The position numbers and the translations under genes are program-made. DNA of 56,834 nt from Methylotenera oryzisoli (lineage in GTDB: Bacteria; Pseudomonadota; Gammaproteobacteria; Burkholderiales; Methylophilaceae): positions 1 through 56,834 of the forward strand of contig CAMDTL010000011.1 in assembly GCA_945907735.1 (NCBI GenBank). Reading direction: 5' to 3'. The notes beneath the pieces are model-generated. The model made no database searches, was not told where the DNA came from, and worked only from the letters and a program-made list of their open reading frames with translations. Of this stretch, positions 1 to 56,834 are shown piece after piece; within the stretch, counting starts at the first letter, position 1, and each line of letters begins with the position of its first letter.

Positions 1-498
1 AAAGCTCATCCAACTTGGGAGGTATTCCCAACCGTGTTGCAGTGATTCAATTAAACCTTTGGCTGGAAAGCGGCCAGAGAATAAATAATAAGTTTGTGTA
101 GAAACGACAAACGCGATAAAGGCTGCACTTAAGCTCACCAGCGCAAAAGGTAATGCTGCAAATGGATTGCTTTGTTTACTCAACCACAAGCCACCCAACC
201 ACATCGCACCGTAGCTGGGAATCAAGCCCCAATAGCCATTGGTGAGGCAAAAACCTTGCAATGGATCAAGTGCGGCAGCGCCAAAATCGATAAACGTGGC
301 TAAGCCAAAAAATGCCACAAACCAACCCAAACGTTTTAACCACAAGCCGCCAAGTAAAAATAATACAAGGCTGGCATCTGGCAGCGAAACGTGTGTAAGC
401 ACATGGCTACCACGCGTAAGTAGCATGGCAAATGCAATTGCAATTGCAATTGCAATTAATACTGACTTTTTGTAAGTGAACAGAGTGTTTGTATTCAT
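1..498 (-). CDS. btuM: BtuM-like cobalamin transporter (partial)
   Basis: Inner-membrane protein, 166 codons visible, running off the left edge without a stop. The ATG at 498 has a GGAGA ribosome site about 6 nt upstream. The protein is very hydrophobic, with several membrane segments (residues 12-27, 42-72, 90-104, 112-130), and has a single cysteine, Cys84, in a loop reading LQGFCLTNGYWG. BtuM family proteins (for example from Thiobacillus denitrificans) are about 200-residue ECF S-component-like cobalamin transporters that bind cobalt through a cysteine near position 80, which fits. It lies 82 bp behind btuB on the same strand and probably shares its cobalamin riboswitch. The family call rests on length, topology, the cysteine loop and context, not on a search. 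Confidence 0.72.
   Translation of the reverse strand, partial: MNTNTLFTYKKSVLIAIAIAIAFAMLLTRGSHVLTHVSLPDASLVLFLLGGLWLKRLGWFVAFFGLATFIDFGAAALDPLQGFCLTNGYWGLIPSYGAMWLGGLWLSKQSNPFAALPFALVSLSAAFIAFVVSTQTYYLFSGRFPAKGLIESLQHGWEYLPSWMSF
433..457. repeat. Hexanucleotide microsatellite, 4 copies of TGCAAT
   Basis: Four perfect tandem TGCAAT units lie inside the btuM-like gene, encoding an Ile-Ala-Ile-Ala run in the first membrane helix on the minus strand. A gain or loss of one unit keeps the reading frame and changes the helix by two residues. Confidence 0.8.
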
Positions 499-580
499 TT
501 CAATTCTCCAGCTGAGTGATGCTTAATTATACATTTAAATATTCACTGGCAGCTTTCAATAAACCACCAGTGATACTAAA

Positions 581-2437
581 CTATTTTGGTGTCCAACGTA
601 AGTTTACAAACAAGTTTGACCCTGGCGTGTTGTAGGCTGGTGCTGTAGGCCCAAATATAGATGCAGTAGATGCAAGAGCATATTCTTTATCTAAAGCATT
701 ATTTAAGCGCCCTTGCACAGTCCAGTCCTGATTGATTTTGTAATCAGCCGTTAAATTGACAAGTACATATCCTGCAAGTGGGAATTGACTATCGGCATCA
801 TTGTATCTTACTGATGAAGCAATAATCTCTGAAGCAAAACGCCAATCACCCCGCTCACGGCTAAGGTTGAGGCTAGCATGACGATTTGCACGCCGCGCAA
901 GCAATTTTCCATTGTCTTCATTTCTAGGTGATTGAATATCAATACTACCTTTTAGTAACCAATCATTCCACACTTGGCTTGCCGCAAATGTAAATCCTTT
1001 GATTTTTGCATCTGCGTTAATTGGGAAGAAATCAGAATCCAGTGTAATGAAATCATTGATGTTGTTTTGATAAGCAGTCACTGACGCTTCGCGTGTTTGA
1101 CCCTGATAACGAATGCTTGCTTCAAAATTATTCGATTTTTCCGGGTTTAAATTCGGGTCGCTGGTGGCTACTGGCAAGCCAGTAAACCAATCCGAATATG
1201 ATGGATAATATAAATCATTAAAAGTGGGTGCTTTAAAAGCTTTAGCATAGCTGCCAGTGATTCGCCAATTTGGATCAAATTTGTAACCATAACCTAACCC
1301 GCCAGTTGTATTTGTACCAAACTGTGAGCTATGGTCGCTTCTCAAATTAGCTTGAATTGAGTGGTTACCAATATCTGCCAAATAACCAATCATAAAACCA
1401 TCTGTATTTCTCTTGGTTTTTTCAAACAGAGTTTCTGATGCAATTTTTTGTTCAAGTCTGTCGTATAGCAATGTCAATGTGCCCACTGACAAGTCAATAT
1501 CATTTTGCCAAGATAGTTGTTTTTGTTTTGTTTTAAATTGTGAGTTTGTAGTCGTATCTAATTGGTTTTGCGAATCATCAATACCTTCGCCAACACGGAA
1601 AGTTGACTTCCAGTTTGAGGTAAACTGATTCTTACTAAATAAACCATAACTCAATTGTGTTAAATCCACGTAATTTCTGAATATATTGCTGCTATCGTAA
1701 TTTGCATGACCTTCGCTAGTTAACAGCTGCACACCAACTTCGTGACCCTCTACGATCTTGTGTAAAAGAGAAGCACTCACTGCCAAATTGCGATATCTAT
1801 CATCATCCGCCTGTGCGCCAGCTCTAATGCGCTTTGCTGAAAAGCTATCTGTAGCTGTGCTTGAGACATTTAAAGAAAAACTGGTATCGCCTAAACTACC
1901 TCTTACACCAGCCTCAGCAGTTTTTGTATCGTATGTCCCATAACCAAGTGCAGCATAAAAGTGTGGTTTCCCAGTGCCATTTTTGGTAAAAATTTGAATC
2001 ACTCCACCCACTGTATCTTGTCCATAAAGACTTGTTGCGGGACCACGTAGGATTTCAATTTTTTCAATTTGGGCAAGCGGAATATTTTCAAAAGTGGTGG
2101 TGCCAGCGGTAGCAGCGCCAACGCGCAGACCATCAATTAACACAACCACCTGATTAGCGTTAGTGCCACGTAAAAATATGCTAGATCTAGCGCCAGCGCC
2201 GCCATTTGATCCAATTTCCACACCAGGCTGCATTTGTAGGAGCTCTATAAAGGTAGATTGACCAGCACGATCAATTTCTGCTTGGTCAATTACTGTAACA
2301 TCAGCAATCACGCTTTCACGGGGCTGCGCGATACGGCTGGCGGTGACTACAACATCTTCTAGTTCGATATTTTCTGCTGAATAACTGGGTGATGCGAATG
2401 CAAGCGCAACAAGGCTTGCGATAATTTTTTTAGACAT
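581..2437 (-). CDS. btuB: TonB-dependent vitamin B12 receptor BtuB
   Basis: Outer-membrane receptor of 618 residues, close to E. coli BtuB (614), that takes up cobalamin using TonB energy. A signal peptide (residues 1-20, ending PSYSA) is followed by a TonB box (EDVVVTASR, about 27-35). Next comes a plug domain with the typical segments LIDGLRVG and EILRGPATSLYGQDTVGGV, then a beta-barrel with alternating aromatic strands. The end, LFVNLRWTPK, lacks a terminal Phe but keeps a terminal beta-strand pattern. The ATG at 2437 follows an AGGGAAA ribosome site. Assignment to B12 rather than another ligand comes from the cobalamin riboswitch just upstream and the BtuM-like gene just downstream. Confidence 0.9.
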   Translation of the reverse strand: MSKKIIASLVALAFASPSYSAENIELEDVVVTASRIAQPRESVIADVTVIDQAEIDRAGQSTFIELLQMQPGVEIGSNGGAGARSSIFLRGTNANQVVVLIDGLRVGAATAGTTTFENIPLAQIEKIEILRGPATSLYGQDTVGGVIQIFTKNGTGKPHFYAALGYGTYDTKTAEAGVRGSLGDTSFSLNVSSTATDSFSAKRIRAGAQADDDRYRNLAVSASLLHKIVEGHEVGVQLLTSEGHANYDSSNIFRNYVDLTQLSYGLFSKNQFTSNWKSTFRVGEGIDDSQNQLDTTTNSQFKTKQKQLSWQNDIDLSVGTLTLLYDRLEQKIASETLFEKTKRNTDGFMIGYLADIGNHSIQANLRSDHSSQFGTNTTGGLGYGYKFDPNWRITGSYAKAFKAPTFNDLYYPSYSDWFTGLPVATSDPNLNPEKSNNFEASIRYQGQTREASVTAYQNNINDFITLDSDFFPINADAKIKGFTFAASQVWNDWLLKGSIDIQSPRNEDNGKLLARRANRHASLNLSRERGDWRFASEIIASSVRYNDADSQFPLAGYVLVNLTADYKINQDWTVQGRLNNALDKEYALASTASIFGPTAPAYNTPGSNLFVNLRWTPK

Positions 2438-2600
2438 GATGTTTCCCTAAATTACACGCGTCCCCGCATGCGGATTCTTAAAAAACTAGGGAACAAGGAA
2501 GGATAAAACAGACAAAAATTGCGTTCTTACTATAGATAAACGCAGCTTCTGACACCGTCACCCCGCGGCATTTCCTAGCGCGCCTTAAAATTAAGGCATA

Positions 2601-2792
2601 AGTTGCAAGGCCGGTCTCCGGGCTTGTGAGGAATGATTTGCGCCTTCCCAAATATTAAAATACTCAGTGGCTAATTACAAAACTACACTCACTTACCGTT
2701 GCGGGGGCAGCATAGGCATTGTTAACTTAAATTTAACGCACCTATTTCCCAGTTTCACCATGTTTAAAGAAAATAAACGTAGGCACCTAACA
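2601..2792 (-). promoter_or_regulatory. Cobalamin riboswitch upstream of btuB
   Basis: Read on the minus strand, the leader shows the conserved cobalamin aptamer elements in order: TTAGGTGCC near 2790, a GGTGAAACTGGGAA block, the B12-box region GCTGCCCCCGCAACGGTAA, then GGGAAGGCG, and finally AAGCCCGGAGACCGGCC near 2605-2625. A short hairpin (GCCTTA...TAAGGC, 2582-2597) follows before btuB and may be part of the expression platform. It should repress btuB, and probably btuM, when adenosylcobalamin is plentiful. Confidence 0.93.
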
Positions 2793-2942
2793 ACTAGCAA
2801 CAATTATATCGGTTTATATTGCGATTACAATTAATTTTGCTAATTAGCGCGAACCATAACTAAAGTAGCGTTTCAAAAGCAGTTTAAAAATGTTAGCGTT
2901 GTTGTTGTGATAACGACATTCAATTGCTTTCAAATGCACGCC

Positions 2943-3743
2943 CTAATTAGCTTTATTTTTATAGGCAGCAAGCCACATCCAAACACCGATCAAAATCATT
3001 GGCAAACTTAACCATTGCCCCATCGTCAAGTTGAGCGATAATAAACCTAAATGCTCGTCTGGCTGGCGCGTAAATTCTACCAAAAATCTAAAACTCCCAT
3101 AGCCCATTAAAAACAGTGCAGAGATCGCGCCAACAGGCCTTTGTTTACGCGAAAACCACCACAAAATGCAGAATAGCGCGATGCCTTCTAGCGCAAATTC
3201 GTACAATTGAGATGGATGCCGCGCAATATTATCCACTTGCGGGAAAATCATGCCGAAACTGGCGTTGGTGGCGCGACCCCATAATTCACCATTAATAAAG
3301 TTACCCATGCGGCCTGCCCCCAAGCCAATAGGCACAAGCGGTGCAACGAAATCCATAATTTTTAACCAAGCTTGTCTATGCTTTTTATTGAAAAAAAACA
3401 TTGCAATTAACACACCTAAAAACCCGCCATGAAAACTCATGCCGCCTTGCCAAACTTTAAAAACATCTAAAGGGTTTTGCAAAAAATGGTCAAATTGGTA
3501 AAACAATATATAACCAATTCTGCCACCTAAAATTACGCCCAAAGCGCCGTAAAATAAAGCGTCATCTAGCATGATATTGTTCCAGCCAAACCATGGTGTA
3601 TGTTTGATTTGATGTTTGCCTAGAAATAAAAAGGCTAAGAATCCCAATAAATACATCAATCCATACCAATGGATGCCGAAGCTATTGCCAATATGTAAGG
3701 CGACTGGGTCAAATTGTGGATGTATAAAAGATTGATTAAGCAT
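2943..3743 (-). CDS. lgt: Prolipoprotein diacylglyceryl transferase
   Basis: Inner-membrane enzyme that moves a diacylglyceryl group from phosphatidylglycerol to the lipobox cysteine of prolipoproteins. The 266 residues have about seven hydrophobic segments. Family signatures are visible: GGRIGY at 73-78, HGGFLG at 105-110 and [13 protein letters not shown] at 144-156, the last holding the essential Arg and Asn. The ATG at 3743 faces ilvD across an 83-bp divergent intergenic region. Clients in this window include the beta-propeller lipoprotein at 33.6 kb. Confidence 0.97.
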
Positions 3744-3826
3744 AAATTAGGTGAAACAATGCGGTAAAATAGCAACATTATACGTTTTAATGCGTCTTAT
3801 ACTAACAAGGGTTTAAAAGGTTTAGC

Positions 3827-5677
3827 ATGCCAGTTTATCGTTCTCGTACTACCACCCACGGCCGCAACATGGCAGGCGCCCGCGCGCTTTGGCGCGCTAC
3901 GGGCATGAAAGACGGTGATTTTGATAAACCGATTATTGCTATTTCAAATTCTTTTACACAGTTTGTGCCAGGCCATGTGCATTTAAAAGATTTAGGTCAA
4001 TTGGTTGCGCGTGAAATTGAACGTGCGGGTGGTGTGGCTAAAGAATTTAATACCATTGCGGTAGATGATGGCATCGCCATGGGTCACAGCGGCATGTTGT
4101 ATAGCTTGCCTTCGCGCGACTTAATTGCAGATTCTGTTGAATATATGGTGAATGCACACTGCGCTGATGCGCTGGTCTGTATTTCCAATTGCGACAAAAT
4201 CACCCCTGGCATGTTGATGGCGGCTTTACGTTTGAATATTCCCGTGGTGTTCGTTTCTGGCGGGCCGATGGAAGCAGGCAAAGTTAATTGGGGCGGCAAC
4301 ACGCATAAGCTGGATTTGGTAGATGCCATGGTGGCCGCGGCAGATAGCAAAGTTTCGGACGCTGAATCGGAAGCCATCGAGCGCTCGGCCTGCCCCACTT
4401 GTGGCTCTTGCTCTGGCATGTTTACGGCAAATTCAATGAACTGCCTTACCGAGGCTTTGGGATTGAGTTTGCCTGGAAACGGCTCTACGCTTGCCACGCA
4501 TGGCGCGCGTAAAGAGCTATTCTTAAAGGCTGGTCGCTTAATTGTCGAGTTGGCAAAACGTCATTATGAGCAAGATGACTATAGCGTTTTGCCGCGCAAT
4601 ATTGCCAATTTGCAAGCGTTTGAAAACGCCATGAGCTTGGATGTTGCTATGGGTGGTTCGAGCAATACCGTGTTGCATTTACTTGCCGCGGCGCATGAGG
4701 CGGGGATTGATTTCACCATGTCAGACATTGACCGTATTTCACGCAAAGTGCCCTGCGTGTGCAAAGTTGCGCCAGCCACCGCCAAATTTCACATGGAAGA
4801 CGTGCACCGTGCGGGTGGCGTGATGGGTATTTTAGGCGAATTAGATAGAGCGGGACTGATTAATCGCGATATTCCAACCGTACATTCAGCAAGCATGGGC
4901 GAGGCTTTAGCGAAATGGGACATTAAAGTGACGCAAGATGAGGATGTGAAAAAATTCTATCGTGCTGCGCCTGGTGGCATCTCGACGACGATTGCATTTT
5001 CACAAAGTATGCTCTACCCAACCTTGGATGATGACCGCGCCGAAGGCTGTATCCGCGAAAAAGCACATGCCTACTCAAAAGATGGTGGTCTGGCAGTGTT
5101 GTATGGCAATATTGCTTTAGATGGCTGTATTGTAAAAACTGCGGGGGTGGACGAAAGCATCCTTAAATTTGCTGGCCGTGCCCGTATTTTTGAAAGCCAG
5201 GATGCTGCGGTTGAAGGCATTATGGCCGACCAAATTGTGGCGGGTGATGTGGTGGTGATTCGCTACGAAGGGCCGCGTGGCGGGCCTGGCATGCAAGAAA
5301 TGCTCTATCCGACCTCCTATTTAAAATCGAAAGATTTAGGCAAAGTGTGCGCGCTGTTTACCGATGGGCGTTTTTCAGGTGGCACATCGGGTTTGAGTAT
5401 CGGCCATGCTTCGCCAGAGGCAGCTGAGGGTGGTGCGATTGGTCTAGTGGAAGAAAATGACACCATTGAAATTGATATTTCAAACCGCACCATACATTTA
5501 GCCATTACCGATGCGGAAATGGCGCATCGTCGCGCGCATATGGAGGCCAAAGGCAAAGCGGCGTGGAAGCCAGCGCATCGTGAACGGCATGTATCGCCCG
5601 CATTGCGTGCTTATGCCGCAATGAGCACCAGTGCGGCACGTGGCGCAGTGCGTGATGTCTCTCAAATTGAGAAATAA
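3827..5677 (+). CDS. ilvD: Dihydroxy-acid dehydratase
   Basis: Iron-sulfur enzyme of branched-chain amino acid synthesis, converting 2,3-dihydroxy-isovalerate and -methylvalerate to the 2-oxo acids. Its 616 residues match E. coli IlvD exactly in length. Expected metal ligands are visible: Asp81 ([12 protein letters not shown]), Cys122 ([11 protein letters not shown]) and Cys195 in [11 protein letters not shown]. An AAAGG ribosome site precedes the ATG. It pairs functionally with ilvA at 32 kb, although the genes are far apart. Confidence 0.98.
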
Positions 5678-5740
5678 TTGCAAATAGACAAATGGCTTTT
5701 AACAAACATTAAGTAGCCATTTAAATCCTAGTGAATTGAA

Positions 5741-6727
5741 ATGAATAAGACAGCGAACACAGAAGCAACAGAAATAGATGTCATGGAAACTAAGCCAATA
5801 GAAAATAACCTAGCAGAAACTGGCGCACTTAAAATAGAAAAACATGTGCGCTTGCATGCGCATGTATTACAAACGGTAGATGAAAATGGCATGCAATATC
5901 TTGAGGTGGATAACCTGCGTTGCACTGCAAAAATTGCCCTGCAAGGCGCGCATGTCATGCACTGGCAACCCAAGTTTTTAAAAGATCCTGTATTGTGGCT
6001 ATCAAGTAATGCGCGGTTTGTAAAAGGTCGTTCAATCCGTGGCGGCGTGCCAATTTGCTGGCCATGGTTTGGCGCACACCCTACTGATAGCACCTTTTGC
6101 CCGCACGGATTTGCACGGGTGACTCCTTGGCGGGTGATCGATATTGATGCAACGCCCACAGGCGCTACCCGCATCACACTAGAAATACTAGCAACGGAAG
6201 AAGCAAAACGTCAGTTATCTTATCCTTATGCACTAACGGTCACTATTACTGTGGGGCAACGTTTGCGGGTTGATATGTCTACTACCAATAAGGCCGACCA
6301 CCCTTTTGTGATTAGCGAGGCATTTCACACCTATTTAAATATTAGCGATATTGCCAACGTAAAAATTACTGGTATGCAAGATTGTGTGTACGCAGACAAA
6401 GTACTTAACTATCAACGCGATGTAGAACACAACGCGCTTAAGTTTGCTGGCGAGTTTGACCGCGTCTATATTGACCATAGCTCAGATTGTACGGTGCACG
6501 ATACTGGCTTTAATCGCATCATTCACGTGTCGAAATCAGGCAGCGATACTACTGTGGTGTGGAGTCCTGGCGCAGACAAAGCCGCTGGCATGAGCGACAT
6601 GGGCGAGCCAGATGAATGGCGCAAAGCCATTTGTGTGGAAACGACCAATGCGCTGGACAATATGGTGGTGATTAACCCTGGCCGCACGCATGTGATTAGT
6701 GCTGAGTATTCTATTGAAACGCTTTAA
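5741..6727 (+). CDS. D-hexose-6-phosphate epimerase-like protein (YeaD family)
   Basis: Aldose-1-epimerase superfamily protein of 328 residues. YeaD-type enzymes interconvert the anomers of glucose-6-phosphate or related hexose phosphates. The family segments ALQGAHVMHWQP (active-site fold), IRGGVPICWPWFG, the HGFAR motif with its catalytic His, and SEAFHTYLNI are all present. The first 30 residues are poorly conserved in character and the ribosome site is weak, so the true start could be a later ATG. It stands 64 bp after ilvD and may be cotranscribed. Confidence 0.88.
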   Translation: MNKTANTEATEIDVMETKPIENNLAETGALKIEKHVRLHAHVLQTVDENGMQYLEVDNLRCTAKIALQGAHVMHWQPKFLKDPVLWLSSNARFVKGRSIRGGVPICWPWFGAHPTDSTFCPHGFARVTPWRVIDIDATPTGATRITLEILATEEAKRQLSYPYALTVTITVGQRLRVDMSTTNKADHPFVISEAFHTYLNISDIANVKITGMQDCVYADKVLNYQRDVEHNALKFAGEFDRVYIDHSSDCTVHDTGFNRIIHVSKSGSDTTVVWSPGADKAAGMSDMGEPDEWRKAICVETTNALDNMVVINPGRTHVISAEYSIETL

Positions 6728-6850
6728 TTTTTACTTGCCTTTACAAACGCAATAATCACCTCGCTCATAATTTGTAAGTTATCAACATAAACTCACAACC
6801 TTAAACGTTTTAAAACTTATAATCACAAGCTTAAATTGTGTGAGTTTAAA

Positions 6851-8911
6851 ATGGCTAACAAACTAGCGGCTGAAACCAGCCCTTATCTTCTGCAACACGC
6901 TGAAAACCCCGTAGAATGGTATCCGTGGGGTGAGCAAGCGCTCACTTTGGCGCGCGAGCAAGATAAACCAATACTGCTTTCTATCGGTTATTCGGCCTGC
7001 CATTGGTGTCATGTCATGGCGCACGAATCGTTTGAAGATGCTGAAGTTGCGGCGATTATGAATGCGCACTTTATTAATATTAAAGTCGATCGCGAAGAGC
7101 GCCCAGATATTGATCAAATTTACCAAACCGCACACAGCATGCTGACTAACCGCAGCGGTGGTTGGCCACTCACAGTGTTTTTAACGCCGAATCAAGAGCC
7201 GTATTTTACGGGCACCTATTTTCCTAAAACACCACGTTATCAGTTACCCGGTTTTGCCGATTTAATCCCGCGTGTGGCGCAGTTTTACCACGAGAAAAAA
7301 CCGGAGCTTGCCACCCAAAATAGTCAATTAGCTGAAGCCCTAAAACGCACGATTCCCACGTCCAGCAATGTGTTAAGTGCCAACGAAAAGACGCTAAAAT
7401 TAGCATTCACTTCGCTGGAAAGTAGCTTTGATTTTGAGTATGGTGGCTTTGGTAGCGCGCCAAAATTCCCAAACCCTGCTGACATTACTTTGCTTTTGCA
7501 TCAAGCCAAAGCGGGCAACAAGCGTGCAGAAAGCATGGCTTTACAAATGCTAAGTGCAATGGCCAACGGTGGAATTTACGATCAGTTGGGGGGTGGTTTT
7601 TGTCGTTATTCGGTGGATGCGCGTTGGAACATTCCGCATTTTGAGAAGATGCTCTACGACAACGGCCAATTATTATTTCTATATTGCGATGGTTGGCAAA
7701 TCAGCAAGAACATACGTTATCAGCAAGTGGTAGAAGAAACTATCGCTTGGCTACAGCGCGAAATGCGCGATAAAAATGGCGCATTTTATTCATCCCTTGA
7801 TGCGGACTCAATGGATGCCAATGGGCACAGTGCAGAAGGCGCATTTTATGTATGGCAGCCAGCCGATCTTAAAAAAACACTCACACCTGAAGAGTTTGTG
7901 GTGGCTAGCCAATGTTTCGGTTTTGATCGTGCACCTAATTTTGAAGACCCACACTCAAACACACAGGCTTGGCATCCTTATATGGTGCGGCCTGCAGAGC
8001 AGGATGAAATAGTCATGTTAATGAGTGCGCAAACCAAGTTATTTGAAGCGCGCGCCAAACGTCCGCCCCCAGGGCGCGATGATAAAATTTTAACCAGCTG
8101 GAACGCGCTCGCCATTAAAGGTTTAGCGCGGGCGGGGCGCGTGTTTAACAGGCTGGACTGGGTGGAGCTTGCGCAAAATGCGGTGGATTTTATCCGCGAA
8201 AACATGTGGAAAAATCAACAGTTGCTAGCCACTTGCAAAGATGATGGTAGCGGCAATGCTAATTACCGCGCGCATCTAAACGCCTACTTAGATGACTATG
8301 CGTTTTTGCTGGATGCCTTAATTGAGTTAATGCAAGATAATTACCGCGCCGAAGATTTAGCGTTTGCCGAAGACTTGGCTGAAGCGTTATTGGCAGATTT
8401 TGAGGCTAAAGACGGCGGATTTTATTTCACCAGCCATACGCACGAAATGCTGATTCATCGCCCTAAACAAGGCTATGACAATGCCACGCCGAATGGCAAC
8501 GGCATTGCTACGGTAGCGCTACAAAAATTGGGGCATATATTGGGCGAGCCGCGCTACTTGCAAGCGGCCGAACGCGCCTTAAAGGCTTTCGATAGAAACC
8601 TAGTCAGCAATCCTGCCGCCTGCGCCAGCCTTGCCCATGCCTTGCAAGAGTTTTTAACTCCACCAAGTATCGTCATTATTCGTGGCAAAGCTAAACAAAT
8701 GGTGGTCTGGCGCAATGCCATTGCGCAACATTATTATCCGCACCATCTCTTCTTTTATCTAGATGAAACCTGGGATAAAAATAAGCAAGATTTGCCAGCC
8801 ACCTTGCAAAGAAAGCTCACAACCCAAGTCAACGCGTGGGTATGCCAAGGCGTTGTTTGTTCACCGAGTTTAAGTGAGTTGCAACTGTTGCTAAAAAGCT
8901 TGGCTTTGTAA
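6851..8911 (+). CDS. Thioredoxin-domain protein, DUF255 / YyaL family
   Basis: Large cytosolic protein of about 686 residues from the ATG at 6851; an ATG five codons earlier is also in frame. The N-terminal DUF255 (spermatogenesis-associated 20-like) thioredoxin fold has the hallmark [13 protein letters not shown] with a CxxC pair, then [10 protein letters not shown] and [11 protein letters not shown]. The rest is an alpha-toroid resembling (alpha/alpha)6 glycosidase-type domains. The family is widespread but its biochemical function is not established. It is followed closely by the cytochrome c gene, though no functional link is evident. Confidence 0.9.
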
Positions 8912-9028
8912 ATATTAGTTTCAATGGCGCTTACTCTCCCAAGGGGTTATTGTGAATTTTCAAATGTCAGGTATGATGCAGGTTGCAGAAAATTGCAGGT
9001 TTTTATTAAAAGAATTCAAGGAGATAGC

Positions 9029-9337
9029 ATGAAAGTTTTATTATCAATGATCGCGCTAGCCGCCATGTTATTGGCTGGTCAAGCCTATGCGTCACAAACA
9101 TTAGCACAAAAAAGTGGCTGCTTAGCTTGCCATAGCCTGGACAAAAAAGTATTAGGGCCATCTTTTAAAGATGTTAGCGCTAAATACAAAGGCGACAAAA
9201 GTGCTGAGGCTAAATTAGTGGCTAAAGTTAAAGCGGGTGGCAGCGGTGTTTGGGGCCCTATGCCTATGCCAGCCAATAGCCCACAAGTAAAAGACGAAGA
9301 TATTAAATCAATCGTTCAGTGGATTTTGTCACTTTAA
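9029..9337 (+). CDS. Periplasmic monohaem cytochrome c (c-551/c-552 type)
   Basis: Small class I cytochrome c of 102 residues. A signal peptide (1-19, ending GQAYA) is followed by one haem site, CLACH, and a distal methionine in GPMPMPAN. The size fits the c8/c-551 family that passes electrons to terminal oxidases, nitrite reductases or methanol-oxidation chains. The start at 9029 has an excellent AAGGAGAT ribosome site; the in-frame extension to 8924 would spoil the signal peptide. A strong terminator follows. Confidence 0.93.
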   Translation: MKVLLSMIALAAMLLAGQAYASQTLAQKSGCLACHSLDKKVLGPSFKDVSAKYKGDKSAEAKLVAKVKAGGSGVWGPMPMPANSPQVKDEDIKSIVQWILSL

Positions 9338-9365
9338 TTTTGTGACTAGCATTTAAGTGATATAA

Positions 9366-9395
9366 GTAAAAAAGCCAGCATTGCTGGCTTTTTTA
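9366..9395. terminator. Bidirectional intrinsic terminator
   Basis: A perfect hairpin, GCCAGC-ATT-GCTGGC (9374-9388), is flanked by six A on the left and six T on the right. It can end both the plus-strand cytochrome gene and the minus-strand permease gene, which converge here or nearly so. Confidence 0.92.
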
Positions 9396-9415
9396 TTGGC
9401 TATTGTTTCAATTAA

Positions 9416-10813
9416 TTAACGATTAAGTTTGCTATGTTTGAATGAATAAGCGAAATAAAACACGACGCCAATCACAATCCACCATAAAAAACGCTCCCAA
9501 GTTGAGCTTGGCAAGAAAGTCATGAGCGCTCCGCAAGAGAGTATGCCGAGCACTGGAATGAGCGGGTTCCAAGGATTTTTAAACGGGCGATGTAAATTGG
9601 GCTGGCGTATACGCAGTACAATCACGCCTACACACACCATGATAAATGCGGCCAGCGTACCAATGTTCACGGTTTCTGCTAATTCTCCCAGCGGAAAAAA
9701 TCCCGCGACTAAAGACACCACAAAGCCGCACATCAGGATAATGCGCGTAGGTGTTTGGCGGTCTGGATTAATAGTAGAGAAGATAGGTGAAATTAGCCCA
9801 TCATGGCTCATGGCGAATAAAATGCGTGTTAAGCCATACAAAAGTACCAAAAGTACGGTAATTAAGCCCGCCAATACACCCGTAGCCACTAAGGTAGATG
9901 CCCAAGTGTAACCCAGTTTAGTGAGTGCATAAGCCACCGGCGATGCGGTGTTAAGTTCAGTGTAAGGCACCACGCCAGTGAGTATGGCAGAGACAATAAT
10001 ATAAATAATCGTGCAAAACGCTAATGATGCCAGTAAACCAATCGGCAACTCCCGCTGTGGGTTTTTACATTCTTCAGATGCGGTAGAAACGGCATCAAAT
10101 CCAAAATAGGCAAAAAACACTAAGGATGCGCCCGCTAGCACGCCTATATTTTTGCCATTATCTAGCGTTTCAAACCAGCCAAATGGCATAAATGGTTGCC
10201 AGTTATCCGTATTTAAGTGGCCGATAGCCAGTGCAATAAAAATGGCGATGGTGGAGAGTTTAATCACCACGATGATGTTATTCACGCGGGCGCTTTCTTT
10301 AACGCCAATAATAAGCAAAATGGTGAGTAACCAAATAATACCAAATGCGGGTAAATTAATGTTGCCGCCTAACATGGGCGCTTTGGTAAGCGTTTCTGGT
10401 AAGTAGATATTAAAGTTGGCGAGTGTGTTGATAAAATAACCTGACCAGCCGTTAGCCACTGCGGCGGCTCCCACGCCATATTCCAGCAGCAAAATCCAGC
10501 CCATGAGCCAAGCAATAAGCTCACCAAAAGCAACATAGCTATAACCATAGGCGCTACCAGAGCCGCCTATAGAGGCTGCCAGTTCGGCATAGGCAAGGGC
10601 TGCAAAAGCACTGGCAATGCCAGCAAACACGAATGATAGCACTACTGCTGGACCAGACTGCGTGGCAGCGGCAACGCCGGTAAGTACAAATATACCTGTG
10701 CCGATAGCACACCCAATGCCAAGTAAGGCCAAATCGAATGCAGTGAGGCATTTTTTCAGACCGCTAGTGCCATGTGCGACGACAGGTTTAGTGCGTAACA
10801 GCTTATTCAACAT
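9416..10813 (-). CDS. APC-family amino acid permease
   Basis: Integral membrane amino acid transporter of 465 residues with about 12 hydrophobic segments. The APC signature in the first helix reads GIGCAIGTGIFVLTG, and a second conserved block reads FFAYFGFDAVSTASEE. These resemble the cationic amino acid transporter subgroup (YfnA/CAT-like). The substrate cannot be told from sequence alone. It stands between hemF and the cytochrome gene as a single gene. Confidence 0.88.
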   Translation of the reverse strand: MLNKLLRTKPVVAHGTSGLKKCLTAFDLALLGIGCAIGTGIFVLTGVAAATQSGPAVVLSFVFAGIASAFAALAYAELAASIGGSGSAYGYSYVAFGELIAWLMGWILLLEYGVGAAAVANGWSGYFINTLANFNIYLPETLTKAPMLGGNINLPAFGIIWLLTILLIIGVKESARVNNIIVVIKLSTIAIFIALAIGHLNTDNWQPFMPFGWFETLDNGKNIGVLAGASLVFFAYFGFDAVSTASEECKNPQRELPIGLLASLAFCTIIYIIVSAILTGVVPYTELNTASPVAYALTKLGYTWASTLVATGVLAGLITVLLVLLYGLTRILFAMSHDGLISPIFSTINPDRQTPTRIILMCGFVVSLVAGFFPLGELAETVNIGTLAAFIMVCVGVIVLRIRQPNLHRPFKNPWNPLIPVLGILSCGALMTFLPSSTWERFLWWIVIGVVFYFAYSFKHSKLNR

Positions 10814-10860
10814 GTAATATTATCCCTGTTCTTATCAGTTGATTGATTGCATGGCAGAAA

Positions 10861-11757
10861 TTATAACCAATTTTTATCAATTAAAAAGTCAGTGTAAAGT
10901 TTAGCCTCAGCACTACCATTTTCAGGTTTCCAGTCATAGCGCCATTTAACTATGGGTGGCATAGATATCAATATGGATTCTGTGCGTCCGTTGGACTGCA
11001 AGCCAAACAATGTGCCGCGATCAAACACTAAGTTAAATTCGACATATCTTCCACGGCGATAGGCTTGAAAGTCGCGCTCATGCTCAGTGTAAGGGATGTC
11101 TTTACGGCGCTGTAAAATAGGTAAATAGGCCTGTAAAAAGTTATCGCCCACTGCGCGCTGTAGTGCAAAGCTTTGTTCAAAACCAAGCTCGCTAAAGTCA
11201 TCAAAGAAAATACCGCCTATGCCGCGCGGTTCTTTGCGATGCTTCAGATAAAAATATTCGTCGCATTGTTTTTTAAATTGTGGGTAATAAGCTGGGTTAA
11301 AGCCATCTAGCGCGGTTTTATTGGTGCGGTGAAAATGTATGCAGTCTTCTTCAAAGCCGTAATAAGGCGTTAAATCCATGCCGCCACCAAACCACCAAAT
11401 CGGCTGTTCATTTTCTTTTTCTGCTACAAAAAAACGAACGTTCATATGCACGGTGGGTACATAAGGATTGCGCGGATGCAGCACCAGCGAAACGCCCATC
11501 GCCTCCCAACTTCTACCAGCGGCTTCAGGGTGCGCGACTGTTGCGGAGGGAGGGAGTTTGTTGCCGAGCACATGCGAAAAGCCAACGCCAGCGCGTTCGA
11601 ACACATTGCCGCCTTCTAACATGCAGCTATTGCCACCACCGCCTTCCGGACGTTGCCAGCTATCGTACAAAAAAATTTTGCCGTCCACCAATTCTAAAGC
11701 TTCAATAATTTTAGCTTGTAAGTTCTGCAGGTAATTTAAAACGGCTTGCGAGTTCAT
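10861..11757 (-). CDS. hemF: Oxygen-dependent coproporphyrinogen III oxidase
   Basis: Haem biosynthesis enzyme that decarboxylates two propionates of coproporphyrinogen III using oxygen, 298 residues as in E. coli (299). Family blocks are visible: [44 protein letters not shown] and [14 protein letters not shown]. The start is the ATG at 11757; a TTG one codon earlier is also in frame. The start overlaps by one base the stop of a 40-codon ORF (TGATG), which suggests translational coupling. Its presence implies aerobic haem synthesis. Confidence 0.97.
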
Positions 11758-11879
11758 CAAAAAATAGCCTGTAAAAATCTGCTGAATAACGTAGCGAGCG
11801 TAGTTAAGACGAAGAAAAAAATGGTAAGAAACCAGAATTTATGTGGTATTAAATGAGGAATTTGAGACATTTTTTTCAT
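11757..11879 (-). CDS. Small membrane protein coupled to hemF (40 aa)
   Basis: An unrecognised 40-residue ORF lies between purD and hemF. It begins with two closely spaced ATGs (11879 and 11870). A polar start ([14 protein letters not shown]) leads into a single hydrophobic helix of about 20 residues (roughly 16-35: [18 protein letters not shown]), followed by a short tail with an arginine. Its TGA shares its A with the hemF ATG. That junction, and the fit to a single-pass membrane protein, favour a real gene; there is no clear ribosome site and I know no family for it. Confidence 0.5.
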
Positions 11880-11914
11880 AGTATTAACAAGCGCAGTAGT
11901 TATGCAGCGGACTT

Positions 11915-13183
11915 TTAGCATTTAATGGCTCGAAAGCCAATGTCAGTGCGGTGCTGCGCACCATCAAATTTTATATCATTTACTATTTTATAAGCTTGTT
12001 GCTGCGCAAATTTTACCGTTTCACCCAGCGCGGTGACACATAATACGCGGCCACCGCTGGTGACGACTTTGCCATCTTTGAGTTGCGTACCGGCATGAAA
12101 AACTTGTGCGTCTTCTAGATTTTTTGGTAAGCCAGTAATTTCGTCATCTAGTCTAGGTGTATCGGGGTAGTGATACGATGCCATCACCACACCCAGCGCG
12201 GTTCGTCTATCCCATTCCGCTTCTGCTTGATTTAATGTGCCAGCAACTGCATGCTCAGCTAACGCCACAAAGTCAGATTTCAAACGCAACATAATCGGCT
12301 GCGTTTCTGGGTCACCCATACGGCAGTTAAATTCCAGCGTTTTAATGCTACCGTCTGGCGCAATCATCAAACCCGCATAGAGAAAGCCTGTGTAAGGAAT
12401 ACCGTCTTTGGCCATGCCTTCTACCGTGGGGCAAATCACCTCGCGCAGCGCACGGGCATGGATTTCTGGCGTCACGCAAGGCGCGGGCGAATACGCACCC
12501 ATACCACCCGTGTTTGGTCCTTGGTCACCATCTAATAAACGTTTGTGATCTTGGCTGGTAGCGAGTGGAAGTATATTTTTTCCGTCCACCATCACAATAA
12601 AACTGGCTTCTTCACCAGTTAAAAATTCTTCAATCACCACCCGTGAGCCTGCCGCACCTAGTTTGTTATCCGCCAGCATGGCATCAATCGCGGTATGTGC
12701 TTCCGCTTCCTCCATTGCCACCACTACGCCTTTGCCAGCCGCCAATCCATCGGCTTTAATCACAATTGGCGCACCTTGTGCATTGACATAATCGTGCGCC
12801 AGTTTAGCATCGCTAAAGGTTTGGTATTTGGCGGTGGGAATGTTGTGGCGCAACATAAATGCTTTGGCGAAATCTTTGGAGCTTTCTAATTGCGCTGCCG
12901 CTTTGGTTGGACCAAAAATCTTTAAGCCTGCTGTGCGAAAAGCATCGACCACGCCTTGAGAAAGCGGTGCTTCTGGCCCCACAATGGTTAAGCCAATTTG
13001 CTCTTTTTGTGCGAAGGCGAGTAAATCAGCCACGCTGGAGATTGGCACGTTCACCATATCAGGATTGGTGGCAGTGCCTGCATTACCAGGTGCAACATAG
13101 ACACGACTCACAGCCTTATTTTGCGTGATCTTCCAAGCCAGCGCGTGCTCGCGACCGCCACCACCGATGATTAAAACTTTCAT
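11915..13183 (-). CDS. purD: Phosphoribosylamine-glycine ligase
   Basis: Second enzyme of purine synthesis (GAR synthetase), joining phosphoribosylamine and glycine with ATP. The 422 residues start with the Rossmann motif IGGGGREHALAW, followed by an ATP-grasp domain with KADGLAAGKGVVVA, EEFLTGEEASF and the substrate block GPNTGGMGAYSPAP. The gene starts two bases after the purH stop, so purH and purD form one transcription unit, a common arrangement in betaproteobacteria. Confidence 0.98.
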   Translation of the reverse strand: MKVLIIGGGGREHALAWKITQNKAVSRVYVAPGNAGTATNPDMVNVPISSVADLLAFAQKEQIGLTIVGPEAPLSQGVVDAFRTAGLKIFGPTKAAAQLESSKDFAKAFMLRHNIPTAKYQTFSDAKLAHDYVNAQGAPIVIKADGLAAGKGVVVAMEEAEAHTAIDAMLADNKLGAAGSRVVIEEFLTGEEASFIVMVDGKNILPLATSQDHKRLLDGDQGPNTGGMGAYSPAPCVTPEIHARALREVICPTVEGMAKDGIPYTGFLYAGLMIAPDGSIKTLEFNCRMGDPETQPIMLRLKSDFVALAEHAVAGTLNQAEAEWDRRTALGVVMASYHYPDTPRLDDEITGLPKNLEDAQVFHAGTQLKDGKVVTSGGRVLCVTALGETVKFAQQQAYKIVNDIKFDGAQHRTDIGFRAIKC

Positions 13184-13185
13184 AC

Positions 13186-14772
13186 TCAGTGCCTAAAATG
13201 CCGAATACCAGTGGTGATCATGACCAAGCCATGCGCATCGGCCGCTGCAATCACTTCATCGTCGCGCATGCTGCCGCCTGGGTGGATGACGCAGGCGGCA
13301 CCTGCTTGCGCAAGCACGTCAATGCCATCTCTAAACGGAAAGAATGCATCAGAAGCCACGACTGAATTTTGCAAACTTAAGCCGGCATTTTGCGCTTTAA
13401 TGGCAGCGATTTTGGTGCTATCGACGCGGCTCATTTGCCCCGCGCCCACGCCCAACGTCATGCCGTTGCCGCAAAATACAATGGCGTTGCTTTTTACATA
13501 TTTCGCTACATTCCACGCAAATAATAAATCTGCCATCTGCTGTGGGGTGGGTTGTTTTTTGGTCACAATTTTTAAGTCAGTTTGCGAAATTTCGTGATTA
13601 TCCGCCGTTTGCACCAGCAAGCCAGAGCCGACGCGTTTGCTGTCATGTAAGTTGCGACCTTGTTCCCAAGCTGAGTTTCCACCAACTGGCAGCGCGATTT
13701 TAAGCACACGCACATTGGCTTTGGCAGTAAAAATAGCCAGCGCTTCAGCCGTGTAATCGGGCGCGATGAGCACTTCTACAAATTGCTTGCTCACCGCTTC
13801 CGCAGCGGCTTTATCAACGGTTACGTTAAAGGCAATAATGCCGCCGAATGCGCTAGTGGTGTCAGTTTGAAAGGCTTTGCTGTAAGCTTCCAGCGCATCT
13901 TTACCTAACGCCACGCCGCATGGATTGGCGTGTTTCACAATTACACAAGCTGTTGCCTGAAAGCTTTTTACCGCTTCCCAAGCCGCATCCGCATCCGCAA
14001 TATTGTTATAACTTAACTCTTTGCCTTGTAGCTGTTGCGCGCTTACCAGCGAGCCTGGTGCTGTGCATAAATCGCGATAAAACGCTGCGCTTTGATGTGG
14101 GTTTTCGCCGTAGCGTAAATCTTGCACCTTTACAAAACGGCCATTCATTTGCGCGGGAAATTCATCGCGCGTGCCATCTGCATTAAAGTTGCTCAAATAA
14201 TCGCTAATGGCGGCATCGTAATTGCTAATGCGGTTAAACGCAGCCACAGAAAGTTTGAATTTATATGCGCTAGAAGCAGCGCCGTTATTTGCTTGTAGCT
14301 CGGTCAAAAAATCCGCATATTGACTTGCATCGGTTAAAACGGCCACATCTTGCCAGTTTTTTGCAGCACTGCGCACCATGGCTGGGCCGCCAATATCGAT
14401 ATTTTCAATCGCGTCTTCCAGCGTGCAATTGGGTTTGGCAACAGTCGCTTCAAATGGGTATAAATTCACCACCAGTAAATCAATATTAGCAATGCCTTGC
14501 GCTTGCATGGCGGCTACGTGTTCGGGCAAATCGCGCCGGCCAAGTAACCCACCGTGCACTTTGGGGTGTAGCGTTTTTACACGGCCATCCAGCATCTCTG
14601 GGAAGCCAGTGTAATCGCTGACTTCGATGACGGGGATATTGTTATCACGGAACAATTTTGCTGTGCCGCCAGTGGAGAGAATTTCTACGTTTAATTTAAC
14701 CAGTGTAGAGGCAAGTTCGATAATGCCCGTTTTGTCTGATACGCTGATTAACGCGCGTTTTATAGTGGTCAT
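13186..14772 (-). CDS. purH: Bifunctional AICAR transformylase / IMP cyclohydrolase
   Basis: Catalyses the last two steps of IMP synthesis. The N-terminal MGS-like cyclohydrolase domain (about 1-150) has STGGTAKLF and [13 protein letters not shown]. The C-terminal AICAR transformylase domain has the catalytic KHANPCG motif, [11 protein letters not shown], and the closing segment [12 protein letters not shown]. The length of 528 is normal. It follows fis after a 128-bp gap holding an inverted repeat, and is followed immediately by purD. Confidence 0.98.
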
Positions 14773-14812
14773 AAATTAAAGCTTATGTGATTATTAACAA
14801 AGTTCTTTATTG

Positions 14813-14886
14813 CATCATGCCGTGCCTGACACGGCATCCAGCGTCTTTTTAACGGCATTAGATTCCGACTTACATTGGCATGACAG
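14813..14886. repeat. REP-like palindromic intergenic element
   Basis: An 8-bp perfect hairpin (ATGCCGTG, 5-nt loop, CACGGCAT at 14817-14837) is followed about 40 bp on by a partner edge, TGGCATGACA. The outer TGCATCATGCC / GGCATGACA ends look like an imperfect inverted pair. Elements of this build (CATGCC...GGCATCCAG...ATTCC...ATGACA) are common dispersed repeats in proteobacteria. It sits between purH and fis and may trim or attenuate transcription. Copy number cannot be judged from one window. Confidence 0.5.
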
Positions 14887-14900
14887 GCTAATCAGTTTTT

Positions 14901-15131
14901 TCAACTTAAACCATATTGCGCCATTTTTTTACGTAAGGTATTTCGATTCAAGCCCAATATCTCTGCGGCTTTCGATTGATTTCCACCCACTTTATGCAGT
15001 ATGTATTCCAGCAGCGGTTCTTCGATGCAGCCCAGCACCATGTCATAAATGGCGTGTGGCGGCTGACCATCTAAAACCTTGAAGTATTCATCAAGCGCTT
15101 TTTTAACACAGTCAGCGAGTTCGTTAGCCAT
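14901..15131 (-). CDS. fis: Fis-family DNA-binding protein
   Basis: Nucleoid-associated regulator of 76 residues, shorter than the E. coli protein (98) as is usual in betaproteobacteria. The N-terminal dimerisation helices are followed by the Fis-type helix-turn-helix, GGNQSKAAEILGLNRNTLRK (about 52-71). It sits 27 bp after dusB, the same dusB-fis pairing as in enterics, so it is probably cotranscribed with it. Fis normally tunes rRNA and tRNA promoters with growth rate. Confidence 0.96.
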   Translation of the reverse strand: MANELADCVKKALDEYFKVLDGQPPHAIYDMVLGCIEEPLLEYILHKVGGNQSKAAEILGLNRNTLRKKMAQYGLS

Positions 15132-15158
15132 ATTGATGCGTTTATCTATGCGCCGCAG

Positions 15159-16190
15159 TTAAGCGGCGAGTGCCTCAAGTTCTATATCATGCATTTCTTC
15201 TGCATACACCAAACGCTCATTTTTAGTTTTAAGTTCGGCAAAAAAGTCGTTAATAGCTTGTTGTTGCAGTTCGATAGTTTGTAAGGTGTTCATATGGTGG
15301 CGGAAATTGGCCGAGCCAGCCAAGCCTTTGGTGTACCAAGAAATATGCTTGCGCGCCACGCGCATGCCTGCAAGTTCGCCATAAAAGCCATATAAATCGT
15401 TAATATGTGCCAGCATCACGCTATGAATTTCTTCCACTGTCGGCGGCAATAAATGCGTGCCGGTTGTTAAATAATGCTCAATCTCACGGAAAATCCACGG
15501 CCTGCCTTGCGCAGCGCGACCTATCATCACCGCATCTGCACCAGTGTAATCCAGCACATATTTGGCTTTTTCTGGCGTGGTAATGTCACCATTGGCAATC
15601 AGCGGAATATTCACCGCTTGTTTCACTGCGGCAATCGTATCGTATTCCGCGTCGCCCATATACAAACAAGCGCGGGTGCGGCCATGCATGGCCAGTGCTT
15701 TTACGCCTATGTCTTCCGCCATTTTGGCAATCATTACCGCGTTGCGATTTTGCTTATCCCAACCAGTGCGAATTTTCAGCGTCACTGGCACATCTACTGC
15801 ACCCACCACAGCTTTTAAAATTTGCGAAACCAACGGCTCGTCTTTTAACAGTGCCGAGCCTGCCATCACATTGCAGATTTTTTTGGCTGGGCAGCCCATG
15901 TTAATGTCAATAATCTGCGCGCCGTTATCCACGTTATATTTGGCGGCTTCCGCCATCATTTTCGGATCAGCGCCAGCGATTTGCACAGAGATTGGGTCAA
16001 CTTCACCTGCGTGGTTGGCACGGCGACGCGTTTTTTCACTGCCATACAGCAAAGAATTCGAGGTCACCATTTCAGAAACCGCCAAACCTGCGCCCAGCTT
16101 TTTGCATAGCTGACGGAAAGGCCTATCTGTCACGCCCGCCATGGGTGCGACAAATAGGTTATTTTTTAAAATGTGATTACCGATTTGCAT
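15159..16190 (-). CDS. dusB: tRNA-dihydrouridine synthase B
   Basis: FMN-dependent enzyme that reduces uridine to dihydrouridine in tRNA D-loops. The TIM-barrel of 343 residues shows APMAGVTDRPFR at 15-26, the catalytic cysteine Cys100 in INMGCPAKK, KIRTGWD, and the FMN phosphate site GADAVMIGRAAQGRPW. It is the first gene of the dusB-fis unit. The ATG at 16190 has no strong Shine-Dalgarno. Confidence 0.97.
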   Translation of the reverse strand: MQIGNHILKNNLFVAPMAGVTDRPFRQLCKKLGAGLAVSEMVTSNSLLYGSEKTRRRANHAGEVDPISVQIAGADPKMMAEAAKYNVDNGAQIIDINMGCPAKKICNVMAGSALLKDEPLVSQILKAVVGAVDVPVTLKIRTGWDKQNRNAVMIAKMAEDIGVKALAMHGRTRACLYMGDAEYDTIAAVKQAVNIPLIANGDITTPEKAKYVLDYTGADAVMIGRAAQGRPWIFREIEHYLTTGTHLLPPTVEEIHSVMLAHINDLYGFYGELAGMRVARKHISWYTKGLAGSANFRHHMNTLQTIELQQQAINDFFAELKTKNERLVYAEEMHDIELEALAA

Positions 16191-16300
16191 TAATGTATTG
16201 TTCTGCGGAAGATTGCCTATCTTATACGCAATTAGTGTGATTTAATAGTATCAATGGTTTAAATTTTCATGCAAAACAGACTGACCTTGCCCTACATTAA

Positions 16301-16587
16301 ATCGAACCTAGCTTAATCACCCTTGATTACTCACCAAAGCAAGTTATCTTGCAGATTGAGGACGATGGCATAGGAGTTCAGCCAAATAATCGATGAAACC
16401 AAATGCATTTGGAGTTCATGGCATGGCGGAACGTATTGCTGCGTTAGATGGGGTGTTTAGTATATCCCCTGCGCCAAAGGCTGGTACGCTGGTTGCTGTG
16501 AAGTTGGCGATAGCTGACTTCACAGTTAAACCGAATTTTAAGGCGGCTAATGATGGCGCAAACAAAAAAATAAAGAGGCTGAAGTAG
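16301..16587 (+). pseudogene. Remnant of a sensor histidine kinase ATPase domain
   Basis: Only the C-terminal ATP-binding domain of a NarX/UhpB-type histidine kinase survives. One frame (16301-16395) reads LDYSPKQVILQIEDDGIGVQ, with the DDGIG box. After a frameshift near 16390 a second frame (16393-16587) continues with FGVHGMAERIAALDG and the KAGTLVAVKLAI end typical of the G2 box and closing strand. In-frame stops and the missing sensor and dimerisation parts show it is dead. Confidence 0.8.
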
Positions 16588-16743
16588 ATGAGTAGCAAAT
16601 ACCAGCCTGCTCTTTTAGTATTTTGAGTTGCTGTTTTGGGGTTCCGTAATTAAATCTGAACTCACGTCCCTTGAGGAGCCATTAAGAAAATGCTAAGTAT
16701 GGCTACTGTCCTTTGGCTCGCTCGAGCATCCATCACTTTAATT

Positions 16744-17604
16744 CTAGATTAAGTTCGCCATCGCCATCAATCTTGCCACTCTCTCCTCCGTCTGTGGATG
16801 TGTACTAAACAAGCCTCTCAGCCCACCACCAGACAAGGGATTGATGATCATCATCTGACCAGTTTCTGGGTGCTGCTCCGCTGTCTCATTTGGAATTTGA
16901 TGTGCGTAATTGTGAATTTTCTCCAACGCGCTGGCTAAAGCTTGCGGGTCGCGGCTAATCTCCGCACCTGCTTTATCTGCCTCAAACTCGCGCGCGCGTG
17001 AAATGGCCATTTGTATCAACATGGCTGCCATTGGTGCCAATATCATAATTAATATGGCAACCGCTGGGTGTACACCGCGTTCGCGCCCACCAAAGAACAT
17101 GCCAAATTGCGCAATAGATGAAATGGCACCCGCCATGGTGGCAGAAATGGTAGAAATTAAGGTATCGCGATGCTTAACGTGCGCCAGCTCGTGCGCCATC
17201 ACCCCGCGCAATTCACGCTCGCTTAAAATTTGCATGATACCCACGGTGGCAGCCACCGCAGCGTTTTCTGGGTTACGGCCAGTGGCAAAAGCATTGGGTT
17301 GCTTTTCGTTAATTACATAGACTTTTGGCATCGGCAGCCCAGCGTTTTCGGCCAGCGCTTTTACCATGTTGTAGTAGTGACGAAACTGGCCCTCGCCATA
17401 ATTATTTTCTGGGTTAACTTGCAGCGCGCCATACATTTTCAGCACGGCTTTATCGCTAAACCAATAGGCATAAACATTCATTGCGCCCGCTAAACATAGC
17501 GCCAGCAGCATGCCCGAGCCGCCGCCCAATGCGGCGCCTACCGCCCCAAACAAGGCGGTGATGCCTGCCATTAATACAAAGGTTTTAACCCAGTTGCCCA
17601 ACAT
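16744..17604 (-). CDS. htpX: Membrane zinc metalloprotease HtpX
   Basis: Heat-shock-type inner-membrane protease of the M48 family, involved in membrane protein quality control. The start is set at the ATG at 17604, which has a GAAGGCG ribosome site; the TTG five codons upstream is less likely. Two N-terminal hydrophobic helices precede the zinc motif HELAHVKH (138-145), and a second hydrophobic pair lies near 150-200 before [11 protein letters not shown], which supplies the third ligand. The 286-residue length is normal. Confidence 0.96.
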
Positions 17605-17686
17605 ATTATTCGCCTTCAATATTGCTAATCATCACTTAACTTAATATGCGATCGAAGCCTGAAATTACAAGCTTTTAGCTAAAAAC

Positions 17687-18640
17687 TTAACTAAAAACCT
17701 CGCCCACTTTTACATGCTGGCCTTGTATGAATTGCTGCGCAGTTTGGCGTTTGCCACCTGGCATTTGCAGCTCGGCGATGCTCAAAATCCCATCGCCACA
17801 GGCCGTATGGATGTTAGATTGCAAACCATGTCCCGCCTGAATAATTTCACCTGCTTGGGCACTGATTTTTTCATAGGTTTTATCATTGCAGACGCTGGTA
17901 AACCAAATACGGCAAGTCTCACCACGAAACTGTGCCGTGGCAACGGGAAAAGGATTAAATGCACGCACTTGGCGTGATATTTCATCTGCACTTTTGTGCC
18001 AATCGATAGCCGCTTCGGCCTTCTCAAGTTTGTGCGCATAGCTGACCAAACTTTCATCTTGGGGTTCGCTTGGCAGCGTGCCATGCTGTCTTAAATCGCG
18101 CATGGCTTGCAGCATTAAATCTGCGCCTTGCTGGCTGAGCTTGGCGTGCAACGTTTGCGTGGTATCAGCGTCGGTAATTTTTACCACGCCTTTGCTAATC
18201 ATATTACCCGCATCTAATGCGGGTATCACTTGCATGATAGTCACGCCAGTTTCGGTATCGCCTGCCAGTAACGCCCGGTGAATTGGCGCAGCACCGCGCC
18301 AGCGTGGCAGCAGGCTTGCATGGATGTTATAGCAGCCTTGTGCGAATAGTTTCAAAACAGTCGTGGGAATAATCAAACCATAGGCTGCGACTATCATCAC
18401 ATCAGCATTTGATGCTGCAATGTACGCCTGCACTTCTGCTGGCTTTAAACTTTCTGGTTGATAAATAGGTAGATTGTGCTGCAAGGCCAGCTGCTTTACT
18501 GGGCTAGCGCTTAACTTCATGCCGCGCCCTGCGGGGCGATCTGGCTGCGTGAGTACTAGGCCAATTTCGAAACCAGCCCCAATTAAAGACCTAAGCGCAG
18601 GCACTGAAAACTCGGGTGTTCCAGCGAAAATTATTTTCAT
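17687..18640 (-). CDS. fmt: Methionyl-tRNA formyltransferase
   Basis: Formylates initiator Met-tRNA with 10-formyl-tetrahydrofolate. The start is MKIIFAGTPEF at 18640, one base after the def stop codon; the longer frame to 18673 overlaps def. The catalytic block HASLLPRWRGAAPI lies in the N-terminal Rossmann domain and a C-terminal OB-fold domain follows. The length of 317 is normal. def and fmt form the usual formyl-cycle pair. Confidence 0.97.
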   Translation of the reverse strand: MKIIFAGTPEFSVPALRSLIGAGFEIGLVLTQPDRPAGRGMKLSASPVKQLALQHNLPIYQPESLKPAEVQAYIAASNADVMIVAAYGLIIPTTVLKLFAQGCYNIHASLLPRWRGAAPIHRALLAGDTETGVTIMQVIPALDAGNMISKGVVKITDADTTQTLHAKLSQQGADLMLQAMRDLRQHGTLPSEPQDESLVSYAHKLEKAEAAIDWHKSADEISRQVRAFNPFPVATAQFRGETCRIWFTSVCNDKTYEKISAQAGEIIQAGHGLQSNIHTACGDGILSIAELQMPGGKRQTAQQFIQGQHVKVGEVFS

Positions 18641-18641
18641 G

Positions 18642-19157
18642 CTAATAACTATTGCGCTCAATTTCGCGCGCATGTTTCAGCATTTTGACTTTGATACGGT
18701 TGCGCTTGAGTGGCGATAAATATTCCACAAATACCTTGCCGAGCAAGTGATCCATCTCATGCTGAATGCATACCGCCAGCAAACCTTCGGCATGTAATTT
18801 AAACTTTTTGCCGTTCGCATTAAGCGCCTCGACGGTGATTTTTTCGGCGCGGGTGACGGTTTCATAGATACCTGGCACCGATAAGCAACCTTCTTCGTAT
18901 GCTTGCAAGCCCGTTTTTGCCAAAATTTTCGGGTTAATCAACACCAATAAATCATTCTGCTCTTTACTAGTATCTACTAGGATAAGTTGAATATTCTGAT
19001 TCACTTGTGTGGCCGCCAAGCCTATACCTGGCGCGGCATACATGGTTTCTGCCATATCTGCAATCAACTTGCGCATATCGTCATTCACTTCTGTTACAGC
19101 TTGGGCCACCGTGTGCAGGCGCGGGTCTGGGTAATTCAATATTGTCAGTTTCGCCAT
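18642..19157 (-). CDS. def: Peptide deformylase
   Basis: Metalloenzyme removing the formyl group from nascent proteins, 171 residues. All three family motifs are intact: GIGLAATQ (44-51), EGCLSVPG with metal ligand Cys91, and QHEMDHL with ligands His133 and His137. It is the first gene of def-fmt, reading away from the LysM remnant and dprA. Confidence 0.98.
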
Positions 19158-19306
19158 AATAAAATAGTAAAGTGTTGTCTTATATCAACAATCATTAATC
19201 ACAAAACTGCTATTTTAGAAAAAATAGCTTGATTGTTGAATGGATTGCGTGATAAATTTAATGTTGTTTCGTGGATTTTTTCCGCTATTTTGACCGAGGT
19301 CAACTT

Positions 19307-19571
19307 ATGAATAGACATATTATAGCGCTGCTAGCACTTGCCTGCTTAAGTTACAACGTAAATGCTGATGAGATACAACGGCAAAACAATTGTTAACTTT
19401 GAACAAGCACCTATACCAACACCAGGGACATTGGAGCCCAGTCAAGTTAAGTTGCCTGATGAGCGCGTTGGCTTGTTGATGATTTTTAGAACTTTTGATA
19501 GAGTTTCTTACGGCCTGATTATGAACACAACCGACGCCGTTTATACGCTTGATGCTGTTCAAACGCCTTAA
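19307..19571 (+). pseudogene. LysM-domain protein collapsed by internal deletion
   Basis: The ATG at 19307 opens a good signal peptide (MNRHIIALLALACLSYNVNA) but the frame stops at about 19396. The other frame continues with GKTIVNFEQ and LPDERVGLLMIFRTFDRVSYG, ending TLDAVQTP at 19571. Betaproteobacteria usually have at this place, upstream of dprA, a LysM peptidoglycan-binding protein of about 350 residues whose C-terminus looks just like this. The LysM domain and middle are absent, and the head and tail are out of frame. The homology claim is from memory of the family. Confidence 0.75.
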
Positions 19572-19573
19572 TA

Positions 19574-20707
19574 ATGGCGTCTATTGACGGCAAACAAGCT
19601 AACGATGTTGCCCTGAACGATATAAAGCAGTGGCTTGCGCTTAATCAACTGCCCGGTTTAGGCAACGCTGCTTTTTGCCAATTATTAGCAAAATTTGGCG
19701 CGCCCGATGCCATTTTTAGCGCTAGTATTAATCAGTTGCGTGAATTTGTAGATGACAATATTGCACAAAAAATCCAAGCTGGCATCAATCTCGATGCCAT
19801 TACACCCACGCTGGATTGGCTACAAAAAGACAACGCACATCTTGTCACATTTGCTGATAACACCTACCCAAAAAAATTACTAGAAATTAATAATCCACCC
19901 CCAGTGCTCTATGCCATTGGCAATTTGCATTGGCTTAATCACCCTGCTATCGCCATAGTAGGCAGCCGTAGCGCCACACCACAGGGTGAAAAAAATGCAG
20001 AAAATTTCGCAGCAAGCCTGTGTCATACTGGCCTATGTGTGGTGAGCGGTATGGCGCTAGGCATAGATGGCGCAGCACACCGCGGCGCACTTAATGCCAA
20101 TGGGGCAACCATCGCAGTGGTGGGCACTGGTTTAGATATTGTTTACCCCGCCAGACATCGCAATTTAGCGCATAAAATTGCCGAACGCGGGCTCATCATC
20201 TCAGAATTTCCTTTAGGTACGCCATCGAAGGCACAAAATTTTCCACGTCGCAACCGACTCATTAGCGGCCTGAGTTTAGGCTGCTTAGTGGTAGAAGCTA
20301 ATATCGATAGCGGCTCGCTGATTACCGCTCGGCTGAGTGCTGAGCAGGGGCGCGAAGTTTTTGCGATTCCAGGCTCAATTCACTCGCCCGTGACTAAAGG
20401 TTGCCATCAACTGATTAAGCAAGGGGCCAAATTGGTAGAAACGACGCAAGATATACTAGAAGAGCTAAAAAATATGTTGCCTAGTACTAGCCCATATGGG
20501 CTATCAAGCAACTTGCACATGGAAGAAACAGCTACCTTGGAAGCCAATACAGTATTGACTTGCATGGGATTTGACCCGATTAACTTTGAAACTCTACGCT
20601 CGCTTTCTGGGTTGACTACTGAAACGCTTTCATCCATGCTGATGGTGCTGGAATTAGAAAGCAAAATTACAACATTGGCTGGCGGAAAATATCAACGCCT
20701 GATGTAA
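19574..20707 (+). CDS. dprA: DNA-processing protein DprA
   Basis: Single-strand DNA-binding protein that loads RecA during natural transformation; also called Smf. The 377 residues hold an N-terminal SAM-like helical part, a Rossmann core with VGSRSATPQG (GSR at 130-132), SGMALGIDGAAHRGAL and FPRRNRLISGLS, and a C-terminal winged-helix domain (about 315-377). The ATG follows the LysM remnant stop by two bases, so both once shared a transcript. It is followed by smg, as in many beta- and gammaproteobacteria. Confidence 0.97.
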   Translation: MASIDGKQANDVALNDIKQWLALNQLPGLGNAAFCQLLAKFGAPDAIFSASINQLREFVDDNIAQKIQAGINLDAITPTLDWLQKDNAHLVTFADNTYPKKLLEINNPPPVLYAIGNLHWLNHPAIAIVGSRSATPQGEKNAENFAASLCHTGLCVVSGMALGIDGAAHRGALNANGATIAVVGTGLDIVYPARHRNLAHKIAERGLIISEFPLGTPSKAQNFPRRNRLISGLSLGCLVVEANIDSGSLITARLSAEQGREVFAIPGSIHSPVTKGCHQLIKQGAKLVETTQDILEELKNMLPSTSPYGLSSNLHMEETATLEANTVLTCMGFDPINFETLRSLSGLTTETLSSMLMVLELESKITTLAGGKYQRLM

Positions 20708-20764
20708 AAAACCAAGCAGAAAATAGCTATAAATTAGATTTTCTTGATAAGAAAGGCGGATGCT

Positions 20765-21223
20765 ATGTTTGAAGTGCTAGTGTTTATATTCGAAAATTAT
20801 GTTGCGCAACATGCCCTGCCTGATAATGAGATTATGACGCAAGAGCTGGCTGCTGCTGGCTTTGAGGAAACGGCTATTGTAGGTGCAGTAGATTGGTTTC
20901 ATGAAACGAAAACCATGTTCACCGAAACACCTGCGGTTTATTCACATAAGCAAACTGGTATGCGCGTGCTGACGGATGCTGAACTTAAAAAAATAAGCAC
21001 CGAAAGCTTAAGTTTTATTTTGTTTCTGCAACAAGCCAATGTCATTAACGATGTAGTGCGCGATTTCATGATTGATCGCGCAATGGCGCTTAAGCAAGAA
21101 CAAATCAACATTGAAGAAATGCGATGGATTACCATGATCACTCTGTGGAATAAAGGCCGCCAGAAAGACTACTTGTTTGTTGAAGACGCGCTGTTTAACC
21201 CGCGTGGGCTTACTTTGCACTAG
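20765..21223 (+). CDS. smg: Smg family protein (DUF494)
   Basis: Protein of 152 residues, matching the Smg/DUF494 family normally found next to dprA. The start is placed at MFEVLVFIFENY (20765), where the family begins and where an AAAGGCGGA ribosome site is well spaced; seven more in-frame codons lie upstream. The sequence is acidic and helical. Its molecular function is not established. It converges on metF with only 12 bp between stops. Confidence 0.93.
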   Translation: MFEVLVFIFENYVAQHALPDNEIMTQELAAAGFEETAIVGAVDWFHETKTMFTETPAVYSHKQTGMRVLTDAELKKISTESLSFILFLQQANVINDVVRDFMIDRAMALKQEQINIEEMRWITMITLWNKGRQKDYLFVEDALFNPRGLTLH

Positions 21224-21235
21224 CTTTGCACTACA

Positions 21236-22084
21236 CTAATTTTTATGCACGTTTTCTACACGCACGTTGTTAATGATATTGGAAATAACGCCCGCCTGAT
21301 TAAGGGTATAAAAATGCAAGCTGGGCGCACCCCAAGTCAACAATCTTGCGCAAAGTTCACTCACCACATCTACGCCCAACGCCCGTAAAGACGGCATATC
21401 ATCCGCATAAGCTTCAAGACGTAAACGTAACCAGCGTGGAATTTCCGCACCACAAATATCAGAAAAACGCGCTAATTGCGTATAGTTATAAATCGGCATA
21501 ATGCCTGGCACAATGGGCACAGTAATACCGTCTTTTTGGCAACTATCCACAAACCTAAAATAAGCATCGGCATTAAAAAAGTATTGCGTAATGGCCGAAT
21601 TAGCGCCCGCTGCAATTTTGCGTTTAAAATTGGCCAAATCTTTGGCAGCCGATATGGCTTCTGGATGAAACTCAGGGTAGGCGGCGACTTCTAAGTGAAA
21701 CCAATCGCCCGTTTCTTGGCGAATAAACTTGACTAGCTCAGCTGCATATTTAAAATCGCCCACGCTGACTTCGCCCGAAGGCACATCACCGCGCAAAGCC
21801 ACCAAACGCCTAATGCCTTTGGCTTTGTAAGCGGTCAGCAACTCACGAATCTCATCTTTGCTGGAAGAAATGCAAGAAATATGTGGTGCGGCTGAGTAGC
21901 CTTCTGTTTGAATTTCAAGCACCGTTTCTTTGGTGCGATCTGTCGTTGAGCCGCCCGCACCGAAGGTGACCGAGAAGAACTCTGGTTTAAATTTGGCAAG
22001 CTGTGCCCGTGTTTCACGCAAATTGGCAATGCCATCCGCCGTTTTTGGCGGAAAGAACTCAAAACTTAACGGAATATTTTTCAC
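21236..22084 (-). CDS. metF: 5,10-methylenetetrahydrofolate reductase
   Basis: FAD enzyme producing 5-methyltetrahydrofolate for methionine synthesis, 282 residues. The N-terminal FEFFPPKTADG and the GAGGSTTDRT block are characteristic, as is the ALRGDVPSG segment. It ends a minus-strand set with ahcY and a YvlD-like gene, so it may be controlled by the SAH riboswitch upstream of ahcY. That would link SAH removal to regeneration of methyl-THF. Confidence 0.97.
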   Translation of the reverse strand: MKNIPLSFEFFPPKTADGIANLRETRAQLAKFKPEFFSVTFGAGGSTTDRTKETVLEIQTEGYSAAPHISCISSSKDEIRELLTAYKAKGIRRLVALRGDVPSGEVSVGDFKYAAELVKFIRQETGDWFHLEVAAYPEFHPEAISAAKDLANFKRKIAAGANSAITQYFFNADAYFRFVDSCQKDGITVPIVPGIMPIYNYTQLARFSDICGAEIPRWLRLRLEAYADDMPSLRALGVDVVSELCARLLTWGAPSLHFYTLNQAGVISNIINNVRVENVHKN

Positions 22085-22096
22085 TTTTTTATCACT

Positions 22097-22453
22097 TCAA
22101 TTCTTAATCTTTTTATCATCAATCACAATCGCGCTTAAAACCCACGAAACCACGCTATAAGCCAATGCACCGATGATTCCTGCTGTAATTGTTTTCACTG
22201 CAAAACCTGGCAGAAAATGTCCAACAACCCAAAACAATACGCCATTAATCACTAAAACAAACAGGCCTAACGTGAAAATGGTGACTGGCAATGTCAATAT
22301 CAGCAAAATTGGCTTAATTAATATATTGGCCAAACCAATCACCACTGCGGCTAGCAGAGCAATCATTAGACTGGACACATGAATATCGGGCACCAAATAA
22401 GCCACACCCAGCAATGCCAGCGCGTTTAATAACCATCCAACGAGTAATTTCAT
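22097..22453 (-). CDS. Four-helix membrane protein, YvlD / phage holin family 4-like
   Basis: Small inner-membrane protein of 118 residues with four hydrophobic segments (about 5-21, 27-50, 55-80, 88-112). The pattern LIKPILLILTLPVTIFTLGLF is diagnostic of the YvlD/DUF360 group; the phage-holin name is historical. Function is unknown. It lies between ahcY (19 bp upstream) and metF (12 bp downstream), so it is translated from the methyl-cycle transcript. In many betaproteobacteria this gene sits in the same place. Confidence 0.9.
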   Translation of the reverse strand: MKLLVGWLLNALALLGVAYLVPDIHVSSLMIALLAAVVIGLANILIKPILLILTLPVTIFTLGLFVLVINGVLFWVVGHFLPGFAVKTITAGIIGALAYSVVSWVLSAIVIDDKKIKN

Positions 22454-22472
22454 GTGTCTTTCCTTTCAAGTA

Positions 22473-23873
22473 TTAGTAACGATAAGTATCTGTTTTATAG
22501 GGGCCTTGTTTGTCAACGCCAATATAAGCTGCTTGCACATCCGTTAACGTCGTCAATTGCGCATTTAATTTTTTCAATTGTAACACTGCCACTTTTTCAT
22601 CCAAGTGTTTTGGCAACACATAAACACCCACTGGATAATCGGCTTGGCGCGTAAATAACTCAATTTGCGCAATGGTTTGATTAGCAAAGCTAGAGCTCAT
22701 GACGTAGCTTGGATGGCCAGTACCGCAACCCAAATTTACCAAACGACCTTTTGCCAATAAAATAATACGCTTACCGTTTTTAAAGATGACATGATCCACT
22801 TGCGGTTTAATTTCGTCCCACTGGTATTTTTCTAAGCTAGCCACGTCAATTTCATTATCAAAATGGCCGATGTTGCAAACAATCGCTTGGTCTTTCATTT
22901 TCGCCATGTGATCATGCGTAATCACGTGATAGTTACCTGTCGCCGTTACAAAAATATCGGCCTGCTCGCAGGCATAATCCATAGTCACCACGCGATAACC
23001 TTCCATCGCCGCTTGTAGCGCACAGATTGGGTCAACTTCTGTTACCCACACTTGCGCAGACAGGGCGCGCAATGCTTGCGCAGAGCCTTTACCCACATCA
23101 CCATAGCCAGCCACCACAGCCACTTTACCTGCAATCATGACGTCGGTTGCGCGTTTAATCGCATCCACTAAACTTTCGCGGCAACCGTATAAATTATCGA
23201 ATTTCGATTTAGTGACAGAGTCGTTTACATTGATGGCGGGGAAGGCCAATTTGCCTTCTTTATGCATTTGATACAAACGATGCACACCGGTGGTGGTTTC
23301 TTCTGTTACGCCAATAATTTTAGCTAAACGTGTTGAGTACCAAGTTGGGTCGGTTTTTAATTTGGCTTTAATCGCATCAAACAAGCAAACTTCTTCTTCG
23401 CTTGTAGGCTTAGATACAACTGATAAATCTTTTTCAGCACGCGTGCCAAGGTGCAGCAACAATGTCGCATCGCCACCATCATCCAAAATCATGTTTGAGT
23501 AGCCGCCGTCCAACCATTCGAAAATGCGGTGCGTGTAATCCCAATATTCAGTCAGCGTTTCGCCTTTAATCGCAAATACTGGCGTGCCGCCAGCCGCAAT
23601 TGCCGCTGCTGCGTGGTCTTGCGTAGAGTAAATATTGCATGATGCCCAACGCACTTCGGCGCCTAAATCTTTCAGCGTTTCAATCAGCACCGCGGTTTGA
23701 ATCGTCATATGGAGCGAGCCAGTAATGTGTGCGCCGCGTAAAGGCTGTGCTTTGGCATATTCTTGGCGAATCGCCATCAAGCCTGGCATTTCGGTTTCGG
23801 CAATGGCAATTTCTTTGCGGCCAAAAGCGGCTAAATTGATGTCTGCTACGATGTAGTCTTTAAAATCAGTCAC
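22473..23873 (-). CDS. ahcY: S-adenosylhomocysteine hydrolase
   Basis: NAD-dependent enzyme splitting SAH to adenosine and homocysteine, which relieves product inhibition of methyltransferases. The 466 residues include the long proteobacterial insert, the NAD site [10 protein letters not shown], and the end [12 protein letters not shown] with the conserved C-terminal Lys-Tyr. An SAH riboswitch lies in the 5' leader, so expression should rise when SAH accumulates. Confidence 0.98.
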
Positions 23874-23956
23874 AGCTATTCCTTAAAAATGAATTTGTGT
23901 GACCAGAAGGGATGATGTTTGGAGGTTTTGTCCACCTGCATCCCGTGTCTGGCACG

Positions 23957-24045
23957 GTTAGGTGAACGCCGTTTAAGAGACTTTTCATCTCTCTAACCGA
24001 GCCTAGAGTCTTGTTTTATTAAGACTTTGCAACGTTCCTCGGTTA
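23957..24045 (-). promoter_or_regulatory. SAH riboswitch upstream of ahcY
   Basis: On the minus strand the leader reads CCGAGGAACGTTGCAAAG, then a variable stem (AGTCTT...AAGACT), then CTAGGCTCGG and finally AACGGCGTTCACC. These are the conserved P1, core and pseudoknot elements of the SAH riboswitch: CCGAGG pairs with the complementary CTCGG strand, and the GGCGTTCACC end can pair back to GAACG. The usual output is activation by SAH. A further hairpin, CCGTG-CCAGA-CACGG, lies just downstream and may belong to the expression platform. Confidence 0.93.
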
Positions 24046-24067
24046 TGTATTTCTAAAAATGCAATTA

Positions 24068-24106
24068 TAATGAAATCATAGCTTTTGTAAAGCTATGATT
24101 TCATTA
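24068..24106. repeat. 18-bp perfect inverted repeat between metK and ahcY
   Basis: The arms at 24068-24085 and 24089-24106 are perfectly complementary around a TGT loop. The stem is AT-rich and neither side has a long T run. It lies between the metK stop and the SAH aptamer on the minus strand. It may end the metK transcript or protect its 3' end, separating metK from the riboswitch-controlled genes. Confidence 0.7.
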
Positions 24107-24197
24107 ATATTTATAGTCCTGCTGCCACTTTTAATGCGGCCGCTTCGCTTAACGTCGCCTACGCTGAAACACAAACAAATCCCTATTGATCGTGGCT

Positions 24198-25361
24198 TTA
24201 CAGCCCCGCAGCCGCGCGCAGCACGGCTGATTTGTCTGTGTTTTCCCAAGTAAACTCAGGCTCCTCGCGGCCAAAATGGCCGTATGCGGCAGTTTTGGTG
24301 TAAATCGGACGCAATAAATCGAGCATTTTCACAATACCTTTTGGGCGCAAATCAAAATGTTCGTTCACTAAAGCAGTTAACGTAGCGTCAGACACTTTGC
24401 CTGTGCCATAAGTTTCCACCATGATAGAGGTCGGTTTCGACACGCCAATGGCGTAACTAATTTGCACCATGCATCTATCAGCCAAGCCAGCCGCCACAAT
24501 GTTTTTGGCCACATAACGTGCTGCATAAGCCGCGCTGCGATCCACTTTGGATGGATCTTTACCCGAAAACGCGCCGCCACCGTGAGGCGCTGCGCCGCCA
24601 TAAGTATCGACAATAATTTTACGGCCAGTCAAGCCACAATCGCCCTGCGGGCCACCCACTACAAAGCGTCCAGTCGGGTTAACCAAATAGTTAATCTTGC
24701 CCTTAATCAATTCTTTCGGCAAAACAGGCCTGATAATTTCCTCAATCACCGCTTCGCGAATGGCCTCTAAAGTCATTTCTGGCGCATGTTGTGTAGAAAC
24801 CACCACAGTATCAATCGCGCTTGGCTTGCCATCTGCATATTTCACTGTTACTTGCGCTTTCGCATCGGGGCGCAACCACGCTAAGCTACCATTTTTTCTA
24901 AGCTGCGCTTGGCGCTCCATTAAGCGGTGGCTCAACCAAATCGGTAATGGCATCAGTTGTGGTGTTTCATTCACAGCATAACCAAACATCAAACCTTGAT
25001 CCCCTGCGCCTTGGTCTAGTGAATCGTCATAGGCTTTGTTCACGCCTTGTGCGATGTCAGGACTTTGCTTGTCATAAGCCACCAATACCGCACAACCCTT
25101 GTAGTCGATACCGTATTCAGTATTATCGTAACCGATGCGTTTAATCGTATCGCGTGCTACTTGGATATAGTCAACATTGGCATTGGTGGTAATCTCGCCC
25201 GCCAGCACTACCAGACCTGTATTACACAGGGTTTCTGCAGCGATACGGGAATGATTGTCCTGTGCCAGAATGGCATCGACAATGGCATCAGAGATTTGGT
25301 CAGCAACTTTGTCTGGATGTCCTTCAGAAACGGATTCTGAAGTAAAAAGATATTGATTCAT
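24198..25361 (-). CDS. metK: S-adenosylmethionine synthetase
   Basis: Makes SAM from methionine and ATP. The start is [18 protein letters not shown] at 25361, 387 residues, with an AAGGCG ribosome site; the frame is open 16 codons further up but without family likeness. Motifs [12 protein letters not shown] and [14 protein letters not shown] are intact. Together with ahcY and metF it covers most of the methyl cycle. I saw no SAM riboswitch in its leader. Confidence 0.98.
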
Positions 25362-25530
25362 TTGGGGCGCCTTGAAAAATTTAATTTTAAAAAGTAAAAC
25401 AATACTCACTAAAGGCTAAAGGAATATTGAAAATCACTTCGAGCTACGCATTGTACACTTTACATTAACACCTTGCTGCAACTAAAGCGCTCAAATTTGC
25501 TAGAATAGCATAACTTTGAATTATTAAACT

Positions 25531-26361
25531 ATGTTACTTAATTTCACCAAAATGCAGGGCACAGGCAACGATTTTGTGGTCGTTGATAGCTTTACTTCGC
25601 CTGTTGCATTGACTGCTGCACAGATTAAAAAAATCGCCAATCGCCATTTTGGCGTGGGTTGCGACCAATTATTAATGGTCGAAAAAGCCACGCATGCCAA
25701 TGTGGATTTTAGATATCGCATTTTTAACGCCGATGGTGGCGAGGTAGAGCAATGCGGCAATGGCGCGCGTTGTTTTGTGCGCTTTGTGCTGGCAAAAGGG
25801 CTCAGCCAAAAACGCGAAATTATCGTAGAAACCGCCAGCGGCTTGATTACGCTGACACTTCGCGATGATAATCAAGTGACGGTGAACATGGGCGCACCCA
25901 TATTTGAGCCTGCAAAAATTCCGTTTATGGCTGAAAAAAAACTAACCACATATACTCTGCGAGCCAATAACCAAGCGGTATGCACGGCTGTGCTTTCTAT
26001 GGGAAATCCGCATGCGGTGATGATTGTGGATGATGTTGAAACCGCCAATGTGGCAGAACTTGGCCCGCTGATTGAATCACACGCCAGTTTTCCGCAGCAC
26101 GTGAATGCCGGTTTTATGCAAATTGTAAATGCACACGAAATTAAATTGCGCGTATATGAGCGCGGCGCTGGTGAAACGCTTAGCTGTGGCACAGGTGCTT
26201 GCGCGGCGGCGGTAAGTGGCATTATGCTCGAGCATTTAAAATCGCCTGTGCTGGTGAATACGCGAGGTGGTAAACTGCAAATTACTTGGGCGGGCGAAGG
26301 CCAGCCTGTGATGATGACAGGCGATGCCGAAATTGTGTTTGATGGGCAGCTTGATCTGTAG
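25531..26361 (+). CDS. dapF: Diaminopimelate epimerase
   Basis: Cofactor-free epimerase converting LL- to meso-diaminopimelate for lysine and peptidoglycan, 276 residues. The two catalytic cysteines are present: Cys75 in [13 protein letters not shown] and Cys219 in [12 protein letters not shown]. It opens the dapF-DUF484-xerC unit, the same order as in enterics, with 20 bp to the next gene. Confidence 0.98.
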
Positions 26362-26381
26362 CAAGATTTAGAGGTATAGAG

Positions 26382-27044
26382 ATGCAAGACGATCATATTA
26401 AAGACCAGGATATTAAAAATTACTTAAAAAATCATCCTGAATTTTTTGAGGAAAATGCCAGTTTATTAGCAGAAATACAACTGCCTAGCCCGCACGGCAG
26501 CGGTACGATTTCACTCGCGGAGCGGCAACAGTTAGCGCAGCGCGATAAAATCGACGCGCTAAAAGAGCGTTTTGCAGAATTAGTAATCATCGCACAGGAA
26601 AACGATGCTATTGCCAATAAAATTCACGCACTCAATGTTGAATTACATAAAGCCAAAAACTTTGACGAAATTGAGCAATTAGTCACCGACCTCTTGCCAG
26701 AACATTTCGATTTAAGCGACACTTGCTTACGTATCTGGGCAAATCCGCTCGATGCCTCTACCCACGCACATTTGGTTTTTAGTCCGATTTCTGAAGCAGC
26801 CAAAACTTGGATTACCGCGCAGTCGCGGCCTTATTGCGGCAAACCACCCGTAATTGTGAGTGAAGACTGGTTTATTGAGCCAGCCGCTTCGGTGGCTATT
26901 GTTCCCTTACAGCTCGCGCAAACGATAGGTTTTTTGGCGCTTGCCAGCGATGATGAGAACCGCTTTTTTGATGAAATGGGCACCGATTTTGTCAGCAGAA
27001 TTGGCGAAATTTTAAGCGCAGCACTGTCGCGCTATGTGGAATAG
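26382..27044 (+). CDS. DUF484 family protein
   Basis: Protein of 220 residues with the DUF484 build: a short N-terminal helical segment (LKNHPEFFEENASLLAEI), a coiled-coil-like region around 45-80 and a GAF-like C-terminal domain. In enterics this is YigA, located between dapF and xerC as here. Function is unknown. Its stop is five bases before the GTG of xerC. Confidence 0.93.
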   Translation: MQDDHIKDQDIKNYLKNHPEFFEENASLLAEIQLPSPHGSGTISLAERQQLAQRDKIDALKERFAELVIIAQENDAIANKIHALNVELHKAKNFDEIEQLVTDLLPEHFDLSDTCLRIWANPLDASTHAHLVFSPISEAAKTWITAQSRPYCGKPPVIVSEDWFIEPAASVAIVPLQLAQTIGFLALASDDENRFFDEMGTDFVSRIGEILSAALSRYVE

Positions 27045-27049
27045 CCCAT

Positions 27050-27931
27050 GTGGAATTCTTAGCTGAATATATTCAATTTCTACAATTTGAGCGCGGCTTA
27101 AGCCCGCTTACCCGCGAAAATTACACCAGAGATATTGCGCAACTCATCAAACTTGCTGATTCAACTGATTTAAAATCATTACAAATCAATCAGATAAGAA
27201 AATTTATTGCCACCTTGCACAGCAAAGGCTTGGGTGGAAAAAGCATCGCGCGCAGGCTCTCAAGCTGGCGCGGATTTTTCGAATTTCTAGTCAATCGCAA
27301 GGGGTTTAGTAATAATCCTGTCATCGGCTTACGTGCGCCGAAATCCGCCAAAACGTTGCCGCAAGCACTTTCTATCGAACAAGCTGTTAAGCTCGTCGCT
27401 ATTAAAGATGATGATATTTTAAGCGTGCGTGATCATGCGATTTTAGAGCTGTTTTATTCGTCAGGATTACGCTTAAGCGAACTGGTAAATTTAGATATTG
27501 ATGCGCTGGACTTTTCTGCAGGCACGCTAGTTGTGACGGGAAAAGGCAACAAAACGCGCATTGTGCCACTGGGTAAATTTGCCATCGAGGCGATTCAAAA
27601 ATGGTTACAAATTCGCGCTACTATTTCTAATATTGATGCCGCCAGCAGGCCTGTGTTTATTGGATTGCAGGGCAGGCGCATTTCTGCCAGAAACATTCAA
27701 TATCGCTTAAAAGAATGGTCGATTAAGCAAGGTATTAACTCAAGCGTGCACCCGCACATGCTGCGCCACAGCTTTGCAACGCATGTGCTACAAAGCAGTG
27801 GCGATTTGCGCGCCGTGCAAGAAATGCTCGGCCACGCCAACATTAGCACCACCCAAGTTTATACGCATCTCGATTATCAACATTTAACCAAGGTCTATGA
27901 CACTGCCCATCCTCGCGCTAAGAAGAAATAG
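27050..27931 (+). CDS. xerC: Tyrosine recombinase XerC
   Basis: Chromosome dimer resolvase acting with XerD at dif. The 293 residues have an N-terminal core-binding domain (1-85) and a catalytic domain with Arg141 (SSGLRLSEL), Lys165, His236 and Arg239 (HPHMLRH), His262 and the nucleophile Tyr271 (STTQVYTHLD). The start is GTG at 27050, just after the DUF484 stop; no ATG lies in frame nearby. The rest of the family matches from the first residues. Confidence 0.96.
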   Translation: MEFLAEYIQFLQFERGLSPLTRENYTRDIAQLIKLADSTDLKSLQINQIRKFIATLHSKGLGGKSIARRLSSWRGFFEFLVNRKGFSNNPVIGLRAPKSAKTLPQALSIEQAVKLVAIKDDDILSVRDHAILELFYSSGLRLSELVNLDIDALDFSAGTLVVTGKGNKTRIVPLGKFAIEAIQKWLQIRATISNIDAASRPVFIGLQGRRISARNIQYRLKEWSIKQGINSSVHPHMLRHSFATHVLQSSGDLRAVQEMLGHANISTTQVYTHLDYQHLTKVYDTAHPRAKKK

Positions 27932-27978
27932 GCAAAAAATATTTGCACATTGGCGATTTTCTGTTATCTTAAAAAAAT

Positions 27979-28287
27979 ATGTTTAAGCGTTTTGCCCTAC
28001 ATTTTGTTTTAATTCTTCTATTTGCTTTTGCGCAAATAGGCTCAACTACGCACGCAATTAGTCACATTGAAGATTTTGCAAAGCATAGTCAAAACGATAA
28101 AAACACGCACAACGGTCACTGCGCGCAATGCTCGAGTTATGCCGAAGTTGCGGGCGGTTTACAATCGCAGCCTTTTATATTTCACCTTGTAGCGGCTGAA
28201 TTTACTACTGCCACATTCAATCAGCTTAGCTATGCCTCACTCACCCACGCTGCTTACGCAGCTCGCGCCCCACCTCAGCCCCTCTAA
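27979..28287 (+). CDS. Small His/Cys-rich exported protein, DUF2946-like
   Basis: Protein of 102 residues with an N-terminal hydrophobic signal (5-21) followed by a His-rich stretch and the metal-site-like HNGHCAQC (about 46-53). The C-terminal part is less polar. Proteins of this style (DUF2946-like) are often encoded beside metal receptor genes. Here it is 59 bp upstream of a ZnuD-like receptor on the same strand, suggesting a role in zinc or other metal handling. The family name is tentative. Confidence 0.7.
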   Translation: MFKRFALHFVLILLFAFAQIGSTTHAISHIEDFAKHSQNDKNTHNGHCAQCSSYAEVAGGLQSQPFIFHLVAAEFTTATFNQLSYASLTHAAYAARAPPQPL

Positions 28288-28298
28288 ATATTCATTTT

Positions 28299-28325
28299 CC
28301 AGCTAGTTATTAGCTGGTCTTTTCC
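28299..28325 (+). terminator. Hairpin with short T tract between the small protein and the receptor
   Basis: A 7-bp stem CCAGCTA / TAGCTGG (28299-28305 and 28311-28317) with loop GTTAT is followed by TCTTTTCC. It could act as a weak terminator or attenuator reducing receptor expression, or as an mRNA-processing site. It lies only 30 bp before the receptor ATG, whose GAGGAG ribosome site follows. Confidence 0.4.
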
Positions 28326-28346
28326 TATTTATTTGAGGAGATTTTC

Positions 28347-30344
28347 ATGTATTCCGTCACTTACGCGCGCAAGCCAATGTTAGTGGCCGTTGCCGCTTTA
28401 TTTGTTCAGCATGTTTACGCTGAGCCTGCCAATATTAACTTAGCACCAGTCGCGGTGACTGGCAACCCACTCGGTGTGGGCTCCGACGAACTAGTCGTAC
28501 CTGTTTCTGTGTTAAACAGCCGCGAATTAAGTTTGCGCCGCGAAGGCACATTAGGCGAAACGCTCAATGGCTTGCCGGGTGTTTCTGCCACGCGCTTTGG
28601 GCCAAACGCCTCGCGGCCTGTCATCCGTGGATTGGATGCCGAGCGCGTCAAAATTATGCAAAACGGTGTGGGTGTTTTGGATGCTTCATCTCTAAGTTTT
28701 GACCATGCTGTTGGCGTAGACCCGTTGATTATGGAGCAGATTGATGTAGTGCGAGGCCCTGCGGCGTTGCTCTACGGTGGTAGCGCCATGGGCGGCGTGG
28801 TGAACGCCATTGATCACCGCATTCCAACTGAAAAACTTGAAGGCATCATAGGTCGCGCTGAAACACGTTTTGGCGGACCTGATAGCACACGCAATGGCGC
28901 TGTCGTGGTTGATATTGGCAATGGATTATTTGCTATTCATGGCGATGTTTATACGCGTAAAACCAGCGATTTTGGTATTCCTGACTTTGCGGTTAGCCGT
29001 CGTAAAAGTGGGGCCGATGGCATGCCGCGTGAAAACCGTGGCAAGCTTATTAATAGCAGCGCTGAAGGCGATGGTGGCGCCCTGGGAGCCTCGCTCACTT
29101 TTGATAATGGTTATGTTGGTTTATCTTATTCCACGTTAAATAATAATTACGGCACAGTGGCAGAAGAGGCTGTGCGCATTGATATGAATAGTAAGCGCTG
29201 GGATTTAGCCACAGAGTTTACTGATTTGGGAACAATAGTAAACCGCGCTAAATTTCGCATGGCGCATACCGATTATGCACACGTAGAACTTGAAGAGGAC
29301 GAGATTGCTACTACTTTTACCAATCGTGGTCTGGAAGGCAGTATTGAAGCTGGTCATGGCAAGATAGGTAATTTATCTGGTGTCATTGGCTTTCAATTTA
29401 GCAATACCAATTTTGAAGCCTTAGGTGAAGAAGCGTTTGTACCTAGCGTCAACACGAAAAATAAAGCAGTGTACGTATACGAAGAACTCCCCATCAATCA
29501 ACACAAAATCACCTTTGGCGGTCGCTTAGGGCATGCCACGGTGGATGCTAAAGATAGCGCGACTTTTGGCACCGGTCAAAATAACAGCTTTAACCCGAAT
29601 AGCTTTGCGCTGGGCGGTTTGTATCGCATTGATGATCATTGGTCGCTCACCAGTAATTTATCGCACAACGAACGCACACCGAGTTATTTTGAGCTTTACG
29701 CCAATGGCGCACACATTGCCACGGGTCAGTTTGAAATGGGTAACAGCGACTTTGCTAAAGAAAAGTCTAATGGCATCGATGCGCAGCTGCGCTGGAAAGA
29801 TGCAAAAAATTCGTTTAGCGTTGGTGCTTATTACACGCGCTTTAGCAATTTTATTAGCTTGTTTGATACAGCTAATATTGACGATGGGTCGGGGTTACCC
29901 ATTGCACAATTTACTGCCGTGCCAGCCGCATTTAAAGGTTTTGAGACGGAAGGTAAATTTAACTTGATTGACAACCTAGATTTAACGCTACGCGGCGATT
30001 ATGTACATGCTAAAGATAAACGTACTAACGATTATTTGCCACGTATTTCACCTTTAAGATTGGGCGCAGGCGTGCGCTATCAGTTGGGCAATTTCAGCGC
30101 GCGGCTGGATGCGCTGCACGCCTTTAAACAAAACAACACAGCGGATAACGAGCTGAAAACCGATGGCTATACGGATGTGACCGCAATGGTGGCTTACAAA
30201 CTGCCGATTAAGTTTAACGTAGAATTATTCGCCAAAGCCAATAACTTGCTGGATGACGAGATACGCGAACATGCGTCGTTCTTAAAAGATATTTCACCTG
30301 CGGGAGAAAGGTCTATGTTATTTGGTGCGCGGGCTGATTTTTAA
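28347..30344 (+). CDS. znuD: TonB-dependent receptor, ZnuD-like (zinc)
   Basis: Outer-membrane receptor of 665 residues. A signal peptide (1-25, ending HVYA) leads to a plug domain with VSATRFGPNASRPVIRGLD, SLSFDHAVGVDP and RGPAALLYGGSAMGGVVN, all characteristic of the ZnuD zinc receptor group. The barrel ends in MLFGARADF with a terminal Phe for outer-membrane assembly. The His/Cys-rich small protein upstream supports a metal ligand. I could not see a clear Zur box. A haem or copper ligand cannot be excluded. Confidence 0.8.
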   Translation: MYSVTYARKPMLVAVAALFVQHVYAEPANINLAPVAVTGNPLGVGSDELVVPVSVLNSRELSLRREGTLGETLNGLPGVSATRFGPNASRPVIRGLDAERVKIMQNGVGVLDASSLSFDHAVGVDPLIMEQIDVVRGPAALLYGGSAMGGVVNAIDHRIPTEKLEGIIGRAETRFGGPDSTRNGAVVVDIGNGLFAIHGDVYTRKTSDFGIPDFAVSRRKSGADGMPRENRGKLINSSAEGDGGALGASLTFDNGYVGLSYSTLNNNYGTVAEEAVRIDMNSKRWDLATEFTDLGTIVNRAKFRMAHTDYAHVELEEDEIATTFTNRGLEGSIEAGHGKIGNLSGVIGFQFSNTNFEALGEEAFVPSVNTKNKAVYVYEELPINQHKITFGGRLGHATVDAKDSATFGTGQNNSFNPNSFALGGLYRIDDHWSLTSNLSHNERTPSYFELYANGAHIATGQFEMGNSDFAKEKSNGIDAQLRWKDAKNSFSVGAYYTRFSNFISLFDTANIDDGSGLPIAQFTAVPAAFKGFETEGKFNLIDNLDLTLRGDYVHAKDKRTNDYLPRISPLRLGAGVRYQLGNFSARLDALHAFKQNNTADNELKTDGYTDVTAMVAYKLPIKFNVELFAKANNLLDDEIREHASFLKDISPAGERSMLFGARADF

Positions 30345-30348
30345 CACG

Positions 30349-30417
30349 CTGTCATTGCGGGCTTGACCCGCAATCTTTTAGTTATCAAAAGATGCTGAAT
30401 CAAGTTCAGCATGACAG
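30349..30417. repeat. Cloverleaf-like palindromic element (REP-like)
   Basis: Outer arms CTGTCAT (30349-30355) and ATGACAG (30411-30417) enclose two perfect hairpins: TTGCGGG-CTTGA-CCCGCAA (30355-30373) and ATGCTGAA-TCAAG-TTCAGCAT (30392-30412). It sits between the convergent znuD-like gene and dgkA, where it could terminate both. The build matches a dispersed proteobacterial palindromic repeat family. Confidence 0.7.
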
Positions 30418-30424
30418 ATGGGTT

Positions 30425-30793
30425 CTAATCAAAAATCACCAAGCCCCACACCAGCAAAAGCAACATCATGCTCACAAACACGGCCGCGCTGCCAATATCT
30501 TTGGCGCGGCCTGCGAGTTTGTGGTGGTCAATCGACGTGTGATCCACCGCCGCCTCCACAGCAGAGTTTAGTAACTCCACAATAAACACCAAGAACACCA
30601 CGCCTACTAGCAAAATGCGCTCGATATTAGTATGGCCTAAATATAACCCGAGCGGAACCAACACCGCCATTAACCACGTTTCTTGACGAATCGCTGCTTC
30701 GTGCTCATAGGCCAACTTCAAACCTGTAAGCGAGTACTCAAGCGCCTTGGCGATGCGCTCTAAACCATTTTTACTTTTGAATGGGCTTTCCAT
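30425..30793 (-). CDS. dgkA: Diacylglycerol kinase
   Basis: Small inner-membrane kinase recycling diacylglycerol to phosphatidic acid, 122 residues with three membrane helices (about 44-62, 63-83, 100-120). The family signature VELLNSAVEAAVD (71-83) followed by KDIGSAAVF is intact. It converges on the znuD-like receptor across the palindromic element. Confidence 0.95.
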   Translation of the reverse strand: MESPFKSKNGLERIAKALEYSLTGLKLAYEHEAAIRQETWLMAVLVPLGLYLGHTNIERILLVGVVFLVFIVELLNSAVEAAVDHTSIDHHKLAGRAKDIGSAAVFVSMMLLLLVWGLVIFD

Positions 30794-30873
30794 GTTAACC
30801 TTTTTAAACTAAATTATTACAGCAATTTTAACATGCGTTATCATACTGTCTTTAACATGAATGAGTAAGCAAC

Positions 30874-31140
30874 ATGGCACGCACCGTACACTGCATTAAA
30901 CTAGATAAAGATTTAGATGGCATGGATTTCCCGCCCTACCCAGGCGAACTTGGCAGAAAAATATACCTAAATGTCAGCAAAGAGGCATGGGCAGCCTGGC
31001 TAAAACAGCAAACCATGCTGGTGAACGAAAACCGCCTAAGCTTGGCCGACCCCGCCGCACGTAAGTACTTAAGTGAGCAAACTGAAAAGTATTTCTTTGG
31101 CGAAGGTGCCGACACTGCAACTGGCTATGTACCACAGTAA
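30874..31140 (+). CDS. yggX: Fe(2+)-trafficking / oxidative damage protection protein YggX
   Basis: Small cytosolic protein of 88 residues, the standard length. The N-terminal region ARTVHCIKL with the conserved cysteine, [10 protein letters not shown], and the central [15 protein letters not shown] are the family hallmarks. YggX protects iron-sulfur clusters from oxidants. In many species it follows mutY; here it stands alone beside an XRE-regulator remnant. Confidence 0.96.
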
Positions 31141-31170
31141 AAATTGTCTAAATTAACAATCTGCTTTATC

Positions 31171-31321
31171 TCATAACAATGAGGCCTTAATACCAAGCGC
31201 ATTAGCAATTTAGCAGATTGATTAAGGCAATGTTATGCTCACCTCGTTCAATCCCGCCCATATAAGAGCGATCAATATTCGCTTTATCAGCTAGGGTTTC
31301 TTGCGATAAACCCTGGGCTCT
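31171..31321 (-). pseudogene. Remnant of an XRE-family helix-turn-helix regulator
   Basis: On the minus strand, 31321 down to about 31210 reads [20 protein letters not shown] followed by [10 protein letters not shown] and IALINLL, the helix-turn-helix of Cro/C1-type regulators. A frameshift after INLL moves the conserved tail ([12 protein letters not shown], stop at 31171) to another frame, and a TAA lies just before the first Arg. The start of the gene is missing. Confidence 0.8.
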
Positions 31322-31331
31322 TTATATTGCC

Positions 31332-31991
31332 TTATTTTTTGTACGTTTTTACACCATCTGCTGTTGCCAGTAGCAATACATTGGCTGGACGCGCAGCAAA
31401 TAAACCATTGGTTACCACGCCCACGATTTGGTTGATTTTCGCTTCCATCGCCACCGGATCCTCAATGTTCAGGTTATGCACATCTAAAATCACGTTACCG
31501 TTATCGGTGGTGAAATCACGCAATTTTGGTTGGCCGCCTAGTTTGACCAGCTCACGCGCCACATAGCTTTTTGCCATCGGCAGCACTTCTACTGGCAATG
31601 GAAATTTGCCCAACACAGGCACGTATTTGGTTTCATCACAAATACAAATAAAGGTTTTGGCCACCGCCGCCACAATTTTTTCACGCGTAAGTGCCCCGCC
31701 ACCACCTTTTAGCATATGCAAATGTTCGGTGATTTCATCCGCGCCATCGACGTAAATATCCATGCCATCAATGCTGTTTAAATCGAATACCTCAATGCCA
31801 TGACCGCGTAAACGTTGGGCTGTGGCTTCAGAACTAGCAACTGCGCCTTCAATTTTATGTTTTACTTTGGCCAATTCTTCAATAAAAAAATTGGCAGTTG
31901 AGCCTGTGCCCACGCCGATAATGCCTTCTTTTACATAAGCCACGGCAGCTTGGGCGACTTGTTGTTTAAGTTCGTCTTGCGTAAATGCCAT
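31332..31991 (-). CDS. rpiA: Ribose-5-phosphate isomerase A
   Basis: Interconverts ribose-5-phosphate and ribulose-5-phosphate in the pentose phosphate pathway, and in the ribulose monophosphate cycle of methylotrophs. The 219 residues carry [21 protein letters not shown] and [14 protein letters not shown], the substrate-binding and catalytic loops. An AAGGAT ribosome site precedes the ATG. It is divergent from ilvA across an 86-bp gap. Confidence 0.98.
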
Positions 31992-32077
31992 TTCGTTAAT
32001 CCTTAATAAATTCTTTATAATACAAACAATACAACATCATAACATTGCATGAACATTTTAAAAAATAAGGCATTACC

Positions 32078-33583
32078 ATCAACTATCGTCAAAAAATAGA
32101 AAACTCGCGCGTCTACGACGTGGCAAAAATTACGCCGCTGGAATTTCAAACGAGCTTATCTGCACGTATCGATAACCGCGTATTACTTAAGCGCGAAGAT
32201 ATGCAGCCCGTGTTCTCTTTTAAGCTACGCGGCGCCTATAACAAAATGGCGAATTTAACGCCCGACCTGCTGAAGCACGGCGTGATTGCTGCTTCGGCAG
32301 GCAACCATGCACAAGGTGTGGCGCTGGCTTCGCAAAAGCTAAAATGCCGCGCCGTGATTGTGATGCCAACCACCACGCCGCAAATCAAAATAAACGCCGT
32401 GAAAGCACGTGGTGCCGAGGTGCTTTTATTTGGCGATAGTTATTCTGACGCTTATGTAAAAGCGCTGGAACTGGAAAAAACCGAGAAACTAACTTTTGTG
32501 CATCCTTATGACGACCTAGATGTAATCGCAGGCCAAGGTACCATTGCACTGGAAATTCTAAACGCGCACTCAGAACCCATCGAAGCGATTTTCTGCTGCG
32601 TGGGCGGTGGCGGTTTGATTGCTGGCATTGCGGCTTATGTAAAAGCGGTGCGACCTGAAATAAAAGTCATCGGCGTAGAAGCCAAAGACGCCGAAGCGAT
32701 GACGGAATCGCTAAAACAAGACAAACGCATCATATTAGACCAAGTAGGTTTGTTTGCGGATGGCGCAGCAGTAAAACAAGTGGGCGAGCATACTTTTAAA
32801 CTTTGCCAGCAATATGTGGATGAAATGATTGTAGTGGATAACGACGCGATTTGCGCGGCTATTAAAGACGTGTTTGAAGACACACGCAGCATCTTGGAAC
32901 CCGCTGGTGCGCTTTCTGTTGCTGGGCTGAAAGCTTATGCGGAACGTGAAGGCATGCACGGCAAAACCCTAGTCGCAATTGCTTCTGGCGCTAATATGAA
33001 TTTCGATAGGCTGCGCTTTGTGGCCGAGCGCGCAGAACTTGGCGAGCAGCGCGAGGCGATATTAGCGGTAACGATTCCCGAAAAAGCGGGTGCATTTAAG
33101 GCCTTCTGCCAATTACTGGGCAACCGCAATATTACCGAGTTTAACTATCGCTTTTCTGACCCAAAAGAAGCGCATATTTTTGTGGGTTTAGCGATTGCCA
33201 ACGCCACAGAAGTAGGAAAACTTATCCATGATTTAGCCGCGCAAGGCTTAAACGCTATTGATTTAACCGGCAACGAAATGGCCAAACTACATTTACGCCA
33301 TCTCGTTGGTGGGCACGCGCCGCAGGCCGAGCATGAAGTGGTATATCGCTTCGAATTTCCAGAAAAACCAGGCGCGCTGATGAGGTTTTTAGACAGCATG
33401 GGACACGATTGGAACATTTCGCTGTTCCATTATCGCAATCACGGCGCCGATTTTGGCCGCGTGCTAGTGGGCATGCAAGTGCCGCCGCATGAACAAACTA
33501 AGTTTTTAGCGTTCTTACAAAACTTGGGTTACCCTTATTGGGAAGAAACGCAAAACTCAGCTTACCAATTATTTTTAGGTTAA
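32078..33583 (+). CDS. ilvA: Threonine ammonia-lyase, biosynthetic; probable rare start codon
   Basis: PLP enzyme converting threonine to 2-oxobutanoate for isoleucine. The lysine of FSFKLRGAYNKM binds PLP, and GGGGLIAG holds its phosphate. Two C-terminal ACT-like domains (from about 335) give feedback control. The first usual start codon in frame is GTG at 32120, but the in-frame sequence upstream (YRQKIENSRVYD) matches the N-terminus of IlvA proteins, which normally have a YL.KIL.ARVYDVA start. The frame is bounded by TAA at 32066, leaving ATC at 32078 (7 nt after an AAGG site) or ATT at 32072. From ATC it has 501 residues. Confidence 0.85.
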   Translation: MNYRQKIENSRVYDVAKITPLEFQTSLSARIDNRVLLKREDMQPVFSFKLRGAYNKMANLTPDLLKHGVIAASAGNHAQGVALASQKLKCRAVIVMPTTTPQIKINAVKARGAEVLLFGDSYSDAYVKALELEKTEKLTFVHPYDDLDVIAGQGTIALEILNAHSEPIEAIFCCVGGGGLIAGIAAYVKAVRPEIKVIGVEAKDAEAMTESLKQDKRIILDQVGLFADGAAVKQVGEHTFKLCQQYVDEMIVVDNDAICAAIKDVFEDTRSILEPAGALSVAGLKAYAEREGMHGKTLVAIASGANMNFDRLRFVAERAELGEQREAILAVTIPEKAGAFKAFCQLLGNRNITEFNYRFSDPKEAHIFVGLAIANATEVGKLIHDLAAQGLNAIDLTGNEMAKLHLRHLVGGHAPQAEHEVVYRFEFPEKPGALMRFLDSMGHDWNISLFHYRNHGADFGRVLVGMQVPPHEQTKFLAFLQNLGYPYWEETQNSAYQLFLG

Positions 33584-33609
33584 TAAAGTATAACTTTTGG
33601 AGATTTTTA

Positions 33610-34722
33610 ATGAAATTTACAGCAACGTTGAATAAAACACGCATTAGCTTATTGGCGCTGACACTCACTGCAAGTTTAAGTGCTTGTAACAAAGAAAAAA
33701 CACCAGGTGCAGATACTCCAGAAGCTAGTGCTGGTACTGCTTCTGGCCTTGCTTATGTGACTAGTCAAGATGCTGGCGTGAGCGTGATAGACCTTGCGGC
33801 CATGCAGGTGGTAAAAACCATTGATGTAAAAGCCGCTGGCCCGCGCGGCTTGGGCATTACCGATGACGGCAAAAAACTCATCGTTGCCACACGCGAAAAC
33901 GGTAGCATTTCTGTGATTGATACCGCAACGAATGAAGTAAAACAAATCGAAATCGGCAAAAACCCAGAGTTTGTGCGCGTAAATGGCAATTTTGCCTACA
34001 TTTCATCTGAGCCAAGCGCCAAAGCTGGCCCACCACCAAAACCAGGTGAAGAAGAAAAAGACGATGACGATGAAGAGAACATTCCCGCCAAAATCGCTGT
34101 GGTGGATTTAATTAAAGCTGAAAAAGTACGCGAAATTACGGGCGGGCCGGAGACTGAAGGCATTGAATTCTCGGCCGATGGCAAAAACCTAGTGATTACC
34201 AACGAAGCCGACAACACCGTAACCGTGCACAATATTGAAGATGGTAGCTTGGTAAAAACTATCAGCACGCACGAGCTTGGCGATAGGCCGCGCGGCATTA
34301 AGGTTTCGCCCGACGGCAACACTTACCTCGCCACACTGGAATATGGCAATAAATTCATGGTGCTAGATAAAGATTTCAACGTGGTGCGCACCGTAGATAC
34401 TGGCGACACGCCTTATGGAATTGCGTTTGACAGCAAAGGCGAACGCATTTTTGTGGCGGCAAATAAGGCCAAAGTGTTGCAAGTATTTAATGCGAAAACC
34501 TACGAAAAAATTAAAGATATTCCCACAGCAAACCGTTGCTGGCACTTTAGTTTTACGCCAGATGAGAAGCAAATTTTGCTGGCCTGCGGTAAATCGGATG
34601 CGGTTTTAGTGATTGATGCGGCAAAATTGGAAGTGACCAAGCAAATTGAAGTGAAAAACTTGCCTTGGGGTTTGGTAACCTACCCGAAAGCCATGGGCAG
34701 CTTAGATACTAAATCGAAATGA
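33610..34722 (+). CDS. YVTN-type beta-propeller lipoprotein
   Basis: Secreted lipoprotein of 370 residues; the lipobox LSAC near residue 20-23 follows a hydrophobic signal, and the start at 33610 has a GGAG ribosome site. It consists of repeated blades of about 40-45 residues of the pattern VIDxAxxxVxxxIxVGxxPxGIxxxxDGxxxxVA (YVTN/PQQ-like propellers). An acidic insertion, GEEEKDDDDEEN, interrupts one blade near residue 142-156 after a Pro-rich linker. In methylotrophs such proteins occur near alcohol-oxidation systems, but no such genes are seen here. The function is unknown. Confidence 0.85.
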   Translation: MKFTATLNKTRISLLALTLTASLSACNKEKTPGADTPEASAGTASGLAYVTSQDAGVSVIDLAAMQVVKTIDVKAAGPRGLGITDDGKKLIVATRENGSISVIDTATNEVKQIEIGKNPEFVRVNGNFAYISSEPSAKAGPPPKPGEEEKDDDDEENIPAKIAVVDLIKAEKVREITGGPETEGIEFSADGKNLVITNEADNTVTVHNIEDGSLVKTISTHELGDRPRGIKVSPDGNTYLATLEYGNKFMVLDKDFNVVRTVDTGDTPYGIAFDSKGERIFVAANKAKVLQVFNAKTYEKIKDIPTANRCWHFSFTPDEKQILLACGKSDAVLVIDAAKLEVTKQIEVKNLPWGLVTYPKAMGSLDTKSK

Positions 34723-34803
34723 TTTAGGCTAAAATTATTTAAAATAGCTTGCCCCTCGACGAAATCATTCGAAGGCAGGCTCTGCGGCATATTCTTTACA
34801 TTA

Positions 34804-35259
34804 TTAAAGTAGTTTTAAAATAAACTCCCAATCTTTGGGGTCAACTGGGGTAATCGACAATCTGTTACCGCGTTGCAACGTACGCAAATTAGCCAGTTCT
34901 GGCGTTTCACGCATTTCTTTTAAGCTGAGCAAGCGTGTTTTACGCACCAGTTTTACATCCACATTCATCCAGCGTGGCGTTTCTGGCGTGGCTTTTTCGT
35001 CGTAATATTTATGACCTTTTACAAACTGAAAACGGTCTGGATACGCGCTGGAGATTACCTCTGCAATGCCCGCAATGCCTGGCGTTTCGCAGTTAGAGTG
35101 ATAAAAAAATACGCCGTCGCCAACGGTCATTTGATCGCGCATAAAGTTACGCGCAAGGTAATTGCGCACGCCGTACCAATCCACCGTTTGGTTCGGCATG
35201 GCGGCCAAATCGTCAATCGACACATCGCCAGGCTCAGACTTCATTAACCAATAACGCAT
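34804..35259 (-). CDS. EVE domain protein
   Basis: Protein of 151 residues belonging to the EVE (thymocyte nuclear protein 1-like) family within the PUA-like fold. The family features YWLMKSEPGD, VRNYLARNFMRDQM, GVFFYHSN and the final hydrophobic strand are visible. EVE domains bind modified bases in DNA or RNA; the physiological role in proteobacteria is unclear. In many of them the gene lies next to zapA or ssrS, as nearly here. Confidence 0.93.
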   Translation of the reverse strand: MRYWLMKSEPGDVSIDDLAAMPNQTVDWYGVRNYLARNFMRDQMTVGDGVFFYHSNCETPGIAGIAEVISSAYPDRFQFVKGHKYYDEKATPETPRWMNVDVKLVRKTRLLSLKEMRETPELANLRTLQRGNRLSITPVDPKDWEFILKLL

Positions 35260-35326
35260 TTTTCTCTTTCAAAGGCATAAGATTCTCGTATGATAACGTG
35301 AATGGATAATTTGAGGTTAAGTTGAA

Positions 35327-35686
35327 ATGGCGCGCAATGTACTTGGGACGGCGTTACAAGCTTGCAGTTTGGAGCCGATGACTGGCTTTACGCGCACTGG
35401 CAGCTGCGAAACGGGCGCAGAAGACGTAGGTAGCCATACGGTTTGCGTACAAGTGACAGACGAATTTTTAGCGTTTTCGGTGAATCGCGGCAACGATTTA
35501 AGTGCACCGCACCCAGAGTATGATTTTGGCGGATTAAATGCAGGAGATCGTTGGTGTTTATGCGCAGCACGTTGGTTAGAAACGAGTGAAGCGGGGTTTG
35601 CCCCACCTGTCATTTTAGAAGCTTGCTACGAAAAATGCTTAGAAATTGTGAGCTTGGCGGATTTGAAATATCACGAATTGCGTTAG
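35327..35686 (+). CDS. DUF2237 family protein
   Basis: Protein of 119 residues, full length for DUF2237. It has the family blocks GFTRTGSCETG, GNDLSAPHPEYDFGGL and a WCLCAARW segment with conserved cysteines. No function is established. It is divergent from the EVE-domain gene. Confidence 0.92.
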   Translation: MARNVLGTALQACSLEPMTGFTRTGSCETGAEDVGSHTVCVQVTDEFLAFSVNRGNDLSAPHPEYDFGGLNAGDRWCLCAARWLETSEAGFAPPVILEACYEKCLEIVSLADLKYHELR

Positions 35687-35837
35687 TTTGAATGGTTAGC
35701 TTTAAAAACGCTGCCCTGCGAACTTTTGCCCATGAGGCTCACAGGCATAGCCTAAAAACTGGATTCTTCGCTACGCTCAGAATAACGGTAGTGAAATGCA
35801 TGTTTAATCAGCACGACTTTAATAAGATGCGGTTTTG

Positions 35838-35921
35838 AATTTTAACGAAAAAGTTCAAGGCGTCTGAGCGTAGGCCGTACATTTAAGTACGGCCAGCGAA
35901 AAACAGAAATTTCGCGTTAAA
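35838..35921. repeat. Nested palindromic element near 6S RNA
   Basis: Outer arms TTTTAACGAAA and TTTCGCGTTAAAA enclose a perfect 8-bp hairpin GGCCGTAC / GTACGGCC (35873-35894, 6-nt loop). Between them lie CAAGGCGTCTGAGCG and CAGCGAAAAACAG. It stands between the DUF2237 gene and the 3' end of the 6S RNA, and could terminate transcription from either side. The region 35687-35837 holds only a short ATTCTTCGCTACGCTCAGAAT inverted pair and no gene. Confidence 0.65.
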
Positions 35922-35934
35922 AACAAAACCTATT

Positions 35935-36130
35935 TGCTGTGGTGTTGCCTGAGCCGCTATCCTGAACCAAAAAAGTTCAGGTGGTGACAACCTAAAGCGC
36001 GTTAGGTACACTCGCCAAGGGATTCTTAAAAGAACGCCCAATTTAGAGCACGCACACAGCAACCTGATGAGCTGAAACCTATAACAAAGACTAGTTCAAG
36101 GAATATAAAGCTCAAGCAACACCACAGAAA
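35935..36130 (-). ncRNA. ssrS: 6S RNA
   Basis: On the minus strand a transcript of about 190 nt begins CTGTGGTGTTGCTTGAGC and ends GCTCAGGCAACACCACAG, two ends that pair almost perfectly to give the long closing stem of 6S RNA. The 3' portion, CACCTGAAC...GGTTCAGG followed by GCGGCTC, parallels the E. coli 3' arm, and the middle is an extended open region. The location directly downstream of zapA, same strand, is the classical ssrS position. It mimics an open promoter and sequesters sigma-70 polymerase in stationary phase. Confidence 0.88.
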
Positions 36131-36190
36131 ACAAGTTGAATTTTAGAGTCCGCTTGTGACGAACTGATGAAGGGAATTAGTTACAACAGC

Positions 36191-36487
36191 CTATTTTTGC
36201 ACAGCGATTGCTTCATCAATTTGATTCTGCATAGCGTTAATCCTACGCTTATAATCACCGATGTCAATATCGCCAGTTTTAGTATTAAGTAATTCGTGAG
36301 ATAAATTGAGCGCCGTCATAATGGCAATACGCTCAACCCCCACCACTTTGCCAGAATCGCGAATCTCGTGCATTTTTGAATCAAGATAAGCTACAGCATC
36401 CATCAAGCCTTGACGCTCTGCATCGGTGCATGAAACCGTGAACTCACGACCCAAAATGGTAACATCCACAAACTTAGTAGCGCTCAT
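36191..36487 (-). CDS. zapA: Cell division protein ZapA
   Basis: FtsZ-associated protein that stabilises the Z-ring, 98 residues. The N-terminal VDVTILGREFTVSC and the central AERQGLMDAVAYLDSKM are typical; a coiled-coil helix follows. The ATG overlaps the stop of the preceding ZapB-like gene (TAATG), so the two are translationally coupled, and 6S RNA follows downstream. Confidence 0.95.
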   Translation of the reverse strand: MSATKFVDVTILGREFTVSCTDAERQGLMDAVAYLDSKMHEIRDSGKVVGVERIAIMTALNLSHELLNTKTGDIDIGDYKRRINAMQNQIDEAIAVQK

Positions 36488-36687
36488 TAAGATTCCAACC
36501 CCGTAGATTCTGCGCTTTCAGGAAGTGACTCGAGCAACCCTTCAAGCTTATTGCTGACTTGCAGCATATTGTCTTTTGTCCGTGTTATATCGCTGCGCAG
36601 ACGAACGTTTTCCTCGCGCAAGTGAGTACACAAAGAAATAAGCTTGGTAACTTTCTCTTCTAAACTTTTCAGGTCAGACTCCATCAT
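36487..36687 (-). CDS. ZapB-like short coiled-coil protein
   Basis: Small protein, about 66 residues from the ATG at 36687 (a second ATG is adjacent; 11 further upstream codons are open but unlike the family). Almost all of it is one heptad-rich coiled coil: DLKSLEEKVTKLI, then LREENVRLRSD. This matches the TIGR02449/ZapB-like proteins encoded just before zapA in many proteobacteria. It probably assists division with ZapA. Confidence 0.85.
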   Translation of the reverse strand: MMESDLKSLEEKVTKLISLCTHLREENVRLRSDITRTKDNMLQVSNKLEGLLESLPESAESTGLES

Positions 36688-36979
36688 CCCACTATAAATT
36701 AAAAAAACCATTGAAGTCAATAGCTAACGCGGGCCATTCAAAGTAATTTAACATGTTTTGCACGCTTGCTGCCTATAAAAATAAAGGCAATTAGGGCGTT
36801 TCATCACTATGGTCTCTTAGGAGCAACGCATAGTTATCACGGCTCAACACGGTTTTTAGTGGTTCTACCCACTGTTTGCATGGCAGGAAGTGTATGTTTT
36901 GTGGTTCGTTTAAGGTGCATAAGCCCGCGCGCGGCTACGTTAAATATAGCCTTTGTAGCAAACAAAAGAGTGTAGAAAA

Positions 36980-37057
36980 TTATTTATTTACTTCAGGATA
37001 GCCTTGACGTCTTACTCGTGCTTGCCAGCCATTACTACGTTTTCTAAAAGAAGCCAT
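36980..37057 (-). pseudogene. Integrase N-terminal remnant, copy 1
   Basis: Only 25 codons (MASFRKRSNGWQARVRRQGY then PEVNK) remain of a phage-type tyrosine integrase, ending in a TAA where copy 2 at 42.7 kb has TCA (Ser). The upstream 100 bp, up to the tRNA-His fragment, match copy 2 closely. The start of such integrases lies next to the att site, as here. It lies outside the islet boundary, so it likely belongs to an earlier element inserted at the same tRNA. Confidence 0.85.
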
Positions 37058-37156
37058 ACTTATCTCCAAAAAGGACAAAAGTAGGACAAGTCTAGGTAGA
37101 GTACAGGAAAGGCCGAAGGCCGTTGTATTCAACTTGTTGAATACATTGGGATTTAA

Positions 37157-37202
37157 TGGGGTGGCTGATGGGGCTCGAACCCACGACAACAGGAATCACA
37201 AT
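37157..37202 (-). repeat. Duplicated 3' half of tRNA-His (distal att site)
   Basis: These 46 bases are identical to the 3' half of the intact tRNA-His at 42856-42901, from CCA up to the anticodon loop; after 37202 the match stops abruptly. Together with flanking DNA the similar region runs 36970-37202 against 42670-42901 (about 230 bp). A truncated tRNA copy in direct orientation is the signature of an element integrated into a tRNA gene. Confidence 0.92.
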
Positions 37203-37662
37203 GCTTACATTACAAGGTAAAACCCTTATAAATCAAGGCTCCATAAAACTCTTAACATCTCATTTCCCATTCGATTTGGGACAAAATTGGGACAATTCCC
37301 AATCACTAAATTACAAGTTAATTGTATCGTTTTTTCTTAATAATCACTATTAATTTGAAGGGCGGTTAGGGGAAATCCATCAGCTTTGAAATATGTAGTT
37401 AGGAGCTTTTTTATTTCTATCTTCCAGACTACGTATAGACTACACAAGCACTATGGGGGGGGGTATCGAAGTCCATCCTATACAAATATTAATGTGCCCA
37501 CTTTCTTACAAAATAGCAAAAATTGAAACATACTCAGAAATTGCTAAGCTGCAGAAAGGAGTTATTAGTGAAAATGGTTATTAAACGCTAGACTGATTCA
37601 TGGTGATAATTTTGATAGGACTTTAGTTTGACCCCTTGTACAAATAAGTTCAATGAAAGAGC
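37203..37662. other. Non-coding left part of islet
   Basis: I see no supportable gene in these 460 bases. They contain two short direct copies of a GGGACAA motif (near 37280 and 37293) that also occurs beside the integrase remnants, and a run of nine G at 37455-37463. They look like decayed element DNA. Confidence 0.6.
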
Positions 37663-37713
37663 GCCAAAATACTAAAAGCCCCGCAAAGCTATGTAGCAAT
37701 GTGGGGCTTTTTT
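37663..37713 (+). terminator. Terminator-like repeat, copy A
   Basis: The stem AAAAGCCCC / GGGGCTTTT (37674-37682 and 37703-37711) with a small inner stem GCT/AGC ends in six T. The first 32 bases match 30 of 32 bases at 42360-42391, and a diverged copy lies at 39975-40004. It can end the minus-strand receptor transcript as well. Confidence 0.8.
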
Positions 37714-37754
37714 ATTTCACAAAATCATGCAGAACAATCTTGGTTAATTTTTCA

Positions 37755-39830
37755 TTAGAACTTATAAGTGGCACCCACTTCAAAATTACGTTCAACACCC
37801 GGGAAAATACCATCTGGATTACGACTCGTGATGTATTTCTTATCTGCGAGATTTCTCACAGAACCAAACAAAGAAAGGTATTTATCAACAGCATAATATG
37901 CATTTAAATTGAATGTTGTGTAGCCAGAAATTTCACCTTTGGTACCATCATCAGTTTCAACTTTAGTATTTGCTGAATCCACATACTGACTAGAAACATA
38001 ATAGGCGCCTAAACTTGCTTTAAAGCTACCTAACTGGTATCCAAAATTCACATTACTGGTAAACTCAGGTGCATAAGGCAAGCGATTGCCTTTAGGGCCA
38101 AGATCACTGTTTCTAAACTCTGCTGTTGGTACATAAGTAACATTACCATCCAATTTCCAGCCTGATCCAATTTCATAGCCTAGCGCAAACTCCAAACCTT
38201 GATTCAAAGTTTTGCCACCATTGGCCTTATCTACCCCGCTAGACAGAGCCTGATTCACGATTTGATTTTCAAAATCCATGTGGAAAGCTGTGGCTTCATA
38301 AGCCAAGCGATTCATTTCACCACGCACACCTATTTCATAATTGGTTGAACGCTCTGCATCCAATTTTTGATCGACACCACCACCACTTATTGATGTCGCT
38401 GTCATTGCTGGCGAAAATCCTTTAAAAGCACCAACAAAAAACTGGGCCTGCGGTATAGCTTGCCATGTTGCTCCAATGCCTGGCACTACCTCTGTGTTAC
38501 TTGCATTTCCTTTAGTGCCAGTTAACTCATTTTTAAGTTTTTGGTCGTAATTTTCCACACGTACCCCAGGTGTTACTGCTACTTTATTGGTAAACTCAAA
38601 CCTGTTCTGAGCATATAAAGCTAGACCATCTGCTTTTTCTGTAACATTACCGGTTAATGTTCCTGAGCGAGCATCAGGATCAGTTTTAGAACGAACAGTT
38701 TTATTGCTTAAATGATCGCTGTGCAAACGAATACCAATTTCCGCTTCATTTCTGATGCCAAAACTGTTGTGGAGTATAAACATACGTGAATCTATGCCCA
38801 TCATTTCAAACTCACGATTTCGGCCGGTCATACAATATTGACTTGAAGTTAAAGTTAAATCACAGTTTCTGAAAGTTGTCCCGTTAGCATCTTTTGACTT
38901 AACATCACGTCGCCAGAAATCACGGTTCAACTGACTCCAGTACACCAGCGTATTCAATTTCACATTACTGCTGATATCCCACTCATGGTTAATATCAAAT
39001 GATTTTCGATCTGTAATGAAATAATCATTCGGTGCTGGATTTTTATCCGAACCATTCTTGTACTCATTTTTTCTTAATCCAACATACGATGTATTGATTT
39101 CATTGTCGTAATAGGTAAATTTGGCACTTAACCATTGATTATCTTTAATCTGCGTACCGCCTTTTAATACCACATCGGTCAAATCAAAGTCGTTATGGCG
39201 GAAACCATCACCGCGCGAAGTAATTACATTGATACCAGCAATGGTATCACCGGATTGAGTTGCACCACCAGCATCTAAACTAACTAGGCGATAACCATGT
39301 GAGCCAGTTTTTGCAGTCAGCTTTACACCATCTTCCGGATCTTTAGTTTTGTAATTGATCACACCGCCGATAGTAGTTGGTCCATAACGCAAACCAGCCG
39401 CACCTTTAAGCACTTCGATACTATCCATTCTTTCGATTCTAGGGCTGTAGTAGGATTCATTAGCCAAAAACAACCCAGGCGCTACTGGCACACCATCTTC
39501 CAGTATCAGCAGTTTTTGACTGCGGTTCGGATTCAAGCCTCGCATACCAATATTAGGAATAAAACCGTAGCCCTCTTCTTCTCGAATAACGAGCCCAGGT
39601 ATAGTTTTTAAGGCGTCCTGCGTGGAAAGTGGCTGCTTAAGTTCCAACTCTTCCAGTTTTATTATAGCGACAGAACCTGGCTGTTTGGTAATTGCCTGCT
39701 CACCTTTTCCAATAACATTAATACGTGGCAACTCAATCTCAGTGGCTACTGCTGATAGGTTAATAAAGAAAGTGCTATAGATTACTAGCGCAAGTTGCGC
39801 CTGACTTAAATACAACGTTCGTTTTTTCAT
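37755..39830 (-). CDS. TonB-dependent siderophore receptor, FecA-like
   Basis: Outer-membrane receptor of 691 residues. Signal peptide about 1-29; TonB box region ELPRINVIGKGE; plug with NIGMRGLNPNRSQKLLILED, and EVLKGAAGLRYGPTTIGGVIN; beta-barrel ending in FEVGATYKF with a terminal Phe. The order of motifs and the GxxYGPxTxGGxIN form resemble FecA-type ferric-citrate or similar ferric-siderophore receptors, but the N-terminal signalling domain of FecA is absent, so no FecI/FecR control is expected. A Fur box precedes the gene. The exact ligand is unknown. Confidence 0.87.
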   Translation of the reverse strand: MKKRTLYLSQAQLALVIYSTFFINLSAVATEIELPRINVIGKGEQAITKQPGSVAIIKLEELELKQPLSTQDALKTIPGLVIREEEGYGFIPNIGMRGLNPNRSQKLLILEDGVPVAPGLFLANESYYSPRIERMDSIEVLKGAAGLRYGPTTIGGVINYKTKDPEDGVKLTAKTGSHGYRLVSLDAGGATQSGDTIAGINVITSRGDGFRHNDFDLTDVVLKGGTQIKDNQWLSAKFTYYDNEINTSYVGLRKNEYKNGSDKNPAPNDYFITDRKSFDINHEWDISSNVKLNTLVYWSQLNRDFWRRDVKSKDANGTTFRNCDLTLTSSQYCMTGRNREFEMMGIDSRMFILHNSFGIRNEAEIGIRLHSDHLSNKTVRSKTDPDARSGTLTGNVTEKADGLALYAQNRFEFTNKVAVTPGVRVENYDQKLKNELTGTKGNASNTEVVPGIGATWQAIPQAQFFVGAFKGFSPAMTATSISGGGVDQKLDAERSTNYEIGVRGEMNRLAYEATAFHMDFENQIVNQALSSGVDKANGGKTLNQGLEFALGYEIGSGWKLDGNVTYVPTAEFRNSDLGPKGNRLPYAPEFTSNVNFGYQLGSFKASLGAYYVSSQYVDSANTKVETDDGTKGEISGYTTFNLNAYYAVDKYLSLFGSVRNLADKKYITSRNPDGIFPGVERNFEVGATYKF

Positions 39831-39874
39831 AGTTGTTGATTCTAAATAATTACCAAAATTGATAAATGCAATTA

Positions 39875-39897
39875 TACATGATAATCATTATCATTTA
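39875..39897 (-). promoter_or_regulatory. Fur box before the siderophore receptor
   Basis: The perfect palindrome TGATAATCATTATCA (39879-39893) sits in an AT-rich stretch ATGATAATCATTATCATTT and matches the core of the Fur consensus GATAATGATAATCATTATC. It lies 45-65 bp upstream of the receptor start, where it would cover the promoter and repress it in iron-rich conditions. Confidence 0.9.
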
Positions 39898-39934
39898 CAA
39901 TATTTATTCCAGTGCTGGATCGTTCTGTTAATTC

Positions 39935-40004
39935 GCACGCCCCTAGTTCGAACCCAGGTCGAGGACCAAATGGTAAAAGCCCTGCAGCGATGTGGGGCTT
40001 TTTT
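39935..40004 (+). other. tRNA-end-like fragment with terminator (repeat copy B)
   Basis: The plus strand reads CCCTAGTTCGAACCCAGG, like a T-arm with TTCGAAC loop, then GTCGAGGACCA, like an acceptor end with CCA, but no anticodon or D arm lies upstream. A hairpin AAAAGCCC...GGGCTTTTTT (39975-40004) follows at once, as after many tRNA genes. It looks like a scar of a tRNA 3' end carried by an integrative element. The remainder of 39831-40288 holds the Fur box and no other supportable gene. Confidence 0.45.
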
Positions 40005-40288
40005 AATTTGTGGCTCGGGTTACGCTGGGGTTACGTTATATTGAATTTCAGTGGTGATTTAATTGAACAAGTAAAAGAATTAAGTAATTTTGATATTTGG
40101 ATACGAACCAAGGAGTAAACTACAAAATTATTTACACCCTCTCTAGAGACGTTTAGATTCCTTGAAATACTTAGCCATATGCTTAACTGAAATTGAATAA
40201 ACTTATTAGGTGTAATTGAGGTATAGAGCGCCAAATGATAAAGCATACAAGCCAGTTAGCCCCAGATAGTTATATATTCATATTACGC

Positions 40289-40525
40289 TTACTGATCGTC
40301 TACAAATAAGTTAAGTGCTTTATTAACTAGTGGAGCAATTATCAAGATTGCAGCAAACACTACGGGCCACGCAATCACAATTGAAGACGACCAAACTTTG
40401 ATGAATTGTGTAAATGACTGAGAATGCAAGTAGATTAAAGTTCCTGACACAATCAATGAAGTAAAAAAAGACATGATTAGTGCAAATAGAACAGTGCGAT
40501 AACGATAAGGTATTTTATTTACCAT
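40289..40525 (-). CDS. DUF2798 small membrane protein
   Basis: Protein of 78 residues from the ATG at 40525; a GTG four codons earlier is also possible. Two hydrophobic helices (about 10-34 and 43-66) around a polar loop, with the RYRTVLFALIMSFFTSL start, fit the DUF2798 family. A role is not known. It follows the alpha/beta hydrolase gene on the same strand with 91 bp between them, so both may answer to the adjacent TetR regulator. Confidence 0.82.
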   Translation of the reverse strand: MVNKIPYRYRTVLFALIMSFFTSLIVSGTLIYLHSQSFTQFIKVWSSSIVIAWPVVFAAILIIAPLVNKALNLFVDDQ

Positions 40526-40616
40526 AATGTTTTTCACCTCGGATTTGGATTTGTTGATAAGGCTGAAACATTGTTTTATGGATGTTTCAGCCTCGCTTTT
40601 GATAAAAAGCTTGAGA

Positions 40617-41522
40617 TTAATGATTTAAGAAATAATTTGCCGTATTGACGAATGAATCGTGGTACTGAAAAATCGAGCCATGATTAGAGTCAGGATAAAG
40701 TACTAATTGTGCGTTTTTAAGTTGTTTGAACAGGGTTATTGAACCCTCAGTAGGTAGCATCGTGTCATTGCTACCAGTCACAACTAAAACTGGTTGGTTA
40801 ATTGATTTCAATGTTTTAAATTCAGGGTCTGGCGTGCTGGTAAATACGATGAGTGCTTTACCGTGGGCATCTGCAATTTCTTTACCGCTATTTGGGTCGC
40901 GATTTTCTGTTCTTGCATAAACGCGGGACAGGAATTCAGCCCCTGCTTTTTTCCCAGCCTCGGATTGAGAAAAAAACAAATAATCACGCGGATCGGGCGC
41001 ATTTTCTCTTGAAAACGCCTCACCCAGTACTTTCATTAAATTGTTGCCGCCTCCTTGGTGAGTAGTGCCTGCTAAAATGACCTTACGCACTAAGTCAGGG
41101 TATTTAGCCATTAGTTGTTGCGCCACAAACCCACCCATTGAAAAACCAAGTAAATCGACTTGTTTGTAGCCTAATGCTTGAATAAATGCATAGGCATCTG
41201 TTGTCATTTGCTCGATATTATCTGCAACTGTACCATCAGTCGCGCCAACACCTCTATTGTTAAATACGACAACGGGGCGCGTTTTTGCAAATGAATTGAC
41301 GACAGCAGGATCCCAAGCATCCATTGTGCCGGTAAAGTGTTGCAGAAACACTAATGGTGTACCTGACTTGGGCCCTAACGTACGATAAGAAAATTTAACG
41401 CCATTGGCTTCTATGTATTTTGTCGTTACTGTTTCAAGTTTTTCAACGGATAAAGATGAGCCTGATTCAACCACTGAATATTGTTTAGCTGTTGATAATA
41501 GAGATTTTAAAAATTTATTCAT
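40617..41522 (-). CDS. Alpha/beta hydrolase
   Basis: Serine hydrolase of 301 residues. The fold markers are present: oxyanion/HG-type LQHFTGTMDAWD, nucleophile elbow GFSMGG (Ser about 143), VLVVTGSNDTMLP with the acid residue, and PDSNHGSIFQYHD with the catalytic His. The substrate is unknown; similarity in style is to haloperoxidase or epoxide-hydrolase-like enzymes. It is divergent from the TetR regulator, the classic layout of a regulator beside its target. Confidence 0.87.
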   Translation of the reverse strand: MNKFLKSLLSTAKQYSVVESGSSLSVEKLETVTTKYIEANGVKFSYRTLGPKSGTPLVFLQHFTGTMDAWDPAVVNSFAKTRPVVVFNNRGVGATDGTVADNIEQMTTDAYAFIQALGYKQVDLLGFSMGGFVAQQLMAKYPDLVRKVILAGTTHQGGGNNLMKVLGEAFSRENAPDPRDYLFFSQSEAGKKAGAEFLSRVYARTENRDPNSGKEIADAHGKALIVFTSTPDPEFKTLKSINQPVLVVTGSNDTMLPTEGSITLFKQLKNAQLVLYPDSNHGSIFQYHDSFVNTANYFLNH

Positions 41523-41570
41523 TTATAACTCCTTGATAGGTTTATGAACTACAGAAAATTGCTATTTAAT

Positions 41571-41638
41571 TACCAATCGGTATATAAATATAATCCAGCA
41601 TGACTTGCCTTGTCAATCTTTTTTTGTAACAATTGGTA
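41571..41638. promoter_or_regulatory. Candidate TetR operator pair
   Basis: Two related sites lie in the 141-bp divergent region between the hydrolase and tetR genes: TACCAATCGGTA (41571-41582, palindromic) and, in the opposite strand sense, TAACAATTGGTA (41627-41638). Both have an ATTGGT core with AT-rich flanks of TATA. They fit autoregulation by the neighbouring TetR, but this is inferred from position and symmetry only. Confidence 0.5.
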
Positions 41639-41663
41639 TATTATTTAAATTAAGAGTTTAATC

Positions 41664-42269
41664 ATGACTACAGATATGAAAAAATCGCGTGGGCGTCCTA
41701 GAGTTTTTGATGTGGATGAAGCGCTCGAAAAGGCGTTGCGAATTTTTTGGGCAAGAGGCTATGAGGGAGCATCTCTAGCCGAACTAACTGAAACGCTAGG
41801 AATAAATAAGCCTAGTCTGTATGCTGCATTCGGGAATAAAGAAGAGTTATTTGAAAAAGCATTAATAAGATACGCATCAGGTCCAGTAGCTTTTGTAAGT
41901 GATGCTGTCAAAGAACCAACTGCCCGCAACGTTGCTGAAGCTGTTTTATATAAAGCTGCTGAATTCTTAACTGATCCGTCGCATCCCTTGGGATGCATGA
42001 TTGTGCAAGGAGCCTTATCTAGTGGTGAGAGTGCTGAATTGGTAAGAAATATTCTAATTAAATATAGAAGTTCATATGAAAACTTACTAGCGGAGCGCTT
42101 TAAGAAAGCGAAAAATGATGGCGATTTGTCGAATGATGATAATCCTAAGGATTTGGCTAAGTATCTCGCTACATTGCACCAAGGGATGTCAGTTCAAGCA
42201 ACGAGTGGAGCTACTAAAGATGAACTTTTAAAAATAGCAGACTTAGCACTAAAGGTTTGGCCAAAATAA
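41664..42269 (+). CDS. TetR/AcrR family transcriptional regulator
   Basis: Repressor of 201 residues; an internal ATG four codons on would give the more usual MKKSRGRPRVF start. The N-terminal DNA-binding domain (about 5-60) reads RIFWARGYEGASLAELTETL then GINKPSLYAAFGNKEELF, the TetR recognition helix region. The C-terminal part is the ligand domain with the GCMIVQGAL segment seen in the YcdC/BetI-like group. It probably regulates the divergent hydrolase-DUF2798 pair. Confidence 0.93.
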   Translation: MTTDMKKSRGRPRVFDVDEALEKALRIFWARGYEGASLAELTETLGINKPSLYAAFGNKEELFEKALIRYASGPVAFVSDAVKEPTARNVAEAVLYKAAEFLTDPSHPLGCMIVQGALSSGESAELVRNILIKYRSSYENLLAERFKKAKNDGDLSNDDNPKDLAKYLATLHQGMSVQATSGATKDELLKIADLALKVWPK

Positions 42270-42359
42270 GTAAATGCATACCCGTAAAGTCTATTAATTG
42301 TCATTACTTTTCAATGATAACAATACAATTCCAGTTCTCGGTTTTGTCCGCTTTGGTGA

Positions 42360-42391
42360 GCCAAAATACTAAAAGTCCCGCGAAGCTATGT
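42360..42391. repeat. Terminator-like repeat, copy C
   Basis: Matches copy A (37663-37694) at 30 of 32 bases in the same orientation; after ATGT the sequences part and the hairpin's right arm is lost here. With copy A it brackets the islet cargo as a second direct-repeat pair, 4.7 kb apart. A run of eight C follows at 42423-42430. Confidence 0.8.
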
Positions 42392-42449
42392 GAGCTGGGT
42401 CCAATTTAGTAGAAGTGACCTGCCCCCCCCTGTTTGCTGTACCAATTAA

Positions 42450-42608
42450 AAGGGGCTTCTTTCATTTCTTACACTAAGCCTGTTCACGTTATTGCTTTCT
42501 GGTTGCGGTATGGGCTGGCACCGAGAAGGTACATCTGAAGCAGAGTTCAACCGAGATAGATTTGATTGCGAGCAGCAAGCGTTGTATTGTCTGCCTCAAC
42601 ATGACTAA
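42450..42608 (+). pseudogene. Phage-type small lipoprotein remnant
   Basis: One open frame reads SLFTLLLSGCG, a lipoprotein signal with its Cys at 42504-42506, then WHREGTSEAEFNRDRFDCEQQA, a pattern common in phage and plasmid lipoproteins. There is no start codon after the upstream TAA (42447), and from about 42580 the sequence becomes the antisense of the integrase remnant. It is a broken gene fused to integrase DNA. Confidence 0.6.
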
Positions 42609-42756
42609 CAAACACACCTTTAGCCATCTCAGACTCAATTACCCTAGCCCAAGACTCCGCTTCCTTACGTGTAGAAAATGATTTATTTACTTCAGGATAG
42701 CCTTGACGTCTTACTCGTGCTTGCCAGCCATTAGAACGTTTACGAAAAGCTGCCAT
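42547..42756 (-). pseudogene. Integrase N-terminal remnant, copy 2
   Basis: From ATG at 42756 it reads MAAFRKRSNGWQARVRRQGY, then SFSTRKEAESWARVIESEM, and ends soon after EADNTTLA, where it runs into foreign sequence and a stop. This is the AP2/arm-binding N-terminal domain of phage-type tyrosine integrases; the core-binding and catalytic domains are gone. It stands 100 bp from the 3' end of tRNA-His, the usual place of an integrase in a tRNA-targeting element. Confidence 0.88.
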
Positions 42757-42855
42757 ACTTATCTCCAATTGGGACAAGAATGGGACAAAAGATGGTAGAG
42801 TACAGGAAAGGTCGAAGACCGTTGTATTCAACTTGTTGAATACATTGGGATTTAA

Positions 42856-42932
42856 TGGGGTGGCTGATGGGGCTCGAACCCACGACAACAGGAATCACAA
42901 TCCTGGACTCTACCAACTGAGCTACAACCACC
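42856..42932 (-). tRNA. tRNA-His (GTG)
   Basis: Cloverleaf complete with encoded CCA: acceptor GTGGTTG / CAGCCAC with the extra 5' G facing C73, anticodon loop TTGTGAT, and T-loop GTTCGAGCC. The 3' half doubles as the islet att site. Confidence 0.97.
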
Positions 42933-42971
42933 ATTGAAACTAGAAGCTGGTGAAACTAAAAAAACTAAATT

Positions 42972-43048
42972 TGGCCTGCCCGACAGGAATCGAACCTGTA
43001 ACCCCCAGCTTAGAAGGCTGGTGCTCTATCCGGTTGAGCTACGGGCAG
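42972..43048 (-). tRNA. tRNA-Arg (TCT)
   Basis: Acceptor CTGCCCG / CGGGCAG with discriminator G and encoded CCA; anticodon loop CTTCTAA within the stem CCAGC / GCTGG; T-loop GGTTCGATTCC. It is the middle gene of the tRNA cluster. Confidence 0.97.
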
Positions 43049-43084
43049 ATGAGTTACATGACACTGTCGAATAAACCAAAATAC

Positions 43085-43161
43085 TGGTCGGCGTGGAGAG
43101 ATTCGAACTCCCGACATCCTGCTCCCAAAGCAGGCGCGCTACCAGACTACGCTACACGCCG
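43085..43161 (-). tRNA. tRNA-Pro (TGG)
   Basis: Acceptor CGGCGTG / CACGCCG with discriminator A and encoded CCA; anticodon loop TTTGGGA within CCTGC / GCAGG; T-loop AGTTCGAATC. It is the first gene of the Pro-Arg-His cluster. Confidence 0.97.
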
Positions 43162-43171
43162 AAGAGGCAGA

Positions 43172-43200
43172 AATATAGCGCAAACAAGGCATTTGGTCAA
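43172..43200 (-). promoter_or_regulatory. Sigma-70 promoter of the tRNA operon
   Basis: On the minus strand TTGACC (43200-43195) and TATATT (43177-43172) are 17 nt apart, ending 10 bp before the tRNA-Pro 5' end. This is a near-consensus promoter; a GCGC-rich discriminator, expected for stringent control, precedes the -10 rather than follows it. Confidence 0.88.
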
Positions 43201-43252
43201 TTCGAATATGTTAAAATGCTGTTTTATTTTGAATAAATATTTGAATTAACGC

Positions 43253-44113
43253 ATGACAGCACAAATTATTAACGGTAAGGCCATCGCTGAAAATTTACTA
43301 GCTAGCATTAAATTAAAAATAGATGCACGCATTGTAGCCGGCAAGCGTGCGCCCTGCTTGGCGGTGATTTTGGTGGGCGCAGACCCAGCCTCCGCAATTT
43401 ATGTACGTAACAAACGCAAAGCGTGCGAAAAAATCGGCATACGCTCTATCGCGTACGAATTATCCGCCGACACTAGCGAAGCCAATTTATTTACACTGGT
43501 TGATCGACTGAACAACGATGCCACCGTGGACGGCATTTTAGTGCAATCACCTTTACCGCCGCAAATTGATGAAGAACGACTCATCGAACGCATCAATGTC
43601 GATAAAGATGTGGATGGTTTTCATCCTTATAATATTGGCCGTTTGGCGATTCGCCAGCCTACATTGCGCTCTTGCACGCCGTTTGGTGTCATCAAAATGT
43701 TGCAAGCGGTCAACATTGATTTGATGGGTTTGGATGCGACCATCGTCGGCGTTTCTAATCATGTTGGCCGCCCGATGGCGCTGGAGCTTTTATTAGCAGG
43801 TTGCACCATCACCAGCTGTCATCGCCACACCAAAGATTTGGCTGGCAAAGTTAGAAATGCCGATTTAATTATCGCCGCCGCGGGCAAGGCTGGCCTAATC
43901 CAAGGCGACTGGATTAAAGCTGGTGCAATTGTGGTGGATATTGGCATTAACCGCTTGGCCGATGGCAGTATTTGCGGAGATGTTGATTTTAATGCCGCCA
44001 AAGCACGTGCCAGTTACATTACGCCAGTGCCAGGCGGTGTGGGCCCAATGACGGTAGCGACGCTGATGGAAAATACTTTGTTAGCGCTTGAATTAAAAGA
44101 AAAAATTAGCTGA
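43253..44113 (+). CDS. folD: Methylenetetrahydrofolate dehydrogenase / cyclohydrolase
   Basis: Bifunctional enzyme linking 5,10-methylene-THF and 10-formyl-THF, 286 residues. Motifs are intact: [14 protein letters not shown] with the catalytic Lys, [25 protein letters not shown], and the closing [19 protein letters not shown]. It supplies one-carbon units to purH and fmt. The gene is divergent from the tRNA operon. Confidence 0.98.
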
Positions 44114-44220
44114 AATTTAAGCCTACAATTAGATTTTGCATATCCTTTATATTAGGTGTACACTCGCGCGATTAAAAAAAAATTAATAACATTTTTTACA
44201 TGCGCTTTTTTGAGAACAAC

Positions 44221-44643
44221 ATGGCAGAAACCCTAACTAAAATATTTACGTCTTATCAAGCAAAACCTGATGAGGAATATATGAGCAAAAACCAGCTTAA
44301 GCATTTTCGCGCTATTTTAAATGGCTGGAAATCTGATTTAAGTCACGATCTTGACCGCACCGTGCACACCATGCAAGACGAAGTGACCATGTTTGCCGAC
44401 CCGAACGACCGCGCCAGCCAAGAATCTGACATGACGTTAGAGTTGCGCAATCGTGACCGCGAACGCAAACTCATCAAAAAAATTGATGAAACACTACGCA
44501 ATATTGATGCAGATGAATATGGCTATTGCGAAGGCTGTGGCGTAGAAATTGGCTTGAAGCGCCTAGAAGCGCGACCAACCGCCACGCTTTGCATCGATTG
44601 CAAAACACTAGACGAAATGCGCGAAAAACAAGTCGCTAAGTAA
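44221..44643 (+). CDS. dksA: RNA polymerase-binding regulator DksA
   Basis: DksA family regulator acting with ppGpp at stable-RNA promoters. The start is MAETLTKIF at 44221, 140 residues; the seven-codon extension upstream is not family-like. A long coiled coil (about 30-100) carries ADPNDRASQESD at its tip, and a C4 zinc finger is seen in CEGCGVEIG...CIDC. An intrinsic terminator follows. Confidence 0.95.
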   Translation: MAETLTKIFTSYQAKPDEEYMSKNQLKHFRAILNGWKSDLSHDLDRTVHTMQDEVTMFADPNDRASQESDMTLELRNRDRERKLIKKIDETLRNIDADEYGYCEGCGVEIGLKRLEARPTATLCIDCKTLDEMREKQVAK

Positions 44644-44670
44644 TTAGCGGCTAGTTGTTCTAAATAAAAA

Positions 44671-44692
44671 GCCCGATTTATCGGGCTTTTTT
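44671..44692 (+). terminator. Intrinsic terminator after dksA
   Basis: Stem GCCCGA-TTTA-TCGGGC (44671-44686) followed by six T. An A run precedes it, so it could also work on the minus strand. Confidence 0.92.
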
Positions 44693-44799
44693 GCTGGAAT
44701 CTATTGTGATTAGTTATTTTAAACTATGAGTAATTTTCTGTAATACTTTAATTTAGTGCTAAGATAATTCCAGTAATTTTAGAAAAAAACGAGGCTATC

Positions 44800-45246
44800 A
44801 TGATAGATGCAATGTGGGTTTGGGGTGCAATAGGCTTGATTTTGTTGGCAGTAGAAATGGCCACTGGCACTTTTTATGTGTTGTGGTTTGGCGTTTCAGC
44901 CTTAAGCGTGGCTATCACTATGTGGATATTTCCGAATATTCCGCAAGCCTTACAATTTACCATGTTTGCTGTGCTTTCATTAAGCTCACTGGCCATTTGG
45001 AAGCTCAATTACAAAAAACATGAAACGCACTCTCGCGTGGGTCAAGCGCAAGGCGAAGAAATAGGCCGTACAGGCACGGTAATAGAGGCCTGTAGCACTA
45101 GCCAAAATGGCAAAATTCGCTTTAGCCAAGGCTTGATGGGTAGCCGCGAATGGGCGGCTATTTCTAATGAAGCCATTGATGCCGGTAGCGATGCGACTGT
45201 AGTTGCCGTTGAAGGCAACGCGCTACGCATTAAAAAAATTAGTTAA
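44800..45246 (+). CDS. NfeD family membrane protein
   Basis: Protein of 148 residues with two or three N-terminal membrane helices (about 5-24, 27-47, 49-66) and a C-terminal OB-fold with GRTGTVIEA and GSREWAAISNE. NfeD proteins are partners of SPFH/stomatin proteins, and the next gene is one, 32 bp downstream. They are thought to shape membrane microdomains. Confidence 0.94.
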   Translation: MIDAMWVWGAIGLILLAVEMATGTFYVLWFGVSALSVAITMWIFPNIPQALQFTMFAVLSLSSLAIWKLNYKKHETHSRVGQAQGEEIGRTGTVIEACSTSQNGKIRFSQGLMGSREWAAISNEAIDAGSDATVVAVEGNALRIKKIS

Positions 45247-45278
45247 ATTTCTATGCAAGTTCACTTAAGGAAAGCACC

Positions 45279-46121
45279 ATGACCGAATTTAGTTTAGTTC
45301 TGATATTTTTAGCAATTGTTGCTATATTTAAAGGCGTGCGCATTGTGCCGCAGGGCGAAGAATGGGTGGTGGAGCGCTTAGGCAAATTCGCAGGCGTTTT
45401 GTCGCCAGGCTTACATGTGATTAACCCGGTTTTTAGCCGCGTCAGCTATAAAGTCACCACCAAAGATATTATCTTAGACGTGCCCGAGCAAGAAGTGATT
45501 ACGCGTGACAACGCAGTGATTTTAGCCAATGCCGTGGCATTTATTAAAGTCTCTAACATTGAGCGCGCTGTGTATGGCATTGAAAATTTCCGCGAAGCGA
45601 TGCGCAATATGGTGCAAACTTCACTCCGGTCTATTATTGGCGGCATGGATTTAAACCAAGCGCTCACCTCACGCGACCGCATTAAAGCAGAGCTTAAATC
45701 CGCTATCGCCGACGAGGCTCTGGATTGGGGCTTAACCGTAAAATCTGTTGAAATTCAAGATATTAAACCTTCAAGCAATATGCAAGATGCGATGGAAAGA
45801 CAAGCCGCTGCCGAGCGTGAGCGCGTTGCCGTGGTGACCGAAGCTGAAGGCGCTAAGCAATCTCTTATTTTGAATGCTGAAGCACGCCTAGAAGCCGCAC
45901 GTAAAGACGCTGAAGCACAAATGATAGCCGCCAAAGCTTCGGCTGAATCGATTAAATTTATCGCAGAGGCAGTCAAAGAAAACAACACCTCTGCCACGTT
46001 TTTGCTGGGTGACCGCTACATTACCGCTTTGCAAAAAATATCCGCCTCTGATAACAGCAAAATTGTGGTGATGCCAGGCGATTTGGTTGGGGCAGTTAAA
46101 AGTTTGATTGGTGGAAAATAG
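45279..46121 (+). CDS. SPFH/Band 7 stomatin-like protein (QmcA-like)
   Basis: Membrane-anchored stomatin-type scaffold of 280 residues. An N-terminal membrane segment (1-18) leads to VPQGEEWVVERLGKF, the SPFH domain (about 25-180) with VPEQEVITRDNA and RSIIGGMDLNQAL, and then an Ala/Glu-rich coiled coil (about 170-235). A GGCAAA...AAGG region provides the ribosome site AAGGAAAGCACC. It partners the NfeD gene just upstream. Confidence 0.95.
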   Translation: MTEFSLVLIFLAIVAIFKGVRIVPQGEEWVVERLGKFAGVLSPGLHVINPVFSRVSYKVTTKDIILDVPEQEVITRDNAVILANAVAFIKVSNIERAVYGIENFREAMRNMVQTSLRSIIGGMDLNQALTSRDRIKAELKSAIADEALDWGLTVKSVEIQDIKPSSNMQDAMERQAAAERERVAVVTEAEGAKQSLILNAEARLEAARKDAEAQMIAAKASAESIKFIAEAVKENNTSATFLLGDRYITALQKISASDNSKIVVMPGDLVGAVKSLIGGK

Positions 46122-46135
46122 CCGCAGCCAATACC

Positions 46136-46879
46136 TTAGCTACACACCGCGCATTTAGGGTCGCGTGTCAGTTTAATGGTGCGCCATTCCATACTTAGTG
46201 CGTCTAGCAACAACAATCTGCCTTGCAAGCTGTCACCAATATGCATGATTAACTTTAACGCCTCTGCCGCTTGCGTAGTGCCTATCATACCCACCAAGGG
46301 CGCAAATACGCCATTCTCAGCGCAGCGCATTTCTTGGTCACTGCCCATATCGGGGAAGAGGCAATGATAGCAGGGGCTATTTTCATGTCTAAAATCAAAC
46401 ACTGTAATTTGCCCTTCAAAATTAACTGCCGCGCCTGAAACTAATGGTTTTTTAAGCTGGAAACACACGCGGTTAAGCGCATAACGCGTGGCAAAATTAT
46501 CACTGCAATCAATCACCACATCAGCCTGCTCAGCTAGTTTTTTAAACTCCGCCTCGGATGATTTTTGTTGAACAGTTTGCACCACCACTTCAGGGTTAAT
46601 TTCGTAAATGGTTTGTTGCGCCGAAACCGCTTTATTAATACCGACGGATTGCGTGGTGTGAATAATTTGCCGCTGCAAATTGGTTAAATCCACATTATCA
46701 AAATCGCAAATCGTTAATTTACCCACGCCAGAAGCCGCACAGTATAAGGCAGCTGGAGATCCCAAACCGCCCGCGCCAACGATTAGCGCATGGCTTTTGG
46801 TGAGCTTTTCTTGACCAGCGTACTCAATCTGCGGTAGTAAAATATGGCGGCTATAACGAAGAAGTTGGTTGTCGTTCAT
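46136..46879 (-). CDS. moeB: MoeB/ThiF-type sulfur-carrier adenylyltransferase
   Basis: E1-like enzyme adenylating the C-terminus of MoaD or ThiS, 247 residues. The ATP loop GAGGLGSPAALY, the Arg-bearing NLQRQIIH, and the D-C-S-D-N-F segment are visible. Two zinc pairs, CYHC and CAVC near the end, are intact. It could serve molybdopterin or thiamine sulfur transfer; the sequence does not separate these. It converges on the SPFH gene. Confidence 0.92.
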   Translation of the reverse strand: MNDNQLLRYSRHILLPQIEYAGQEKLTKSHALIVGAGGLGSPAALYCAASGVGKLTICDFDNVDLTNLQRQIIHTTQSVGINKAVSAQQTIYEINPEVVVQTVQQKSSEAEFKKLAEQADVVIDCSDNFATRYALNRVCFQLKKPLVSGAAVNFEGQITVFDFRHENSPCYHCLFPDMGSDQEMRCAENGVFAPLVGMIGTTQAAEALKLIMHIGDSLQGRLLLLDALSMEWRTIKLTRDPKCAVCS

Positions 46880-46889
46880 TGGAATGATC

Positions 46890-47180
46890 CTAGCGCAGCT
46901 GGCCTACTTGTATCATTGCATTGTAAAGCACAAAAGGTGAAATCCAAGTCACTATATGGTCATACTGGCCATTCGGATCGTTTTCTCTGGAATCATGACT
47001 CACAAAAACCGTATCTACATTTGCTACTGCATTCAGACTCTCTGTTTCATCCGCGCCGCCAATCGCTTGTGAGCTAGTTGCACCCAGTGAGTAAATCACT
47101 GACGCCGCATTATTAATTAAATTTATCGCTGCTGAACAGTTTGCCACAGTAGATGTATTACAGACTCTTAATATTAGGCG
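46890..47180 (-). pseudogene. C-terminal remnant of a type IV pilin-like protein
   Basis: In one minus-strand frame from the TAG at 47181-47183, it reads LRVCNTST, then AASVIYSLGATSS, VFVSHDSREND, and IVTWISPFVLYN, stopping at 46890. This order, ending WISPxxLxxxMxxxGxL, is characteristic of pseudopilins in betaproteobacteria. The N-terminal FTLIE helix and prepilin cleavage site are absent. Upstream sequence to 47422 holds only AT-rich DNA. Confidence 0.7.
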
Positions 47181-47422
47181 CTAAATTAGCCACGGCATTT
47201 TTAGTATTGTTGTTAAGAATGGCATGCTCACCCTCAAAGGGTTTTATACTTTGACAGTTATCGCATAATCTAGATTAGATTGCAATACTAACTAATTGAG
47301 CTTTTTTATAAATCCGCCCGTTAATTAATACATGTCTACTGATATTTTTTGTTATCTTGCTTAAGTCTATAACCTGTTAAAATGTTCCAACTAGATATGA
47401 TTCAATTCGTTAAAGCTCCTTT

Positions 47423-49927
47423 ATGACTCCAAAAAAGTGGTGGCACTTCCTCATGCTATTTGTAATTGTTGGCGGGCTCAGCTTGACTGCGCTTACCGCG
47501 CTAGCCATTACACTCATCTATCCCACACTGCCCTCGCTAGAGGCGCTAACTAACTATCAGCCCAAGCTGCCACTGCGTGTATATTCGGCTGATGGCTATT
47601 TAATTAGCGAGTTTGGCGAAGAGCGCCGCGCTTTTGTAAAAATTGAAGATGTGCCAAGAAATCTAAAAGATGCGGTTTTAGCGATAGAAGATAGGCGTTT
47701 TTATCAGCACGGCGGTGTGGATACGACTGGCGTGATGCGCGCCATCAAAAATAATCTCACCGGCAAAAGCCACGAGGGTGCCAGTACCATCACCATGCAG
47801 GTGGCGAAAAACTTTTTTAGCGTGCCAGGCGGAAAACGCAACATGGTGACCAAAGTAAAAGAAGCTTTGCTAGCGATAAAAATTGAAAAGGCGTTAAATA
47901 AAGATCAAATTTTTGAGATTTACCTCAACCAAATATTTTTAGGGCAGCGCTCATACGGCTTTGCTGCTGCCTCGCAAGTCTATTTTGGCAAACCTCTATC
48001 TAAATTAACACTGGCTGAATCTGCCCTATTGGCGGGCCTGCCCAAGGCCCCCACTGGCTACAATCCTCACATTAATCCAAAGCGTGCCATCGGTAGGCAG
48101 CATGAAGTTTTACGTGATATGAAGCGTTATGGCTTCATCGACGAATCTAAGTTTAACGAAGCCATGCAACAGCCCTTAAAATTCAAGTCTTCCAAGTTAT
48201 CTAAAGACTTAGATGCTGATTACGTGGCTGAAATCGTGCGCCAAACCTTGTTCCAGCGCTATCAAGAAGGCATTTATAGCAGCGGTCTTAAAGTCTATAC
48301 CACCATCTATAAGGACAACCAAGAAGCCGCTAACAACGCGGTTTTACAAGGCATTTTGGAGTATCAGCGCCGTCAAGGTTATCAAAAACCTGAGAAAAAT
48401 ATCGATTTAAATCAGCTAAAATCTGCCAATTTAGAAGAAGGCTTGCAAATTGCCTTAAGTGACATTGAGGAATACAGCGGCTTTATGCCTGCAATTGTGA
48501 CTTATGTCTCACCTAAGCTGGTGAAAGTGTTTACCAAAAAAGGTGAGCAACTTGAAATTAGCGCTGTTGGTTTAAGCTTGCTGCAAAAAAACTTGGCCGA
48601 TAAAGATCAGAAAAACCACAAAATTAAAGCGGGCTCTGTGGTGCGCGTAATCAAAAGCCAAGCTATTTGGCACATTGTACAATTGCCGCAAGTGGAATCT
48701 GCGCTTATTGCGCTTAACCCTGAAAATGGCGCTATTACTGCCTTAGTGGGTGGTTTTGATTACAAGAAAAATAAATTTAACCATGTCACCCAAGCCTGGC
48801 GCCAACCTGGTTCCAGCTTTAAACCATTCGTCTATTCGGCCGCATTAGAAAAAGGTGTTACGCCTGCCACTATTGTAGAAGATGAGCCCATCTCGATGTC
48901 TGCAGGCGAAGTAGGTAGCAATAAAATGTGGGAACCCAAAAACTTCGACGGTCGCTATGAAGGTTCGATTCGCCTGAGAACAGCACTAACGAAATCTAAA
49001 AACATGGTGTCCATACGCGTATTAAAAAGTATTGGCACGCGCTACGCGCAAGATTACATCACCAAATTTGGTTTTTCGCACAAAGATCATCCCGCCTATT
49101 TAACCATGGCATTGGGTGCTGGACAGACTACACCATGGGTGATGGCGAGTGGTTACGCAGTGTTTGCCAATGGCGGCTATCGCGTCACGCCGCATATTAT
49201 TAGCAAAATCACCGATAGCAACGGTAAAGTCATTGAAGAGTTGCTCTATCCTCAAGCTGGAAAAGACGCACCGCGCGTGATTGATGGGCGCAATGCATTT
49301 CTGATGACCTCAATGATGCGTGACGTGGTGCAACACGGCACCGCCACTAGAGCCAGAGTGCTTGGCCGACAAGATTTGGCAGGCAAAACTGGCACTACCA
49401 ACAACTTAATAGATGCTTGGTTTGCAGGTTACAACCCCACACAAGTAGCCGTAGCGTGGGTAGGTTACGACCAACCACGCACACTAGGCAAAGATGAAAC
49501 TGGCGGCAAGGCCGCACTACCGATTTGGATTCGTTACATGGAAACCGCCCTGCGTGGCACGCCAGATGTACCCCACACCATGCCAGATGGCGTGATGCAA
49601 CTGAAAATTGATGCGCTGCTAGGCAGCATGATTGGTGAAGATGAAGAGGGCATCTATGAATATTTTTATAATGAAACCCCGCCGCCAGAAGTAGAAACTT
49701 ATATTCCACCTTTAGGGGAGCCAACTGCGGAAGATTTCCCTGCAGCGGCTTTTCCAGACAGTATGCTTGATAACCCGATGCAAGCACCAGCCGCGCAGCC
49801 ACAAAATGACACGTCTATCAATCGCTCGATTGAACATCCGTCTCAGCCAACGAAGCCGGTTGCGCGCAATAACAAGGCTGACAGTGGCGATGCAGCCGCC
49901 CGCATGTTAAACCATTCAGGTTTTTAA
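47423..49927 (+). CDS. mrcA: Penicillin-binding protein 1A
   Basis: Bifunctional peptidoglycan synthase of 834 residues anchored by an N-terminal helix (about 9-32). The glycosyltransferase part has EDRRFYQHGGVD with the catalytic Glu, and GASTITMQVAKNFF. An OB-like ODD region lies between it and the transpeptidase part, which has GSSFKPF (nucleophile Ser), SKNMVS and KTGTTN. The C-tail is Pro/Gln-rich. In related species pilM-Q is divergent from this gene; here only a decayed pilin is found. Confidence 0.97.
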   Translation: MTPKKWWHFLMLFVIVGGLSLTALTALAITLIYPTLPSLEALTNYQPKLPLRVYSADGYLISEFGEERRAFVKIEDVPRNLKDAVLAIEDRRFYQHGGVDTTGVMRAIKNNLTGKSHEGASTITMQVAKNFFSVPGGKRNMVTKVKEALLAIKIEKALNKDQIFEIYLNQIFLGQRSYGFAAASQVYFGKPLSKLTLAESALLAGLPKAPTGYNPHINPKRAIGRQHEVLRDMKRYGFIDESKFNEAMQQPLKFKSSKLSKDLDADYVAEIVRQTLFQRYQEGIYSSGLKVYTTIYKDNQEAANNAVLQGILEYQRRQGYQKPEKNIDLNQLKSANLEEGLQIALSDIEEYSGFMPAIVTYVSPKLVKVFTKKGEQLEISAVGLSLLQKNLADKDQKNHKIKAGSVVRVIKSQAIWHIVQLPQVESALIALNPENGAITALVGGFDYKKNKFNHVTQAWRQPGSSFKPFVYSAALEKGVTPATIVEDEPISMSAGEVGSNKMWEPKNFDGRYEGSIRLRTALTKSKNMVSIRVLKSIGTRYAQDYITKFGFSHKDHPAYLTMALGAGQTTPWVMASGYAVFANGGYRVTPHIISKITDSNGKVIEELLYPQAGKDAPRVIDGRNAFLMTSMMRDVVQHGTATRARVLGRQDLAGKTGTTNNLIDAWFAGYNPTQVAVAWVGYDQPRTLGKDETGGKAALPIWIRYMETALRGTPDVPHTMPDGVMQLKIDALLGSMIGEDEEGIYEYFYNETPPPEVETYIPPLGEPTAEDFPAAAFPDSMLDNPMQAPAAQPQNDTSINRSIEHPSQPTKPVARNNKADSGDAAARMLNHSGF

Positions 49928-49945
49928 ACGTATTTTTTAGCCATT

Positions 49946-50572
49946 ATGGCACGTGAAAATTTAGATCGTATTCGGCAACTCATCACCCAGCAAGCCGCGC
50001 GGATGATGGCGGAAGACGGCATTAACGACTTTGCTTATGCCAAAAAAAAAGCCAGCCGACAATTAGGCGTAAGCGAAAGCAGCGTGCTGCCTACCAATGC
50101 CGAGATTGAAGAAGAAATCAGGCTATATCACAATATTTATAATGCCGATGAACAACCGCAGGAGCTCGCGAAGCTGCGTAAAACTGCGCTGATGACGATG
50201 CAATTGTTTGAGCGCTTTAACCCGCACCTCACTGGCAGCGTATTGGATGGCACCGCAGGTAAGTTCTCACAAACAGAGATTCACTTGTTTGCCGATAGCG
50301 CAAAAGATGTCGAAATATTTTTGCTTAGCCAACAAATTCCATTTGATAGTAGCGAAAAGTCCTATCGAATATCCGACAAACCCAGCAAAGAAAAAGTACG
50401 CAAAACCGTGCCAGTGTTTACACTAGAAACCGAAATTGGCTTACAAAAAATCAGCGTGTTTGATGTGGATGATATGCGCATTACCACCAAGAAAACCAAC
50501 GATGGCAGCAATGCCGAACGTGCAGATATTAGCGATTTACAAGCACTTTGTCGTGTGACCAATACGCTTTAG
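49946..50572 (+). CDS. Conserved hypothetical protein (nucleotidyltransferase-like)
   Basis: Protein of 208 residues that I do not recognise with certainty. The N-terminal half is helical and charged (DRIRQLITQQAARMM, AEIEEEIRLYHNIY), and around residues 85-130 it has ERFNPHLTGSVLDGTAG with a G-S pair, then IHLFADSAKDVEIFL, as in nucleotidyltransferase-like (kinase-type MNT) folds. The C-terminal half is beta-rich. It follows mrcA by 18 bp, so the two are probably cotranscribed. No catalytic residues can be named. Confidence 0.75.
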   Translation: MARENLDRIRQLITQQAARMMAEDGINDFAYAKKKASRQLGVSESSVLPTNAEIEEEIRLYHNIYNADEQPQELAKLRKTALMTMQLFERFNPHLTGSVLDGTAGKFSQTEIHLFADSAKDVEIFLLSQQIPFDSSEKSYRISDKPSKEKVRKTVPVFTLETEIGLQKISVFDVDDMRITTKKTNDGSNAERADISDLQALCRVTNTL

Positions 50573-50783
50573 CGCATATATTCCACGGACAAGACTTACG
50601 GTCTTAAATTCTAAAACGATGCTTTGTAAACGCATTTTCAATAATTAAGCCATAGTTGCAACGGCAACCTTAACTTAAATACTTGCCTATCAATAAAATG
50701 GGAATTAGTTTTTTTATTTTTCAAGACCCATTTCACCATCTATCGCGTATATTGTCTGTCTTTGTTTATTTACCTAATTTCAC

Positions 50784-51317
50784 ATGGCACTCAAATCCAC
50801 CATCTATAAAATCGACCTTAATATTGCAGACATGGATAGGCAATATTACGGCCAGCACAACCTCACCGTAGCTAAGCACCCATCAGAAACTGATGAGCGC
50901 GTCATGGTGCGACTCATTGCATTTACGTTGTATGCTAATGAATCATTAGTGTTTGGCAAAGGTTTGAGCGATGACGAAGAGCCAGACTTATGGCAAAAAG
51001 ATTTAACAGGCGCCATTCAGTTGTGGATAGATGTTGGCTTGCCTACTGAAAAAGACATCCGCAAAGCTTGCGGAAAATCAGCTCAAGTAGTGGTGGTGCT
51101 GTACGGTGGCAGGGTTGCTGAAATGTGGTGGGCAGCCAACAGCAAAGGTTTGTTAAAACTGAACAATTTAACCGTCATCAACCTGCCTGAAACACAAACA
51201 CTGGCTAAACTTGCGGAGCGTGGCTTGAACATAAGCTGTACCGTTCAAGATAGTGAAATATTAGTCAGCCATGATAGTGGTAGCTTTACGATTACACCTG
51301 TGGTTTTAAAAAAGTAA
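50784..51317 (+). CDS. yaeQ: YaeQ family protein
   Basis: Protein of 177 residues with the YaeQ pattern: STIYKIDLNIADMDRQYY, HPSETDERVMVRLIAF, and W.DVGLPTEKDIRKACGK. The family has a PD-(D/E)XK nuclease-like fold and is reported as a suppressor of transcription antitermination defects; no catalytic role is proved. 50573-50783 upstream holds no gene. Confidence 0.94.
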   Translation: MALKSTIYKIDLNIADMDRQYYGQHNLTVAKHPSETDERVMVRLIAFTLYANESLVFGKGLSDDEEPDLWQKDLTGAIQLWIDVGLPTEKDIRKACGKSAQVVVVLYGGRVAEMWWAANSKGLLKLNNLTVINLPETQTLAKLAERGLNISCTVQDSEILVSHDSGSFTITPVVLKK

Positions 51318-51432
51318 GTGCTTACTAACGTTTAAAATACTTATTTTACATGCCCTACAAGCCAATATCCATAAGACCTACAGGGCATATGTTTTGAATG
51401 GCCCAACTGCGTGAGAAAATGCGACTGGAGCT

Positions 51433-51754
51433 TTGTGGCTTACCATGCTCAGAGGCGAAACCGCGAAGAAACAATGGGTTAATTGGGTAAAACTATTCGG
51501 TCAGGAAATTGATGAAAAAGCCAAACTCAACGAGGAACAAAAACAACTCTATCTAAAAGGCTTAATTGACCACATCGAAGCTAGGTTTCTTCCTGATGCT
51601 CGTGAGCACGAATTAACAATTTACTTCAACCATCCGATCGTAGGGGACGGTATCGCGTGGAAAGACCAAAAAAAAGACCTTGGGATACAAAGTTTTGGAA
51701 GGGTCGAAAACAACCAAAATCAGGGTGGAAAAGCGGGACGGAAGGGGAAAGTAA
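51433..51754 (+). pseudogene. C-terminal remnant of a serine recombinase
   Basis: From about 51433 the frame reads AKKQWVNWVKLFGQEIDEK, YLKGLIDHIEARF, and LTIYFNHPIVGDG, the tail of large serine recombinases of phage or element origin. At an A8 tract (51668-51675) the frame breaks; the next frame restores GYKVLEGSKTTKIRVEKRD and stops at 51754. The catalytic serine domain is missing. It abuts the 3' end of glmS (stop 51772). Confidence 0.8.
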
Positions 51755-51771
51755 ATTACCCCCTAGCCAAA

Positions 51772-53616
51772 TTACTCTACAGTCACACTCTTCGCTAAAT
51801 TCCTAGGCTTGTCCACATCCGTACCTTTTAGCAATGCCGCATGGTAAGCCAGCATCTGCACAGGGATGGTATGCAAAATAGGGGAGAGCACGCCGACATG
51901 GCGCGGGGTACGAATCACATGCACGCCTGCGGATTCGGTAAAGTGGCTATCCGCATCGGCAAATACAAACAGCTCGCCGCCGCGGGCTTTGACTTCTTGC
52001 ATGTTGGATTTTACTTTTTCCAGCAAAGCATCATTCGGGGCGATGACAACTACTGGCATATTGTTATCTACCAGCGCCAGTGGGCCATGTTTAAGCTCAC
52101 CTGCAGGGTAGGCTTCTGCATGGATATAAGAAATTTCTTTAAGCTTAAGCGCGCCTTCTAGCGCGATAGGGTAGTGCACGCCACGGCCTAAAAACAGCGC
52201 ATGTTCTTTATCGGCAAAGCGTTTCGCCCATTCGCGAATTTTCGGCTCTAAATTAAGCGCAAATTGTACGCTGCCCGCTAATTGGCGTAATGCGGCCAAG
52301 TGTCCCTGCTCTTGCGTGGGACTTAATAAGCCACGATGTTTGGCCAAGGTGGCGGCCAATGTAAATAAGGCAACCAATTGGGTGGTGAACGCTTTGGTGG
52401 AGGCCACGCCAATTTCCGCGCCAGCGCGGGTGTAGAAAACCAACTGTGAAGCGCGCGGAATCGCACTTTCCTGCACATTACAAATAGCCAAAGTTAAGTG
52501 TTGGCCTAGTGATTTAGCGTGTTTTAGCGCTTCCATGGTATCGAGCGTTTCGCCCGATTGCGAAATGGTGACGATAAGTTGCTTGGGATTTGGCACCGAT
52601 TCGCGATAGCGATATTCACTGGCAATTTCGACATTAGTCGGCAATTTTGCAATGCTTTCTAACCAATATTTAGCGGTAAGCGCGGCGTAATAGCTGGTGC
52701 CTGCAGCCAAAATTAAAATGCTATCAATCTGACTAAACACCTCACTGGCTGCTTTTCCAAACAACTCAGATGAGAACTTGTTATCGTCTATCAACGCTTC
52801 AATGGTATCGGTAAGTGCGCGCGGTTGTTCGTGAATCTCTTTTTGCATAAAGTGCGCGTAAGGACCAAGCTCTAAACTGGCAAGCGACACATCGCTCATG
52901 TGGATTTTGCGTGTGACTTCTACACTATCATTGCCAAATCCATCACGCCCATAAATAGTCACGCCATCGCGCCGAATATCTGCCACGTCGCCATCTTCTA
53001 AATAAATCACTTTGCAGGTCACTGATAAAACGGCCGAGACATCGGATGCGATAAAATTTTCACCCTCGCCCAAACCCAATAACAACGGGCATCCCAGTCG
53101 CGCCGTGATCATGTGCTCGGGCTCTTTAACCGAAATAACACCTATAGCAAACGCGCCTGTCAGCTCTGCCACTGCTTTTTGCGTGGCTGCAAGTAAGTTT
53201 ACATCTTGATGATAATAGTGAATTAAATGCGCAATCACTTCGGTATCGGTTTGCGATGTAAACTCATAACCAAGTTTTTTTAATCGGTCGCGTTGTTCAT
53301 CGTGGTTTTCGATAATGCCGTTATGCACCACCGCAATTTCACCTTTTGAAACATGCGGATGCGCATTGCTCTCCGTGACGCCACCATGCGTGGCCCAGCG
53401 CGTGTGGCCAATGCCAACCAATCCCGTTAGTTTTGCTTCATTGGCTTTTTCTGTCATCGCCGCGACGCGGCCAACTGCGCGCACACGCTCAATTGTGCCG
53501 CCACTTAAAACCGCCACACCAGCCGAATCATAACCGCGATATTCCAAGCGACTTAAGCCTTCGATTAAGGTTGAAACGACGTTTCTGCTGGCAACCGCGC
53601 CGACTATTCCACACAT
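51772..53616 (-). CDS. glmS: Glucosamine-6-phosphate synthase
   Basis: Makes glucosamine-6-phosphate from fructose-6-phosphate and glutamine, 614 residues. The mature enzyme starts with the nucleophile Cys of MCGIVGAV (start 53616; the 24-codon extension upstream is not family-like). Glutaminase domain 1-240; two SIS sugar-isomerase domains follow, with [15 protein letters not shown] and [13 protein letters not shown]. The end reads [10 protein letters not shown]. It follows glmU by 5 bp. Confidence 0.98.
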
Positions 53617-53621
53617 ATTGT

Positions 53622-55001
53622 TTAGTCTTTCTTCTGCTTCACAGGTCGCTTCCAACCTTTTATCGTTTTTTGTTCTTTGGCACGGCAAAAAGTGAGCGCA
53701 TCTGCTGGCGCATCGCGCGTAATAGTTGAGCCTGCGGCAATCGTCGCGCCTTTGCCTATGGTAACTGGCGCGATTAATTGTGTATCGGAGCCAATAAATA
53801 CTTCGTCTTCAATTACCGTGGTAAATTTATTGGCCCCATCATAGTTGCAGGTAATCGTGCCCGCACCAATATTCACATTTTTGCCAACAACCGTATCGCC
53901 CACATAACTTAAGTGATTGATTTTACTGCCAATATCCACTTGTGCATTTTTAAGCTCTACGAAGTTACCGATATGCGTCTCTGCTGCTAGTCTGGTACTT
54001 GGGCGTAGGCGTGCATAAGGGCCAATGCGGCAATTTTCGCCAATTTTGGTATCGTCAATATGCGTAAATGGCAGGATTTGCGTGCCTGCGGCAATGACGG
54101 CATTTTTAATCACGCAGTTTGCGGCAATTTTTACCTTATCGCCCAGCGTGACATCGCCCTCAAACACGCAGTTCACGTCGATTTCAACCTCACGACCACA
54201 AACGAGACTGCCTCTCACGTCTAAGCGGGCAGGATCTTTTAACGTAACGCCTTGTTGCAGTAACTTATTTGCAATGCGTGTTTGATATACACGCTCAATT
54301 TGAGCCAAATCTGACTTGGAATTAATGCCCGTTACCGACCATTCATCTGTGCTGCTTTCGGCCACCACTGCAATATTCTGCCGTACCGCCAACGCCACGA
54401 TATCGGTTAAATAATATTCGCCTTGCACATTGTTGTTAGTGAGCTGAGATAACCAACTTATTAACTGCTGGTTGGGCATGGCCATAATGCCAGTATTGAC
54501 CTCGTTAATCGCGCGCTGCACTTCGGTTGCATCTTTGTGCTCAACGATGCTGACAACATTGCCCGTAGAGGTGCGAATAATGCGGCCATAGCCAGTGGGG
54601 TCGGCTTTGTTAAATGACAAAATAGCCAGTTGATTAGTGGCTTGTGCTATCAGATTTTTACAAACTTCAACATTCACCAAAGGCACATCGCCCAATAAAA
54701 TCAAGGTGTTCGCATCAGCATCTAAATGCGGCGCAGCTTGTTGCACGGCGTGGCCTGTGCCATGTTGCTCAGCTTGATTGACCCAAGTAATAGCTGCGTG
54801 TGCAAAAGCCTCGCGCACAATTTCGCCACCAAAACCGTAAACAACGATAATTTTTTGCGGATTTAGCGCTTTTGCACAAGCAATCACATGCGCCAAAATT
54901 GGCTTGCCCGCAAGCTCGTGCAACACTTTTGGTGTATTGGAATGCATGCGCGTGCCTTTGCCAGCAGCGAGTATGACGACATTGAGATGATTGGTTTCCA
55001 T
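53622..55001 (-). CDS. glmU: Bifunctional UDP-N-acetylglucosamine pyrophosphorylase / acetyltransferase
   Basis: Makes UDP-GlcNAc for peptidoglycan and LPS, 459 residues from METNHLNVV (55001). The N-terminal uridylyltransferase has [11 protein letters not shown]; the C-terminal left-handed beta-helix consists of hexapeptide repeats (about 250-440) with [10 protein letters not shown] and the catalytic His in LSYVGDT...[13 protein letters not shown]. It lies after atpC behind a terminator and heads the glmU-glmS unit. Confidence 0.98.
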
Positions 55002-55053
55002 GTTAAACCAGTAAATAAATAACACTATTGTAAAGTATAAAGATGACTCAAAC

Positions 55054-55081
55054 AAAAAAGGCAGCCTAAGCTGCCTTTTTT
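55054..55081. terminator. Terminator of the atp operon
   Basis: Stem GGCAGC-CTAA-GCTGCC (55060-55075) flanked by six A and six T. On the minus strand it ends the atpC transcript, separating it from glmU; it works in both directions. Confidence 0.92.
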
Positions 55082-55092
55082 AACGTATAAAC

Positions 55093-55518
55093 TTAATGCG
55101 TTGGTTTGCGTAAACGTTGAATCGCTTGAATTTGTGCCGCAGCATCGGCCAATTCGGCTTGCGCTTTAGCGTAATCCATATCGCTGGTGCGATTTTTAAT
55201 TACTTCTTCAGCCGCTGATTTGGCTGCAATCGCTTTGGCTTCATCTAAATCTTGGCCGCGAATCGCAGTATCTGCCAACACCGTAATCACGCCTGGCTGT
55301 ACTTCTAAAATACCACCTGAGACAAAAATTAAAGTCTCTTCAGCTGCGCTTGCTTGTTTGATACGTAATGCACCTGCTTTGATGGTGGTAATCATCGGCG
55401 CATGATTGGGGTAAATACCTACTTCACCCGCACTGGCAGGCGCAACCACAAACTCAGCTTCACCTGAGAAGATGCTTGCTTCTGCGCTGACCACATCAAT
55501 ATGAACTGTATTTGCCAT
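55093..55518 (-). CDS. atpC: ATP synthase F1 epsilon subunit
   Basis: Central-stalk subunit of 141 residues: N-terminal beta-sandwich ([22 protein letters not shown]), with [14 protein letters not shown], and a C-terminal helical hairpin (about 90-135) able to inhibit ATPase. Two adjacent ATGs (55521 and 55518) both suit the AAGGAT ribosome site; the second is the usual family start. It lies 30 bp after atpD and closes the atp operon. Confidence 0.97.
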
Positions 55519-55550
55519 CATTTATCCTTAAACTATTAATTAAACTAAAC

Positions 55551-56834
<1,284 letters not shown>

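Follow-up and report, generated by a model that had tools for sequence, protein, structure and literature searches.

Tycheposons are tRNA-bounded tyrosine-recombinase elements with replication/helicase genes, and Ccr-like recombinases, which serve other islands in RNA genes, are of the serine type. The definition of tRNA-integrated islands includes a 3' fragment of the tRNA gene 2-200 kb apart and an internal integrase (PMC4383910). CIMEs keep attL and attR, have lost their integration and transfer genes, and are mobilizable with or by a related element (PMC5704250). In the ssrA islands of Dehalococcoides, 15 of 31 are without an integration module (PMC3146451), and the flexible island fGI-2 of Ca. 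Methylopumilus is additive, lies at tRNA-Lys, and varies in content from 330 bp to 42 kb (PMC10872708).

The islet described below lies in the window, i.e., the whole stretch of 56,834 nucleotides from Methylotenera oryzisoli that was analyzed. Very probably, it results from serial integration at the tRNA-His gene, followed by decay to a CIME with two cargo modules, one for a siderophore receptor and one for a hydrolase and a TetR regulator.

Probable serial insertion at tRNA-His

The tRNA-His gene, which adjoins tRNA-Arg and tRNA-Pro genes (ARAGORN), is intact at one end of the islet, and a fragment of it lies on the same strand at a distance of 5.7 kb. The features at the two ends are:

42856..42931, minus strand: intact tRNA-His (GTG), found by ARAGORN; its 3' 46 nt, 42856-42901, form the attL core
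42771..42788, minus strand: putative arm-type site pair TTGTCCCATTCTTGTCCC, int2 side, 67 bp from the core (position and repetition)
42547..42756, minus strand: int2, truncated start of a tyrosine integrase gene with 69 N-terminal codons (arm-binding part), catalytic domain gone (integrase comparison)
37278..37295, minus strand: putative arm-type site pair TTGTCCCAATTTTGTCCC, far (attR) side of the displaced core, with the heptamer of the int2 side (position and repetition)
37157..37202, minus strand: displaced tRNA-His 3' half, attR core, 46/46 identical
37072..37089, minus strand: putative arm-type site pair TTGTCCTACTTTTGTCCT, beside int1 of the older element (position and repetition)
36971..37057, minus strand: int1, N-terminal remnant with 25 codons, a TAA and homology up to codon 29, then cut off (integrase comparison)

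The initial annotation had reported the 46-nt 3' half of tRNA-His twice, each copy followed by a related integrase start, and both statements hold: the halves are 100% identical, and 69 codons in frame stand against 25 codons before the TAA. A chance origin of the match is ruled out by this identity, the arm pairs, and the relatives, in which the match likewise stops in the anticodon loop. Alignment of the flanks, proposed earlier as a check, extends the match beyond the 46-nt core to a direct repeat of 236 nt (36970-37205 and 42669-42904) with 91% identity, i.e., 21 differences in 236 positions. A search of the organism's own assembly (1.42 Mb, 88% complete) listed no third copy, and an Rfam scan over 36000-43300 gave nothing credible except three tRNAs. 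The differences are clustered: 19 of 21 fall within nt 86-170, and stretches of 83 and 53 nt have none (P ~0.002 or less). Such mosaic identity points to exchange between the copies or between related elements, not to simple divergence, and is a point against plain serial integration.

A repeat that exceeds the core, with clean stretches outside it, would fit homologous recombination, and a single element might have sufficed if the second integrase start arose through recombination of a circular element with its resident relative in the 236-nt repeat, or through local duplication, without integrase action. However, the attR side has int2-type arm sites 76 bp inside the islet, as site-specific integration predicts. 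Moreover, the displaced copies in relatives end near the anticodon loop and lack integrase repeats like those of the window. We consider the single-element explanation very unlikely.

Both remnants correspond to the N-terminus of a tyrosine integrase of ~330 aa, the full gene of which is present in relatives; int1 aligns at 93% over 29 aa with 1 TAA inside. Six integrase queries against the whole window matched only these two remnants and, at 27050-27931, the core XerC gene, in agreement with the earlier view that both integrases are dead. Full-length integrases revealed no further piece of int1 in the whole window, its left end included. Of 30 loci encoding an integrase of this type, seven (the window, G021, G029, G113, G168, G180, and G197) have the gene start 54-100 bp 3' of tRNA-His, and in G185 and G207 it begins across from a tRNA-His copy, on the other side (72 and 48 nt), as at an attR end. 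A displaced tRNA-His copy occurs on the same contig in at least 11 of 81 genomes, G009 has five successive 3' copies, and this gene is also a target of a second integrase family.

TTGTCCY pairs with 11-bp spacing adjoin each of the two integrase starts and recur across the displaced core, on its far side, and each tRNA-His copy has such a pair ~67 bp from the core. From their position and repetition, we infer that they are arm-type sites of the integrase. Within the window, the GGGACAA pair is confined to 37278 and 42771, and none of 200 resampled windows contained one. Within the Methylophilaceae loci examined, TTGTCCY-N4-TTGTCCY occurs only at tRNA-His, namely at the three sites described here and in G007, G021, G113, G168, G180, and G197; the strict pair is absent from G029, G185, and G207. 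Read by eye, G185 and G207 have 11-bp-spaced pairs with a different heptamer. Among 71 named, non-redundant integrase loci, 46 show an exact repeat of at least 7 nt with an 11-bp period near the integrase start (shuffled mean 1.07, maximum 5). Beyond the Methylophilaceae, the integrase of Glaciimonas soli is accompanied by a strict TTGTCCC pair, with no tRNA found within 600 bp, which indicates that this heptamer is not tied to tRNA-His. A brief search found no literature on arm pairs of this tyrosine-integrase family, although such work may exist. The 11-bp-spaced pair by an integrase start is a cheap marker for the family and its fossils: without the arm pair 67 bp from tRNA-His, the site in G007 would be taken for an empty one.

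The two pairs that bound the islet share the heptamer TTGTCCC, and the outer remnant has TTGTCCT, like six relatives. This marks 37203-42855 as one predicted element with readable attL and attR, set against an older, decayed one.

The zapB junction and a probable order of events

Outside the islet, the int1 remnant meets the region upstream of zapB:

36808..36970, no strand: junction of the zapB upstream region and the int1 remnant, putative rearrangement breakpoint (homology to same-genus relatives ends at 36767-36807)

The initial annotation had expected an empty site with zapB directly beside the tRNA-Pro/Arg/His genes, and none was found. In 12 of 14 other loci of the genus, zapB adjoins a divergent TonB-receptor-like frame, and on the tRNA-His side, a response-regulator gene follows within the 9 kb examined in 5 of 7 regions from the genus. 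This gene order rules out zapB as a natural neighbor or empty-site marker, and since the usual neighbors of both zapB and tRNA-His differ from those in the window, the outer integrase remnant appears to sit at a rearrangement junction. A single inversion of zapB..htpX was rejected as the whole explanation, because the order of lgt, zapA, and tRNA-His in G007 and G012 is not convertible into that of the window by one inversion; NfeD-stomatin-MoeB, too, has switched sides.

The junction is known from one MAG contig, the order zapB-islet-tRNA is known only in this genome, and the contigs of several relatives break at the 3' end of tRNA-His (G003, G004, G009, and G013 keep 2-26 nt of flank). It might thus be an assembly or binning error, with no real rearrangement behind it. 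However, the repeat copies differ at 21 sites, so that confusion of the assembler is not required, and the zapB/int1 junction falls outside the repeat; we regard an artifact as highly improbable.

The arm sites, the position of the relatives' integrase genes 3' of tRNA-His, and the five-copy row in G009 all agree with the earlier proposal that two related elements integrated into tRNA-His in succession. A first element with a tyrosine integrase would have entered the 3' half of the gene, with the crossover presumably in the anticodon loop, where the identity ends; its tRNA-proximal end would have borne the TTGTCCT arm sites and int1. A second, related element with TTGTCCC arms then integrated at the same, restored tRNA-His, as shown by attL and attR with an identical core and by the same-heptamer pairs at both islet ends, and would have displaced the int1 end outwards by 5.7 kb. 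Later, int2 would have been truncated after ~65 codons. Judging from gene order, the remaining int1 and element 1 with its attR, which was not found, may have been lost in the rearrangement that brought zapB here. Left over would be attL and attR without an integrase, together with the receptor and hydrolase/TetR modules.

Cargo modules and a tRNA-Asn end

Between the att sites lie:

37663..37717, plus strand: repeat A, GCCA end and tRNA-Asn-type terminator, weak alone (E 4.7e-4)
37755..39830, minus strand: cargo 1, TonB-dependent siderophore receptor (TIGR01783, above cut-off)
39878..39896, no strand: palindrome ATGATAATCATTATCATTT upstream of the receptor, within DNA conserved among the receptor's relatives
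39925..40009, plus strand: middle repeat (B), decayed tRNA-Asn 3' half (anticodon loop to CCA) and its terminator, between the two cargo modules (nhmmer E 3.4e-18)
40289..40537, minus strand: DUF2798 membrane protein (profile match)
40617..41522, minus strand: cargo 2, alpha/beta hydrolase (PF00561)
41664..42269, plus strand: cargo 2, TetR-family regulator, divergent from the hydrolase (profile match)
42330..42391, plus strand: repeat C, of the same kind as repeat A (94% to A over 32 nt)
42471..42581, plus strand: fragment of a lipoprotein-like gene that continues into truncated int2 (identity by eye)

The larger islet ORFs scanned are those for the receptor, DUF2798, hydrolase, and TetR proteins, and the divergent hydrolase/TetR pair is kept in all five relatives' loci examined. 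The ATGATAATCATTATCATTT palindrome is presumably Fur-box-like, judged by the Fur consensus. The GC content of the islet is 39%, that of the window 45%. No islet protein was found in 20 tRNA-His regions of other genomes, some of them short, and of 186 other Methylophilaceae genomes, 13 have the receptor with an identity of at least 71%, none of them in the same genus. Base composition, absence from the relatives' tRNA-His sites, and receptor distribution suggest that the cargo is foreign, which we count in favor of serial integration. The claim that loss of both integrases had fixed the cargo in the chromosome is not borne out: since attL and attR retain core and arms, the cargo need not be immobile, and the islet may be excised by an integrase supplied in trans.

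The tRNA-Asn 3' half had been overlooked in the initial annotation. With 48 distinct tRNAs of 12 kinds as queries, only His and Asn fragments were credible in 36700-42855. The score of repeat A is reached by 12 matches in 795 kb of other loci, eight in loci chosen for matching repeat B and the other four being tRNA-Phe or its 3' copies; repeat C matches, at 82% over 62 nt, a G009 site with a tRNA-Asn-type terminator. As a fossil tRNA-Asn end separates the modules, the cargo was probably put together at a tRNA-Asn site, either before it came to tRNA-His or while it resided there.

Instead of one element with composite cargo, the islet might consist of remnants of a tRNA-His and a tRNA-Asn island, fused by the zapB rearrangement. 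The rearranged gene order around the islet, the tRNA-Asn end between the modules with two weaker copies outside them, and the use of tRNA-Asn as an island site in the same genus all speak for such a fusion. However, the tRNA-Asn-type repeats lie inside the same-heptamer pairs (37278, 42771), and the fusion would have to fall within the element on both sides; moreover, the organism's own tRNA-Asn has no second copy in the 10.1 kb around it. Fusion is thus an unlikely, albeit not negligible, alternative to a single composite element.

A bolder, rather improbable idea is that, in Methylophilaceae, tRNA 3' halves with a terminator are the ends of integrase-less cassettes of 1-4 kb, which would be arranged head to tail at tRNA-His, -Asn, and -Phe like integron cassettes and moved by an integrase in trans. 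The receptor and hydrolase modules would then be two tRNA-Asn-type cassettes inside a tRNA-His element. None of 10 small modules, located at three tRNA sites of four relatives (G006, G009, G010, and G042), matched the six integrase queries, whereas all four tRNA-His elements of 5.2-7.9 kb gave a match (one query being derived from one of these four elements). The modules of the G009 array share start and end motifs, and the end motif had no matches in viral contigs. The tRNA-His array of G009 has no evident terminator, which limits the terminator part to tRNA-Asn and tRNA-Phe. With a tRNA-Asn end in a tRNA-His island and integrase-less arrays in relatives, the role of tRNA ends as cassette ends becomes testable in Methylophilaceae.

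Comparison with known systems

Like islands found by Islander-type searches, the islet has an intact tRNA gene and, downstream within 2-200 kb, a 3' fragment in the same orientation (46 nt, at 5.7 kb). The interval holds no integrase gene but a 69-codon N-terminal remnant, which makes the islet a fossil of a tRNA-integrated genomic island. With CIMEs and the tandem accretion of ICE/IME islands (PMC5704250), it shares retained att sites, a lost integrase, and a related element at the same gene end. On both sides, attL and attR keep core and arm pairs, as far as sequence tells; int2 is truncated, and six queries matched no other integrase in the islet. Two integrase starts and two arm types would fit tandem accretion, but the outer att copy of element 1 is missing. 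In contrast to the systems described there, no conjugation or mobilization genes were seen in the islet, both integrases are dead, and the arms are predicted from the DNA alone.

The ssrA islands of Dehalococcoides (PMC3146451) resemble the islet in their serial arrangement in one RNA gene and their direct repeats of its 3' end, but involve Ccr-like recombinases, a tmRNA target, and a 20-bp repeat instead of a tyrosine integrase, tRNA-His, and a 46-nt core. In the same family, fGI-2 of Ca. Methylopumilus likewise has tRNA 3'-end repeats in varying number and variable genes, but with 20-nt repeats at tRNA-Lys; the available part of that report does not mention tRNA-His, the site of the islet (PMC10872708). 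Tycheposons share tRNA borders, a tyrosine recombinase, and nutrient-related cargo, at tRNA-Met in the same source (PMC10872708). The tRNA-Asn part and the small integrase-less modules of relatives are the interesting remainder of this comparison. The islet itself represents a known process, that of tandem accretion and CIMEs, in well-preserved fossil form: a dead island that is still readable, as the order of two insertions can be deduced from its core, arm pairs, and integrase starts.

The tRNA-His repeat and its integrase remnants

The following features mark the two ends of the islet (the tRNA-His-bounded interval with its element body at 37203-42855) and the remnant outside it:

42856-42931, minus strand: tRNA-His, last gene of an operon with tRNA-Arg and tRNA-Pro
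42771-42788: arm-type heptamer pair TTGTCCCATTCTTGTCCC, int2 side, between core and integrase start
37278-37295: arm-type heptamer pair TTGTCCCAATTTTGTCCC, islet side of the displaced core
37072-37089: arm-type heptamer pair TTGTCCTACTTTTGTCCT, int1 side, between core and integrase start

The initial annotation had described a duplicated tRNA-His 3' half followed by two integrase starts, which was borne out in position and extent: the 3' 46 nt recur at 37157-37202 with 0 mismatches (46/46), the inner remnant, int2 (42547-42756), has 69 open codons, and the outer one, int1 (36971-37057), meets a TAA after 25 codons, with homology to codon 29. The two flanks of ~230 bp align as a direct repeat of 236 nt with 91% identity that extends from the tRNA into the integrase gene start; their divergence is a mosaic. 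The search of the own assembly listed these two copies only, and no third. Between them (36970-37205 and 42669-42904), 19 of 21 differences fall within nt 86-170, an 85-nt patch spanning the arm sites and integrase start, beside difference-free runs of 83 and 53 nt. We take this pattern as probable exchange between related elements; simple divergence of two copies does not fit. In each copy, a 22-nt near-perfect palindrome, TGTATTCAACTTGTTGAATACA, separates the core from the arm sites (37124-37145, 42823-42844) and is possibly an excisionase or regulator site; CAACAAGTTG in the relative G113 resembles it.

The N-terminal integrase piece has matches in 49 of 187 family genomes (E ≤ 0.01, own genome counted), and tRNA-His or a copy of it was present at 9 of the 30 integrase loci fetched and examined. 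At seven loci (window, G021, G029, G113, G168, G180, G197), the integrase gene points away from tRNA-His, its start lying 54-100 bp 3' of the tRNA; the G113 contig start leaves 27 nt of the tRNA and its integrase is a 91-aa remnant only, while the G021 match has one internal TGA. In G185 (L087) and G207 (L115), integrases of the same type begin on the opposite flank of the tRNA-His copy (72 nt, lacking the first 4 nt, and 48 nt, respectively). This reverses the arrangement seen in the window and is the layout that an attR end would have. Full-length integrases of this type have 322-331 aa and a phage-integrase catalytic domain; the nearest phage integrases among the matches listed, from PAJU2-like Pseudomonas phages, are 43% identical. 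tRNA-His is also used by another integrase family, unrelated to the first (333 aa): of its 20 matches listed, 13 were checked for tRNAs, and 12 of these 13 have tRNA-His within 1.5 kb, G132 having tRNA-Pro only. In G012, this integrase is accompanied by DUF4224 and Rep_trans genes.

Arm-type sites and the probable succession of two elements

The arm-type pairs are tandem heptamers with 11-bp spacing. The GGGACAA pair is confined to the two islet-end places in the 56.8-kb window, and it was found in 0/200 resampled windows. The pair at 37278-37295 sits where the second attP arm must end up after integration. Both islet ends share the TTGTCCC variant, whereas the outer remnant has TTGTCCT, a variant shared with all six relatives in which a strict pair was found; the islet is therefore most probably a single element with an arm pair of its own at each end. 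Because the outer heptamer differs from that of the islet ends, int1 would be part of another, earlier element.

Of the 36 tRNA-His 3' flanks examined, including four of < 30 nt, six have a strict TTGTCCY pair (window, G007, G021, G168, G180, G197); it is also present in G113. It was not found in G029, G185 and G207, the last two of which have pairs of other heptamers at 11-bp spacing (by eye). In G007 (L014/L042), the pair lies 67 bp from tRNA-His with an apparent eroded integrase start beside it and no integrase gene left; this site is therefore not empty but scarred by an ancient insertion.

The spacing was compared with named integrase loci (best 80 of at least 566 confirmed candidates, L182-L261; 71 after removal of 9 near-duplicates). 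An exact repeat of ≥ 7 nt with an 11-bp period lies by the integrase start in 46/71, versus 0-6 loci for each other period from 7 to 30 (shuffled control: mean 1.07, maximum 5 in 200 rounds). The heptamer changes from locus to locus and the spacing is constant; many heptamers among the 80 loci have the form TG-NNN-CA. In Glaciimonas soli (L255), a search of 600 bp around a strict TTGTCCC pair found no tRNA; beyond the family, the heptamer is therefore not bound to tRNA-His.

The tRNA-His site in relatives and the outer edge

A tRNA-His query matched all 81 genomes searched, in some partially. At least 11 of them have displaced 3' copies that share a contig with the tRNA (G000, G006, G008, G009, G011, G012, G015, G029, G052, G055, G062), confirmed in fetched DNA for seven relatives; G009 has five in series, with the intact tRNA last. 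None of the 20 relatives' tRNA-His regions fetched, some of them short, encodes the islet proteins. Nor does any contain zapA or zapB; the empty site envisaged in the initial annotation, with zapB beside the tRNA-Pro/Arg/His operon, was not found. tRNA-His meets a response regulator in five of seven long-enough same-genus regions (G006, G007, G008, G010, G011); in G009 and G012 it was not within the 9 kb printed, and the own assembly (88% complete) yielded no orthologue (best 39%).

zapB-zapA adjoin a divergent TonB-receptor-like frame in 12 of 14 other same-genus loci, the remaining two having a contig end there and an uncertain frame, respectively; seven of the frames were recovered as receptors by tblastn. 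In the window, a btuB-like receptor, with a leader that we take to resemble a cobalamin riboswitch, adjoins lgt, in contrast to the receptor divergent from zapB in the genus (2437-2943, 36720-36970); the local gene order has been reshuffled. Compared with G007 and G012, the window has the zapB..htpX block in inverted orientation, and NfeD-stomatin-MoeB lies across folD-dksA from its position in these genomes (where MoeB alone was found). Homology to same-genus loci on the zapB side stops at 36767-36807, and int1 starts at 36970. A rearrangement probably took away the rest of int1, the older element that bore it and that element's att copy, the zapB/int1 junction being seen in one MAG contig.

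Cargo, tRNA-ended modules and known islands

The islet has a GC content of 39.0% (window: 44.9%) and two cargo modules, with DNA homology spanning 37745-39908 and 40616-42272. The TonB-dependent siderophore receptor (NCBIfam TIGR01783, 259 bits; cut-off 223.5), preceded by a palindrome that is presumably Fur-box-like, recurs at ≥ 71% identity in 13 of 186 other family genomes, 0 of them same-genus. The hydrolase recurs at ≥ 78% in 14 other genomes, one same-genus (G012), and the TetR gene is divergent from it in 5/5 loci viewed. Three further repeats accompany the modules:

37663-37717: repeat A, weaker, end of a tRNA-Asn-type unit
39925-40009: decayed tRNA-Asn 3' half, anticodon loop to CCA, with terminator, between the modules
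42330-42391: repeat C, weaker, end of a tRNA-Asn-type unit

The central repeat is 87% identical over 81 nt to the genome's own tRNA-Asn region on another contig (nhmmer E 3.4e-18). Repeats A and C, located at module boundaries, are 94% alike over 32 nt; over 62 nt, C shows 82% identity to a G009 site that has a terminator of the tRNA-Asn type. Within the genus, tRNA-Asn too serves as an island site, with a perfect 46-nt copy in G012 at a distance of 34 kb from the gene and further copies in G007 and G010 (in G010 on a different contig). A tRNA-Asn end within a tRNA-His element may reflect earlier assembly at tRNA-Asn, later insertion, or fusion by rearrangement.

Modules of 1.0-3.9 kb, with a tRNA 3' half closing each one, occur in G009 (tRNA-His), G010 (tRNA-Asn) and G042 (tRNA-Phe). 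Six integrase queries of limited range, applied to few genomes, had no match in 10/10 small modules (G009, G010, G042, G006) and matched in 4/4 larger tRNA-His elements. The G009 array (L050:7630-19587, contig C33) has five tRNA-His 3' copies and four integrase-less modules, most sharing a start motif, AAGTGTCTAATATCGA (exact at 3/5), and an end motif, TTANATGATTATGCAAC (exact at 3/4). Such integrase-less modules with tRNA ends and common motifs are the ground for a speculative, less likely reading of these units as tRNA-ended cassettes. In G042 (L140:4409-11420; C1:861409-868420), two displaced copies come after tRNA-Phe, and of a third only the terminator is left (by eye). The tRNA portion of this outermost copy has apparently disappeared and its terminator survived, a state that repeats A and C of the window also seem to show. 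One G042 module encodes an autotransporter with a ubiquitin domain (PF00240, E 1.8e-31; PF03797), and a Fic protein is encoded in another.

Tandem accretion and cis-mobilizable elements (CIMEs) are already described in PMC5704250 and PMC3146451, anticodon-loop attachment in PMC4383910, and additive tRNA-Lys islands within Methylophilaceae in PMC10872708. The islet probably belongs with these known tandem-accretion and CIME remnants, as a further example.
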